DNA of 45,085 nt, taken from an uncultured Bacteroidales bacterium. Lineage in GTDB: Bacteria; Bacteroidota; Bacteroidia; Bacteroidales; UBA932. A model generated the notes under the pieces. The model was not told the DNA's origin, made no database searches, and was given only the letters and a program-made list of their open reading frames with translations. The stretch's first letter is position 1. The number at the start of each line of letters is the position of its first letter. Made by a program: the position numbers and the translations under genes. Below are positions 1-45,085 of the stretch, one piece after another. The stretch lies in assembly GCA_900318955.1 (NCBI GenBank), contig ONMJ01000029.1:1-45085 (forward strand), given 5' to 3'.

Positions 1-275
1 AACTGATCCGGATCCTCGTCCTCATCCGCGATCAGGAGCCGGTCGATCCTGTTTCCAACGCGTGAATAAGACTCTGTTTTCGCTTCAATTTCAGTGCCAC
101 TACGCCTCGTGGCAAGGGTGAGATTGCCGTTCGTGTCGTAGGAGAAGTGATCTTCGCTGAAAGGAATGGTCCCCGAGGTTCCCGTCTTCTTTACTTCCGA
201 CACAAGGCGGCCGAGATTGTCATGCGCTGCGCCATAATAATTATAAGTAATATACCCGATATCGGAATGATAATA
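1..275 (-). pseudogene. Rhs/YD-repeat protein fragment (runs off window edge)
   Basis: The minus strand has an open frame across this stretch that reads like the conserved core of an Rhs protein: NLGRLVSEVKKTG, then YDTNGNLTLATRRSGTEIEA and SRVGNRIDRL. The YDxNGNL pattern is the YD-repeat hallmark of Rhs polymorphic toxins and wall-associated proteins. The frame has no start here. It begins directly after the stop codon of the 276-1058 gene in the same frame and continues beyond position 1. It is probably a decayed remnant or the middle of a broken Rhs gene. A second, inverted copy of part of it lies at 1115-1182. The identity as Rhs-like is fairly sure; its status as pseudogene is inferred because the rest of the gene is outside the window. 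Confidence 0.6.
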
Positions 276-1058
276 CTAGAAACCAAGAAGTGGAGTTTCC
301 ATTATTGACAGGTGAACTGTTTCCGCGGATGATATATATGGGAGCAGATGATATTTCCAGAATTCTAAGTAGGAAAAATCAATGTATCTTATGTCCTTTG
401 ATAATGGTGTCTCCCAAAAATCTTCATAAGAATCAATACATCCTACAGGGTGCAGGCTGACACAAGAATATAGAAGAGAAGAATCTCGCCCAAATCTCCA
501 CCCTTTAATAAACTGACCACAGACCGCCGTTGCTGAGACTATAATTGTTTCTTCCTTTCTTGAAAGATTCTCGACGTTCTTGTTTATACCATTCTTCCAT
601 TTTTTAGATATGATCTGTATTACTTTATGGTCTCTTTTCATAATATTCCATAAAGATGCCCATGTTTCGTCATAATGATTGGCTGCGAAGTCTTCAATTA
701 CATCTTGGCTGGATCCGCTAGCTTCGTTCCCGAAATCAGTGTTAAACAAAGGAAAACCTGAAGAATCGGGATAGTTAATAGTTGACAATAAATGCTGGGA
801 ACATGAATCTGCCTCAACCATCTTCGTATCGAAGAAAGAATATGTTAATGGATATATTCTATTATCTTCAACAGAAAGAGAATCATTAATGGGCATAATC
901 CAAAAATACATCTGCGGAGATTCCCTCGTACCTCGAATCTTACGCTCGAATGAAATAATAACGTATCTCCCCCTGTTTTGATTCATAGAGGATGCGTGCA
1001 TGATACACTCCGAAAAGACAAACAATAACAGTAGAATAAGGATTTTATTTTTTTCCAT
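276..1058 (-). CDS. Secreted hypothetical protein in an Rhs remnant locus
   Basis: A 260-residue protein of no family I recognise. It opens with MEKNKILILLLLFVFSEC, a charged start followed by a strongly hydrophobic stretch, so it is probably exported. The rest is polar and rich in aromatic residues, with no further membrane segments. The gene is visibly A+T-richer than the sulfatase next to it, which suggests recent acquisition. Rhs-derived fragments lie on both sides, and the downstream one continues in the same reading frame after this gene's TAG stop. Cargo and immunity genes commonly sit inside Rhs loci, so an Rhs-linked accessory or immunity role is possible, but nothing in the sequence proves it. 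The minus-strand frame just upstream ends PTATEVTTILEKAYGKK and overlaps this start by 14 bases, which could be another gene remnant. Confidence 0.6.
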   Translation of the reverse strand: MEKNKILILLLLFVFSECIMHASSMNQNRGRYVIISFERKIRGTRESPQMYFWIMPINDSLSVEDNRIYPLTYSFFDTKMVEADSCSQHLLSTINYPDSSGFPLFNTDFGNEASGSSQDVIEDFAANHYDETWASLWNIMKRDHKVIQIISKKWKNGINKNVENLSRKEETIIVSATAVCGQFIKGWRFGRDSSLLYSCVSLHPVGCIDSYEDFWETPLSKDIRYIDFSYLEFWKYHLLPYISSAETVHLSIMETPLLGF

Positions 1059-1114
1059 AAGCTTTTTCCAAAATAGTAGTTACTTCAGTGGCGGTGGGGC
1101 GGCGAAAATCCCGA

Positions 1115-1182
1115 GTTGGCAAGTGAGAAGTGGTACTGGTACTGAGATTGAAGCGATTACAGAGTCTCCAGATCTCGTATGA
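1115..1182 (+). pseudogene. Inverted short Rhs-repeat fragment
   Basis: The plus strand reads RSGTGTEIEAITESPDLV and then a TGA stop. This matches RSGTEIEAKTES in the minus-strand Rhs fragment at 1-275. The match is also visible in the DNA, where ATTGAAGCGA and ACAGAGTCT are shared. The two pieces are therefore related and in opposite orientation, flanking the 276-1058 gene. The copy is too short to function and is taken as debris of an Rhs rearrangement. Confidence 0.55.
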
Positions 1183-1204
1183 AGACATATTTCGCCTGTA
1201 TGAA

Positions 1205-2899
1205 CTACAGGTCAACCTCATCCGGCCAGGCGACTTTTTCGCCTGTGGACCGGAGTACAGGCATTGGAGCATCCCAAGTGCGAAGGCGCTCGCCCAGGGC
1301 TTTGGCCAGTTCGGAGACCTTCTCAGGATACTCCGAAGCAAGATTCTTGGTCTCCCCTATGTCTTCTTTGATATTATAGAGTTCGAAAGGAACGCCGTCA
1401 AGCACATGCATACCCGGAACAGTATTCATCATCACATAGACAAGTTTCCAGTCTCCTTTTATGATTGTAGAGAGGAAATCAACCTCGGGACGATATTCTA
1501 CTTTCCACTGATGGGGATAATGGAAGACAAGTTCCCGGGAAGGATCTATTCCTGATACAGACTCCGGAACGACAAAGGCATTGGCCTCTTTCTGCGAAGC
1601 AAACGATTCTCTTCCGGCAAGCTGAGATCCCTTCACAAAAAGGTCCACAAGACTTTTTCCATCAACCTTTTGAACCGTTTTCCAGTCTTTTACCCCGCCC
1701 ATCTGAAGGATTGTAGGGAAAAGGTCTTCAGGCATAGTGGGGGTATTGACGCGTGTCCCGGGAGCAGTCTTCCCCGGCCAATAAACCATCATGGGAACTC
1801 TGATTCCTCCCTGGTAGCAAGATCCTTTTCCTTCTCGGAGAGGGGCGCAGCTGGTATGGGGGACTCCTCCCTTTGCGGGATTGTCCGCATTGCCTCCGTT
1901 ATCCGCCATGAAAATAATGATAGTATTGTCGGCGATACCCTTTTCTTCCAAATAATCCATAAGGTCTCCCAGGGACTTATCCACTCCCTCTACCATAGAA
2001 GAGAACTTCATCTGGCCGTCATCAAGGCCCATATCGGCATAGGAATCATAGAACCGGGAATCTTTCTGGATAGGGGTATGGGTAGCATAATGAGCCATAT
2101 ACAGATAGAACGGCTGGTGGTGCGAAACCGGATATTCGAGAGTCTTAAGCGCCTCTCTTGTAAGTGCTTCCGTAAGGAAAGTCTCGGTCCCATAGTATTC
2201 AGCCATATTCTGGACCGCGGCCATGGTCCAGCCTTCTTTAGTATTCCCATAGTTCTCCTCTCCGAGATAACTCTTCGGATGCCCAGCATTGTTGCCGGCG
2301 ACATTGACGGCAAAGCCCATATTATATGGAGAAGCGCCGGGGACTCCGGCAGAAGCCCAATGAGCCTTTCCCACATGGATAGTATAGTAGCCGGCATCGC
2401 TAAGAAGCCGCACCAGCGGGGTCGCAACGGCGACATCATTAATCCCTTCTGACTCAGGAATATCAGGGCAGAGGCCGTTGATATTCCAGTCCGGTCTCAT
2501 GAATACATCGGTCGCAAGATCCTGGAAGACTCCATTTCCGTTAAGCCCCCCAACAGCATCGGCTGGTTCATCCTTTGCCATTGACACCCAGTTGGTTATA
2601 TGAGAATGGACGGCATTCATTCCGGACATTATAGCTGTCCTCGTCGGTGTTGATACCGGGCAGGCATAAGCATTTGTCATCATGACCCCTTTTCGGGCTA
2701 GCCTTTCCATGTTCGGAGTATGGAATTCAAGATTCCTGGGATAGACTTCGTCTCCGTAAGGGACCGAACTTTCCGGCCAGCCATAATCATCCACAAGGAA
2801 GAAAACTATATTTGGCCTGGTCTGCTCCTTTGCTCCGCAACCAAATAGAAGAATTGCCGGAGACGCTAGCGCTAAAGTCTTTAATCTTGCTGATTTCAT
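1205..2899 (-). CDS. Ser-type sulfatase lipoprotein (family S1)
   Basis: A 564-residue S1-family sulfatase, predicted to remove sulfate esters from sulfated glycans at the cell surface or in the periplasm. The ATG at 2899 gives MKSARLKTLALASPAILLFGC, a lipoprotein signal. An upstream ATG at 2923 lies inside the predicted -7 promoter box, so it is not the start. NIVFFLVDDYGW supplies the metal-binding aspartates. The active-site motif is S-T-P-T-R at residues 83-87, with Ser where many sulfatases have Cys, so formylglycine must come from an anaerobic sulfatase-maturing enzyme that is not in this window. HVGKAHW and FMADNGGN are further family motifs. It is a clear paralogue of the sulfatase at 3569-5125, from which it is separated by apt. 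The sulfated substrate cannot be read from the sequence. Confidence 0.93.
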   Translation of the reverse strand: MKSARLKTLALASPAILLFGCGAKEQTRPNIVFFLVDDYGWPESSVPYGDEVYPRNLEFHTPNMERLARKGVMMTNAYACPVSTPTRTAIMSGMNAVHSHITNWVSMAKDEPADAVGGLNGNGVFQDLATDVFMRPDWNINGLCPDIPESEGINDVAVATPLVRLLSDAGYYTIHVGKAHWASAGVPGASPYNMGFAVNVAGNNAGHPKSYLGEENYGNTKEGWTMAAVQNMAEYYGTETFLTEALTREALKTLEYPVSHHQPFYLYMAHYATHTPIQKDSRFYDSYADMGLDDGQMKFSSMVEGVDKSLGDLMDYLEEKGIADNTIIIFMADNGGNADNPAKGGVPHTSCAPLREGKGSCYQGGIRVPMMVYWPGKTAPGTRVNTPTMPEDLFPTILQMGGVKDWKTVQKVDGKSLVDLFVKGSQLAGRESFASQKEANAFVVPESVSGIDPSRELVFHYPHQWKVEYRPEVDFLSTIIKGDWKLVYVMMNTVPGMHVLDGVPFELYNIKEDIGETKNLASEYPEKVSELAKALGERLRTWDAPMPVLRSTGEKVAWPDEVDL

Positions 2900-2920
2900 A
2901 TGAACGAATAATTGGTCTAT

Positions 2921-2928
2921 CAAAGATA
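2921..2928 (-). promoter_or_regulatory. -7 promoter element of sulfatase gene
   Basis: The minus strand reads TATCTTTG, a match to the Bacteroidota -7 consensus TAnnTTTG. It sits about 21 bases upstream of the ATG at 2899, implying a leader of about 15 nt. No good -33 TTTG is visible. Confidence 0.5.
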
Positions 2929-2985
2929 AGGAACTTTCATAAAAATATCGTAAATTAGGGCTTTGTTTTAAAACTTGATCTTATC

Positions 2986-3561
2986 ATGTACGAAGACCTG
3001 CTCAAGTACTATCCCGGATTCCCCATTGAGGGAGTCAATTTTGTGGATATCATTCCTCTGATGCAAGACAAAGAGACCTTCAAAAGTCTCATTAAGGACC
3101 TTGGCAAACTCATAGGCTCTCCCAACGTGGCGGCTCCGGAAGCCCGCGGATTCCTTTTCGCCGCTCCGATGCTGGTAAGCTGCGACAATGTTGTCAATGT
3201 CATTCCGATGCGAAAGAAAGGAAAACTTCCCTATACAGAGGGAGACCTTGTAGGAGTCGACATAACCAAGGAGTATGGCAAGGACAAGATTTTCTTCCGC
3301 CTCTCTGACGTTGCAGCCGGCGTCCCCGAAGGAGACACATTCAATGTAACCTTCTTCGATGACATTCTCGCAACCGGAGGGACTGCCAAAGGAATAGCGG
3401 AAGGTCTTGAGCAGCATAAAGTTATCATCGGCGAAAAGGAGTACGGGATAAAGGTTACCGACTTTGTCTTCCTCGCCGAGCTTGACGACCTCAACGGCAG
3501 GGCCCTCATCGAGGATGTCGCCCCAGTTAAGTCTCTTATACATATAGCAGGAACCGACTAG
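2986..3561 (+). CDS. apt: Adenine phosphoribosyltransferase
   Basis: A 191-residue APRT converting adenine and PRPP to AMP in purine salvage; cytoplasmic. The N-terminal segment FPIEGVNFVDIIPLMQD matches the APRT pattern of hydrophobic residues before a conserved D-I-x-P-L. The central PEARGFLFA segment is the substrate-binding loop. The PRPP-binding motif is FFDDILATGGTAKG at about residues 122-135. The length is slightly more than the usual 170-180. It starts 86 bases from the divergent sulfatase and ends 7 bases before the second sulfatase, so it is probably cotranscribed with that gene. Its link to sulfatases may be only positional. The AMP route also has purB-purA elsewhere in this window. 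Confidence 0.92.
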   Translation: MYEDLLKYYPGFPIEGVNFVDIIPLMQDKETFKSLIKDLGKLIGSPNVAAPEARGFLFAAPMLVSCDNVVNVIPMRKKGKLPYTEGDLVGVDITKEYGKDKIFFRLSDVAAGVPEGDTFNVTFFDDILATGGTAKGIAEGLEQHKVIIGEKEYGIKVTDFVFLAELDDLNGRALIEDVAPVKSLIHIAGTD

Positions 3562-3568
3562 ATTCCCC

Positions 3569-5125
3569 ATGAAAAAGATAACTTCATTCGCCCTGGCAGC
3601 ATTGGCTCTGACGGGGTGCGGGCGTAAAGAATCTCCTCTAAAGCCCAATATAGTATTCTTCCTGGTAGACGATTTCGGATGGGTAGACAGCAGCGTTCAA
3701 TATGGCGATGAACTATATCCGCGCCAAAAGATGTTCCACACCCCATCTATGGAAAGACTGGCTCGCCAGTCTTGTGTCATGTCAAGCGGATATGCCTGTT
3801 CCCTTTCCACTCCGACAAGAACATCATTGATGTCCGGGATGAACTCCGCTCATACGAGAATTACTACGTATACGTCTCCCGAGAAAAATGTACCTACAGA
3901 CGCTGCCGGTGGCACAATAGGCTTTATCAACGACAATGAAAGTGATATCTTTGCCCGCTCCGACTGGAACTGGAACGGGATTGCCACTCAGCCCGGGACA
4001 GAACACAGCATGGTGATTTCCCCAATGGTCCGGTTCCTCCGCGACGCGGGATATTATACGATTCATGTCGGAAAAGCTCATTGGGGACCTTCTGGGACAA
4101 CGGGATGCAATCCCTACAATATGGGCTTTCTCGTCAATGTCGCAGGTAGCTGCAATGGTTTCCCAAAAAGTTACCTGGGGGAAGAGAACTACGCCAATAC
4201 CAAAGAGTTATGGACCCATAACGCCATTCAAGGCCTAGCGGAATACTATGGGACAGACACCTTCCTCACGGAGGCGCTGACCCTTGAAGCGAAAAAAACG
4301 CTCGAGCAGCCGATCAAGACGGGACAACCCTTCTATCTGTACATGTCCCACTACGGAGTTCACACCCCAATCACAGCAGATAAACGCTTCTATCAGAAGT
4401 ATATAGATGAAGGCTGCGACGAAGGTGAAGCCCGCTATGCCTCTATGGTCGAAGGAGTGGACAAGAGCCTCGGGGACCTGATGGACTTCCTCGAAGAAAA
4501 AGGGGTCGCTGACAATACCATAATTATCTTCATGTCCGACAATGGCGGGCATTCGATTGATGAGAGGAAAGGCGGCATTGCTCACACCCAGAACGCCCCG
4601 CTTCGAGAAGGAAAAGCATCCGTCTACGAAGGCGGGATCCGAGTCCCCCTGATGTTCTACTGGCCGGGGAAAAACCTTGTCGGTAAATGTGACGTCCCGG
4701 TAATGCCCGAAGACATCTTCCCGACAATTCTCGAAATGGCCGGAGTGAAGGATTATAAGACGGTGCAGCCTCTCGATGGCGAAAGCCTTGTCGAGCTAAT
4801 TACCACAGGATCAGGCGTTTCTCCCGAGAGGGACCTTGTTTTCCACATGCCCCATCAGTGGAGAATTGAAGACAGAGACGATATCGATTTCATGACGGCA
4901 ATGCGCCGCGGAGACTGGAAAATTGTCTACCGCATGCACACTGGAGATATCGAGCTCTACAATCTCAAAGAGGACCTTTCCGAAAAGCACAATGTCGCGT
5001 CCGAGCATCCTGATATCGTAGCATCCATGGCAGGAGCGCTCAGTAATAAATTGCGCTCCTGGGATGCTGTAATGCCTATCGACCGTACTACCGGCAAGCC
5101 TTGCCCCCTGCCGGACGAGATTTGA
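3569..5125 (+). CDS. Ser-type sulfatase lipoprotein (family S1), second paralogue
   Basis: A 518-residue S1 sulfatase that closely resembles the one at 1205-2899 (shared NIVFFLVDD, YTIHVGKAHW, KSLGDLMD and LREGK segments). It starts MKKITSFALAALALTGC, a lipoprotein signal with Cys17 as the likely lipidated residue. The active-site motif is S80-T-P-T-R84, again Ser-type, needing a radical-SAM maturase encoded elsewhere. FMSDNGG carries the second pair of metal ligands. Seven bases separate it from apt, suggesting one transcript. Its TGA stop abuts the stop of the convergent GH3 gene with no bases between. The two paralogues probably act on related sulfated glycans, but which glycans is unknown. 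Confidence 0.93.
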   Translation: MKKITSFALAALALTGCGRKESPLKPNIVFFLVDDFGWVDSSVQYGDELYPRQKMFHTPSMERLARQSCVMSSGYACSLSTPTRTSLMSGMNSAHTRITTYTSPEKNVPTDAAGGTIGFINDNESDIFARSDWNWNGIATQPGTEHSMVISPMVRFLRDAGYYTIHVGKAHWGPSGTTGCNPYNMGFLVNVAGSCNGFPKSYLGEENYANTKELWTHNAIQGLAEYYGTDTFLTEALTLEAKKTLEQPIKTGQPFYLYMSHYGVHTPITADKRFYQKYIDEGCDEGEARYASMVEGVDKSLGDLMDFLEEKGVADNTIIIFMSDNGGHSIDERKGGIAHTQNAPLREGKASVYEGGIRVPLMFYWPGKNLVGKCDVPVMPEDIFPTILEMAGVKDYKTVQPLDGESLVELITTGSGVSPERDLVFHMPHQWRIEDRDDIDFMTAMRRGDWKIVYRMHTGDIELYNLKEDLSEKHNVASEHPDIVASMAGALSNKLRSWDAVMPIDRTTGKPCPLPDEI

Positions 5126-7606
5126 TTACCTAGGAGTAACTTCAGGTTTTCTGAACTGCTTCTCGGGATCGGAAGGATCCATTACGGTAATTGTCTTTTC
5201 GAGCCTGAAATCCACGGAAGAAGCCCCAACAGAAACCTCGAAAAGACCTGGCTCAATGACTTCCTTCATATTGCGGTCAAGCATCTTGAACGCATCTGAA
5301 GGGAGTTTTATTGTAACTGTCTTCGTCTCTCCCGGCTCGAGGGTAATCCTTTCGAATCCCCTTAAGAGTTTATCATAGACAGTGATTGAACTCTCATAGT
5401 CATGGAGATAAATCTGAGCAATCTCATCACCCTTCATAGAGCCGGTGTTCTTTATATCAAAAGTAACATCCAAGCCCTCTCCTGGCATGATTCTCTCGGA
5501 TGAAAGGCGGAGATTGGAATACTCGAAAGTAGTATAGCTGAGGCCATATCCGAAGTCATAAAGGGCTCCCGCAGCGCGGGTCTTCTTGCCTTCCGGACCC
5601 ACTCCCTTATATCCGTCCACCTGCGAATTTGGCTTATACGGGAAGTTGAAAGGAATCTGACCCACAGTCTTCGGGAAGGTGACAGTAAGCTTTCCTCCCG
5701 GATTGTAGTCGCCTAGAAGAGCCTGAGCGACAGCCGTACCTCCATGTGCCCCGGGGTACCAAGCTTCAAGGATAGCATCGGCATTCCTGTCTGCCCAATT
5801 GACGCTCAAAGGACGTCCGTTGATCATGACAACGACTAGCGGAGTGCCTGTCTTCTTTACTTCTTTGAGAAGTAGTTCCTGGCACGGAGGAAGATCAAGG
5901 CTCGTCCTGGAGCGGTTCTCTCCGCAGGTACGAAGATTGCCTCCGACTACAACAACGGCGACATCGGCACCCTTCGCAAGGGAAGCCGCCTTATAAATTC
6001 CTGCAAGTTCTTCTTCTGTCGGAGTATACCCATAGATTTCCGAATCCGGCCAAGTGGAATCCACATGAGGACAGCCTTTTTCGTAGACCACCTCTGCCTG
6101 GCCTTTCAGAGCTTCCTCAAGCCCTTCAAAGACCGTTACAGACTCTGTAGCTACAGGGCCGTAATGAACATGGGCATAACCATCCTCATTGGCATTGGGG
6201 CCAAGTACAGCCACCTTCTTGAGAGCGTCTTTCTTAAGGGGAAGCACCCCGTTGTTTTTCAAAAGCACCAGGCACTCCTGCGATGCCCTGAGGGCTACTT
6301 TATTGTGTTCCTCGCCATTGATAAGAAGATCTGCAGTTTCAAAATCGGTCTGATAAGGCTTATCGAAAAGACCTACGAGGAATTTGACGCGGAGAATATC
6401 ACTTACCCTCTCGTCAATGGTATCCATACTTATGGTGCCTTCATTCACCAGCTCCCTGAGCGGAAGCACGTAGCTGTCAGGGCTTCTGAATGTGCAGCGC
6501 ACATTGAGTCCGGCCTCGACACTCTGGCGGACCGACTCTTTCATTGTGCTGGAAACATGGTGCTTCCCATGAAGATATTCCACCGCATCTGAATCGGAGA
6601 CAACATAACCGCGGAACCCGAAATCCTTCCTCAGACGATCGTAGAGCCAATAATGGCTAGCCTGAATAGGCTCCCCGTCATAGTCATTGTACGAGCTCAT
6701 TGCTCCGAGAAGGCCCGCCCTCTTGATAACCTGCTTCCAAGGGTACATATGGATATTCTCAACCTCGTGGGGAGTCTCGTGGGGATCGCACCTGGCCTGG
6801 CCTTCACGGGCGCCCTTTCCGGCGGAATAGATACCGAAATGCTTCGCTGTCGAAGCTATCTGGAAGTCGGTTTGCATACCCTGAACCATCTGGACGCCGA
6901 GTTCACCGACAAGGTATGGATCCTCTCCATAGACCTCCTCGTAGCGGCCCCATCTCTGGTCGCGGCCGACATCGAGGATCGGGGCATAGACATTGGTATA
7001 TCCAAGGAGCCTCGCCTCACGGCCGGTTATGTAACCAACCTCATGGATGAGTTCGCGATCCCACGTATGGCCAAGGCCGAGCTGAGTCGGGAAATTCGTC
7101 GATTTATAGGCCTCTACTCCCCTTATTCCTTCATTTGTAAAATCTACGGGAATACCAAGCCTCGTCTCTTCAATAAAAAAGCGCTGAACCTCATTGAGAG
7201 CCTTTGCATGGGTGGATGCAGGCCATATATAAGGGCTCTCCGTAGAGGGTTCCTTGTTCCACCCGACAAAGGAATTGAGATGCTCATCTATAGCCCCGAC
7301 TCCGTCCTTCCATATCTTTTCTTTCCACTCAGGAGTCGGAAGCTGATCCTGGAGAACCCTCCGATAGCCGTAGAGAGTCACCATCTGGCAGGTCTTTTCT
7401 TCTACTGTCATCTGCGAAAGGAGGTCTGCAATACGGGCGTCTATATCCGCCGAAGGATCCTCATAGACATCCATTTTGCCGTTTTTGTTGAAATCTATCC
7501 ACCCTTTGTGATAGATTTTATTGCTCTTTACAGCCTTGGGGGCGGCCGACGCATAGACGGGCAGCACAAGCAGGGCCGCCGTCAGAATGGTTGTCATAAC
7601 TCTCAT
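5126..7606 (-). CDS. GH3 family beta-glycosidase, exported
   Basis: An 826-residue glycoside hydrolase family 3 enzyme, likely a periplasmic beta-glucosidase or related exo-acting beta-glycosidase. MRVMTTILTAALLVLPVYASAA is a signal peptide; Met4 is an alternative start. The TIM-barrel domain contains the KHFGIYSAGKG substrate-binding segment and the nucleophile segment GFRGYVVSDSD near residues 330-340, with Asp338 the expected nucleophile. The second domain carries GENRSRTSLDLP, where the Glu is the likely acid/base. The C-terminal 150 residues look like the fibronectin-III-like domain of this family. It lies tail to tail with the sulfatase gene with no gap and 27 bases downstream of the phosphatase gene, so it may share that transcript. 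Sulfatases plus GH3 suggest degradation of a sulfated glycan. GH3 also includes xylosidases, so specificity is open. Confidence 0.93.
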   Translation of the reverse strand: MRVMTTILTAALLVLPVYASAAPKAVKSNKIYHKGWIDFNKNGKMDVYEDPSADIDARIADLLSQMTVEEKTCQMVTLYGYRRVLQDQLPTPEWKEKIWKDGVGAIDEHLNSFVGWNKEPSTESPYIWPASTHAKALNEVQRFFIEETRLGIPVDFTNEGIRGVEAYKSTNFPTQLGLGHTWDRELIHEVGYITGREARLLGYTNVYAPILDVGRDQRWGRYEEVYGEDPYLVGELGVQMVQGMQTDFQIASTAKHFGIYSAGKGAREGQARCDPHETPHEVENIHMYPWKQVIKRAGLLGAMSSYNDYDGEPIQASHYWLYDRLRKDFGFRGYVVSDSDAVEYLHGKHHVSSTMKESVRQSVEAGLNVRCTFRSPDSYVLPLRELVNEGTISMDTIDERVSDILRVKFLVGLFDKPYQTDFETADLLINGEEHNKVALRASQECLVLLKNNGVLPLKKDALKKVAVLGPNANEDGYAHVHYGPVATESVTVFEGLEEALKGQAEVVYEKGCPHVDSTWPDSEIYGYTPTEEELAGIYKAASLAKGADVAVVVVGGNLRTCGENRSRTSLDLPPCQELLLKEVKKTGTPLVVVMINGRPLSVNWADRNADAILEAWYPGAHGGTAVAQALLGDYNPGGKLTVTFPKTVGQIPFNFPYKPNSQVDGYKGVGPEGKKTRAAGALYDFGYGLSYTTFEYSNLRLSSERIMPGEGLDVTFDIKNTGSMKGDEIAQIYLHDYESSITVYDKLLRGFERITLEPGETKTVTIKLPSDAFKMLDRNMKEVIEPGLFEVSVGASSVDFRLEKTITVMDPSDPEKQFRKPEVTPR

Positions 7607-7633
7607 AACTATCTCTGAATCAGTTTTAGTGTC

Positions 7634-8938
7634 TTATTTTGACAAATATAGTGATTTTTTGAACTCCTGCCATGAATAATATGGTCCTGTAACCGGCTCC
7701 AGCGGAAGAGTAGCTTCACGGCCGTTTAGGAGCACTTTAAAAAGGACATCATCCTCGAGGGCCCCGGTGCTTCTTCTCAAAGCTGATTTCTTTCTATAAA
7801 AGACAAACTGTACATTGGATGCCATAGGGACTTCCGTGCAACGCCAATAGTTCTTGACATCATGCGGATCCTCGACTACCGCACCGAAATTATCGATGCC
7901 GAGACGGCCTGCAAGAGCGAAAATACCGCTGTCATGGGCAAAACGGAGCCTTAGCTGAACATCCCCGGAAAGCATATCTTTATCCGCCCAAGAAACTATG
8001 TCATCGACAAGATAGTGGATTCTGGCAATGAAAGATCCGTCATTCAGAGGAGAACGGCCCCAGGAGACATATCCTCCATAATTTCGCATCTCCCAAAAAG
8101 CGAACAGATCCTCCTTTGTCATGAACATGTCAAATCCTTCCTCGGGCTGACTGTCAAGACAGGGCATGCTTATTATCAGAGTTCGGATATTATAAATGAA
8201 TCTCCACGCACCATAATTCTCTTCCAGATAGTCGTATTCTTTCACAAATCTGGAAGCAATCCACTTTATATCAATTAGTTCCGATAATAGGTTATCATAT
8301 GATTCCTTCGCTTCAGGGGTCATTTCCGATATCGGGACGAAATTCGGAGCATCCTCAGTGTCCGGATCCAGGACGTCGAGATAAGGCCTTCCGGTATCCA
8401 TGCTGCATTCGAACGATTTATCTAGATCGTCGAGTTCATCCATAAAAGCAGCCATACTCATAATCACTCTCGGGACCATAGTGGAAGTGGCTACTGCAAA
8501 TGTCTTTCCCTTAAAAACGGAAGGGTAAGACCTGTACATCTTACGGGCGATATCCCGGTGTTGACGCTGCCCCAGCATGGTAAGATCACCGCCGCGATAT
8601 TTAACCGAAGGGTAGAAAGCCTCGTAACGGCGGAAGAGTTCCTCTCCCGTATCCGTAAGCAACCCGTCAGAATGAGCTTTTACAAGGAAATTATGGATCC
8701 GCTCATAGAAGTCATTACCTAATGCATAGCGTGCTCCATGGCGACCAAAATGACTGATATAAACTGCTTTATACCCCTTGGGAGCAGGAGTGTCTACCCC
8801 ATCAAAATTGTCGATATAGTATTCCCCCGCCATCTTGGCAGGCTCGGCCATGAATTCTTCATAGGTATTGAAAGGAGCCTGGGCAAAACAATAATTGGCT
8901 GCCCAAATGAAGAGAGTTGCGATTATTATTTGTTTCAT
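7634..8938 (-). CDS. Histidine acid phosphatase (clade 2, phytase/MINPP-like)
   Basis: A 434-residue exported phosphatase. The signal peptide is MKQIIIATLFIWAANYCFAQ. SHFGRHGARY (His67) is the RHGxR phosphohistidine motif of histidine phosphatase clade 2, which contains phytases, glucose-1-phosphatases and multiple inositol polyphosphate phosphatases. A second motif, RFAHDSGIF, about residue 335, is in the place of the family's HD or HAE proton donor. It therefore probably releases phosphate from phytate or other phosphomonoesters in the periplasm. A TATATTTG -7 element at 8943-8950 lies almost on top of the start codon, so the mRNA would be nearly leaderless if that box is used. The GH3 gene follows 27 bases downstream. 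Exact substrate is not determined. Confidence 0.85.
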   Translation of the reverse strand: MKQIIIATLFIWAANYCFAQAPFNTYEEFMAEPAKMAGEYYIDNFDGVDTPAPKGYKAVYISHFGRHGARYALGNDFYERIHNFLVKAHSDGLLTDTGEELFRRYEAFYPSVKYRGGDLTMLGQRQHRDIARKMYRSYPSVFKGKTFAVATSTMVPRVIMSMAAFMDELDDLDKSFECSMDTGRPYLDVLDPDTEDAPNFVPISEMTPEAKESYDNLLSELIDIKWIASRFVKEYDYLEENYGAWRFIYNIRTLIISMPCLDSQPEEGFDMFMTKEDLFAFWEMRNYGGYVSWGRSPLNDGSFIARIHYLVDDIVSWADKDMLSGDVQLRLRFAHDSGIFALAGRLGIDNFGAVVEDPHDVKNYWRCTEVPMASNVQFVFYRKKSALRRSTGALEDDVLFKVLLNGREATLPLEPVTGPYYSWQEFKKSLYLSK

Positions 8939-8953
8939 TATGCAAATATAAGA

Positions 8954-8984
8954 TTTAATTCTTTTCTATTTTTTCTTATCTTCG
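8954..8984 (+). promoter_or_regulatory. Probable promoter of the esterase-porin-permease operon
   Basis: TATCTTCG at 8977-8984 resembles the -7 TAnnTTTG box with one mismatch. A weak TTTA -33 element lies 19 bases upstream at 8954-8957. The same TATCTTCG variant precedes purB, where the -33 box is perfect. Confidence 0.4.
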
Positions 8985-9013
8985 TAAGTTGATTTAAATA
9001 AACCATCATAGAA

Positions 9014-11788
9014 ATGACACGGAAACTTTTTATTGTAGCGGCAGCATTAATGGTAATTTTTGCCGGCTGCACGCCAAAAGAAGAATTCAAAGAGACCCTC
9101 TCGGTCAGTCCTGAGACTATCAAGTTCGAAGGATCCCAGGCAAGTTCAATTGTAGAAATTACATCCAATGCCTCATGGACGGCTACCGTCTCCGACAGCT
9201 GGCTATCTGTGACCCCGTCGAAGGGAACAAACAATTTGTCCGTAGTAGTCAAGGCAAAAGACTATTCCGGAGAGGGTGATAGAACAGGAACTGTAACGAT
9301 TACGACCTCTACTCTGAAAAAGGAAATAACTGTCACTCAGTCTCCTGATGTCGTCATCCCTCATGTTGAAACTTTCTTCTCAGGAGGATCGGGAACTGAA
9401 TCAGATCCTTATCTGATTTCTTCATCAACCGACATCCGGGATCTACTGGAAAAGTCAAACAATAAAGAGCATTCCGCTAAGATGGCGGCCGCTTATTTCT
9501 CCCAGACAGGGGATATCGATATGGCTGGAGCGACTTTCTCTCCGATGTTCCAGAATGAGAGCAAGTTCTCCGGCGTCTACGACGGAGGCGGCCACAAGAT
9601 TTCTTCCATGAAATTGAGATCAACGGCAAAGAAGGCTTCAGGATTCATTGCTTATGCCAATGGCGGTACGGTCAAGAATCTCATCCTTGATAATATCGAC
9701 TTCGATGCCGAGTATGTCTTCGCCGGTGCCGTAATTGGCTACATGGAAAACGGAGCCGTGATGAAAGGTTGTACCGTTTCCGGACAGGTCAGACAGTATG
9801 TAAGCGGACTCAAAGCCCTCGACGAGGACGATAATAACGAAGGCTACTCCGGCGGTCTTGCAGGATTTGTAAAGAACAGTACCCTAGAGGATTGCGTCCT
9901 CGACGGCAATGTAACCATCTACGGAAAATATAGCGGCGGTATAGCCGGCCTTATCGAAAACTCTACCGCCAAGAACTGCAAAGTGCTCAAAAACAGGACC
10001 ATTAATATCTATTATCACTGGAACGGCGGACTCTTCGGAAAGGCCCGCGGAACTGAGAACCTCATTTCCGGCTGTTCTTTTGAAGGCAACCTCACAGCTG
10101 TCGGATATATTCAGGGTGCTATTGTAGGTCAGCTTGAAGGAGGCCGCGTTGAGAACTGCGTAATGGGTAGTTATGGCTCTATCGGCAGCGACAAATACTT
10201 TGTCGGAGGTATCGTCGGTGCCATTGTCCCTATCAACGAAGTAACTGTCAACAACTGCTCCGCTTATGGTACGATAAAGGGTGGAAACACTGTCGGAGGC
10301 ATAGTCGGTTATACCGGATTCCTTACGAAAGGCCCCGGCAAAGTCAGCAATGCAACCAAGGCTGTAACGATATCCAACTGCGCATACATAGGCGGAGAGA
10401 TAACCGCTACAGGCAATAATGGCGGCGCCAATCTCTATTCTATCGTCTCCGGAGTGCTTGGATGGTCACATGGATCCAATGCCCTCACTATCAAGGGCTG
10501 CTACAGCGCTCCCGCCCTCATCCAGACGATATCCGTAGGCAACCGCGGTGCCCTCGCTGGTATTGCGGCTTACCAGAACAGCACCAGCGGCAATGTAGTA
10601 TTCGAAAACTGCTACAGTACCATCACCTCTTCGGCGATGCTCAATTGCAACGACCCTGTCACTTCTGTCAGCGGATACGATTTCTACGGAGGCATTTACT
10701 GCCGCAGCACCCAGCAGACAACGATCCGCAACTGCTTCTGCGACAACTCACTTAAGCTCGGAACCGGAGATTCGACAGCTTCAGAAAGCGGAAATGAGAC
10801 TCTCGCTACATCGGCACTCTCCGACGGCACCCTCCTTAGAAAGCTCCAGGCCTCTGCAAATGGAACCACTTGGGTAGCAGGTGCTAATGGTCTTCCGACC
10901 ATTGAAGGTCTCCCGGCGGATCCCAACGTCAAGCCGAAAGCAAAGAAGAGAGTCAGCGTCATCGGCGACTCGATTTCAACCTTCAAGGGATGGATCCCTT
11001 CCGACTATTCAGCCCATTATCCCGCAGCCGACGGCACTCTGACGCTTGTCAATGAAACCTATTGGTACAGACTTATTTACGATCATATGAAGAGTGCCGA
11101 GCTCGATATGAACATAGCGTTCTCGGGATCGACTGTGACCGCAACTACCCCCGAGAACTATGCCTCGAGATACGGGACCACAGCCAGCGCATGGTACGGA
11201 AAAGACTACACTACGAGATTTATCGAATGCGGTGGCTGCGGCCGTCCGGACATTATCCTCATCCATGGAGGCACCAATGACTGGTCCCACAATGTCGATC
11301 CGCTTGCACCGGGAGTGGCAATACGAAATGACGTTGCCAATAGCTATGGTGGCCACGCTCCTTCCGCAGAGGTGATGCAGAGCATTTTCGATAAGGCTGA
11401 TGCCGCCAAGACAAGGGAGGCTGTCAACGCCCTTCCGGCCGGCACTTTCTGCGAGGCTTATGTAAAGCTCCTCTGCCAGATTAGAGAGCGCTACCCGCAG
11501 TGTAAAGTTGTCTGTATCATAGGCGATTATCTCAGCCAGAGTATTGAAGAGTCTACCCTTCAGATTGCTGCCCACTACGGTGCCAAGACAGTCAACCTTT
11601 TCCGCGTCAACGGGTTCAATGACCTCGGAGGCTACAGTCCTGAGACCCTTTCCAACAAGGGCTCCCAGCCAAATATGCCAAAGCACGACTACAACGGCGA
11701 TGTTGGCGGCTGCCACCCCGGATCTAAAGCAATGGACTTTATAGCCAATAAGATCTATACCGAACTCGGAGCCTGGCTCGAGCAGTAG
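9014..11788 (+). CDS. BACON-GLUG-SGNH hydrolase lipoprotein
   Basis: A 924-residue multidomain lipoprotein. MTRKLFIVAAALMVIFAGC gives a lipobox. Residues about 25-115 form a BACON domain (SNASWTATVSDSWLSVTPSKG). Residues about 120-630 hold many repeats of the GLUG/beta-helix type, such as GGLAGFVKNSTLEDC and GGIAGLIENSTAKNC. The last 280 residues are an SGNH/GDSL-type esterase: VIGDSIS (about 649), HGGTNDW (about 751) and GGCHPG (about 897) give the Ser, Gly/Asn and His blocks. The likely reaction is de-esterification, for example deacetylation, of a surface-bound glycan, with BACON and the beta-helix used for binding or display. It heads an operon with a porin 12 bases downstream and a polyol-type permease, suggesting release and uptake of a product. 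The substrate is unknown. Confidence 0.85.
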   Translation: MTRKLFIVAAALMVIFAGCTPKEEFKETLSVSPETIKFEGSQASSIVEITSNASWTATVSDSWLSVTPSKGTNNLSVVVKAKDYSGEGDRTGTVTITTSTLKKEITVTQSPDVVIPHVETFFSGGSGTESDPYLISSSTDIRDLLEKSNNKEHSAKMAAAYFSQTGDIDMAGATFSPMFQNESKFSGVYDGGGHKISSMKLRSTAKKASGFIAYANGGTVKNLILDNIDFDAEYVFAGAVIGYMENGAVMKGCTVSGQVRQYVSGLKALDEDDNNEGYSGGLAGFVKNSTLEDCVLDGNVTIYGKYSGGIAGLIENSTAKNCKVLKNRTINIYYHWNGGLFGKARGTENLISGCSFEGNLTAVGYIQGAIVGQLEGGRVENCVMGSYGSIGSDKYFVGGIVGAIVPINEVTVNNCSAYGTIKGGNTVGGIVGYTGFLTKGPGKVSNATKAVTISNCAYIGGEITATGNNGGANLYSIVSGVLGWSHGSNALTIKGCYSAPALIQTISVGNRGALAGIAAYQNSTSGNVVFENCYSTITSSAMLNCNDPVTSVSGYDFYGGIYCRSTQQTTIRNCFCDNSLKLGTGDSTASESGNETLATSALSDGTLLRKLQASANGTTWVAGANGLPTIEGLPADPNVKPKAKKRVSVIGDSISTFKGWIPSDYSAHYPAADGTLTLVNETYWYRLIYDHMKSAELDMNIAFSGSTVTATTPENYASRYGTTASAWYGKDYTTRFIECGGCGRPDIILIHGGTNDWSHNVDPLAPGVAIRNDVANSYGGHAPSAEVMQSIFDKADAAKTREAVNALPAGTFCEAYVKLLCQIRERYPQCKVVCIIGDYLSQSIEESTLQIAAHYGAKTVNLFRVNGFNDLGGYSPETLSNKGSQPNMPKHDYNGDVGGCHPGSKAMDFIANKIYTELGAWLEQ

Positions 11789-11800
11789 AGAATCATTTAT

Positions 11801-12799
11801 ATGACATCTTTAAGGACTATTTTGACGGCGGCCCTGCTTCTTGGCGGGGTCTGCCTTTCGGCGCAGACAAAGATAGATAAGCTCTATATCGACACCAGGG
11901 GCATTTTCCATCAGGAAACCGTCAACGGAGTGTATAGCAGCCAATTCCTTGCCGACCACCTCAACCTCAACGTCACCGGAAAGATAGCTGATGGTATTGG
12001 TTTTCGCATCAGACAGAGGCTGAATAAAAAGGTCTTCGATGAGAATAATATCTTCAATGCCACCGACTTCCTCTACGTTGACTGGAAGCCGACAGATACT
12101 CGCTGGCACTTTCTTTTCGGAAAAAACGCTGTGCTGATTGGCGGCTATGAGTATGACGCCGTCCCTATCGATGTCTACTTCTACAGCCAGTTCTGCAGCA
12201 ACCTCTACCAAGGTTTCACTTTTGGGGCCACGGTCGGATACTCAATACTTGAAGGTCAAGAACTTGCGTTCCAAGTATGCAACTCTCCCCTATCGCTGGG
12301 GTTCGAGAACGTATACGCCTACAACTTCGGATGGCTCGGTAGGTTCGCCTCCTGGTGGAGAACCATCTGGACATTCAATCTTGTAGAGGATCCGTTCCAT
12401 CGGATGATAAGTTATATCTCCCTGGGCAACCATTTTCAATGGGACAACCTCCTTTTTGATGTCGACCTTATGAACCGCGGAGCTTTCTCCCAAAAACGCT
12501 ATTTCGGGACTGACTACACTCTGATTTCAAAGCTTATCTGGAGCGTAGGAAACTGGAATATCTGCGCCAAGGGAGGACTTGAAGGGAATGCCCTTGACAA
12601 TGTAGACGCGAACGGAAAGCCTTTTGATGACGTAATCACCCCAGGGACAAAGTACGCCTATGCCGGAGGCGGTCTCGAATACTTCCCCCTCGGACGTGAC
12701 GGGATCAGGCTCCATGCAGTATATTACCGCGACAATGCGAAGCACCGCAACAACTTCGATTTCGGAGTGACTTGGAAAATAGATATAATTAAACACTGA
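11801..12799 (+). CDS. OprP-like outer-membrane porin
   Basis: A 332-residue protein with signal peptide (cleavage after CLSAQ) and a body made of alternating aromatic-rich amphipathic strands, ending in FGVTWKIDIIKH. It resembles the phosphate-selective porin O/P family common in Bacteroidota: IDTRGIFHQ near the start, GFRIRQRLNK, and VDWKPTDTRWHFLFGKNAVLIGGYEYD are typical strand and loop patterns. It would form a beta-barrel for small-solute diffusion. It lies 12 bases after the esterase gene and 4 bases before the permease gene. That places it as the outer-membrane step of one uptake route. The specificity cannot be read, and the family name does not mean it transports phosphate here. Confidence 0.75.
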   Translation: MTSLRTILTAALLLGGVCLSAQTKIDKLYIDTRGIFHQETVNGVYSSQFLADHLNLNVTGKIADGIGFRIRQRLNKKVFDENNIFNATDFLYVDWKPTDTRWHFLFGKNAVLIGGYEYDAVPIDVYFYSQFCSNLYQGFTFGATVGYSILEGQELAFQVCNSPLSLGFENVYAYNFGWLGRFASWWRTIWTFNLVEDPFHRMISYISLGNHFQWDNLLFDVDLMNRGAFSQKRYFGTDYTLISKLIWSVGNWNICAKGGLEGNALDNVDANGKPFDDVITPGTKYAYAGGGLEYFPLGRDGIRLHAVYYRDNAKHRNNFDFGVTWKIDIIKH

Positions 12800-12803
12800 C
12801 ACT

Positions 12804-14045
12804 ATGTCCGATATATTCCAAAAGACAGGGCTCCCGAAGAGCCTTTCCTGGGGATTCCTGGGAGTACTGATCTTCATGATGGGTGACGGCATCGAGCAGA
12901 CCTGGCTCAGCCGATACATCACTGAGCAGGGATTCAATTCCGCCGACCTTTTCACGGTCTATGGCATCACAGTAGCGATTTCCGCATGGTTCTCCGGAGT
13001 TATCGCGGAGACCTTCGGAGTCAAAAAGACCATGCTCGCAGGCTTCCTTCTCTATGCCCTCGGAGTCGCAGGCTTCGCCGGAATCGGCATTGCCAATATG
13101 AACTGGCCTATTCTCCTTGTCACTTATGCCATCAAGGGTCTTGGCTATCCCCTCTTCGCCTACACATTCATGGTATGGATTACATATAGGGTCGAAAAGA
13201 AGAGCCTCAGCTCTGCCCAGGGATGGTTCTGGTTTGTCTTTACCGGCGGTCTGAATGTTCTCGGAGCCTACTACGGGGTATTCGCGGTCAATCATATAGG
13301 AGTTATTCCTACCCTCTGGACAGCAATTCTCTTCTCCGCAATCGGCGCCGTTTTCGCCCTCTGGGTCAACAAGTGCGATGAGAACAATCTATTCGCAGAT
13401 CCGGAGGCAGCTGTGGAAGGATCGAGAATCAAAGCCCTCATCAAGGGTCTTGGAATCATGAAAAGGGAGCCGAAGGTCCTTATGGGCGGCATTGTCCGTG
13501 TCATCAACACTACCTCTCAGTTCGCCTTCGTGGTATTCATGCCCCTTTACATGGCAAAATACGGCCTCTCCGACGGTCAGTGGGCTTCAATTTGGGGATC
13601 CATCTTCATCTTCAACATCCTTTTCAACCTCGTCTTCGGCATCGTCGGAGACAAATTCGGGTGGAATAAGACCGTTGTCTGGTTCGGCGGGGTAGGCTGC
13701 GCAGTGACAGTACTTCTCTTCTACTATTCTCCCCAGATTCTCAACCAGTACTGGTTCATCCTGCTCATGGGAATTCTCTGGTGCATAATGCTGGCAGGTT
13801 TCGTTCCCCTCTCGGCGATAGTTCCTTCCCTTGTTGATACCGACAAGGGTGCCGCTCTTTCCGTACTGAACCTCGGCGCCGGAGCCGCAGCATTTGTCGG
13901 TCCCCTCCTGGTGCGCCTTCTTGAGAAACCAATCGGCTATGAGGGTATAGCATGGGTTCTCGCAGGCCTTTACATAGTCAGCGCGGTGATGACCCACTTC
14001 ATCCGCCCATCTTCAAAGCCGAAGGCATCAACTTCCGCAGAATAA
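12804..14045 (+). CDS. MFS transporter, RbtT/polyol permease-like
   Basis: A 413-residue inner-membrane permease with about 12 hydrophobic segments. The N-terminus, with MGDGIEQTWLSRYI and AWFSGVIAETFGVKKTML, closely follows the pattern of the Klebsiella ribitol permease RbtT and Bacillus CsbX (MTGDGFELAFLSHYI, AWVSGVVAEI, RKTML). The later GLGYPLFAYTFMVWI segment and SSAQGWFWFVF also match. Sugar alcohols such as ribitol or arabitol, or related small metabolites, are plausible substrates by family analogy. It is translationally close to the porin gene, with 4 bases between. No polyol dehydrogenase or kinase is nearby. The malate dehydrogenase downstream has its own promoter. Confidence 0.82.
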   Translation: MSDIFQKTGLPKSLSWGFLGVLIFMMGDGIEQTWLSRYITEQGFNSADLFTVYGITVAISAWFSGVIAETFGVKKTMLAGFLLYALGVAGFAGIGIANMNWPILLVTYAIKGLGYPLFAYTFMVWITYRVEKKSLSSAQGWFWFVFTGGLNVLGAYYGVFAVNHIGVIPTLWTAILFSAIGAVFALWVNKCDENNLFADPEAAVEGSRIKALIKGLGIMKREPKVLMGGIVRVINTTSQFAFVVFMPLYMAKYGLSDGQWASIWGSIFIFNILFNLVFGIVGDKFGWNKTVVWFGGVGCAVTVLLFYYSPQILNQYWFILLMGILWCIMLAGFVPLSAIVPSLVDTDKGAALSVLNLGAGAAAFVGPLLVRLLEKPIGYEGIAWVLAGLYIVSAVMTHFIRPSSKPKASTSAE

Positions 14046-14079
14046 TTTGATATAGTTTGCAGGGAATTTGTTATCTTTG
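14046..14079 (+). promoter_or_regulatory. mdh promoter
   Basis: TTTG at 14046-14049 and TATCTTTG at 14072-14079 fit the Bacteroidota -33/-7 consensus with a 22-base spacer. The start site would fall near 14086. An ATG at 14091 would then be almost leaderless, which favours the ATG at 14124 as the mdh start. Confidence 0.6.
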
Positions 14080-14123
14080 CGGACACTTAAATGATATTTA
14101 GTATTAATTATCTTAATAACGTT

Positions 14124-15110
14124 ATGAATTTTCTTACAGATGAGAAACTCGTCATTGTCGGCGCAGCCGGAATGATCGGTTCCAACATGGCCCAGACAGC
14201 CATGATGCTCAAGCTCACCCCCAACATCTGCCTTTATGATGTTTACGAGCCTGGTCTCAAGGGAGTTGTTGCAGAAATGAACCATTGCGCATTTGAAGGT
14301 GCAAACATTACATGGACTACAGACCCTGCAGTCGCTTTCAAGGATGCAAAATACATCATCTCATCAGGCGGCGCTCCCCGTAAAGCCGGAATGACCCGCG
14401 AGGATCTTCTCAAGGGCAACTGCCAGATCGCTGAAGAGTTCGGAAAGAATGTAAAGGCTTATTGCCCTGATGTCAAGCACGTCGTTGTCATCTTCAACCC
14501 TGCAGACCTTACCGGCCTCGTAGTTCTTCTCCACTCCGGCCTGAAGCCCGAGCAGGTTACCACCCTCGCAGCTCTCGACTCTACCCGCTTCCAGACAGCT
14601 CTTGCTGAGGAATTCGGCGTACAGCAGTGCAAGGTTACCGGTTCATACACCTATGGCGGACACGGCGAAGCAATGGCAGTTTTCGCATCAAAGGTAAAGA
14701 TCGATGGCAAGCCCCTCGCAGAGATGGGTCTCAGCGCTGAGAAATTCGAGGAAATCAAGCACAACACCGTCCAGGGTGGTGCCAAGATTATCGAACTCCG
14801 CGGACGCAGCTCATTCCAGAGCCCTGCCTACAATGCAGTCAAGATGATTGAGGCTGCAATGGGCGGAGAGAAATTCACCTGGCCTGCAGGCACATATGTC
14901 AATGACGCCAAGTTCCAGAACGTCATGATGGCTATGCCTACCGTTATCGACGCTACCGGTGTTCACTTCTGCGAGCCCGAAGGCACTGCAGAAGAGCTTG
15001 CGGCTCTCGAGGCTTCTTACGAGCATCTCTGCAAAATGAGGGACGAGATTGTCGAACTCGGCATCGTTCCTCCCGTTTCAGAGTGGAAGAAAGCAAATCC
15101 TTGGCTCTAG
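14124..15110 (+). CDS. mdh: Malate dehydrogenase
   Basis: A 328-residue NAD-dependent malate dehydrogenase interconverting malate and oxaloacetate; cytoplasmic. VIVGAAGMIGSNMAQ is the Rossmann nucleotide-binding loop, ISSGGAPRKAGMTREDLL carries the substrate-binding arginine, VVIFNPADLTGLV is the NPxD segment, and YGGHGEAM holds the catalytic His. The ATG at 14124 starts directly at the family's beginning, MNFLTDEKLVIVG. It has a good promoter of its own and a terminator at the 3' end, so it is monocistronic. Codon use looks biased towards a few C-ending codons, as in enolase here, consistent with high expression. It may serve the reductive branch to succinate in an anaerobe, which is inference. 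Confidence 0.93.
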   Translation: MNFLTDEKLVIVGAAGMIGSNMAQTAMMLKLTPNICLYDVYEPGLKGVVAEMNHCAFEGANITWTTDPAVAFKDAKYIISSGGAPRKAGMTREDLLKGNCQIAEEFGKNVKAYCPDVKHVVVIFNPADLTGLVVLLHSGLKPEQVTTLAALDSTRFQTALAEEFGVQQCKVTGSYTYGGHGEAMAVFASKVKIDGKPLAEMGLSAEKFEEIKHNTVQGGAKIIELRGRSSFQSPAYNAVKMIEAAMGGEKFTWPAGTYVNDAKFQNVMMAMPTVIDATGVHFCEPEGTAEELAALEASYEHLCKMRDEIVELGIVPPVSEWKKANPWL

Positions 15111-15127
15111 AAAGTCTTACCTAGATT

Positions 15128-15163
15128 AAAAACCGGCCTGTCATCACGACGGGTCGGTTTTTT
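15128..15163 (+). terminator. Bidirectional terminator between mdh and DUF2807 gene
   Basis: An A-run, a stem (ACCGGCCTGTC pairing with GACGGGTCGGT through two G-U pairs), a short ATCAC loop and a T-run. The A and T tracts on both sides allow termination on either strand. The stop codon of the minus-strand DUF2807 gene (15144-15146) lies in the loop. Confidence 0.8.
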
Positions 15164-15854
15164 GGTGGACCTTGCCGGAACCAGCGACCTGATAGTTGAC
15201 TGCTCCGGAGACCTTAAGGTCACGTATATCAATATCTCCCGAACCGGCTATGCTGAGTTCTGCCTCTGCTGCTTCTCCGCTGAGGGAGATATCGCCGGAC
15301 CCAGCTAAAGCGGCTGTGACTTTTCCCTTAACCGAGCCGCTCAGTTCAATGTCTCCCGAACCTGAAAGAGCGAGTTCGCAGTTATCGCAAGAAATATTCA
15401 CGATATCTATATCTCCTGATCCTTCGAGCGAAAGACTGAAATCTCCTTCGCAACTCAGCGACTCTGCATCAAAGTCCCCGGATCCGGAAAGAGTGACTTT
15501 ATTGATGGCCTTTCCATACACAGTCACTTTAATCTCTCCTGCCGTGAAAGAAGCGATGGAATCCGATCTGAATTTTAACTGAAGCTCCTCGTTCTCAACC
15601 TCGCAACTGAAATAAGGAATAATGTTTTTGGAAGCCATGATGACAAGATGGGGTTCCTCTTCGGTCTGAACGAAAATAATATCGGCAGGAATAGAAGATT
15701 GAATCTGAGTGAACGGGGACAGCTTGTGTGTTTCTGTCTCAATATTACCATCAGCCACTATATGGCTTTTTTTGTAGTTTTTATTGACCCTGACAACACA
15801 GGCACTGGCGATAAGAAGGATAGCTGCCAGAATAGCTATGGTGGATACTTTCAT
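15144..15854 (-). CDS. DUF2807 (head GIN domain) lipoprotein
   Basis: A 236-residue exported protein with MKVSTIAILAAILLIASAC as a lipoprotein-type signal. Most of it is the DUF2807 domain, described in databases as putative auto-transporter adhesin, head GIN domain. It has a right-handed beta-solenoid look, with the motif SGSGD or AGSGD recurring about six times at roughly 20-residue steps (for example KVTLSGSGDFDAESL and LALSGSGDIELSGSV). Its molecular role is not known. It is the last gene of a four-gene unit with an ABC transporter and a GntR regulator, with 8 bases to the GntR gene, a combination often seen in Bacteroidota. That suggests a role in envelope stress or export controlled by the regulator. 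Confidence 0.88.
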   Translation of the reverse strand: MKVSTIAILAAILLIASACVVRVNKNYKKSHIVADGNIETETHKLSPFTQIQSSIPADIIFVQTEEEPHLVIMASKNIIPYFSCEVENEELQLKFRSDSIASFTAGEIKVTVYGKAINKVTLSGSGDFDAESLSCEGDFSLSLEGSGDIDIVNISCDNCELALSGSGDIELSGSVKGKVTAALAGSGDISLSGEAAEAELSIAGSGDIDIRDLKVSGAVNYQVAGSGKVHQKTDPS

Positions 15855-15862
15855 ATTTTGAT

Positions 15863-16207
15863 TTATAATTGTTTACATATTTCTGATGGATCTATTCCAA
15901 GAAGATGCATTCTGCGAATGAAAGCGGGGAGTTCCTCTTCCATGAATCTGCGACGGCTCCCTTCGAGAATGATTTCCCGTGCCCCGGAGGCGACAAAATA
16001 GCCTATTCCGCGCTTATTATAGATGATTCCGTCCGCAGTGAGTTTCTCGTATGAGCGCATCACGGTATTCGGGTTCACCCCTATGGATGCTCCATATTCC
16101 CTGACAGAAGGAATCCGATCCTCGGGTTTGACCTCACCCGAGAGAATCCTCTCCGAGATCGTTTCGCTTATCTGGAGATATATCGGTTTATTCTCACTGA
16201 ATTCCAT
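15863..16207 (-). CDS. GntR-family regulator, YtrA subfamily
   Basis: A 114-residue transcription regulator with a winged helix-turn-helix (ERILSGEVKPEDRIPSVREY then NPNTVMRSYEKLTADGIIY) and only a short C-terminal helical tail. That small size without an effector domain is the signature of the YtrA subfamily. Such proteins repress their own ABC transporter operons and are typically relieved by cell-wall-active compounds. It lies 4 bases after the permease gene and 8 before DUF2807. The near-perfect palindrome at 17870-17893, immediately downstream of the operon's -7 box, is its likely operator. In many YtrA operons the regulator comes first; here it is third. Confidence 0.9.
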   Translation of the reverse strand: MEFSENKPIYLQISETISERILSGEVKPEDRIPSVREYGASIGVNPNTVMRSYEKLTADGIIYNKRGIGYFVASGAREIILEGSRRRFMEEELPAFIRRMHLLGIDPSEICKQL

Positions 16208-16211
16208 CCGG

Positions 16212-17027
16212 CTAATGCTTTAAAGTTTTCAGGCGGAAATATATAGCAGTGCCGAGACCTCCGAAAAAGAGGATATTCAAGATCCAGCTCCATATACTTA
16301 TACTCGAAGCAATCCTTTCGGGATCCATGACATCAGCCCTTTCCCTGAGAGACTCGAAGTGCTCAGGAGATTTGACAAAGATTATGAAGGAAATTATTCC
16401 CACAACCATCATGATTATAAACAGGGCAAGAATGGTTTTCCCCACCTTTCCCTTCTTGAAGCAGAGGCCGCCCAGAAGGAAAACAAGAATTGTCGCCGCC
16501 ATTGAACCGAAGAAATAAAGAGAGGAACCTCCAACCATTTCAAACGGGATATCCTCCGGAATATGGAAAGACATGAAGGTTTTCATCGCATCGGAACCAA
16601 TTATAGCCGGCGAGTAGTCTTTTATGAAAAGACTTAGAATACCATCAACTCCAAGATATACGATCAAATAGGCTACGGGGACAACGATAAGGCAAATCAG
16701 CAGCATGGAAATGAACTTCTCCAATCGGGAAGCCGGAATCAGGAGCCAGGATGAGCCGTATTTCTTCTCCGTCAGTCCCCCATAAAGCTTCATCGGAGAG
16801 GCAATCATCATGAAGAACAGAGCAATGGAGAAAAGAAACATTCTCTCTGTCAGAGATGGCAGCGCCATTCCTCCGCCAAACACGATAGAAAGAAGAGACT
16901 TTATAATCAAAAGTATGACGGGAAGACAGCACATGATAAGGAGCGACAGCCCGAAATTGTTGACTGCATTCTTAAGGTCGAAGGTGAAATAGCGTCCGAA
17001 ACGCTTTAAACTAAATATCTTATTCAT
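16212..17027 (-). CDS. ABC transporter membrane subunit
   Basis: A 271-residue integral membrane protein with about six hydrophobic helices, such as FGLSLLIMCCLPVILLIIKS, MFLFSIALFFMMIA and GILSFIIFV-like segments. It has no sequence motif I can name. The pairing with the ABC ATPase (6 bases upstream) and GntR regulator makes it the permease of an ABC-2-type exporter. The conserved short polar stretch YGGLTEKKYGSSWLLIPAS after the second helix is often seen in Bacteroidota ABC-2 permeases. The substrate is unknown; cell-envelope or antimicrobial export is an inference from the regulator family. Confidence 0.8.
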   Translation of the reverse strand: MNKIFSLKRFGRYFTFDLKNAVNNFGLSLLIMCCLPVILLIIKSLLSIVFGGGMALPSLTERMFLFSIALFFMMIASPMKLYGGLTEKKYGSSWLLIPASRLEKFISMLLICLIVVPVAYLIVYLGVDGILSLFIKDYSPAIIGSDAMKTFMSFHIPEDIPFEMVGGSSLYFFGSMAATILVFLLGGLCFKKGKVGKTILALFIIMMVVGIISFIIFVKSPEHFESLRERADVMDPERIASSISIWSWILNILFFGGLGTAIYFRLKTLKH

Positions 17028-17033
17028 GGCTGG

Positions 17034-17861
17034 CTAGGCTTTAAAAATGTCCTTAAGAAGGTCCTTGTGGCGATGGACGGTGTTGAACAGGGCCTCTATA
17101 TTGACCTTACTCTCCTTTCCGGTAGTGTTGGGATACACCTGGATAAAACCGCCCGGGAGCTGCTCGCAATAAAGAGATCCCGGATGGAGATCGGTGCCAT
17201 AGTCAAAATAGAGTTTGTCTGTGATCTCTTCAATGGATGCATTCAGAAGCACATCCTGACGGTCCAGAATGACAATAGGATCAATGATATTCTCAAGATC
17301 CCTGACCTGATGGGTAGAGATAACGATTGTCGAATCCTCGGCGGTATACTTCATTATAGCAGCTCTGAACTGCGTCTTAGAAGGGATGTCGAGACCGTTC
17401 GTGGGTTCATCCATTAGAATATTGCGCGCATTGCACGCGAGGGCGAAGGAGATGTAAGTCTTCTTGAGCTGACCGGAGGACATTGTCTTCATATTCTGAA
17501 GAGGGTCAGTCTCGAATTCTTTCATGATGGAAAGGAACTTCTCATGATCATACTTCGGCCAGAATACTCCGCGGTCGCGGGCGAAAGACTCAGCTTTTTT
17601 ATAAAGCGGAGCGACCTCATCCGGAAGGTAGATTTGTGAAGAAAGGAAGTCCGGCTCACGGGCATAGGGATCATGGCCATCGACTGCAATACTCCCAGCC
17701 TGCGGCTTCTTAAGACCACATAGCAGAGTCAGAAGGGTCGTCTTGCCCACACCGTTCTCCCCGAGAAGGCCATAAATCTTCCCCTCCTCAAGGTTCATTG
17801 AGATATTCTTCAGGACGGAAAGTGAGCCGTAACTGAATCCCAGATTTTGAATTTGGATCAT
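17034..17861 (-). CDS. ABC transporter ATP-binding protein
   Basis: A 275-residue ATPase that drives the membrane subunit encoded next. Walker A is GLLGENGVGKTTLL at about residues 32-45, the signature is MSSGQLKK, Walker B is ILMDEPTNGLD, and the switch His lies in VISTHQ. It is the first gene of the operon. The start at 17861 is about 27 nt from the predicted transcription start, which falls inside a palindromic operator. The family is that of ABC-2 exporters including YtrB-like antibiotic-response systems. Confidence 0.92.
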   Translation of the reverse strand: MIQIQNLGFSYGSLSVLKNISMNLEEGKIYGLLGENGVGKTTLLTLLCGLKKPQAGSIAVDGHDPYAREPDFLSSQIYLPDEVAPLYKKAESFARDRGVFWPKYDHEKFLSIMKEFETDPLQNMKTMSSGQLKKTYISFALACNARNILMDEPTNGLDIPSKTQFRAAIMKYTAEDSTIVISTHQVRDLENIIDPIVILDRQDVLLNASIEEITDKLYFDYGTDLHPGSLYCEQLPGGFIQVYPNTTGKESKVNIEALFNTVHRHKDLLKDIFKA

Positions 17862-17869
17862 ATCTTACG

Positions 17870-17893
17870 AGTGTATTAGTTTACTATTACACT
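17870..17893 (-). promoter_or_regulatory. Palindromic operator for the GntR/ABC operon
   Basis: Two arms, GTGTATTAGT and ACTATTACAC, separated by TT and flanked by A and T, give a 24-bp palindrome with one mismatched pair. It lies directly downstream of the -7 box and covers the expected transcription start, as expected for a repressor site. The AGTGTA...TACACT outline resembles sites described for YtrA-type GntR repressors. Confidence 0.7.
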
Positions 17894-17894
17894 G

Positions 17895-17925
17895 CAAAGA
17901 TAGACACAAATTTTTATTCTGCAAA
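17895..17925 (-). promoter_or_regulatory. Promoter of ABC-GntR-DUF2807 operon
   Basis: On the minus strand, TTTG (17922-17925) and TATCTTTG (17895-17902) are separated by exactly 19 bases, a perfect Bacteroidota promoter. The operator palindrome begins one base downstream. The upstream gene's stop codon abuts the -33 box. Confidence 0.8.
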
Positions 17926-18468
17926 TTAATCATAATCTGGATAGGGGTCCTCTTCGCATGTATAAAAAGAAATATCAATTATTGTATTATTTTCTACGCC
18001 AATATATATAACCTGTAATTCCTCATCGAAAATAGTATAATAAGATGTCCCATCCGGATAATCTGCATATTTCTTAAGTGCATTACTCTCTTTATTCCTT
18101 CCATATTCCGTATGGACAAAGTCGTATGCTTCGACCTTGGATATTGAATCCCCTACTCTTACACCGCCGATAATATAGTCCGACAAAAATATATAATTAG
18201 GTGATTTGGTATCGAAACCTAATAGAGCATTGTCATCATAATCTAATACGATACGCGCTCCAAAAGAACAAATACCACTGAAATACTCCTCGTCACCAAG
18301 AATCCAAGAATCAGGATACACATCGTCCCTCCACTGCTCTGGCGGATTGCCAAGCAATGCAGAAACGGCTTCTGGGCCTACTTTATTGAACTGTTTGATG
18401 TCTATTTGGGCATAAGCGCTCAAAACCGACATCATAATTGCAATCAAAATTGAAAGAATCTTTTTCAT
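17926..18468 (-). CDS. Exported hypothetical protein, paralogue B of a tandem pair
   Basis: A 180-residue protein with signal peptide MKKILSILIAIMMSVLSAYAQ. I do not recognise the family. It begins IDIKQFNKVGPEAVSALLGN after the signal, then a stretch with a conserved QWRDDVYPD, followed by a beta-rich C-terminal half ending in the acidic EEDPYPDYD. It follows its paralogue (18473-19057) after 4 bases, so the two are cotranscribed. A 68-base block in the N-terminal coding part is identical to the paralogue, while the rest has diverged strongly. The A+T content is higher than in the surrounding metabolic genes. The function is unknown; export to the periplasm is likely. Confidence 0.75.
   Translation of the reverse strand: MKKILSILIAIMMSVLSAYAQIDIKQFNKVGPEAVSALLGNPPEQWRDDVYPDSWILGDEEYFSGICSFGARIVLDYDDNALLGFDTKSPNYIFLSDYIIGGVRVGDSISKVEAYDFVHTEYGRNKESNALKKYADYPDGTSYYTIFDEELQVIYIGVENNTIIDISFYTCEEDPYPDYD
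18326..18393 (-). repeat. 68-bp block identical to 18915-18982
   Basis: Every base of this stretch matches 18915-18982 in the neighbouring paralogue, while the bases on both sides differ at once. It encodes part of the conserved N-terminal region. Such a sharp, perfect block inside diverged genes suggests gene conversion. Confidence 0.85.
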
Positions 18469-18472
18469 TCAA

Positions 18473-19057
18473 TTACATAATCAAAAGATTTGTATAGTCA
18501 TAATCTGGATAGGGCGGCACTTCCACGGGCTCGCTGAAACCAATTTCCACGATGATATCGCTCTCATTTACTAAAAAATGTAATCTCTGTAGCTCCTCTG
18601 AAAATAGCCAATAATACCTCAATAGTTCACCTGTTTTATCTGTATATGAGCCTGATTGAGTCAACGCATTCCCGCTTTTGCTCCTCCTTCCATATCGCGT
18701 ATGAACAAAATCATAAGACCCCACTTTTGATATTGGGTCACCTACCCTTACTCCTTCAGGAATAAAGCTTAATAAAAACGGATAAACAGAAGATTTCGTT
18801 GCAAATCCGACAAGTCGATAATCGACATCATTCAAGCAGATACGCGCATTGAACGAACATGTATTATTATGATATTCCTCATCTCCAAGAATCAGACAGT
18901 CCGGATAGACATCATCCCTCCACTGCTCTGGCGGATTGCCAAGCAATGCAGAAACGGCTTCTGGGCCTACTTTATTGAACTGCTTGATGTCGATTTGGGC
19001 AGACATCGTCGTAGAAATCGTAGCAAATACAATAAAACAAAGGGCTATTATCTTCAT
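18473..19057 (-). CDS. Exported hypothetical protein, paralogue A of a tandem pair
   Basis: A 194-residue relative of the protein encoded at 17926-18468. The signal peptide is MKIIALCFIVFATISTTMSAQ. The mature N-terminus (IDIKQFNKVGPEAVSALLGN, QWRDDVYPD) is the same as in the paralogue, and both share VRVGDPISKV or VRVGDSISKV and FVHTxYGR. The C-terminal half differs, ending in PPYPDYDYTNLLIM. No known domain is visible. The pair is probably a recent tandem duplication whose C-terminal parts have been diversified. A decayed piece of a regulator gene lies directly upstream, and no clear promoter is seen. Confidence 0.75.
   Translation of the reverse strand: MKIIALCFIVFATISTTMSAQIDIKQFNKVGPEAVSALLGNPPEQWRDDVYPDCLILGDEEYHNNTCSFNARICLNDVDYRLVGFATKSSVYPFLLSFIPEGVRVGDPISKVGSYDFVHTRYGRRSKSGNALTQSGSYTDKTGELLRYYWLFSEELQRLHFLVNESDIIVEIGFSEPVEVPPYPDYDYTNLLIM
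18915..18982 (-). repeat. 68-bp block identical to 18326-18393
   Basis: This is the second copy of the perfect block shared by the two paralogous genes. The copies are 589 bases apart and in the same orientation. Confidence 0.85.
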
Positions 19058-19108
19058 GGCTTTTAATCACATTTGATATTAGTTATTCTTCCATTATTAA
19101 CAGTCAGA

Positions 19109-19279
19109 CTATCTGTGTTCAATGTTCCATTGATATAAGGGGACCCGCGCATTCTCTCGCGAGATATTGAAGAGGAAGGCTATTGCCGAAGAACTGAATC
19201 CAACGATTATATAACTCAACAATCTGTAATTCTCCTCCCCTATGGTGGGAAAATCCTTCCGAAGGATTACGGGCTCCGC
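19109..19279 (-). pseudogene. Decayed fragment of the TPR/HTH regulator
   Basis: The minus strand reads LRKDFPTIGEENYRLLSYII, then VGFSSSAIAFLFNISRENAR, before running into unrelated sequence and a stop at 19109-19111. This matches the C-terminal segment of the lipoprotein at 20783-22444 (LREDFPMIGEENFRLLSYLI, VGLDSSAIAFLCNVSRENAR). There is no start or upstream domain. It is a truncated second copy of that regulator's helix-turn-helix-like region and accounts for most of the gap between 19058 and 19358. The remaining part of the gap shows nothing else. Confidence 0.8.
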
Positions 19280-19358
19280 CTACGATATAAACAGAAAAAG
19301 AGAGGCTCGCTAAAATCGCTTTTTTGCCGGCCTCATAGCATGAAACATTATAACTTTT

Positions 19359-19889
19359 TTAACGTCTATTGATTATTTGCCGTACGAGATCTACCACAAA
19401 TATAACGGCTATAATAATCGTCGCCACATTTAGCGGAAGCCGTCCAAGAGCAATTCCAAGGACGATTCCAACCAACATCACAACGTCCAGAACGGTAGTC
19501 AGGCGTATTTCCTGATCGAAGAATTGCTTCAGGGTCTTTGGGTAATTGTTCTTATCAATAATAAATTGAACAAGACCGACAATGCCTATCAGACTAACCA
19601 GACAGAAGAATGGAACAAGAGAGATTTCTGTGGAAAAATGAGTCCCCTTTATCAGAAAAAAACACCCGCCAAGAAAAAGGAGAGCACTCACCAATAGCGG
19701 AGACCTCTCAATCTCCTTAGGGTGCCCTGCTTTAACCTCAATGAGTATAGCGACAAGAGCTAAAAGAAGGACTATCGCAGCCAGGATGACTCCCTTTGTC
19801 CCGCTAAATACAGCATAAAACAGATACGCTGCTGCCAATGCAACAATAACATGCATCAGACGCTCCAATAAAATCAATCTCTTATCCAT
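19359..19889 (-). CDS. Small multi-spanning membrane protein
   Basis: A 176-residue hydrophobic protein with about five to six membrane helices arranged as pairs: VIVALAAAYLFYAVF, GVILAAIVLLLALVAILI, LLVSALLFLGGCFFLI, LVPFFCLVSLIGIVGLVQFI, VVMLVGIVLGIALG and ATIIIAVIFVVDLV. It has no motif I can name. It begins 12 bases after the outer-membrane protein gene at 19902-20396, so the two are probably cotranscribed. The function is unknown; it could be a membrane partner of the beta-barrel protein. Confidence 0.65.
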   Translation of the reverse strand: MDKRLILLERLMHVIVALAAAYLFYAVFSGTKGVILAAIVLLLALVAILIEVKAGHPKEIERSPLLVSALLFLGGCFFLIKGTHFSTEISLVPFFCLVSLIGIVGLVQFIIDKNNYPKTLKQFFDQEIRLTTVLDVVMLVGIVLGIALGRLPLNVATIIIAVIFVVDLVRQIINRR

Positions 19890-19901
19890 AACTTATTTTT
19901 A

Positions 19902-20396
19902 TTAGAACCTTACTCCGACAGAAAGACCATTGCAAAATCCCGTAAGGCGAAGGTCTTTAGCAAAGAGGCCGTACATACTAACTCCGACAAAGAAATTATC
20001 GGTCAAGTTATAACGTGGATTCCCTTCTATAAAGAAAAAACCTTTTTTCATGTTTGATCCATCTGCTTGGCGATCCCACAGCAGACCTCCACCGATCTTT
20101 GAAACCAGATCAAATTTGGATGGACCTCCCTGAAAGAAATAGTAACCGACGCTTCCCGCTACCTGATACAAATGGTTATAAGTGTTTATTGCACTTGCTC
20201 CTTCTCCAAACTCTACATTAAGCGCCCAGTCATTGCTCACATGTACGGCTCCGCCAGCCCGAGCAAGCCACATCAAACCGAAATTACTATGTACAAGAGA
20301 ATACTGCGATCCGATCTCAAAACGGGGATGCGTCTGCCCGCTGGCCACAAATAGTGATAGCAAAACGGCCGATAAAACAATAAGAGTCCGTTTCAT
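19902..20396 (-). CDS. Small outer-membrane beta-barrel protein
   Basis: A 164-residue exported protein with MKRTLIVLSAVLLSLFVASGQ as signal. The ATG at 20396 is chosen because it starts the signal peptide; an upstream ATG at 20456 would add an unlikely tail and overlap the small ORF at 20435-20566. The mature part alternates polar and hydrophobic residues with many glycines and aromatics (VGYYFFQGGPSKFDLVSKIG) and ends NGLSVGVRF, a terminal Phe as in outer-membrane barrels. With about eight strands it resembles OmpA/OmpW-size barrels. TATATTTG at 20416-20423 could be its own -7 box. Confidence 0.65.
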   Translation of the reverse strand: MKRTLIVLSAVLLSLFVASGQTHPRFEIGSQYSLVHSNFGLMWLARAGGAVHVSNDWALNVEFGEGASAINTYNHLYQVAGSVGYYFFQGGPSKFDLVSKIGGGLLWDRQADGSNMKKGFFFIEGNPRYNLTDNFFVGVSMYGLFAKDLRLTGFCNGLSVGVRF

Positions 20397-20434
20397 AATT
20401 CTTACATGATTTATACAAATATAACTATTTATTT

Positions 20435-20566
20435 CTAATCCTCTTCTGATCCCCAAAGTATTAGACTAGAAGAAGCTAAAGAATCGCTACCATCATTAGA
20501 GGCAATAGACATAACTGGAGGGAATAATAACCCAACAATCGCAAATAAAAGTACTAGCTTTTTCAT
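20435..20566 (-). CDS. 43-residue secreted peptide (small ORF)
   Basis: A short open frame, ATG at 20566 to TAG at 20435. It encodes MKKLVLLFAIVGLLFPPVMS as a near-ideal signal peptide, then a polar tail with NDGSDSLASSS and an acidic end (WGSEED). Only about 20 residues would remain after cleavage. A promoter with a perfect -7 TATTTTTG lies just upstream, giving a very short leader. It is 38 bases upstream of the beta-barrel gene and is probably the first gene of that unit. The function is unknown. A secreted peptide signal or an outer-membrane associated factor are options. The clean signal peptide plus promoter make it more credible than a chance ORF. Confidence 0.5.
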   Translation of the reverse strand: MKKLVLLFAIVGLLFPPVMSIASNDGSDSLASSSLILWGSEED

Positions 20567-20580
20567 ATTTTTTGTTTTTC

Positions 20581-20612
20581 CAAAAATATCCGGGATATTT
20601 CGTGAAAACAAG
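20581..20612 (-). promoter_or_regulatory. Promoter of the small secreted peptide unit
   Basis: On the minus strand, CTTG (20609-20612) and TATTTTTG (20581-20588) are separated by 20 bases. The -7 box fits TAnnTTTG exactly and the -33 box has one mismatch. The start codon at 20566 is only about 8 nt from the expected transcription start. Confidence 0.5.
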
Positions 20613-20629
20613 AAAATGGGCGAAAAAAG

Positions 20630-20774
20630 CGTTACAAGTACGATTATTTAATTTGTTGATTATCAGCTATTTAATTTTTTACCCCACGGCTTATGTGACT
20701 TCAAAAGCACAAATTCCGCCCGTGCATAATATTGATTTTCAAGCGGTTACACCTTTGTTTGCCGCGTTGTAACG
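20630..20774. mobile_element. Possible MITE-like element with 8-bp terminal inverted repeats
   Basis: CGTTACAA at 20630-20637 and TTGTAACG at 20767-20774 form perfect terminal inverted repeats around a 145-bp stretch. The inside has no believable gene; a plus-strand ORF from 20572 crosses it but also crosses the promoter of the small peptide. No target-site duplication is obvious. It sits between two transcription units in a stretch rich in accessory genes. Confidence 0.3.
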
Positions 20775-20782
20775 TTTTATTT

Positions 20783-22444
20783 CTAATGAGAGTCGTTTTG
20801 AGACTTCAAAAAAGTGTAGTAGAGGTCGTGATTGGGTGTCTCTGCATTAAGGACGATGCCCTTTATTCGAGTTTTTTTCACTCGCGCATTCTCGCGAGAA
20901 ACATTGCACAGGAAGGCTATTGCCGAAGAGTCGAGTCCTACGATTAAATAACTCAACAATCTGAAATTCTCCTCCCCAATCATCGGAAAATCCTCTCGGA
21001 GTTTTTTCATTATATTATCGCACTCGGCATTTAACCTCTCTTCGAACTTGTATTGTTTATCTTCATTTCTTACTTCAGAAACTATCTCTACTATCTTGTC
21101 GGCATATTTCTGCATTGTGGCTTTGCTGATATTATCAACGTTCTTCTTATAACCGAGCAGACGATTCACTTCTTCAAACTGTGAATGGAAAATCTGCGCG
21201 AAGGCCTTTCTTATATTGTTGTACTTTTCTTGAACGGAACTCTCATTCTCCTTAGCCATCTCCAGCATTATCATTGTCTGTTCGAGATCGTTTTGAAGTA
21301 CTTCTTTTTCTGCCTTCGACGCTCTAACTCTTAAAACAGCTACAATTGTAACGGCAGTAATCAGAATTAATGATAACATTATTCCAAGCAGTAATTCCAT
21401 CAGAGACATCTTACGCTCATAATTGGCTTTCTCTGTCTCATGCCGATAATAATCCGATTCTGCCCTGTAAACAGATTGATTCAATAGACTACGAACAGTC
21501 GAATCTACTGCTGAGGCATAGCGCTCATGTTCATAAAGGGCCTTGTCTGTATCATTCAACGCTTTATACCATCTGTATTTTGAATAGTACGTCTGAGCAT
21601 CGTCAGGATATTTTGACAGTCGCTGTTTCAAAGAATAAGCCTTCTCTTTATCCCCGGCAAGTAGAAGGGCATAAGCATAGTTATAATACTCATAAACAGA
21701 CATTGTCAGGCCATGAGAGAGAGCTGTATCCAACCAAGGAATGACCTTTTCTGCTTGTGGATTATTTTGAGTTATTTCATTATAGGCCCTACCGAGGAAG
21801 GCGATATAGTAGGGATCGGGCCTCTCGCAAAGAGAAGCGAAAATACTGTCAGCCTTCTCGAAAAATCTATTATTATGATAAGCATTCGCGAGATGATTTT
21901 TAGCAAGATCCAGATGGCTGGGATCCCCGTACTCTAAAAAATGGTCATAGGCGATCTTAGACCACTTTAGCTCATCTTCATTATTGTGATTGCCGCAATG
22001 TACTCTTCCCAAAGCCGCGCTTACCATCCCCTTCCAATATGGATCTTGATATCCATCGAGAAGATCATACGCTCGCTTTAATGTTATACAAGCTGCGGCA
22101 TAATCTGCCCCGTTTTGCTGAATTCGGCCAAGATAATATAGCGACTGGGCCTTCTCCAAATCAGTGCCACGCTTCTCATAGTAGTCCACCGCCGGCATTA
22201 TTACCCCGGCATCAGTAGTATCAATATAATTCTTATCTATGGCCATGGCGTACAGTAATGAATACTTCGCCTTCTCAGCGCTGCCACGGAGAGATAGTGT
22301 ATCTATTCCCTTAAGAACATTGAGGGCGCTGTCAGGGCGAGTCTGGATATAACTGGCGACGTCATCCAGTTCATTCATTACCGCCCGAGTGCAACCACAG
22401 AGCAGTGCAAAGACTACGACAAATACTGATGATAATTTCTTCAT
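20783..22444 (-). CDS. TPR lipoprotein with transmembrane helix and HTH-like C-terminus
   Basis: A 553-residue protein. The ATG at 22444 gives MKKLSSVFVVVFALLCGC, a lipobox signal; a longer frame to 22729 overlaps the upstream gene and is rejected. Residues about 20-370 are TPR-like helical pairs (AKYSLLYAMAIDKNYID, EKAQSLYYLGRIQQNGA). About 395-420 is a transmembrane helix (LLLGIMLSLILITAVTIVAV), followed by a coiled coil. The C-terminal 70 residues, with ENFRLLSYLIVGLDSSAIAF and NVSRENARVKKTRIK, look like the helix-turn-helix segment of the Bacteroidota membrane TPR regulators. It may sense the envelope and act on transcription, but this is inference. It begins 1 base after the S51/ATP-grasp gene. 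A decayed copy of its C-terminus lies at 19109-19279. Confidence 0.8.
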   Translation of the reverse strand: MKKLSSVFVVVFALLCGCTRAVMNELDDVASYIQTRPDSALNVLKGIDTLSLRGSAEKAKYSLLYAMAIDKNYIDTTDAGVIMPAVDYYEKRGTDLEKAQSLYYLGRIQQNGADYAAACITLKRAYDLLDGYQDPYWKGMVSAALGRVHCGNHNNEDELKWSKIAYDHFLEYGDPSHLDLAKNHLANAYHNNRFFEKADSIFASLCERPDPYYIAFLGRAYNEITQNNPQAEKVIPWLDTALSHGLTMSVYEYYNYAYALLLAGDKEKAYSLKQRLSKYPDDAQTYYSKYRWYKALNDTDKALYEHERYASAVDSTVRSLLNQSVYRAESDYYRHETEKANYERKMSLMELLLGIMLSLILITAVTIVAVLRVRASKAEKEVLQNDLEQTMIMLEMAKENESSVQEKYNNIRKAFAQIFHSQFEEVNRLLGYKKNVDNISKATMQKYADKIVEIVSEVRNEDKQYKFEERLNAECDNIMKKLREDFPMIGEENFRLLSYLIVGLDSSAIAFLCNVSRENARVKKTRIKGIVLNAETPNHDLYYTFLKSQNDSH

Positions 22445-22445
22445 T

Positions 22446-24359
22446 TTATTCCTGAACAAATTTGAAGTAGGCGTCCATTTCCTTTTTCGTCGAGAAAAGG
22501 GCCATGTAGACCTCATCGCAAAGGGCGGAGGAAAGAGCTTTAGGGACTCGGTCGTACATGCAGATGGACGAGCCGTAGCGGGCAAGAATCTCTTCACGGG
22601 AATGCTTATATGAATGAATATCCCTCCTCCCGGCATAGGCGCAGTAGCGGGAGTCTCCGAGCGGCTTTCGGCGCTCATCAAAAGCAACCATGTCCGCCCA
22701 TATCTGGAAGACATCGGTGGAATGGGCAAAATTCATCATGTCAGGAGTGAAGCCCCCGGGTGGGCGCATATTGACTTCGAGGCCTACATAATCTCCCTTT
22801 TTCCCAAGTCCTTCCCTGTCGCGGTCAAGCTGGAAATACTCGAGATGGACGAACCGGCCGGTCACTCCGAAGGCCTTTACTGTCCGTCGGCCGATCTCGG
22901 CAAGAGAGGGAGGAACAGTCTTATTTGTATAATAATCGATGTCCAGTTGCTTGTTGACGATGTCCATAATAGGGGTCGGAAAGACGCTATTGTTCTCGAA
23001 AATAGGCTCTCCCTTGCTATTGAAAATGGCATCGTAGGATACCAGAAGGCCTGTTATGAACTCCTCGAGGACAAATGCACCGGAATTTGGATGGGATGCG
23101 AACCATGCTTCGAGCTCACCATCGTCATGGAGCTTGAATGTCCCTTCTGCTCCGACTCCATTATCCGGCTTAGCAATAATCGGATAACCGGTTTTCGCCG
23201 CAAAGGACTTCACTGCCTCCAGACCCTCAGAGCCCTTAATCTGCCTGGCGGTAGGGATACCTCCCTTGGCATAATATTCCTTCATCCGGGACTTCTCCTT
23301 GATGGAAGCGATTCGGTCTGTCTTGAATCCGGTATTTACATTGAAATCCGTCCTGAGCTGGGCATCCTGCTCGAGCCAATACTCGTTGTTGGATTCAATC
23401 CAATCGATCTTTCCATATTTGAATGAAAAGTATGCAACAGCCTTGAATACTTCGTCATAATTCTCAAGGTCATTAACTTTATAATAGTCAGTCAGCGAGT
23501 GACGAAGCTCCTCTGAGAGGTTCTCATAATTGGTGTCGGCGACGCCTAGGACCCGCACACCGTTACGACGAAGACCCGCGCAGAAATGGGCATAGGTCTC
23601 GGGGAAATGGGGAGAAATAAAAATAACGTTCATAAAAGAATAAGATTCGTTTTCGTTGCATAAATGGTGCATAAGACCGTTTTCAATAGACCACGCTTCA
23701 CCGCGAAGAATGCAATGCATTTCTCCGGGAGTGCCTCGGCATACTATGTAGCCGCCGTCCCGGAAAGTGATAAAGCGATGGCCGTAGCTGTCTGGGAAAA
23801 TCACATCCTCAAATAGGCGGCGTCCATCAATGATCGCTGAACGCACCTGCCCTAGGTGAGGGACAATATTGATATCTACGAGGCCGAGGCCTGGGAGCCA
23901 CCTCTCATAGGCAGGATCAATGCTCTCTCCGGGGAGCTCGGGATGGGAATATACCCTCCGGGCACAGTTCATGGAACCCGCGCTGCAACCCATGACAACT
24001 CCGTCATAGGCCTTCAGGATATCTGCAAGACCGATTTCATGGAAAAATCGGTTCTGAGTAGGGACATGCCCACCACAGAGGATGACAAAGTCGGAAGAAG
24101 CGACTAGTGAGGCCGCCAAAGACGCATTATGGCGCTCCAGCATATCAAGGGCACCATATGCGATGCCTGAACGGCGGATACATTCCGCCATGGATTCTTT
24201 TACATATTTGGTGAAGTCGGGATCATCCGGGGCTGCAGAAATCAGAAGGATCGATGGATTCTCCGGCAAAGCCGCCTTGACTTCGTCGAGAAAGCCGTTG
24301 TCCATCGTAAACCTGTCCTCCCCGTATCTTGTCGGACTTCCTGTCAGAAATAGTATCAT
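22446..24359 (-). CDS. Fusion of peptidase S51 and ATP-grasp ligase
   Basis: A 637-residue two-domain cytoplasmic protein. Residues 1-235 form a peptidase S51 (dipeptidase E/cyanophycinase type) domain with ILLISAAPDD, the nucleophile motif GCSAGSMN (Ser126) and His168 in NIVPHLGQ. Residues 243-637 form a complete ATP-grasp carboxylate-amine ligase: it starts MNVIFISPHFPETYAHF, has the ATP-binding Lys397 in GYPIIAKPDNGVGAEG and the metal-binding LEVNMRPPGG (Glu528, Asn530). Met243 begins exactly where separate ATP-grasp proteins start, so internal translation is possible. Both active sites look intact, so the protein should hydrolyse one peptide-like bond and form another, perhaps in the same metabolite. 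It lies between an esterase gene (3 bases upstream) and the TPR lipoprotein gene (1 base downstream). Confidence 0.88.
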   Translation of the reverse strand: MILFLTGSPTRYGEDRFTMDNGFLDEVKAALPENPSILLISAAPDDPDFTKYVKESMAECIRRSGIAYGALDMLERHNASLAASLVASSDFVILCGGHVPTQNRFFHEIGLADILKAYDGVVMGCSAGSMNCARRVYSHPELPGESIDPAYERWLPGLGLVDINIVPHLGQVRSAIIDGRRLFEDVIFPDSYGHRFITFRDGGYIVCRGTPGEMHCILRGEAWSIENGLMHHLCNENESYSFMNVIFISPHFPETYAHFCAGLRRNGVRVLGVADTNYENLSEELRHSLTDYYKVNDLENYDEVFKAVAYFSFKYGKIDWIESNNEYWLEQDAQLRTDFNVNTGFKTDRIASIKEKSRMKEYYAKGGIPTARQIKGSEGLEAVKSFAAKTGYPIIAKPDNGVGAEGTFKLHDDGELEAWFASHPNSGAFVLEEFITGLLVSYDAIFNSKGEPIFENNSVFPTPIMDIVNKQLDIDYYTNKTVPPSLAEIGRRTVKAFGVTGRFVHLEYFQLDRDREGLGKKGDYVGLEVNMRPPGGFTPDMMNFAHSTDVFQIWADMVAFDERRKPLGDSRYCAYAGRRDIHSYKHSREEILARYGSSICMYDRVPKALSSALCDEVYMALFSTKKEMDAYFKFVQE

Positions 24360-24362
24360 CGG

Positions 24363-25658
24363 TTACTCCTTCTCATAAAAACTTATTTCCAAAATGCCCT
24401 CCCCGGAGAGCGAGCCATCGAGGCCATTATAGGCAAACTCTTTCCAAAGGGCCCTCATCCTGCGGCGGACCTGAAGAGTCGTCACGTCCATCTTCGTGCA
24501 AAGGCCCTTGAGCGGCCTTCCAAGCAGGATAGGAAGATCGGAGGCATGGCAGCAGCGAAGATGGGATTTTCTCATCTGAGGAGTAATGTAGTCAAAGAGA
24601 TACCGGCGAACCGGCCCTCCATAGGTCTTGACAACCTCCTCGACTGGGCCGCTGAAATCGCTCTTTGTAATAGAGTCGGAGAGCCTTCTAAGCCTTTTCC
24701 CGACAAAAAGATCCGCTTCATGGGCCGCCGTCCCGATAAGAAGCGGCACAGATACCTTCGAAAGGCTTTCAACAGGCTTTCCAAAAAGGATTTCTCCATC
24801 TACAACTGGAGCAAAGGGACAACGAATATCGCCGCTAAGGATGGTTGAATAAAGTAATAGACGGTTCGCCCTTGCGACCTTACTATGGGAAACATTAAGC
24901 ACTTTCTCCACCCGTTTTCGGCCAAGTCCAAGAAGCCTTAGATACCGTAAAGAGACTTTGCGGCTCTCCTCTTCCGTCCGGACATGATTTACAGGAGGAG
25001 ACTGGACTATGGCTTTCTGAAAGAGGCCCCTTGAGAGCGGAGATGAAAGCATGGAAAGGACACTCTCTCCTCCTGCGGATTGACCGAAGAGTGTGATATT
25101 ATCGGGATCTCCGCCAAAGGCTTCTATATTGGCATGGACGAACTTCAAGGCCATCAGCTGGTCATAAAGGCCGCAATTCATATCGAAACGGTCGCTGAGG
25201 AAATGGAGATTGAGAAATCCGAAAAGATTGAGCCGATAATTGATGCTAACAACGATCGTCCCTGTCTCTTTAGCGAAACCTCCCATCTCATACTCAAGTA
25301 CTTCCGTATCCTCGCTCTTTCGTCCCGTCCCTCCTGTTGCGAAACTTCCTCCATGGACCCAGACCATAACCGGCAGCTTCCCCGAGGGTGCTTGAGGGAC
25401 AAAAACATTAAGGTAGAGGCAGTCTTCGCTATTGTTTCCGGTTGAGAAGCGGCTTTTTTCCTGAATACAGTTGGCCCCTCCCCTTGTAGCATCAAGAACT
25501 CCGGTCCAGGGCTTCGGAGGCAGAGGGTGCCGGAAGCGGAGGTCGCCGACCGGCGGCTCGGCATAAGGTATGCCGAGATACTCAAGGACACCGTCTTTGA
25601 CGATACCTCTTACAGGGCCATAGGAGGTCACAACCGTAGGAGCTAAAAACATATTCAA
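24363..25658 (-). CDS. Type-B carboxylesterase (alpha/beta hydrolase)
   Basis: A 431-residue alpha/beta hydrolase of the carboxylesterase type-B family. It has no signal peptide and is probably cytoplasmic; Met3 is an alternative start. LGIPYAEPPVGDLRF is the family N-terminal motif, EDCLYLNVFVP the second, HGGSF the oxyanion hole and GQSAGGESV the nucleophile elbow (Ser about 194). GTAAHEADLF supplies the likely acid and CCHASDLPILLG the His. It is shorter than most (about 500 residues) but keeps all parts. It is the first gene of a three-gene unit with the S51/ATP-grasp fusion. An ester-bond hydrolase together with an amide hydrolase and an amide ligase hints at processing of an acylated or esterified small molecule. 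The substrate is unknown. Confidence 0.9.
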   Translation of the reverse strand: MNMFLAPTVVTSYGPVRGIVKDGVLEYLGIPYAEPPVGDLRFRHPLPPKPWTGVLDATRGGANCIQEKSRFSTGNNSEDCLYLNVFVPQAPSGKLPVMVWVHGGSFATGGTGRKSEDTEVLEYEMGGFAKETGTIVVSINYRLNLFGFLNLHFLSDRFDMNCGLYDQLMALKFVHANIEAFGGDPDNITLFGQSAGGESVLSMLSSPLSRGLFQKAIVQSPPVNHVRTEEESRKVSLRYLRLLGLGRKRVEKVLNVSHSKVARANRLLLYSTILSGDIRCPFAPVVDGEILFGKPVESLSKVSVPLLIGTAAHEADLFVGKRLRRLSDSITKSDFSGPVEEVVKTYGGPVRRYLFDYITPQMRKSHLRCCHASDLPILLGRPLKGLCTKMDVTTLQVRRRMRALWKEFAYNGLDGSLSGEGILEISFYEKE

Positions 25659-25723
25659 AATGCGATAATCTTCGTATTCGCAAATTTAAGGCGATTTGAT
25701 GGAAAATCATAATGGCAATATTT

Positions 25724-25755
25724 TTTGTCTTGTTCCAAGAAAATCCTTATCTTCG
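25724..25755 (+). promoter_or_regulatory. purB-purA promoter
   Basis: TTTG (25724-25727) and TATCTTCG (25748-25755) are separated by 20 bases. The -33 box is perfect and the -7 has one mismatch to TAnnTTTG. The ATG of purB is 26 bases downstream. A TAAATTTG on the minus strand at 25681-25688 may serve the divergent esterase operon. Confidence 0.6.
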
Positions 25756-25780
25756 TATACGGATTGAATATCACTAGTCT

Positions 25781-27076
25781 ATGATTGAGCGCTATTCCCG
25801 TAAAGTCATGAGGGACGTCTGGACTGAGCAGAACAAGTTCAGAGCTTTCCTCGAAGTCGAGATCCTCGCCTGCGAAGCATGGAGCAGGCTGGGTATAATT
25901 CCTCAAAATGACGCTCAGAAGATCCGAGAAGATGCTTCATTCGATATCGGACGTATCCATGAAATAGAAGAGCAGACCCGCCATGACGTCGTTGCCTTTA
26001 CACGCGCCGTCAGCGAAAGCCTCGGGCCGGAAAGGAAATGGGTCCACTATGGACTGACATCCACTGATGTTGTAGATACGGCTAACGGCTATCTCCTTAA
26101 GCAGGCCAATGAGATCCTCCTAAAAGATATGGAGGAGTTCATGGATGTCCTTCGGAAGCGCGCCCTCGAATTCAAAAACACTCCTTGCATCGGAAGGACC
26201 CATGGAATCCATGCCGACATTACCTCTTTCGGCCTCAAGTGGGCCCTATGGCACGAGGAGATGAAAAGGAATATCGAAAGGTTCCAGTTTGCAAGGAAAG
26301 GGGTTGAAGCGGGTAAAATGAGCGGTGCTGTCGGTAATTTCGCCAATATACCCCCGTCCATTCAGGATTATGTCTGCGAGCACCTCGGCATTGCTTCTGC
26401 GGATATTTCTACCCAGGTTCTCCAGAGGGATCGGCATGCTTTCTACATCGCCACCCTTGCGGTAATTGCTTCGACCCTCGAGCAGATGGCCTTCGAGGTC
26501 AGAAATCTCCAGCGTACCGAGGTCCGGGAGGTGGAGGAAGCCTTCGGCAAGGGACAGAAGGGATCCAGCGCCATGCCCCATAAGCGCAACCCCATCGGGA
26601 GCGAGAATATCTGCGGCTGTGCCCGTGTGATGCGGGGATATATGAGCGCCTCTTGCGAGAATGTCGCCCTTTGGCACGAAAGGGACATTTCCCACTCATC
26701 CACCGAACGGATTATCCTTCCGGATGCCACCGAACTTCTGGATTACATGCTCTGCAGGTTCAAGGGGATTCTGGAGAATCTCAATGTGTATCCTGAGAAC
26801 ATGCTTTCCAATATCCGCCTCACCCACGGCGTCATCTTCGCCCAAAGGGTGATGAATGCCCTGATCGAAAAGGGACTCTCAAGAGAAAGGGCGTATGATA
26901 CGGTCCAGCCGATTTCGATGAAATCATGGACGGAAGGGCTTGACTATCAGACGCTTCTAAAAGAGAATGAAGAGGTTATGGCCCTTCTCTCACCGGAAGA
27001 AGTGGATAGCTGCTTCACCCTGGATTACTATTTCAAAAACGTAGATTATATTTTCAAAAAAACCGGCATATTATGA
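25781..27076 (+). CDS. purB: Adenylosuccinate lyase
   Basis: A 431-residue fumarase-superfamily enzyme cleaving adenylosuccinate to AMP and SAICAR to AICAR in purine synthesis. The N-terminus [20 protein letters not shown] is typical of Pur[16 protein letters not shown] and [15 protein letters not shown] are substrate-binding regions, and [15 protein letters not shown] is the family signature with the mobile catalytic loop. The length is as expected. Its stop overlaps the purA start as ATGA, so the two steps from IMP to AMP are translationally coupled. Confidence 0.96.
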
Positions 27077-28338
27077 AGAAAGTAGACGTCGTTCTCGGCC
27101 TCCAGTGGGGAGACGAGGGCAAAGGCAAAGTAGTCGATGTACTGACCCCTAATTACAAGGTTATAGCGCGCTTCCAGGGCGGTCCAAACGCAGGCCACTC
27201 TCTGGTATTCGACGGAGATGGATTCGTTCTTCATACAGTTCCTTCCGGCATTTTCCGCCCGGATTCCATAAATATCATCGGAAACGGAGTCGTTATCGAT
27301 CCTGTCATCCTCCAGGATGAAGTCGAGGCCATAGAGGCAAAAGGTGTCGACATTACAGGGAAACTCTTGATTTCCAAGAAGGCGCACCTAATCCTCCCGA
27401 CCCACAGGATGCTCGATGCGGCCAGCGAGAACGCCAAAGGAAAGGGCAAGATCGGATCCACCCTGAAAGGAATCGGGCCGACCTATATGGACAAGACAGG
27501 AAGAAACGGACTCCGCGTAGGCGATGTCCTCTCCGATGCCTTTATCCAGCGATATGAAGCACTTAAATACAAGCATTTCGGTCTCCTGGCCCAATACAAG
27601 TTTCCCTTTGACATCACAGACTATGAGATCAAGTGGTTCCAGGCCGTCGAGCAAATGAAGCGTTTCACCTTCATCGACAGCGAGTTCGCTGTCAACCGCT
27701 ACCTAGACAACGACATCTCCATCCTTGCCGAAGGAGCGCAGGGAGCCATGCTCGACATTGATTTCGGCACCTATCCGTTCGTCACTTCGTCCAACACAAT
27801 GACCGCAGGTGTCTGCACCGGCCTTGGAGTCGCTCCATGCCGCGTTGGAAAGGTCATGGGAATATTCAAGGCCTATTGCACCCGAGTCGGCAGCGGTCCG
27901 TTCCCGACTGAGCTTTTCGACAATGACGGAGAGCGCCTCCGCAGGATTGGCCGCGAATACGGAGCGACCACAGGAAGGCCCCGCCGCTGCGGATGGCTGG
28001 ACCTTGTCGCCCTGAAATATGCCGTTATGATGAACGGCGTCAGCGAACTGATCATGATGAAAGCCGACGTTATGAACGGATTCGACACCATCCGTGTCGC
28101 CACCGGCTATGAAATCGATGGAAAGGTAGAAACGGACTTCCCGTTCGAGTGCCCCGACGATGTTACCCCTGTCTACACGGACTTCCCCGGATGGAAGGAG
28201 GACATTACAAAGGTCCGTAAATATGAGGATTTCCCGAAAGCATTCAAGGATTATGTTTCCTTCATCGAGAAAGAGACCGGCTGCCCAATCCGCATTATCT
28301 CTGTCGGTCCGGACCGCTCGGAAATCGTTATAAGATAG
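27073..28338 (+). CDS. purA: Adenylosuccinate synthetase
   Basis: A 421-residue GTP-dependent ligase converting IMP and aspartate to adenylosuccinate. [12 protein letters not shown] is the P-loop, with the catalytic Asp13 and His41 regions (GPNAGHSLV). [19 protein letters not shown] and [17 protein letters not shown]-like segments (seen as [19 protein letters not shown]) are family hallmarks. It overlaps purB by 4 bases and is followed after 4 bases by the patatin gene. PurA and PurB catalyse consecutive reactions, but PurA acts first while purB is upstream. Confidence 0.96.
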
Positions 28339-28342
28339 AATT

Positions 28343-30787
28343 ATGAAAAAAATATTGTCAGCGATTGTTTTCGCTTGCCTCTTCCCTCTCATAGGGTCCG
28401 CCCAGATTCTCCAAAGTGCAAATCCGGAGGCTGACTCCATTGCTTTTGCCAAAGTAAGAGCACGAATGGACTCTATCCGCCAATATCGACCGACGGTAGG
28501 ACTCGTCCTTGCCGGAGGGGGCGCAAGAGGTCTTGCGCACCTTGGCGTCATCAAGTATATGGAAGAGCTTGGGATTCCTGTCGATATCGTCACGGGAACA
28601 AGTATGGGCGGTCTTGTCGCAGGTTTGTACGCTCTTGGGTACAAGCACGACCAGCTGGATTCTCTCGTGAGGGCTATCGAGTGGCCGATAATGATGTCTG
28701 ACAATATTCCCAATGCCTACACCGGCTATAAATTCCGTAAGCAGCGCGATAAATATCTGATTAACATTCCTTTTCACTACGACAATAAAGATCTGGCTGA
28801 TCGTATCGAAAAAGAACAGACAGCCCAGAAGATTGCCGCCGAGCAGGGGCACAATTCTTCAGATATGTTGTCCGAATCGGTTGCCAGGATGGGGCTAGGA
28901 ATGCCAGACGGCTACCTATACGGACTTAACGTCCGCAATACCCTCAGCAGCGTGAGCGTTGGCTATCAAGACGATATTTCCTTCTCAGACCTTCCTATTC
29001 CCTATGCATGCGTAGCTACGGATCTATATTCCCTGACGCCGAAATACTGGACAGGCGGAAGTATTACTGACGCTCTCCGCTCAACTATGGCTATCCCCTT
29101 CTATTTCAGGGCCGTTCGAAGAGATGGAGAAGTCCTTTTGGACGGTGGAATGAGAAATAATTTCCCCGTGGATATCGCCAAGGTCATGGGTGCCGACATA
29201 ATCATAGGCTCCGAGATGAGCGTTCACCGCGAATTGAACGAGCTCAATTCTCCGGCGGACTTCCTCATGCAGACAATCACTCTCCTGTCCTCCTCAACGA
29301 TGGACGCGACGAAGGAAATGGTGAATCTTGATGTCCACCACGAACTCAAAGGCTACAACATGCTTTCTTTCGACAGCAAGAGCGTTGACGATATCATCAA
29401 TCAAGGCTATAACAACGCCACTCAGAAAAAGGAGTTGTTCGAGTCCATAGCATCAGTTGTCGCTGGGAAGGCCGACCCTAAAGTCTCCCACCCTAAGCCG
29501 GCTGTCAATCTTGCCCAGAAGAAAGTGAAAATCAGTGATATCAGATTCACAGGTATCACAGAAGACGAGCGAGTCAATATCCTCCAAAAGAGTTTATACA
29601 GAAGTGATTATCCCTCTGACAGCTTGTATGATCGCTCATCTGTAGAGCGACTGCTCAACAGCCTCTACGGGACAAGCGCCTTTGAATCAGTGAGTTATCA
29701 TTTGGAAGGACGAGAGGAGCCTTATGTACTCGTCTTTGACTGCCAGAAAGGACAGGTCCACGAGTTTTCAACAGGCGTCAGGGCTGATACGGATGAAGCT
29801 GTGGCCGCAATCGTCCACCTTGGCCTTGGGACTCGAAGGCTGTCGGGGATGCGCTATAATTTCGATCTCAAACTGGGGACAAATCCCTCTTTGTATCTGG
29901 ACGGGCTATATAAGTTCAGCTCTTGGATTCCCACTTTTGGAGCCTCTTTGAGGGCACGCTTGGTGAATACGACATCAGGCTTCTGGTCTTCCATCGAAGA
30001 TAAGCTTTTTTCGACTGCCGTAGACGTATTCATGGAAGACTCCAGACTTCGTTTCGGGACATTCAGGCTGGGACTCACTGCGGAAATGGACCCTTACGAA
30101 AGGTATCTTTCTTACGGAGAGGAGTGGCTTGGATGGGACTGGAAAAGCTATTGGCTCTCCTCTTTCGCCACATTAAAGCACGACACATTTAACGACGGAT
30201 ATTTCCCCACAAAGGGTCTCGCCTGGTCTTTTAATGGTCGATATGTTTTCAAGGGATACTCCATTGACCTTGACCCCGCTGAAAATTTCTCTGAAGATGA
30301 TGAAAAAACAGAAGACGGAACCGTCCCTTCATATGCGTCTTTACTCGGTAGCTTCAGGGCGGCCATTTCTCCTTTCGAATGGTTCACAATCCTTCCCAGC
30401 GCATATCTAGGCTGGTATTCTTCATGGGAAAGAGACTATTTGAACCCGAAGCACATCATCTCCGTAGGCGGCTTTATTCCGGACCGCTATGTCGAAAGGC
30501 AGATTCCTTGGTTCGGCTTCCCTACCGGATACCGATACTGTACACCCCTAACCCTTGCCGGGCAGCTTGATCTCAGATTCAATGTCCTTAGAAAGAATTT
30601 CCTGACTGTAAGAGGAGGAATAATGGTGGACAATTATCAATTTAAAGATCTTCCATATACATTCTCTTACTGGGCTTTTGGTGCCGAATACGGCCGCCAG
30701 TCCATTGTCGGCCCGCTCAAAATCGCCTTCCAGTGGTGCAACATCTCCGGATTCACCGGCTACGCCTCCATTGGCTTTGATTTCTAG
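28343..30787 (+). CDS. Patatin-like phospholipase with surface-antigen beta-barrel
   Basis: An 814-residue exported protein. The signal is MKKILSAIVFACLFPLIGSAQ. The patatin domain covers residues about 48-300: LVLAGGGARGLAHLGV is the oxyanion loop, GTSMGG holds catalytic Ser87, and LLDGGMRNNFP has the Asp near 266. After residue about 390 comes a POTRA-like segment (KVKISDIRFTGITEDERVNILQ), then a BamA/Omp85-type barrel ending GFTGYASIGFDF. This patatin-POTRA-barrel order is that of type Vd autotransporters such as PlpD. It probably displays or secretes a phospholipase A at the outer membrane. It lies 4 bases after purA, so it may be cotranscribed with purine genes, an odd mix. Confidence 0.92.
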   Translation: MKKILSAIVFACLFPLIGSAQILQSANPEADSIAFAKVRARMDSIRQYRPTVGLVLAGGGARGLAHLGVIKYMEELGIPVDIVTGTSMGGLVAGLYALGYKHDQLDSLVRAIEWPIMMSDNIPNAYTGYKFRKQRDKYLINIPFHYDNKDLADRIEKEQTAQKIAAEQGHNSSDMLSESVARMGLGMPDGYLYGLNVRNTLSSVSVGYQDDISFSDLPIPYACVATDLYSLTPKYWTGGSITDALRSTMAIPFYFRAVRRDGEVLLDGGMRNNFPVDIAKVMGADIIIGSEMSVHRELNELNSPADFLMQTITLLSSSTMDATKEMVNLDVHHELKGYNMLSFDSKSVDDIINQGYNNATQKKELFESIASVVAGKADPKVSHPKPAVNLAQKKVKISDIRFTGITEDERVNILQKSLYRSDYPSDSLYDRSSVERLLNSLYGTSAFESVSYHLEGREEPYVLVFDCQKGQVHEFSTGVRADTDEAVAAIVHLGLGTRRLSGMRYNFDLKLGTNPSLYLDGLYKFSSWIPTFGASLRARLVNTTSGFWSSIEDKLFSTAVDVFMEDSRLRFGTFRLGLTAEMDPYERYLSYGEEWLGWDWKSYWLSSFATLKHDTFNDGYFPTKGLAWSFNGRYVFKGYSIDLDPAENFSEDDEKTEDGTVPSYASLLGSFRAAISPFEWFTILPSAYLGWYSSWERDYLNPKHIISVGGFIPDRYVERQIPWFGFPTGYRYCTPLTLAGQLDLRFNVLRKNFLTVRGGIMVDNYQFKDLPYTFSYWAFGAEYGRQSIVGPLKIAFQWCNISGFTGYASIGFDF

Positions 30788-30868
30788 GAGGAGCCTGCCT
30801 GGCGGGAAAACGACGAGATTGAAGCCGCTTACCGTTTTTTGCAACATTGTATCGGGGAAATAGGCAAG

Positions 30869-30907
30869 AAAAAACCGGAATCCTCGAGTGGCTCGAAAGA
30901 TTCCGGT
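30869..30907 (-). terminator. Terminator downstream of tRNA-Leu
   Basis: On the minus strand, ACCGGAATC and GATTCCGGT arms form a 9-bp stem, with an inner CTCGA/TCGAG pairing, followed by a run of six T. It directly follows the tRNA-Leu 3' end and can end its transcript. Confidence 0.8.
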
Positions 30908-30911
30908 CTCG

Positions 30912-30996
30912 TGCCCCAAGCGGGAATCGAACCCGCACGGCTTTAAAGGCCACTGGATTTTGAGTCCAGCGCGTCTACCAATTCCGCCATCAGGGC
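30912..30996 (-). tRNA. tRNA-Leu (CAA)
   Basis: An 85-nt class II tRNA. Acceptor arms GCCCTGA and TTGGGGC pair with two G-U wobbles. The anticodon stem is CTGGA/TCCAG with loop CTCAAAA, so the anticodon is CAA and reads UUG. A long variable arm (GGC/GCC stem) and a TTCGATT T-loop fit tRNA-Leu. CCA is not encoded. It has a perfect promoter and a terminator, so it is its own transcription unit. Confidence 0.95.
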
Positions 30997-31016
30997 GTTA
31001 AGGCACTTAGAGGATG

Positions 31017-31047
31017 CAAAGATACCGTATTTTCGTCAATTAACAAA
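31017..31047 (-). promoter_or_regulatory. tRNA-Leu promoter
   Basis: Minus strand: TTTG at 31044-31047 and TATCTTTG at 31017-31024 with a 19-base spacer, an exact Bacteroidota promoter. The tRNA begins about 20 bases downstream. Confidence 0.8.
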
Positions 31048-31136
31048 TTCATATTCATCAAAAAATTAGGTGAAGAATGCCATAATTTTTATAAATTTGT
31101 GGGATTTGTTATTTGTGCACACACAACGCCCATACA

Positions 31137-32288
31137 ATGATAGACAGGATACTGCTATTTCCCTATACTCTCACTCTCGCAATCAGAAACGCCCTCTATG
31201 ACAAGGGCATCCTAAAATCACAGAAAGCAGACGTACCGACCGTCTGTGTCGGCAACATCACTGTCGGAGGCACCGGTAAAACTCCTCATACAGAGATGAT
31301 TCTAAGAACTCTCCTAAGGAGTGACCGATGGGCATACAGCAATATTGCCGTTCTTTCAAGGGGATACAAGCGTAAGTCCAAAGGATTCCAGAAAGTTTCA
31401 AGGGACGGGACAGCGGCGACATTCGGGGATGAGCCCCTCCAAATAGCAAAAAAGTTCCCTTCCGTGACAGTGGCAGTGGACAAGGACAGAGTCGAGGGGT
31501 GCCATTTCCTTTGCAATCCCGAAGATCTTCAGACGTCGAAAAAGGCCCGTAAATGCGCCGATAAGGATGTCCCGAAAAGCGACATTATTGTCCTCGATGA
31601 TGCCTTTCAGTATCGGAAACTCAAAGCCGACGTCAATGTCATCCTGGTCGACTATAACCGCCCTATCCATAAAGACAAGCTACTTCCGTTTGGCCAGCTG
31701 AGGGATCTTCCGAAACGTATCCGTCAGGCAGACATAGTGATTGTCACAAAGTGCCCTCCGTATCTCGACGAATGGGAAAAGGGCAAATGGGCTAAATACC
31801 TTGGTTTCAGCAGCTATAGCACCTCCACATGCAAAGGGAAGGACGACAAGGGCCGCGAGAGAACTCTCCTTTTCTCCCATATCGGCTACCGTCCGATGAA
31901 ACCGGTCTACGAAGAAGCCGACCAGAGGTTCATTTATGCAAAAAGGCTGGTTCTCTTCTCCGGCATCGCCAAAGACGGACCGCTTATCAACTACCTCTCG
32001 GATAAATACAAGCTGGTAAAAAGGATGAAATTCCCGGATCACCACAAGTATTCTTACGGCGACCTCAAGAACATAATGAGAGCTGTCGGGGCAAATCCGA
32101 CCGCAGTAGTAGCAACTACCGAGAAGGATGCACAGAGAATTGTAGACACGAAAAAAGTACCCGGAAGCCTCAAGGAAAGGTTGTTCCAGGTACCTATTGA
32201 AGTTAGTTTTCTTTCTCCCGAGGAAACCGCTATATTCGAGGAAACTCTTCTCGAACTAATCCGGAAATCCTCCAGAGCAGACAACTAG
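31137..32288 (+). CDS. lpxK: Tetraacyldisaccharide 4'-kinase
   Basis: A 383-residue LpxK that phosphorylates the lipid A disaccharide at the 4' position, on the inner face of the cytoplasmic membrane. Its N-terminal helix (MIDRILLFPYTLTLAIRNALYD) anchors it. VCVGNITVGGTGKTPHTE is the Walker A region with the conserved GNxxVGGTGKTP. LSRGYKRKS, GDEPLQIAKKFP and IIVLDDAFQYRKL (LDDAFQ is the Walker-B-like segment) are typical LpxK motifs. The ATG at 31137 fits this start; an in-frame ATG at 31113 adds an unlikely tail. TAAATTTG at 31092-31099 may be the -7 box. Its stop codon shares bases with the stop of the convergent aroF/CM gene through a CTAG. Confidence 0.93.
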   Translation: MIDRILLFPYTLTLAIRNALYDKGILKSQKADVPTVCVGNITVGGTGKTPHTEMILRTLLRSDRWAYSNIAVLSRGYKRKSKGFQKVSRDGTAATFGDEPLQIAKKFPSVTVAVDKDRVEGCHFLCNPEDLQTSKKARKCADKDVPKSDIIVLDDAFQYRKLKADVNVILVDYNRPIHKDKLLPFGQLRDLPKRIRQADIVIVTKCPPYLDEWEKGKWAKYLGFSSYSTSTCKGKDDKGRERTLLFSHIGYRPMKPVYEEADQRFIYAKRLVLFSGIAKDGPLINYLSDKYKLVKRMKFPDHHKYSYGDLKNIMRAVGANPTAVVATTEKDAQRIVDTKKVPGSLKERLFQVPIEVSFLSPEETAIFEETLLELIRKSSRADN

Positions 32289-33373
32289 CTCTCCAGAATC
32301 TCGTTCTGAGCACGAACGGATTCTTCGTGGATGGCATTGAACACCGTCTCGATAAACTCTTCTGAAAGACCGTATGCGCGGCCTTTCTTCTTCATGTCCT
32401 CTAGGACAGAATCCCATCTGGAGGTCTGTAGGATAGCGATATTGTGCTCCTTCTTGTACTGGCCGATCTTACGGCTGACACCCATTCTGGTGTTAAGAGC
32501 GTAGAGAAGGTTCTCGTCGATAATGTCGATTTGAGCGCGGAGCTGGACAATTCCATCCCGATACTCGCGGCTGTCGGTATCTTTTTCGCGAACGACAATC
32601 GACTCAAGCAACTCCTTAAGGGCAGGAGGAGTGAGCTGCTGGTGCGCATCGCTCAAAGCGGCGGAAGGATTGCAGTGAGATTCTATCATGAGCCCGTCAA
32701 GACCGAGGTCCATAGCCCTCTGGGACAGCTCCAACAGATAGTCTCTGCTGCCACCCATATGGCTCGGATCAGCAAAGAAAGGAAGGTCCGGATAGCGGGT
32801 GCGAAGCTCGATTGCTATCTTCCACTGGGGGTCATTTCGATATGCAATCTTCTGCGAGGTAGAGAAGCCGCGATGGATGACACCGAGCTTACGGACCCCC
32901 TCGCGATTGAGTCTCTCGAGCGCACCGATCCAAAGGTCGAGATCGGGATTGACAGGGTTCTTCACTAGCACGGGAATATCCGTATCCCTCAAGGCCTCAG
33001 CTATTTCCTGGACAAGAAAAGGATTCGCCGTTGTGCGCGCCCCGAGCCAGACCATGTCGACTCCATACTTTATACACTCGAAGACATGCTTCTCGGAGGC
33101 CACCTCGGTAGCGACCTTCATCCCATATTCTTTCTTCACCTTCTGGAGCCATTTGAGGCCGGGCGTACCGATCCCTTCGAAACTGCCCGGATGGGTACGG
33201 GGTTTCCATATTCCCGCCCTGAAAACATGTATTCCAAACTCATTCAGGCCCTTTGCCGTCTCCATTACCTGCTCCTCGGTCTCCGCGCTGCATGGGCCCG
33301 CGATTACCATTGGCCTCGGGAGAGTGAAGAATCCCCACTCGCCTACCGGAACTAAATCCAACGTTTTTGCCAT
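32285..33373 (-). CDS. DAHP synthase / chorismate mutase bifunctional enzyme
   Basis: A 362-residue fusion. Residues about 1-260 form a type I-beta DAHP synthase (GPCSAETEEQ, FRAGIWKPRTHPGSFEGIG, HRGFSTSQK, DPSHMGG and IESHCNPSAALSD) joining phosphoenolpyruvate and erythrose 4-phosphate. Residues about 270-362 form a chorismate mutase of the AroQ helical type (LRAQIDIIDENLLYALNTRM, VSRKIGQYKKEHNI). The fusion links the first step of the shikimate pathway to the branch to Phe/Tyr and could let the mutase domain serve as regulator. It is the last gene of the aromatic operon, 2 bases after tyrA. It is convergent with lpxK. Confidence 0.95.
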   Translation of the reverse strand: MAKTLDLVPVGEWGFFTLPRPMVIAGPCSAETEEQVMETAKGLNEFGIHVFRAGIWKPRTHPGSFEGIGTPGLKWLQKVKKEYGMKVATEVASEKHVFECIKYGVDMVWLGARTTANPFLVQEIAEALRDTDIPVLVKNPVNPDLDLWIGALERLNREGVRKLGVIHRGFSTSQKIAYRNDPQWKIAIELRTRYPDLPFFADPSHMGGSRDYLLELSQRAMDLGLDGLMIESHCNPSAALSDAHQQLTPPALKELLESIVVREKDTDSREYRDGIVQLRAQIDIIDENLLYALNTRMGVSRKIGQYKKEHNIAILQTSRWDSVLEDMKKKGRAYGLSEEFIETVFNAIHEESVRAQNEILES

Positions 33374-33375
33374 AA

Positions 33376-34230
33376 CTATCTGATTATTTTCTTTATTCTG
33401 TTTGCATCCTCAATGAGAGACCTGATTCCTTCTTCATCAAAATCCGCGATAGCATTACGGAACTGGGTCATCTTCTCCAAATATGTATCTATAACCTGAA
33501 GTACATTGTCCCTATTCTGGGTCAGGATGGGAACCCACATGTCGGCATTCGACTTCGCCAGTCGCACCGTAGAGGAAAAACCTCCCGACGCAAGGTCGAA
33601 AATATGCTTTTCATCCTTCTCCTTATCAAGTACCGTAAGGGCCAGGGCGAAGGAAGTAACATGCGAAATATGAGAGACATAGGCAGTATGAAGGTCATGA
33701 CTCGAGGCATTCATATAGATTGGTCTCATATTGAGGACATCATACATTTCCTCTATTGTCTTCAGAGCCTTAGGAGACGACTCCTCCGGGTTTGCGAAAA
33801 TACACGCCCTGCCATCGAAAAGATTCGGCATCGCCGCCCATGGACCCGAATACTCGGTTCCCGCCATAGGATGGGTCGAAACAAACTGTCCGCGGCAAGG
33901 ATGGTAATGAGTTGCAAGAGCGATCTGCTCTTTGGTCGAACAAGTATCGATGACTATCTTTTCTTTGGCGCCAGCCGTCTGGAAGCGGTCGAGGATATCT
34001 GAAACCATCTTCACAGCCGCCCCTACGGGAACCGCAACCACCACAATATCAGCTTCTTCCACACATGTCTCATAGCTTACCACCTCGTCTACAAGGCCAA
34101 TCTTCCCGGCTGCTGAAGCATTGATGGAGTTGGACTCGACTCCTATGATCCTGTCTGCAAACCCGCGCCTTTTGAGATCAATCGCCATCGAGCCTCCGAT
34201 AAGGCCAAGGCCTATTATTCCTACTGTCAT
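33376..34230 (-). CDS. tyrA: Prephenate dehydrogenase
   Basis: A 284-residue dehydrogenase converting prephenate to 4-hydroxyphenylpyruvate in tyrosine synthesis. VGIIGLGLIGGSMAIDLKRR is the NAD(P)-binding motif, and STKEQI and THPMAGTEYSGP carry the conserved His used in prephenate decarboxylation. HDLHTAYVSHISHVTSFAL is the next family motif. No ACT domain is present, so feedback control by Tyr would be absent or weak. It is packed between the aminotransferase (1 base) and the DAHP synthase gene. Confidence 0.95.
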   Translation of the reverse strand: MTVGIIGLGLIGGSMAIDLKRRGFADRIIGVESNSINASAAGKIGLVDEVVSYETCVEEADIVVVAVPVGAAVKMVSDILDRFQTAGAKEKIVIDTCSTKEQIALATHYHPCRGQFVSTHPMAGTEYSGPWAAMPNLFDGRACIFANPEESSPKALKTIEEMYDVLNMRPIYMNASSHDLHTAYVSHISHVTSFALALTVLDKEKDEKHIFDLASGGFSSTVRLAKSNADMWVPILTQNRDNVLQVIDTYLEKMTQFRNAIADFDEEGIRSLIEDANRIKKIIR

Positions 34231-34231
34231 A

Positions 34232-35464
34232 TTACGCTAATACCTGATTTTCAATTTGTTCAAGATGACTCTTTATGAGCTCCGCCGCTTTTTCGAGTTT
34301 TGGAACGGGAGCGCAAAGGGAGGCGCGGATATAGTTCTCTCCATTATGGCCGAAGATATATCCGGGAGTGATGAATACGCCCGCCTCATGGAGAATAGCT
34401 TCGGAGAGCCTTTCCCCGGCTGTCATCGCCGTACTGCTATTCGACGAGGCGATGATCTTCTCAGGGACCTTTCCCCATACAAAGAGGCCTGCACTGGCCT
34501 TGTCATAGCGGACTCCGAGGACATCGAAGATATGCCCTGCGGCCTCGCGGCGCTTCCTATACTCCGCATTCAGCTCGGAGAACCACTCTTCCCCGCATCC
34601 AAGAGCCTCGACAGCAGCAAGTTGGAGAGGGCGGAAGATGCCGCTGTCCATCTGGCTTTTGACCTTCAGCACCTCCGAGACCATCGCCGCCTCGCCGGCG
34701 AGCATCCCTAGTCTCCATCCTGACATGTTGTGGGCCTTGCTAAGAGAGTTTAGCTCCAGGCAGCAGTCCTTCGCCCCTTCTACTTCGAGTATCGAAAGAG
34801 GGTCGTCATTGAGGATGAAACTATATGGATTATCATTGACAATCAATATCTTATGCCGTCGGCCAAAGTCAACCAGACGCTTGTAAAGCTCCCTTGTAGC
34901 CCTCCCTCCCGTAGGCATTCCGGGATAGTTGGTCCACATTAGTTTCACCCCCTCAAGATCCATTCTCTCAAGAGCGTCGAAGTCCGGTTGCCACCCGTTC
35001 TCCTCCAAAAGGTCGTAAGGGACAATTTCAGCTTCAACTATCCTTGCCGATGAAGAGTATGTCGGATAGCCGGGGTCAGGGACAAGAACCTTGTCGCCTG
35101 GATTGAGGAATGCGAGGGAAATGAGCAAAATACCCTCTTTGGAACCTGTCAGAGGCTGGATTTCCTTCGAAGGGTCGAGCTCAACCCTGTAATATCTTTT
35201 GTACCACGATGCAAAAGCCTCGCGAAGTTCCGGAATGCCCATATAGCTCTGATAGGCATGCACTCCCGGCTTGACCGCCTCCGACACAAGCTTATCTATC
35301 GCCACCTTGGGCGGCATTCCATCCGGCGCCCCTATTCCAAGATTGATTATCGGGTCGAGGCCGGCCTCTTTCCGAAGCACATTCATAGAAGCAATCTCCC
35401 TGTTTTTGCGGGAGAAGTAGTACTCTTTGACCGATTCGGTCCTCTTTGCAGGTTGAATAATCAT
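34232..35464 (-). CDS. PLP-dependent aminotransferase (class I/II, aromatic pathway)
   Basis: A 410-residue fold-type-I aminotransferase. GIGAPDGMPP and YQSYMGIPELREAFASWY match the class, LTGSKEGILLISLAFLNPGD is the cofactor phosphate region, NYPGMPTGG holds the conserved Asn, and SLSKAHNMSGWRLG holds the PLP Lys. In the operon between pheA and tyrA it most likely converts phenylpyruvate and 4-hydroxyphenylpyruvate, or the prephenate/arogenate step, to the amino acids. LL-diaminopimelate or aspartate aminotransferases have similar motifs, so the specific acceptor is inferred from position. It overlaps pheA by 4 bases. Confidence 0.88.
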   Translation of the reverse strand: MIIQPAKRTESVKEYYFSRKNREIASMNVLRKEAGLDPIINLGIGAPDGMPPKVAIDKLVSEAVKPGVHAYQSYMGIPELREAFASWYKRYYRVELDPSKEIQPLTGSKEGILLISLAFLNPGDKVLVPDPGYPTYSSSARIVEAEIVPYDLLEENGWQPDFDALERMDLEGVKLMWTNYPGMPTGGRATRELYKRLVDFGRRHKILIVNDNPYSFILNDDPLSILEVEGAKDCCLELNSLSKAHNMSGWRLGMLAGEAAMVSEVLKVKSQMDSGIFRPLQLAAVEALGCGEEWFSELNAEYRKRREAAGHIFDVLGVRYDKASAGLFVWGKVPEKIIASSNSSTAMTAGERLSEAILHEAGVFITPGYIFGHNGENYIRASLCAPVPKLEKAAELIKSHLEQIENQVLA

Positions 35465-36291
35465 ATCGCAGCTTTATATTCTCCTAAAATATTAAGGTCT
35501 TCTATTAACGGGCGGACAGCAGAAAGAGCCTGACAATAGCGGTTGTAGTCGTCAAACTTTATGTCCACATAGAAAAAGTATTGCCACTCGCGGCCGGGAA
35601 TCGGGAGCGACTGGATTCGGGTAAGGTTCATGTCATAGAACGAAAGGATAGTCAGGATATGCGCCAGCGACCCGGGTTTATGAGGAAGGGTGAAGCAAAT
35701 GGAGGCTTTATCTATGGCCGACTCCGGAAGCGTCACGGCTTCATCGAAAATGAGAAAGCGCGTGAAATTCTGCTTATATGTCTCAATGCTCTCCCTGAGA
35801 ATCTCAAGAGAATAAAGTTCGGAGGCAAGACTGGAGGCCACCGCCCCAACCCCCAAGAGCCGATTTCCGGCAATCTCCGCGGCACTTTTTGCCGTATCCT
35901 CGGACTCGACCAGAGTTATCCACGGGCACTCCCCCTGAAAGAAATCACGCGTCTGATTGATAGCCATATAATGGGTCCGGACTTCCTTAATATCCTCTAT
36001 CGACTGACCGGGAAGGGCCATAAGGTTCTGCTTAATTCGAAGATATACCTCTCCCTTTATCTTGCGGTCATACCGGCGCAAAAGCTCAAAATTATGAATA
36101 AGCCCTCCGGAAACGGTGTTTTCGATTGCCATGACGGCAGCATCGGCAGCCTCGTTTTCCAAAGCCCGATAGAGGCCTTCGAAGGTATCGCACTCGAGAA
36201 TATCCGGGACTAGACCGGATTGGGCGTAAAAAGTCCGCGCCGCCTCCTCATGGAAGCACCCCTTGTATCCCTGTATAGCTACTTTCTTCAT
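35461..36291 (-). CDS. pheA: Prephenate dehydratase with ACT domain
   Basis: A 276-residue enzyme turning prephenate into phenylpyruvate. The catalytic domain spans residues about 1-180 with VAIQGYKGCFHEEAARTFY, MAIENTVSGGLIHNFELL and a following TRDFFQGE / TRFLIFDE region. The ACT domain is at about 193-270, with KPGSLAHILTILSFYDMNLT and ESLP-type QSLPIPGREWQYFFYVD, the usual Phe-binding feedback site. No mutase domain is fused here because that lies in the DAHP synthase gene. Its ATG is only a few bases after the attenuator's T-tract, so transcription attenuation should control it directly. It overlaps the aminotransferase gene by ATGA. Confidence 0.95.
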   Translation of the reverse strand: MKKVAIQGYKGCFHEEAARTFYAQSGLVPDILECDTFEGLYRALENEAADAAVMAIENTVSGGLIHNFELLRRYDRKIKGEVYLRIKQNLMALPGQSIEDIKEVRTHYMAINQTRDFFQGECPWITLVESEDTAKSAAEIAGNRLLGVGAVASSLASELYSLEILRESIETYKQNFTRFLIFDEAVTLPESAIDKASICFTLPHKPGSLAHILTILSFYDMNLTRIQSLPIPGREWQYFFYVDIKFDDYNRYCQALSAVRPLIEDLNILGEYKAAI

Positions 36292-36294
36292 AAT

Positions 36295-36324
36295 AAAACA
36301 AAAGCCGCCCGCATCCCGGACAGC
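36295..36324 (-). terminator. Attenuator terminator of the aromatic operon
   Basis: Read on the minus strand, GCTGTCCG pairs with CGGGCGGC (two G-U pairs) around a GGATG loop, then TTTTGTTTT follows. It ends 3 bases before the pheA ATG. The 5' arm overlaps the antiterminator arm GTCCGGG, so the two structures exclude each other. Confidence 0.8.
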
Positions 36325-36360
36325 CTCATAAAAATACTCTATGACAGTACGACGTCCGGG
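36315..36360 (-). promoter_or_regulatory. Antiterminator hairpin (2:3) of the pheA attenuator
   Basis: On the minus strand CCCGGAC (36354-36360) pairs with GTCCGGG (36315-36321), with TCATA/TATGA strengthening the stem. The 3' arm takes up the 5' arm of the terminator hairpin. Region 2 directly adjoins the leader-peptide hairpin, as in the classic enteric attenuators. Confidence 0.7.
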
Positions 36361-36383
36361 CTATTATCTTGTAGGATAATAGC
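36360..36383 (-). promoter_or_regulatory. Leader-peptide hairpin (1:2) of the pheA attenuator
   Basis: GCTATTATC (36375-36383) and GATAATAGC (36360-36368) pair perfectly over 9 bases on the minus strand. The 5' arm contains the paired Tyr codons TAT TAT and the 3' arm contains the leader stop codon TAA. A ribosome stalled at Tyr codons would cover arm 1 and free arm 2; one at the stop would cover arm 2. Confidence 0.75.
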
Positions 36384-36420
36384 TATCATAAGCGGATGCG
36401 TAAAATCGGTTGTTCATCAT
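36364..36420 (-). CDS. Phe/Tyr-rich leader peptide of pheA attenuator
   Basis: An 18-residue ORF, MMNNRFYASAYDSYYPTR, that contains one Phe and four Tyr, two of them adjacent (the first Met could also be the second ATG). Such enrichment in a tiny peptide placed between a promoter-like -7 box and three mutually exclusive hairpins is typical of amino-acid attenuation leaders (compare pheL). Its last codons and stop lie in the 1:2 hairpin. Its role should be sensing charged tRNA-Tyr and perhaps tRNA-Phe, controlling the four-gene operon. It is too short for ordinary gene finders. Confidence 0.8.
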   Translation of the reverse strand: MMNNRFYASAYDSYYPTR

Positions 36421-36435
36421 AAACTATTCTAATGA

Positions 36436-36443
36436 CAAATATA
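36436..36443 (-). promoter_or_regulatory. -7 promoter box upstream of the pheA leader
   Basis: The minus strand reads TATATTTG, an exact TAnnTTTG match, 16 bases before the leader peptide ATG. No clear TTTG is seen at -33. Confidence 0.45.
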
Positions 36444-36736
36444 ATAATTTTTTCTTTTCTGATACTACTGACTCTGTTTTTCATGGGCAGCGAAAAAAAA
36501 TTATAAGTAACGATTCTGAATCATATATGTGATTAAAAAATGAAAGTGAGATCGCAAAACAATCTACAAATATCAAACTGGAAAGGGCCCGATAATTAAC
36601 GATAATCACCTAACTATCAGTTACTTGTAAATTAAATTTCGCCCTAAAAATTTTGATAATAAAAATTTTTATTTTAAGTTCGCCTCTAATATTAGTGGCC
36701 ACAGTACGGCCTGGCAAAAGTAAAAAGTAGTGTATT
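36444..36736. other. A+T-rich intergenic region between divergent operons
   Basis: This stretch lies between the pheA leader and the 58-residue ORF. It is very A+T-rich (runs such as AAAAATTTTGATAATAAAAA). I see no convincing gene, RNA or full promoter in it. A minus-strand ORF at 36610-36834 has no features of a real protein. Confidence 0.5.
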
Positions 36737-36913
36737 ATGAAGGAAAGACGGATGACCCTGTTATTGTATGAAGCTCCTCTTGCGGAGACCATCACTATCA
36801 AAATTGAAAGCTCAATCTTGTCGGGAAATGACATTGAACCCAGCCCCGGAATCCAGGGACCGAATCTCTCAAGGCGAAGAAGAGAAGATGATGATTTCGA
36901 TTATGATTATTAA
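36737..36913 (+). CDS. 58-residue small protein upstream of surface genes
   Basis: A small ORF, ATG at 36737 to TAA at 36911-36913. It opens MKERRMTLLLYEAPLAETIT, followed by IKIESSILSGND and a Pro/Gly-rich middle, then a basic RRRR and an acidic tail DDDFDYDY. Small proteins with a YEAPxxE-hydrophobic core and a glycine-aspartate-rich tail are recurrent in front of surface-protein genes in Bacteroidota, so I take this as real. It has no signal peptide or membrane span. It lies 12 bases before the fimbrillin-like gene and is probably the first gene of that operon. Its function is not known. Confidence 0.6.
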   Translation: MKERRMTLLLYEAPLAETITIKIESSILSGNDIEPSPGIQGPNLSRRRREDDDFDYDY

Positions 36914-36925
36914 ATCCCCTCTCTT

Positions 36926-38671
36926 ATGAAAAAATTCAATATTATCATAGCGGCCTTATTATGCCTCGGCGCCGCATCATGCCAGATAAGGGAGCAGGCA
37001 GACCCTTCAGAAAAAAACGATCCGACAAAGATTACCGTCCATTTTGTTTCCAACCAGCTGCCGACCAAAACGGCCTTTTCCGATGCCGTGGATGATGGAA
37101 ACGGCTCTCTTTCGTTCCCGACCCTCTGGACAGGAAATGAAACTTATGTCGGAGTCTCGCTAAACCTCGAGCAGCAGATTGAAGCGGCAGTGACTCCTGA
37201 TGATAATAAAAAGGGAGCATCTTTTTCTGCTGAATATGATTACTCGGTAGAAAACGATTATGATGACTTCACTTTCTATGTAGTAAGCCCATCTTCAGCA
37301 CTCTCCCGCCCCAGCCCCAGCCGCGGAGCCCTCACGGTAACTATTCCAACCTGTCAGACTCCTCTTTCCACTTCTGTGGACGAGGCCGCTCAGATTCTCT
37401 TTGCAAAGTCGGAGACAACTACGGCAATCAAGCAGGAGATCAATGTCCATTTCAAGCATCTTACCGCTTATGGAAAACTTGCCCTCACAAACCTGTCGGT
37501 CCCTTCCGGAGCGACTGTTTCTTCCGTTTGCCTTACGGCGGGAAAGCAGTGGGCAGGCGACTTTTATTACAATATATCTGACGGCTCTCTTGACGGCAAG
37601 GACGGTTCATACACCATCCAAGTCAACAATCCAAACATTGACGCGGTGTGGTTTGCATGCGCCCCAACGGACCTGAAGGGCAGTTCGCTCAGAATCCTTG
37701 TCAATTTCTCCGACGGCTCCGCCAAACAGAGAACAATCGATCTAAGCGGAATAAACCTGTATTTCGAAGCCGGCAGCGTAACCCTCTTTTCCGCTAATAT
37801 GGCCTCTGCCGAAGATGTCGCTCTATCCTCGACCGAAGAAGAAGTCGTATTCGAACTCGTAACTTCCCTTAGCAGTCTCTCAAACGGAGATGAGGTCATC
37901 ATAGTAAACAGCAATTCTTCACCGACTTACGCAATGGGAGGAACGGCTAGCGGCACCTCCGGCATAAATGCAATCGCAAAGGATTCCGGCTTCACCTATT
38001 CAAGCGAAGACGGTTATATAAGACTTCCCGGGAACTCAAATGTCGGAGTATGGACAATAACCAATAAGTCCACTAGCGGAAGCAGCACGACAATGCAGTT
38101 CAAAAGCGGCAGCTCATATATTTATCAGAACTCTTCTTCTAGGTATCTGACCATAGGATCGAGCGCAACGTCTTGGGCTGTAGCTTTTTCTTCTTCAGGA
38201 GCACGGGTATATTATAGAAGCGGCAGCTCTTCGTATAGTATTTATTATAGTAACAACTATTTCAAATCGGGAACAAGTACTTCATACTGCGCTATTTATA
38301 AGAAAACGACCGTTTCGACAGAGCATACATTGAATCCGGAAGAAGAGGCCATCCTCAACTATGAGACATACGGCGCATATTTTACTGACAATCCGCTCAT
38401 CTATAGCGCTACTTCCGATCAGCTTTCAAGGGAATACCTCTCTGACGGCACCGTGACATTCACGATTGTGGATGCTGCGAACGAGGCCTATGTAGAATTC
38501 TCCGGCATCCCTGCGAATGCGGCCTACTTGGACTCATTCAACCTTAAACTCATCTATAGAGTCCAACTTGTCAATAAGATAGAATCCACATTCCCGGTTA
38601 CGGTAGTAAAGGAAGACGGTGCCAAACTATGGCTTACAGACGGCACAAATGCGTTCATAGTTAAAAGGTAG
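36926..38671 (+). CDS. Fimbrillin-like surface lipoprotein
   Basis: A 581-residue exported lipoprotein with signal MKKFNIIIAALLCLGAASC. The first 300 residues have the fimbrillin-family pattern: an early TKTAFSDAVDDGNGSLSFP segment, a W-x-x-GNETYVGVSL block, and HFKHLTAYGKLALTNLSVPS, typical of Mfa/FimA-like pilins and related DUF families. Residues about 300-480 form a Ser/Gly/Tyr-rich low-complexity region (SGSSTTMQFKSGSSYIYQNS), followed by a short beta-rich tail. It may be an adhesin, stalk or cell-surface protein. It sits between the 58-residue ORF (12 bases) and the M6 protease (6 bases), in one operon. Confidence 0.7.
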   Translation: MKKFNIIIAALLCLGAASCQIREQADPSEKNDPTKITVHFVSNQLPTKTAFSDAVDDGNGSLSFPTLWTGNETYVGVSLNLEQQIEAAVTPDDNKKGASFSAEYDYSVENDYDDFTFYVVSPSSALSRPSPSRGALTVTIPTCQTPLSTSVDEAAQILFAKSETTTAIKQEINVHFKHLTAYGKLALTNLSVPSGATVSSVCLTAGKQWAGDFYYNISDGSLDGKDGSYTIQVNNPNIDAVWFACAPTDLKGSSLRILVNFSDGSAKQRTIDLSGINLYFEAGSVTLFSANMASAEDVALSSTEEEVVFELVTSLSSLSNGDEVIIVNSNSSPTYAMGGTASGTSGINAIAKDSGFTYSSEDGYIRLPGNSNVGVWTITNKSTSGSSTTMQFKSGSSYIYQNSSSRYLTIGSSATSWAVAFSSSGARVYYRSGSSSYSIYYSNNYFKSGTSTSYCAIYKKTTVSTEHTLNPEEEAILNYETYGAYFTDNPLIYSATSDQLSREYLSDGTVTFTIVDAANEAYVEFSGIPANAAYLDSFNLKLIYRVQLVNKIESTFPVTVVKEDGAKLWLTDGTNAFIVKR

Positions 38672-38677
38672 AGAGAT

Positions 38678-41365
38678 ATGAGAAGATATATAATCACTTG
38701 CGCACTTGCACTGCTCGGTGCAACCGCGACCATATTCGCAATTCCTGCCAAGCCGGGAAAAATCATAAAGACACAGCCCGACGGGAGTAAGGTGGAGGTA
38801 GAGCTCCATGGAGACGAATTCCGCCATTGGATGACCTCCGGAGGTAATATAGTCAAACAGGACAAGGACGGATTTATTGTACCTTCGTCGACCTATGAAA
38901 TAAAGGTTCATATGGGAGGAGGCGAGAAAGTCAATGCCGACCGTATGATGAATCTTGAAAGGACGAGGAACTGGTCCAAGCCCGCAACAAGGGCGTCTGG
39001 CACCGACCTTCACTTCCCTCTTATTCTCGTACAGTTCTCCGATTTGAACTTTACTGTTGGAGATACGGAAGAAGCTGTATATCAGGCTTTTTACAACCTT
39101 GCAAACCAGCAGGGGTATTCAGAAAACGGAGCTACCGGAAGTATCCGCGACTTTTATATTGACAACTCTTTAAACCAGCTGAGCTTTTATTTCGATGTTT
39201 TCGGACCGGTAACAGTATCAAAGTCATATAGTTACTACGGGACCGAAAACAGTAACAACAACGAGCCTGCTCCGGAGGCCCTGTATGAAGCGCTCCAGAA
39301 GGTTCTGTCTCAGCAGAAAGCTGCCGGTAACAGTGACCCCTTCGCAAAATACGACAATGACGGTGACGGAGTTGTCGATGCCATCCTGATGTATTATGCC
39401 GGCTATAACGAAGCCGAAGGAGGAGATGAAAACACTATCTATCCTCATGAGTGGGGACTCTCTTCATGGGACTATTTTGAAAACACAAACTACTCGACCA
39501 CTAAGTTCGGATCAGTGAAATTCAACACCTATTCCTGTACTTCTGAATTCAAGGGATATACCGGCGGGGAAATGTGCGGAATTGGGACCGCTTGCCATGA
39601 GTTCGGGCATGCACTCGGACTTCCGGATTTCTATGATACGACTTATAATGAATACAACGACGGTTATGCGGGAGGATTGTATGAATACAGCACCATGTGC
39701 GCAGGATCATATAACAACGAAGGACGCACTCCCCCGTATTTCACTGTGGAAGAGAGAATCCTTATGGGTTGGATGTCAGGATATAAGACAATGCCGACCT
39801 CCGGAGAGATTTCTCTCAATCCGGTCAATGAGAACTTTGGATATAAAGAGGCCACTTCCACCTCCAACGAGTATTTCGCCTTTGAATGCCGTTCCGGTCA
39901 AGGTTGGGACGCTTATGTCCCTGCCGGCCTCATAGTATACCATGTCGACAAGTCCTCAAACACGGTGACATACAACGGCTCCGGCAGTTCTTCAACAAGG
40001 ACAGCAAGCACCCTTTGGTCGTCATACAAGCAGTATATCAACGCTTCCGGAACCCATCCATGCTACTATGTCGTCCCAGCGGCAGACCAGAGTAATCTGT
40101 TATTCAACGGAGGCGTCACCAATGCAAAAATGCCGTTCCCGGGGGCTGGCGGAGTCACATTCTATAAATGGCAGGGTTGGTCTTCCAGCAATAAACAAAG
40201 CGACGTTTTCTACGACATTTCATTCAATAGCTCGACAGGGAAGGTCACAATGTATCGCGGGACTTCCCATACCGGTCTTTCCGGAATCGTGACGACAACT
40301 GACGGAGTCCCTATCCCCGGGGCTAAAGTGAGCCTTTACGCTTCTTACTCAAAAGCTACTACCAATAAGTCCATAGCGACAAAAACCTCCGGACCTAAAA
40401 AGATATCAGGAGCTGTAGGCCAGCCTATTATCAGCACCATCACAGGTACAGACGGGACTTATTCATTCAATCTTGAGAGTCTGAATGAATCTATCGTCTA
40501 TCTTGTTGTCAACGCCCCGAAGTTTGTTGAAAAATCCGAAACCGTTTCCCTTTCCTCCGGAGAACTTCTGACCAGGAATGTAGTCGTCCGCGGAGTTGGC
40601 GAACCCATCAATTACACCCTGCACAAATTCGCCCCTGACTTCTCGAATCTATATAGTATCGGTGCCGGACAGGCCAATTCCAGCATAATGGTCTCTGCCA
40701 AAATATCTTCCGAGGAGCTCTCGGATTATGTCGGCAGACAGATTCTCGGAGTAGGCTTCGCATACGCCTCGGAAACGGTTTCGGCGGCTTACGGAATTGT
40801 GGATTTCGCTCCGGCAGGTGGATCTACGTATACCAGAAAAGCTACTGTCAAGGTCGATTCACCGGCGGAATATTCATGGGCTACTTCCAATATGATCAGC
40901 AATAACATCTTTGTAGAACCGGATACAGACATCTATTTCGGTTATGCACTGAACTCCCCAAGCGATCCTTATCCGATTCTTTTCGAAGACTACGAGGTAG
41001 ATAAAGGAGGAATGTATGTCGCCTCTTATAGCACTTCGTCAACCGCCTCATGGACAGATTATTCCGATTATGGCAACATCCTCGCATTCCTATTCCTGGA
41101 CGATTCGTCTTACCTTGACTACAATCATATCTCGGATCCTAATCTTGGGAAGTACTCCATTGGTGAAACTCTCGACCTGAGTCTTATTGAAGTTTCGGGC
41201 GATAGAAAGCCCGGTTCTGCGATAAGCTGGTTCTTCGATGACGAGCCTGTAGGAGGAAGCTCTATCACATTCACGAAGGGAGGCCTCCATACTATCGGCG
41301 CCAAATTTACAACGACGGCGGGAAATGCCAAGATAATAGAGCTTGAAATCTTGGTTGAAGACTAG
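38678..41365 (+). CDS. M6-family secreted metalloprotease
   Basis: An 895-residue secreted protease. The signal is MRRYIITCALALLGATATIFA. The M6 (immune-inhibitor-A-like) domain has CHEFGHALGLPDFYD at about residue 306: HExxH and the downstream GLPD give the zinc site. YDNDGDGVVDAIL is the Ca-binding-like loop of this family. After about residue 520 comes a CarboxypepD_reg-like domain (GLSGIVTTTDGVPIPGAKVSL), then beta-sandwich tail segments. It has no type IX secretion tail that I can see. M6 enzymes often digest extracellular host or dietary proteins. It is directly downstream of the fimbrillin-like gene and is followed by a hairpin with T-tract. Confidence 0.92.
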   Translation: MRRYIITCALALLGATATIFAIPAKPGKIIKTQPDGSKVEVELHGDEFRHWMTSGGNIVKQDKDGFIVPSSTYEIKVHMGGGEKVNADRMMNLERTRNWSKPATRASGTDLHFPLILVQFSDLNFTVGDTEEAVYQAFYNLANQQGYSENGATGSIRDFYIDNSLNQLSFYFDVFGPVTVSKSYSYYGTENSNNNEPAPEALYEALQKVLSQQKAAGNSDPFAKYDNDGDGVVDAILMYYAGYNEAEGGDENTIYPHEWGLSSWDYFENTNYSTTKFGSVKFNTYSCTSEFKGYTGGEMCGIGTACHEFGHALGLPDFYDTTYNEYNDGYAGGLYEYSTMCAGSYNNEGRTPPYFTVEERILMGWMSGYKTMPTSGEISLNPVNENFGYKEATSTSNEYFAFECRSGQGWDAYVPAGLIVYHVDKSSNTVTYNGSGSSSTRTASTLWSSYKQYINASGTHPCYYVVPAADQSNLLFNGGVTNAKMPFPGAGGVTFYKWQGWSSSNKQSDVFYDISFNSSTGKVTMYRGTSHTGLSGIVTTTDGVPIPGAKVSLYASYSKATTNKSIATKTSGPKKISGAVGQPIISTITGTDGTYSFNLESLNESIVYLVVNAPKFVEKSETVSLSSGELLTRNVVVRGVGEPINYTLHKFAPDFSNLYSIGAGQANSSIMVSAKISSEELSDYVGRQILGVGFAYASETVSAAYGIVDFAPAGGSTYTRKATVKVDSPAEYSWATSNMISNNIFVEPDTDIYFGYALNSPSDPYPILFEDYEVDKGGMYVASYSTSSTASWTDYSDYGNILAFLFLDDSSYLDYNHISDPNLGKYSIGETLDLSLIEVSGDRKPGSAISWFFDDEPVGGSSITFTKGGLHTIGAKFTTTAGNAKIIELEILVED

Positions 41366-41376
41366 AGAATCTGAAG

Positions 41377-41417
41377 AAAATCCGTATATTTACAAAATTA
41401 GATATACGGATTTTTTT
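41377..41417 (+). terminator. Hairpin with T-tract between protease and DUF1460 genes
   Basis: AAAATCCGTATAT (41377-41389) and ATATACGGATTTT (41402-41414) are perfect 13-bp arms followed by T residues up to the ATG of the next gene at 41418. It looks like an intrinsic terminator for the protease operon, but lies right on the next start codon. Confidence 0.65.
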
Positions 41418-42356
41418 ATGAGAACACTTCATATCATTGTTGCAGCCGCCGCGGTCTGCTTCAGCACTATAGTCGGAGCCGGATTCATTCGTGAGTCCCG
41501 TCCTGTCAACGATTCTTCCCTTTCCCTTGAACGCACGGACGGAGAGATTGTCAAAGGGCTCGCGGTAACCACCCCAAAGGACGTTGCAAAAGCTGAGAGG
41601 ATTATGGAAATAATGGCCTCCCGGGAGGGTTCTACCGCCGACAGGATGATCGTCGCCGCCAAAGAGATGCTCGGGACAGATTATGTAGCGAGCACACTGG
41701 AAGCAGGTGATAAAGAAGAACTTAGAGTCTATACTACAAAGACTGACTGCATTATTTTCGTGGAGACTTGCCTGAACATGGCACGCACTGTCGGGGCCGG
41801 CCATACCGATTTCGAGACTCTGTCTTCAATGGTTGCAAGTACCCGCTACAGGGGGCGAATAAGCAGCTATGCAGACAGAATCCACTACACTACAGAATGG
41901 ATCCGTAGAGGCGAGGCTGCCGGGATTATGAAGGATTTAACTCTCGAAATAGGAGGGTCGGAGTTCCCGAAGCCTATCAATTTCATGTCCACTCATTACA
42001 AGAGCTACAAGCACCTTCGCGATGCGGACACCGACCCTGTCGCCGCCGAGAACCGAAGAATCATCTACGAGGTCGAGAAAAAGCTGAATGAGAAGCCCCA
42101 GAGCTGGATTCCTGCCGCCAAGATTAAATCCATCGAATCAAAAATCAAGACGGGAGACATAATCGGATTCATGACCACTACCGACGGCCTTGACATAGGC
42201 CATGTCGCAATCGCTTATGTCCATGACGGCAAGGTCGGATTCATCCATGCCTCACAGGGAGGCGGCCTCGTGATGGAGCAGCCCCAGAGCATCGCAGACT
42301 ATGTTCTGAAGGTCAGGAAAGGATGTCAAGGAATAAAGGTTGTCAGGCCTTTGTAA
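41418..42356 (+). CDS. DUF1460 amidase-like exported protein
   Basis: A 312-residue protein of the DUF1460 (N-acetylmuramoyl-L-alanine amidase-like, NlpC/P60-fold) family. The ATG at 41418 begins the signal peptide MRTLHIIVAAAAVCFSTIVG; the frame is open further upstream but crosses the hairpin. TKTDCIIFVETCLNMART carries the likely Cys nucleophile (about residue 110), NFMSTHYKSYKHL is a family motif, and GDIIGFMTTTDGLDIGHVAIAY holds the catalytic His, with FIHASQGGG after it. It is expected in the periplasm, acting on peptidoglycan or muropeptides. It is upstream of, but not cotranscribed with, enolase, which has its own promoter. Confidence 0.85.
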   Translation: MRTLHIIVAAAAVCFSTIVGAGFIRESRPVNDSSLSLERTDGEIVKGLAVTTPKDVAKAERIMEIMASREGSTADRMIVAAKEMLGTDYVASTLEAGDKEELRVYTTKTDCIIFVETCLNMARTVGAGHTDFETLSSMVASTRYRGRISSYADRIHYTTEWIRRGEAAGIMKDLTLEIGGSEFPKPINFMSTHYKSYKHLRDADTDPVAAENRRIIYEVEKKLNEKPQSWIPAAKIKSIESKIKTGDIIGFMTTTDGLDIGHVAIAYVHDGKVGFIHASQGGGLVMEQPQSIADYVLKVRKGCQGIKVVRPL

Positions 42357-42381
42357 TTGTGAGCGGAATTTGCTAAATTTG
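42350..42381 (+). promoter_or_regulatory. eno promoter
   Basis: TTTG at 42350-42353 and TAAATTTG at 42374-42381 are separated by 20 bases, an exact Bacteroidota promoter. The -33 box overlaps the end of the DUF1460 gene. The ATG of eno is 44 bases downstream. Confidence 0.75.
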
Positions 42382-42419
42382 CGGCACTTTTAAAGAAAAC
42401 AACAATATTTAAATTATAA

Positions 42420-43733
<1,314 letters not shown>

Positions 43734-43780
43734 AAGTCGTTTTTTCCTACCCGGATCGCTTGAAATCAAAATATTTTGAT

Positions 43781-43788
43781 TATCTTTG
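43781..43788 (+). promoter_or_regulatory. -7 box of tRNA-Pro promoter
   Basis: TATCTTTG matches TAnnTTTG and is 27 bases before the tRNA. A weak CTTG 18 bases upstream could be the -33 element. Confidence 0.5.
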
Positions 43789-43815
43789 CGGTCCGGTTCG
43801 GAAAAAGACCGTTTT

Positions 43816-43888
43816 CTGGATGTGGCGCAGTTGGTAGCGCACCTGGTTAGGGACCAGGAGGTCGCTGGTTCAAGTCCAGTCATCCAGA
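43816..43888 (+). tRNA. tRNA-Pro (AGG)
   Basis: A 73-nt tRNA. Acceptor arms CTGGATG and CATCCAG pair fully, with the C1-G72 pair and A73 usual for tRNA-Pro. The anticodon stem is CCTGG/CCAGG with loop TTAGGGA, which places AGG at positions 34-36. The T-loop is TTCAAGT. No CCA is encoded. An A34 proline tRNA is uncommon in bacteria and would need conversion to inosine to read several codons. Confidence 0.9.
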
Positions 43889-43900
43889 CCTTATTAAATC

Positions 43901-43930
43901 AAGCACTTACGGCAACGTAGGTGCTTTTTT
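43901..43930 (+). terminator. Terminator after tRNA-Pro
   Basis: AAGCACTTACG pairs with CGTAGGTGCTT (one G-U pair) around GCAA, a stable tetraloop type, followed by six T residues. It ends the tRNA transcript. Confidence 0.85.
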
Positions 43931-43950
43931 ACTTTTTGCACCGGAAGATA

Positions 43951-44046
43951 TCGAGGCTCCTTCGCTCCTTAACCATTGAGACTCATTCACTCCGAACATT
44001 CGAGGCTCATTCATTCCTTAACCATTTAAGCCCATTCTTTCATTAA
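43951..44046. repeat. Four degenerate ~25-bp tandem repeats
   Basis: Successive units resemble GAGGCTCATTCATTCCTTAA followed by CCATT, starting at about 43952, 43977, 44001 and 44027. The last is most decayed. A 49-bp spacing separates the two best copies. They are non-coding and differ too much from each other for a CRISPR array. Confidence 0.6.
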
Positions 44047-44430
44047 AGGCCAAATATAGCCACAAGATGAACACATTAAATTATCACTATGCCCTGTGCA
44101 CAATATTTAGCACAAGACAATTTAGAAGTGACTGAAAAATACATGATAAATAATACGGTCCATTACCGCATCACAGCCAGAACAATAACCCCACGTTTTG
44201 ACCTGATTTCGTGGGAAAAACAGTTTGCCGTGACAAAAAACCACACAAAAACACCTGACTCCGAAAAAGGGTAGCACTGATGGATAAGATCGAGATTCTG
44301 TACTGGCATGATTAGGTGTGAGAAGTGACGCCTTTTCGACCACGAATAAGCTTCGGCAGATCTGTTGGGGAAGAAAGATATCGTTTAGCCCGTTACTGTC
44401 TCATTCCTCGAAGCATTGGCCAGTGAAACT
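44047..44430. other. Intergenic stretch without a supported gene
   Basis: Between the tandem repeats and the palindromic repeats I find no convincing gene. A 61-residue plus-strand ORF at 44089-44274 has no signal, domain or promoter. No RNA gene is seen. Confidence 0.5.
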
Positions 44431-44591
44431 CCCTGCCGTGCTACGAAAGCACCTCTTGGTGGCATGGGACCTGAGAAATTGACCAGTCGGTGCAATGACT
44501 ATACCCTGCCGTGCCACGAAACACCCTCCTGGTGGCACGGGAACTGGGAAATCGACATGCTATGCCACGAAACATCCTCTTGGTGGCACGG
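44431..44591. repeat. Three palindromic repeats of the TGCCACGAAA...GGTGGCA type
   Basis: Copies at 44431-44469, 44504-44541 and 44558-44591 carry a GTGCCAC (or TGCTACG) arm, a CGAAAcaCCTC spacer and a GTGGCAC arm, so each can form a hairpin. A fourth, decayed copy lies at about 44777-44810. They are non-coding and look like a small dispersed repeat family. Confidence 0.7.
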
Positions 44592-44700
44592 AATGGCGCA
44601 GGTGCGAAAAAATGATGAGGACCTGCACCGCTAAAAATTATTAATATCCTGGATGTCAGAAACTTATCTCATTCCAGTGGCGCAGGACACCACGAAAAAT
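44551..44700. repeat. 150-bp direct repeat, copy A
   Basis: This block aligns with 44769-44918 over its whole length at a constant offset of 218 bases, with no net insertion or deletion and mostly identical bases. Shared parts include ATGGCGCAGGTGCGAAAAAA, GGACCTGCACCGCTAAAAAT and GGCGCAGGACACCACGAAAA. It includes one palindromic repeat at its left end. Confidence 0.8.
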
Positions 44701-44715
44701 TCGCACCTGCGCCAT
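44593..44715. repeat. Inverted 15-bp arms around copy A
   Basis: ATGGCGCAGGTGCGA at 44593-44607 is repeated in perfect inverted form (TCGCACCTGCGCCAT) at 44701-44715. The arms enclose a 123-bp unit, so it could fold or behave like a tiny mobile element. Confidence 0.6.
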
Positions 44716-44768
44716 CAGGTGATCAGATCTCTTCGAGATAAGCTTAAGTTTGGCTCTGGAGCAAGGAT

Positions 44769-44918
44769 TTCGACATGTCGTACCACGAAACGCCCTTCTT
44801 GTCGCTCAACATGGCGCAGGTGCGAAAAAAGACTGGGGACCTGCACCGCTAAAAATTTTTAATATCCTGAAAGTAAGGAACTTATCTTTTTCCAATGGCG
44901 CAGGACACCACGAAAAAT
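44769..44918. repeat. 150-bp direct repeat, copy B
   Basis: The second copy of the block at 44551-44700. The inverted right arm seen after copy A is missing here; the sequence changes after CACGAAAAAT. Confidence 0.8.
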
Positions 44919-44940
44919 CTATCAAACACCGGTAGCTGCC

Positions 44941-44983
44941 GGTGATAATGGTGAACCGATAATGATGAACCGATAATGGTTAA
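44941..44983. repeat. Three 14-15-bp tandem repeats
   Basis: Units GGTGATAATGGTGAA, CCGATAATGATGAA and CCGATAATGGTTAA follow each other directly upstream of the rRNA operon terminator. They are non-coding. Confidence 0.65.
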
Positions 44984-44995
44984 CCACGAAGGCAC

Positions 44996-45034
44996 AAAAA
45001 AAGACCCCCGGGAGTCGTAAGACTCTCAGGGGTC
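44996..45034 (-). terminator. rRNA operon terminator
   Basis: On the minus strand, GACCCCTGAGAGTC pairs with GACTCCCGGGGGTC around TTAC, then seven T follow. It lies just downstream of the 5S rRNA 3' end. Confidence 0.85.
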
Positions 45035-45040
45035 CCGAAG

Positions 45041-45085
45041 AACGGCAGCTACCTACTCTCCCAACTGGTGGGTCAGTACCATCGG
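45041..45085 (-). rRNA. rrf: 5S rRNA, 3' end (runs off window edge)
   Basis: The minus strand begins CCGATGGTACTGACCC and continues GTTGGGAGAGTAGGTAGCTG before CCGTT. The CCGATGGTACTG and GGGAGAGTAGGT blocks are the conserved 3' part of bacterial 5S rRNA. The remainder, and the 16S and 23S genes of this operon, lie beyond the window. The exact 3' end is estimated. Confidence 0.9.

Follow-up and report, generated by a model that had tools for sequence, protein, structure and literature searches.

Does the DNA directly upstream of pheA in an uncultured Bacteroidales bacterium encode a ribosome-mediated transcription attenuator of the kind known from enteric bacteria? Leader-peptide attenuation is a classical mode of regulation. 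Bacteroidota, which dominate the human gut, have an unusual sigma factor and mostly start translation without Shine-Dalgarno pairing. The initial annotation of the window (the whole 45,085-nucleotide stretch of DNA analysed here) had described a complete amino-acid attenuator on the minus strand upstream of a Phe/Tyr operon. We analyzed the parts of this element in the window and at the pheA loci of relatives, using sequence comparison and RNA folding.

Leader and alternative helices upstream of pheA

The 18-residue leader ORF with one Phe and four Tyr codons, the perfect 9-bp hairpin containing its Tyr-Tyr codons and stop codon, the antiterminator, and the terminator, with its T tract stopping 3 bases short of the pheA ATG, were all found in the sequence as the initial annotation had described them (Table 1). 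The 9-bp stem (GCTATTATC/GATAATAGC) had a folding energy of -10.2 kcal/mol, which was equalled by 1 of 200 shuffled sequences, and the terminator (GAGGCTGTCCG/CGGGCGGCTTT) had one of -17.1 kcal/mol, equalled by none of 200. In a simple scan, this terminator was the sole terminator-like site between positions 36000 and 36930 (shuffles expect 0.9), and the leader RNA folded with a z-score of -2.8 (2/200 shuffles equally good). The leader itself, with five Phe/Tyr codons in ten, had the lowest Phe/Tyr content among the accepted leaders, and a score of at least 5 was reached by 73 of 2350 shuffles. Because the window leader is weak on its own, the case rests on the whole layout recurring upstream of pheA in relatives.

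Table 1. Features of the predicted attenuator and of the operon that follows it in the window.
Feature	Position	Strand	Basis or remarks
Promoter -7 box TATATTTG	36436..36443	-	15 nt 5' of the first leader ATG; Bacteroidota consensus TAnnTTTG
Leader ORF MMNNRFYASAYDSYYPTR, stop included	36364..36420	-	18 codons, ATG ATG AAC ... AGA TAA; 4 Tyr and 1 Phe
Long 1:2 helix, 5' arm (leader segment UACGC-A-UCCG)	36393..36402	-	fold of the transcript before region 3; equivalent genus helices covary (n = 46)
9-bp hairpin, 5' arm GCTATTATC	36375..36383	-	Tyr-Tyr codons inside; folding and covariation
9-bp hairpin, 3' arm GATAATAGC	36360..36368	-	stop codon inside; folding and covariation
Region 2, antiterminator 5' arm CCCGGAC	36354..36360	-	begins 6 nt past the first stop-codon base
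Long 1:2 helix, 3' arm (CGGA of region 2 and bases on to GUCGUA)	36348..36358	-	fold and covariation
Region 3, antiterminator 3' arm GTCCGGG	36315..36321	-	overlaps the terminator 5' arm
Intrinsic terminator GAGGCTGTCCG-GGATG-CGGGCGGCTTT (regions 3:4)	36301..36327	-	folding, terminator scan, covariation
T tract TTTTGTTTT	36295..36303	-	sequence; ends 3 bases 5' of the pheA ATG
pheA, monofunctional prephenate dehydratase	35461..36291	-	NCBIfam PRK11898, E 9.9e-53, below curated cut-off
PLP aminotransferase, operon gene 2	34232..35464	-	matches below curated cut-offs
tyrA, prephenate dehydrogenase	33376..34230	-	NCBIfam PRK08507, above its cut-off
DAHP synthase with C-terminal chorismate mutase domain	32285..33373	-	matches below curated cut-offs

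Distribution of the leader among relatives

PheA loci were drawn from four sources. The first comprised the window's own genome together with those of 60 relatives, and 43 of these 61 genomes had a match. The second was the best 80 of 591 named loci. In the phylum, 340 of 394 genomes had a match, and 30 loci were taken from them; in the window's genus, 154 of 200 genomes did. The 79 extra upstream stretches consisted of 66 full-length PheA matches in the genus without a locus (to about E 1e-88) and 13 picks from the phylum sample; partial PheA matches, such as that of G576, were excluded from these. Of the 240 pheA loci assembled, four were excluded (L043 as a duplicate; L049, L066 and L198 as too short), leaving 236. 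The named and phylum samples are biased to close sequences, since their loci were ranked by PheA similarity.

The upstream regions were searched for ORFs of 10–45 codons starting with ATG and holding at least six Phe/Tyr codons within a 10-codon stretch. Such ORFs were found in 153 of 236 pheA upstream regions. The reverse complements gave 1 in 236, and dinucleotide shuffles gave 9 in 2350. The leader thus recurs in relatives, where the initial annotation had suggested looking for conserved Phe/Tyr codons. The window's own score, within reach of some shuffles, would by itself permit a chance ORF before an ordinary terminator; this reading is contradicted by the recurrence of the frame and its codons, and by that of the helices described below, and we give it next to no probability.

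Accepted leaders were present at 48 of 110 loci of the window's genus (47 scoring at least 6, and the window scoring 5), at all 7 unnamed loci of the order, at 68 of 77 named loci (Bacteroides, Phocaeicola, Parabacteroides, Prevotella, Muribaculaceae and Dysgonomonas among them, with Phocaeicola vulgatus ATCC 8482 as L039), at all 29 of the best phylum-sample loci, and at 2 of the 13 further picks. The leader of L014 was first counted and then dropped as a false positive. Counting ATG starts alone overlooks leaders that begin with GTG, which were seen by eye at L054 and L063, and the leader of L182 was missed by the 300-nt limit. L182 was found at 70.3 bits by R1, a genus model built on alignment A3 of 46 genus sequences. 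R1 also matched L198 and, weakly, L158, and through R1 the genus leader count gains L182 and, weakly, L158. As judged from these sequences, the predicted attenuator is widely conserved in the sampled Bacteroidia and often absent in the window's genus, a distribution that is new here.

No leader was counted at 62 of the 110 genus loci (L004, L010, L013, L015, L017, L021 and L023 are examples). At 27 of these 62 loci, the gene just 5' had an frr-like end (..TV), often few bases before pheA. The same ending was seen at 17 of the 48 genus loci with a leader, so frr alone does not account for leader loss. At L005, a sense codon stands where most genus leaders stop, and the ORF continues through region 2.

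The leaders were also accompanied by a promoter element. An exact TAnnTTTG, the Bacteroidota promoter -7 consensus as given in PMC7366714, occurred within 80 nt of the leader ATG at 128 of 147 loci, compared with 5.7% of base-shuffled controls. The -7 box and the ATG were separated by a median of 10 nt at the 46 genus loci and of 27 nt at 82 others. Given the 10-nt median, many genus leaders would have to begin very near the 5' end.

Structure and covariation of the helices

For 150 of the 154 accepted leaders, our parser returned both an antiterminator and a terminator, a few of them misparsed; no terminator was found at L042, L050, L057 and L097. Both helices were at or below -12 kcal/mol for 127 of the 154 leaders, compared with 0 of 770 sequences in which the post-leader part was shuffled, and the terminator alone reached this energy for 137 of 154, compared with 4 of 770. 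The distance from the last Phe/Tyr codon to the antiterminator arm was 12–20 nt in 128 of the 150 parsed loci. The leader stop codon lay 1–10 nt before the arm in 63 loci, at or after the start of the arm in 87, and more than 10 nt before it in none, with the leader ORFs of Bacteroides and Prevotella running into or through the arm. In the window and in relatives, antiterminator and terminator share a strand (region 3), and regions 2, 3 and 4 co-vary between families, as in GAGCGGGA/TCCCGCTC/GCGGGAT and GGCAGGA/TCCTGCC/GGCAGGACT.

Covariation was measured in A3, of whose 46 genus sequences 45 were distinct and whose kinship can inflate the counts. Alignment cells changed on both sides numbered 37 in the 9-bp stem (shuffled mean 14.6; 93.2% of cells paired), 11 in the antiterminator (4.1), 4 in the terminator (1.3), and 7 and 46 in the first and second sets of long 1:2 pairs between leader and region 2 (1.5 and 15.8). 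None of 500 shuffles reached the counts of the 9-bp stem, the antiterminator or either long 1:2 set, and 4 of 500 reached that of the terminator. When partners were slid by 1–3 columns, the covariation score and the paired share fell for every helix, although slid antiterminators still reached up to 10 both-sided cells. Counted as pairs, both-sided changes were unremarkable, being reached by 48 (9-bp stem), 218 (antiterminator) and 227 (second 1:2 set) of 500 shuffles. Pairs of the second long 1:2 set were formed in 68.4% of cells, and those of the outer helix in 59.4%. Covariation, which the initial annotation had named as a check, supported the 9-bp stem, the antiterminator, the terminator and the long 1:2 helices in the 46 genus sequences.

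In the window, 9 nt separate the last hairpin from the pheA ATG, a spacing that would suit translational attenuation, in which this hairpin masks the pheA start site and transcription does not end. Across the 150 parsed loci, however, the gap between the hairpin and the start of the PheA match ranged from 9 to 148 nt (median 26) and was at least 30 nt at 62 loci. The 11-nt tail held at least six T at 149 of 150 loci, a figure that arises partly by construction because the parser itself demands four T in eight. We consider translational attenuation very unlikely and read the last hairpin as a putative transcription terminator.

A longer helix predicted to compete with the antiterminator

The initial annotation held that regions 1 to 4 are mutually exclusive as in the enteric model. 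This does not apply to the 9-bp stem, which coexists with the antiterminator. The two overlap at one base only, 36360, and both were contained in 1000 of 1000 sampled structures of the window's pre-terminator transcript, which rules out the 9-bp hairpin as what makes the scheme exclusive. The mean over 130 loci was 0.34 for both helices, 0.19 for the antiterminator only, 0.27 for the hairpin only, and 0.20 for neither.

The idea that there is no competing helix at all was rejected once a longer helix between leader and region 2 appeared. In many genus members, ACCGGA of region 2 and the motif 3' of it are the pairing partners of TTCGGT and adjacent bases in the leader, and B. fragilis (L046) has an analogous long hairpin. 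A GYYGTGTATCG-like motif is conserved in the genus at the 3' arm of the long 1:2 helix; the idea that it is a polymerase pause site was set aside, as the motif is explained by its pairing with leader codons. In a fold with no ribosome, region 2 paired with the leader at a mean of 0.59 and with region 3 at 0.27 in 46 genus loci, the corresponding means being 0.33 and 0.60 in 98 other loci. Of these two partners, the leader was the preferred one at 32 of 46 genus loci and at 35 of 98 others. In the window, region 2 paired with region 3 at 0.88, the remaining 0.12 being mainly the shared first base in the 9-bp stem; the long 1:2 helix was nearly absent at steady state but formed in a transcript that does not yet reach region 3. 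On folding and covariation, we predict that the antiterminator competes in relatives with this longer, covarying helix, which leader codons form with region 2 plus the adjoining motif. These pairing results indicate that the 1:2/2:3/3:4 scheme fits much of the family once its arms are redrawn, and that the window is an outlier in balance.

Effect of ribosome position on the fold

A ribosome was represented by keeping its footprint unpaired, taken as reaching 15 nt to the 5' side and 12 nt to the 3' side of the first A-site base. The readout was how probable the antiterminator was in a transcript that did not yet contain the terminator. Relatives were averaged over the last three control codons, and the misparsed loci L020, L088, L117, L118, L189 and L235 (kept among the 150) were excluded.

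For E. coli pheL, the antiterminator probability was 0.00 without a ribosome, 0.00 with a ribosome at the stop codon, and 0.96 with one at six of the seven Phe codons (0.62 at the last); for E. coli trpL, it was 0.18, 0.00 and 0.99 with no, finished and stalled ribosome, respectively. The window gave 0.00 at stop and 0.87–0.99 at the control codons, which are so placed, together with the stop codon, that a stalled ribosome frees region 2 and a finished one covers it. Without a ribosome the antiterminator was favoured in the window (0.88), unlike in pheL and trpL. Means for no, finished and stalled ribosome were 0.27, 0.02 and 0.61 in the genus (n = 46) and 0.60, 0.24 and 0.92 at other loci (n = 98). 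The outcome was thus weaker in relatives than in the window: the mean stalled state exceeded 0.5 in 72% of the 46 genus loci, and the stop state exceeded 0.5 in 24% of the 98 non-genus loci, where the antiterminator was retained at stop. Whichever ribosome state was imposed, thermodynamics favoured the terminator on the complete leader of almost all relatives, so that the model requires folding during transcription.

The antiterminator also formed without a ribosome in 64% of the 98 non-genus loci, as it did in the window, which might point to a riboswitch, a T-box or a protein-binding antiterminator acting independently of leader translation. Yet neither the window leader nor 13 pheA loci of relatives matched a T-box or riboswitch family, or any other family of Rfam 15, at gathering score, and hits up to E 10 all lay far below it. 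The trait that recurs is instead a frame rich in the amino acids of the operon, with Trp, His and Leu codons before other operons. Such a translation-independent device is extremely unlikely in our estimation.

A ribosome-dependent attenuator might still be decaying in the window genome and mostly read through, and the weak window leader, the loss of the long 1:2 helix to the antiterminator, and the 62 genus loci without a counted leader all lean in this direction. The window's antiterminator and terminator are nevertheless intact, its stop and stalled states are well separated, and R1 gives it 87.6 bits, within the genus range (the window being 1 of the 46 training sequences). We regard decay as unlikely.

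A model for the pheA operon

The pheA-aminotransferase-tyrA-DAHP synthase/chorismate mutase operon is very probably controlled by a ribosome-mediated transcription attenuator. The leader, the positions of its codons, the predicted alternative helices, and their recurrence and covariation can be read from the sequences. The enteric-type assignment of the initial annotation is supported: leader codons, antiterminator and terminator recur and covary, and masking in the window resembles that in pheL and trpL.

RNA polymerase would start just past the -7 box and, judging from the spacing, a ribosome would begin the 18-codon leader near the 5' end. When charged tRNA-Tyr and tRNA-Phe are ample, the ribosome at the stop codon would cover region 2, region 3 would pair with region 4, and transcription would end before pheA. 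A shortage of Tyr (or Phe) would stall the ribosome on the control codons, 18–45 nt upstream of region 2; region 2 would then be free to pair with region 3, no terminator would form, and the operon would be read. Without a ribosome, the leader codons could pair with region 2 in the long 1:2 helix, which is conserved in relatives and would favour termination. In the window this helix would yield to the antiterminator once region 3 is made.

Tyr and Phe codons

The Tyr share of the window leader was 0.80, and the median shares were 0.50 in the genus and 0.46 elsewhere. Both Phe and Tyr were present in all 155 counted leaders (including that of L014, later judged a false positive), and, of the 49 genus leaders, those of the window and of L145 had a Tyr share of at least 0.80, as did none of 106 others. 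Tyr bias as a family-wide trait was rejected on these medians. The initial annotation had taken the bias to suggest that charged tRNA-Tyr is the main signal; this is plausible for the window leader, whose codons nearest region 2 are Tyr, but is not general to the family.

Related leaders before other genes

R1 found one copy in the window genome and, at E 0.01, matched 123 of the 400 genus genomes searched. On pheA loci of other families, it matched 19 of 33 at E 0.01 and 29 of 33 at E 1. We inspected 18 odd or weak hits, nine of which precede pheA (L281, L284 and L290–L296). At L278 and L279, a leader stands before aminotransferase, tyrA and DAHP synthase genes without pheA, the latter two genes being named by their resemblance to those in the window. 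These two leaders were Tyr-dominated (4 Tyr and 1 Phe; 3 Tyr and 1 Phe). The L278 element lies at about 824–1000, and pheA is not adjacent to it. In G534, pheA is on another contig, without a leader, and no PheA match was found in G020 (80% complete).

Other hits, weak ones in members of the genus, carried other codons. Trp-Trp leaders preceded a TrpB-like gene at L283, where the gene was tested, and at L280, where it was recognized by eye; four His codons preceded hisG at L288, and a Leu-rich leader preceded leuA at L287. At L285, a Phe/Tyr leader preceded a chorismate mutase domain whose reading frame has a PheA match as well (G645). The idea that a separate leader is the rule for chorismate mutase-PheA genes was rejected, since none was convincing by eye in 20 loci (L300 and L314 score 5, and L297 is too short); L285 is the one case seen. 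For L286 and L289, also hit by R1, no amino-acid gene was identified. In the masking test, L288, L278 and L279 separated the stalled and stop states, L283 did so only at the last Trp codon, and L280, L285 and L287 showed no separation with the arms chosen by the parser. The Trp, His and Leu leaders before trpB-like, hisG and leuA genes, and the Tyr-dominated leaders that two genomes carry without a pheA behind them, are new here.

Genome G760 (L284, 1–200 and 560–800) has the promoter and leader start repeated. One copy precedes pheA, and the other precedes a lipoprotein-like ORF and, by eye, is without antiterminator and terminator.

HisG, the TrpE N-terminal domain and IlvD had no match in the window genome (98.9% complete), compared with matches in 13, 14 and 14 of 14 control genomes, respectively. 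The organism may therefore need several amino acids from outside, and the His, Trp or Ile/Val operons of this genome were dropped as comparisons for want of these matches. The genome retains the Phe/Tyr operon and its predicted attenuator despite missing the three proteins.

Comparison with known attenuators

With E. coli pheL-pheA, the element shares a Phe-rich leader upstream of pheA, the proposed 1:2/2:3/3:4 logic, and like outcomes of stalled and stop masking. It differs in that the leaders of the window and its relatives mix Phe and Tyr and the operon makes both, in its Bacteroidota promoter, and in the composition of the operon. R1 scored E. coli pheL (L246) at 30.9 bits (E 0.00026) and did not match trpL. 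The pheL score may be explained by shared Phe codons and the terminator, and could reflect either convergence or shared descent.

The Bacteroid-trp family (Rfam RF01692) is of the same phylum and kind, but has Trp codons. At L141, the leader MSKQLVNTFWWWCLQLKQVVRS was seen by eye between a TATCTTTG box and a terminator, and L142 and L143, among the four loci of this family, score weakly with R1. RF01692 was matched in 4 of 60 genomes of the order. It was searched for in the window genome without a match, and the window leader and 13 pheA loci of relatives lay below its gathering cut-off. The same leader and 13 loci had no match to the proteobacterial Phe leader family of Rfam 15.

The initial annotation called such attenuation rarely described in Bacteroidota, which is fair, although precedents exist. 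Bacteroid-trp is in Rfam and is listed in a table of PMC2864571. For Flavobacterium psychrophilum, PMC9723704 describes structured 5' elements of pheA and hisG, with conservation stated for Flavobacteriaceae, and leader-peptide clues before amino-acid operons, with no Rfam hit. By gene and class, the F. psychrophilum pheA element is comparable with ours. For B. thetaiotaomicron, PMC7366714 mentions short ORFs that resemble leader peptides. PMC2965389 contains neither bacteroid- nor pheA as a word, and no Bacteroidales pheA attenuator appeared in the titles or abstracts listed in searches of the freely accessible literature. This kind of attenuator is already known in the phylum, and the pheA element matches no Rfam family.

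Implications

A widely conserved attenuator before pheA that is unlisted in Rfam suggests that coupling between leader translation and transcription works in Bacteroidota. Annotators would gain a leader gene, and a reporter of amino-acid starvation would become available for gut bacteria. The window's genus offers natural experiments in the form of losses, moved genes, and leaders with other codons.

It is possible, though doubtful at present, that Bacteroidia share one attenuator chassis, consisting of a -7 box, a leader near the 5' end, a long 1:2 hairpin, an antiterminator and a terminator, in which the control codons are exchanged for each amino-acid gene and re-tuned when the operon changes. 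If this were true, Phe/Tyr codons would stand before pheA or chorismate mutase-prephenate dehydratase genes, Trp codons before trpB-like genes, His codons before hisG, and Leu codons before leuA, and the Tyr-dominated leader before aminotransferase-tyrA without pheA would be an example of such re-tuning.
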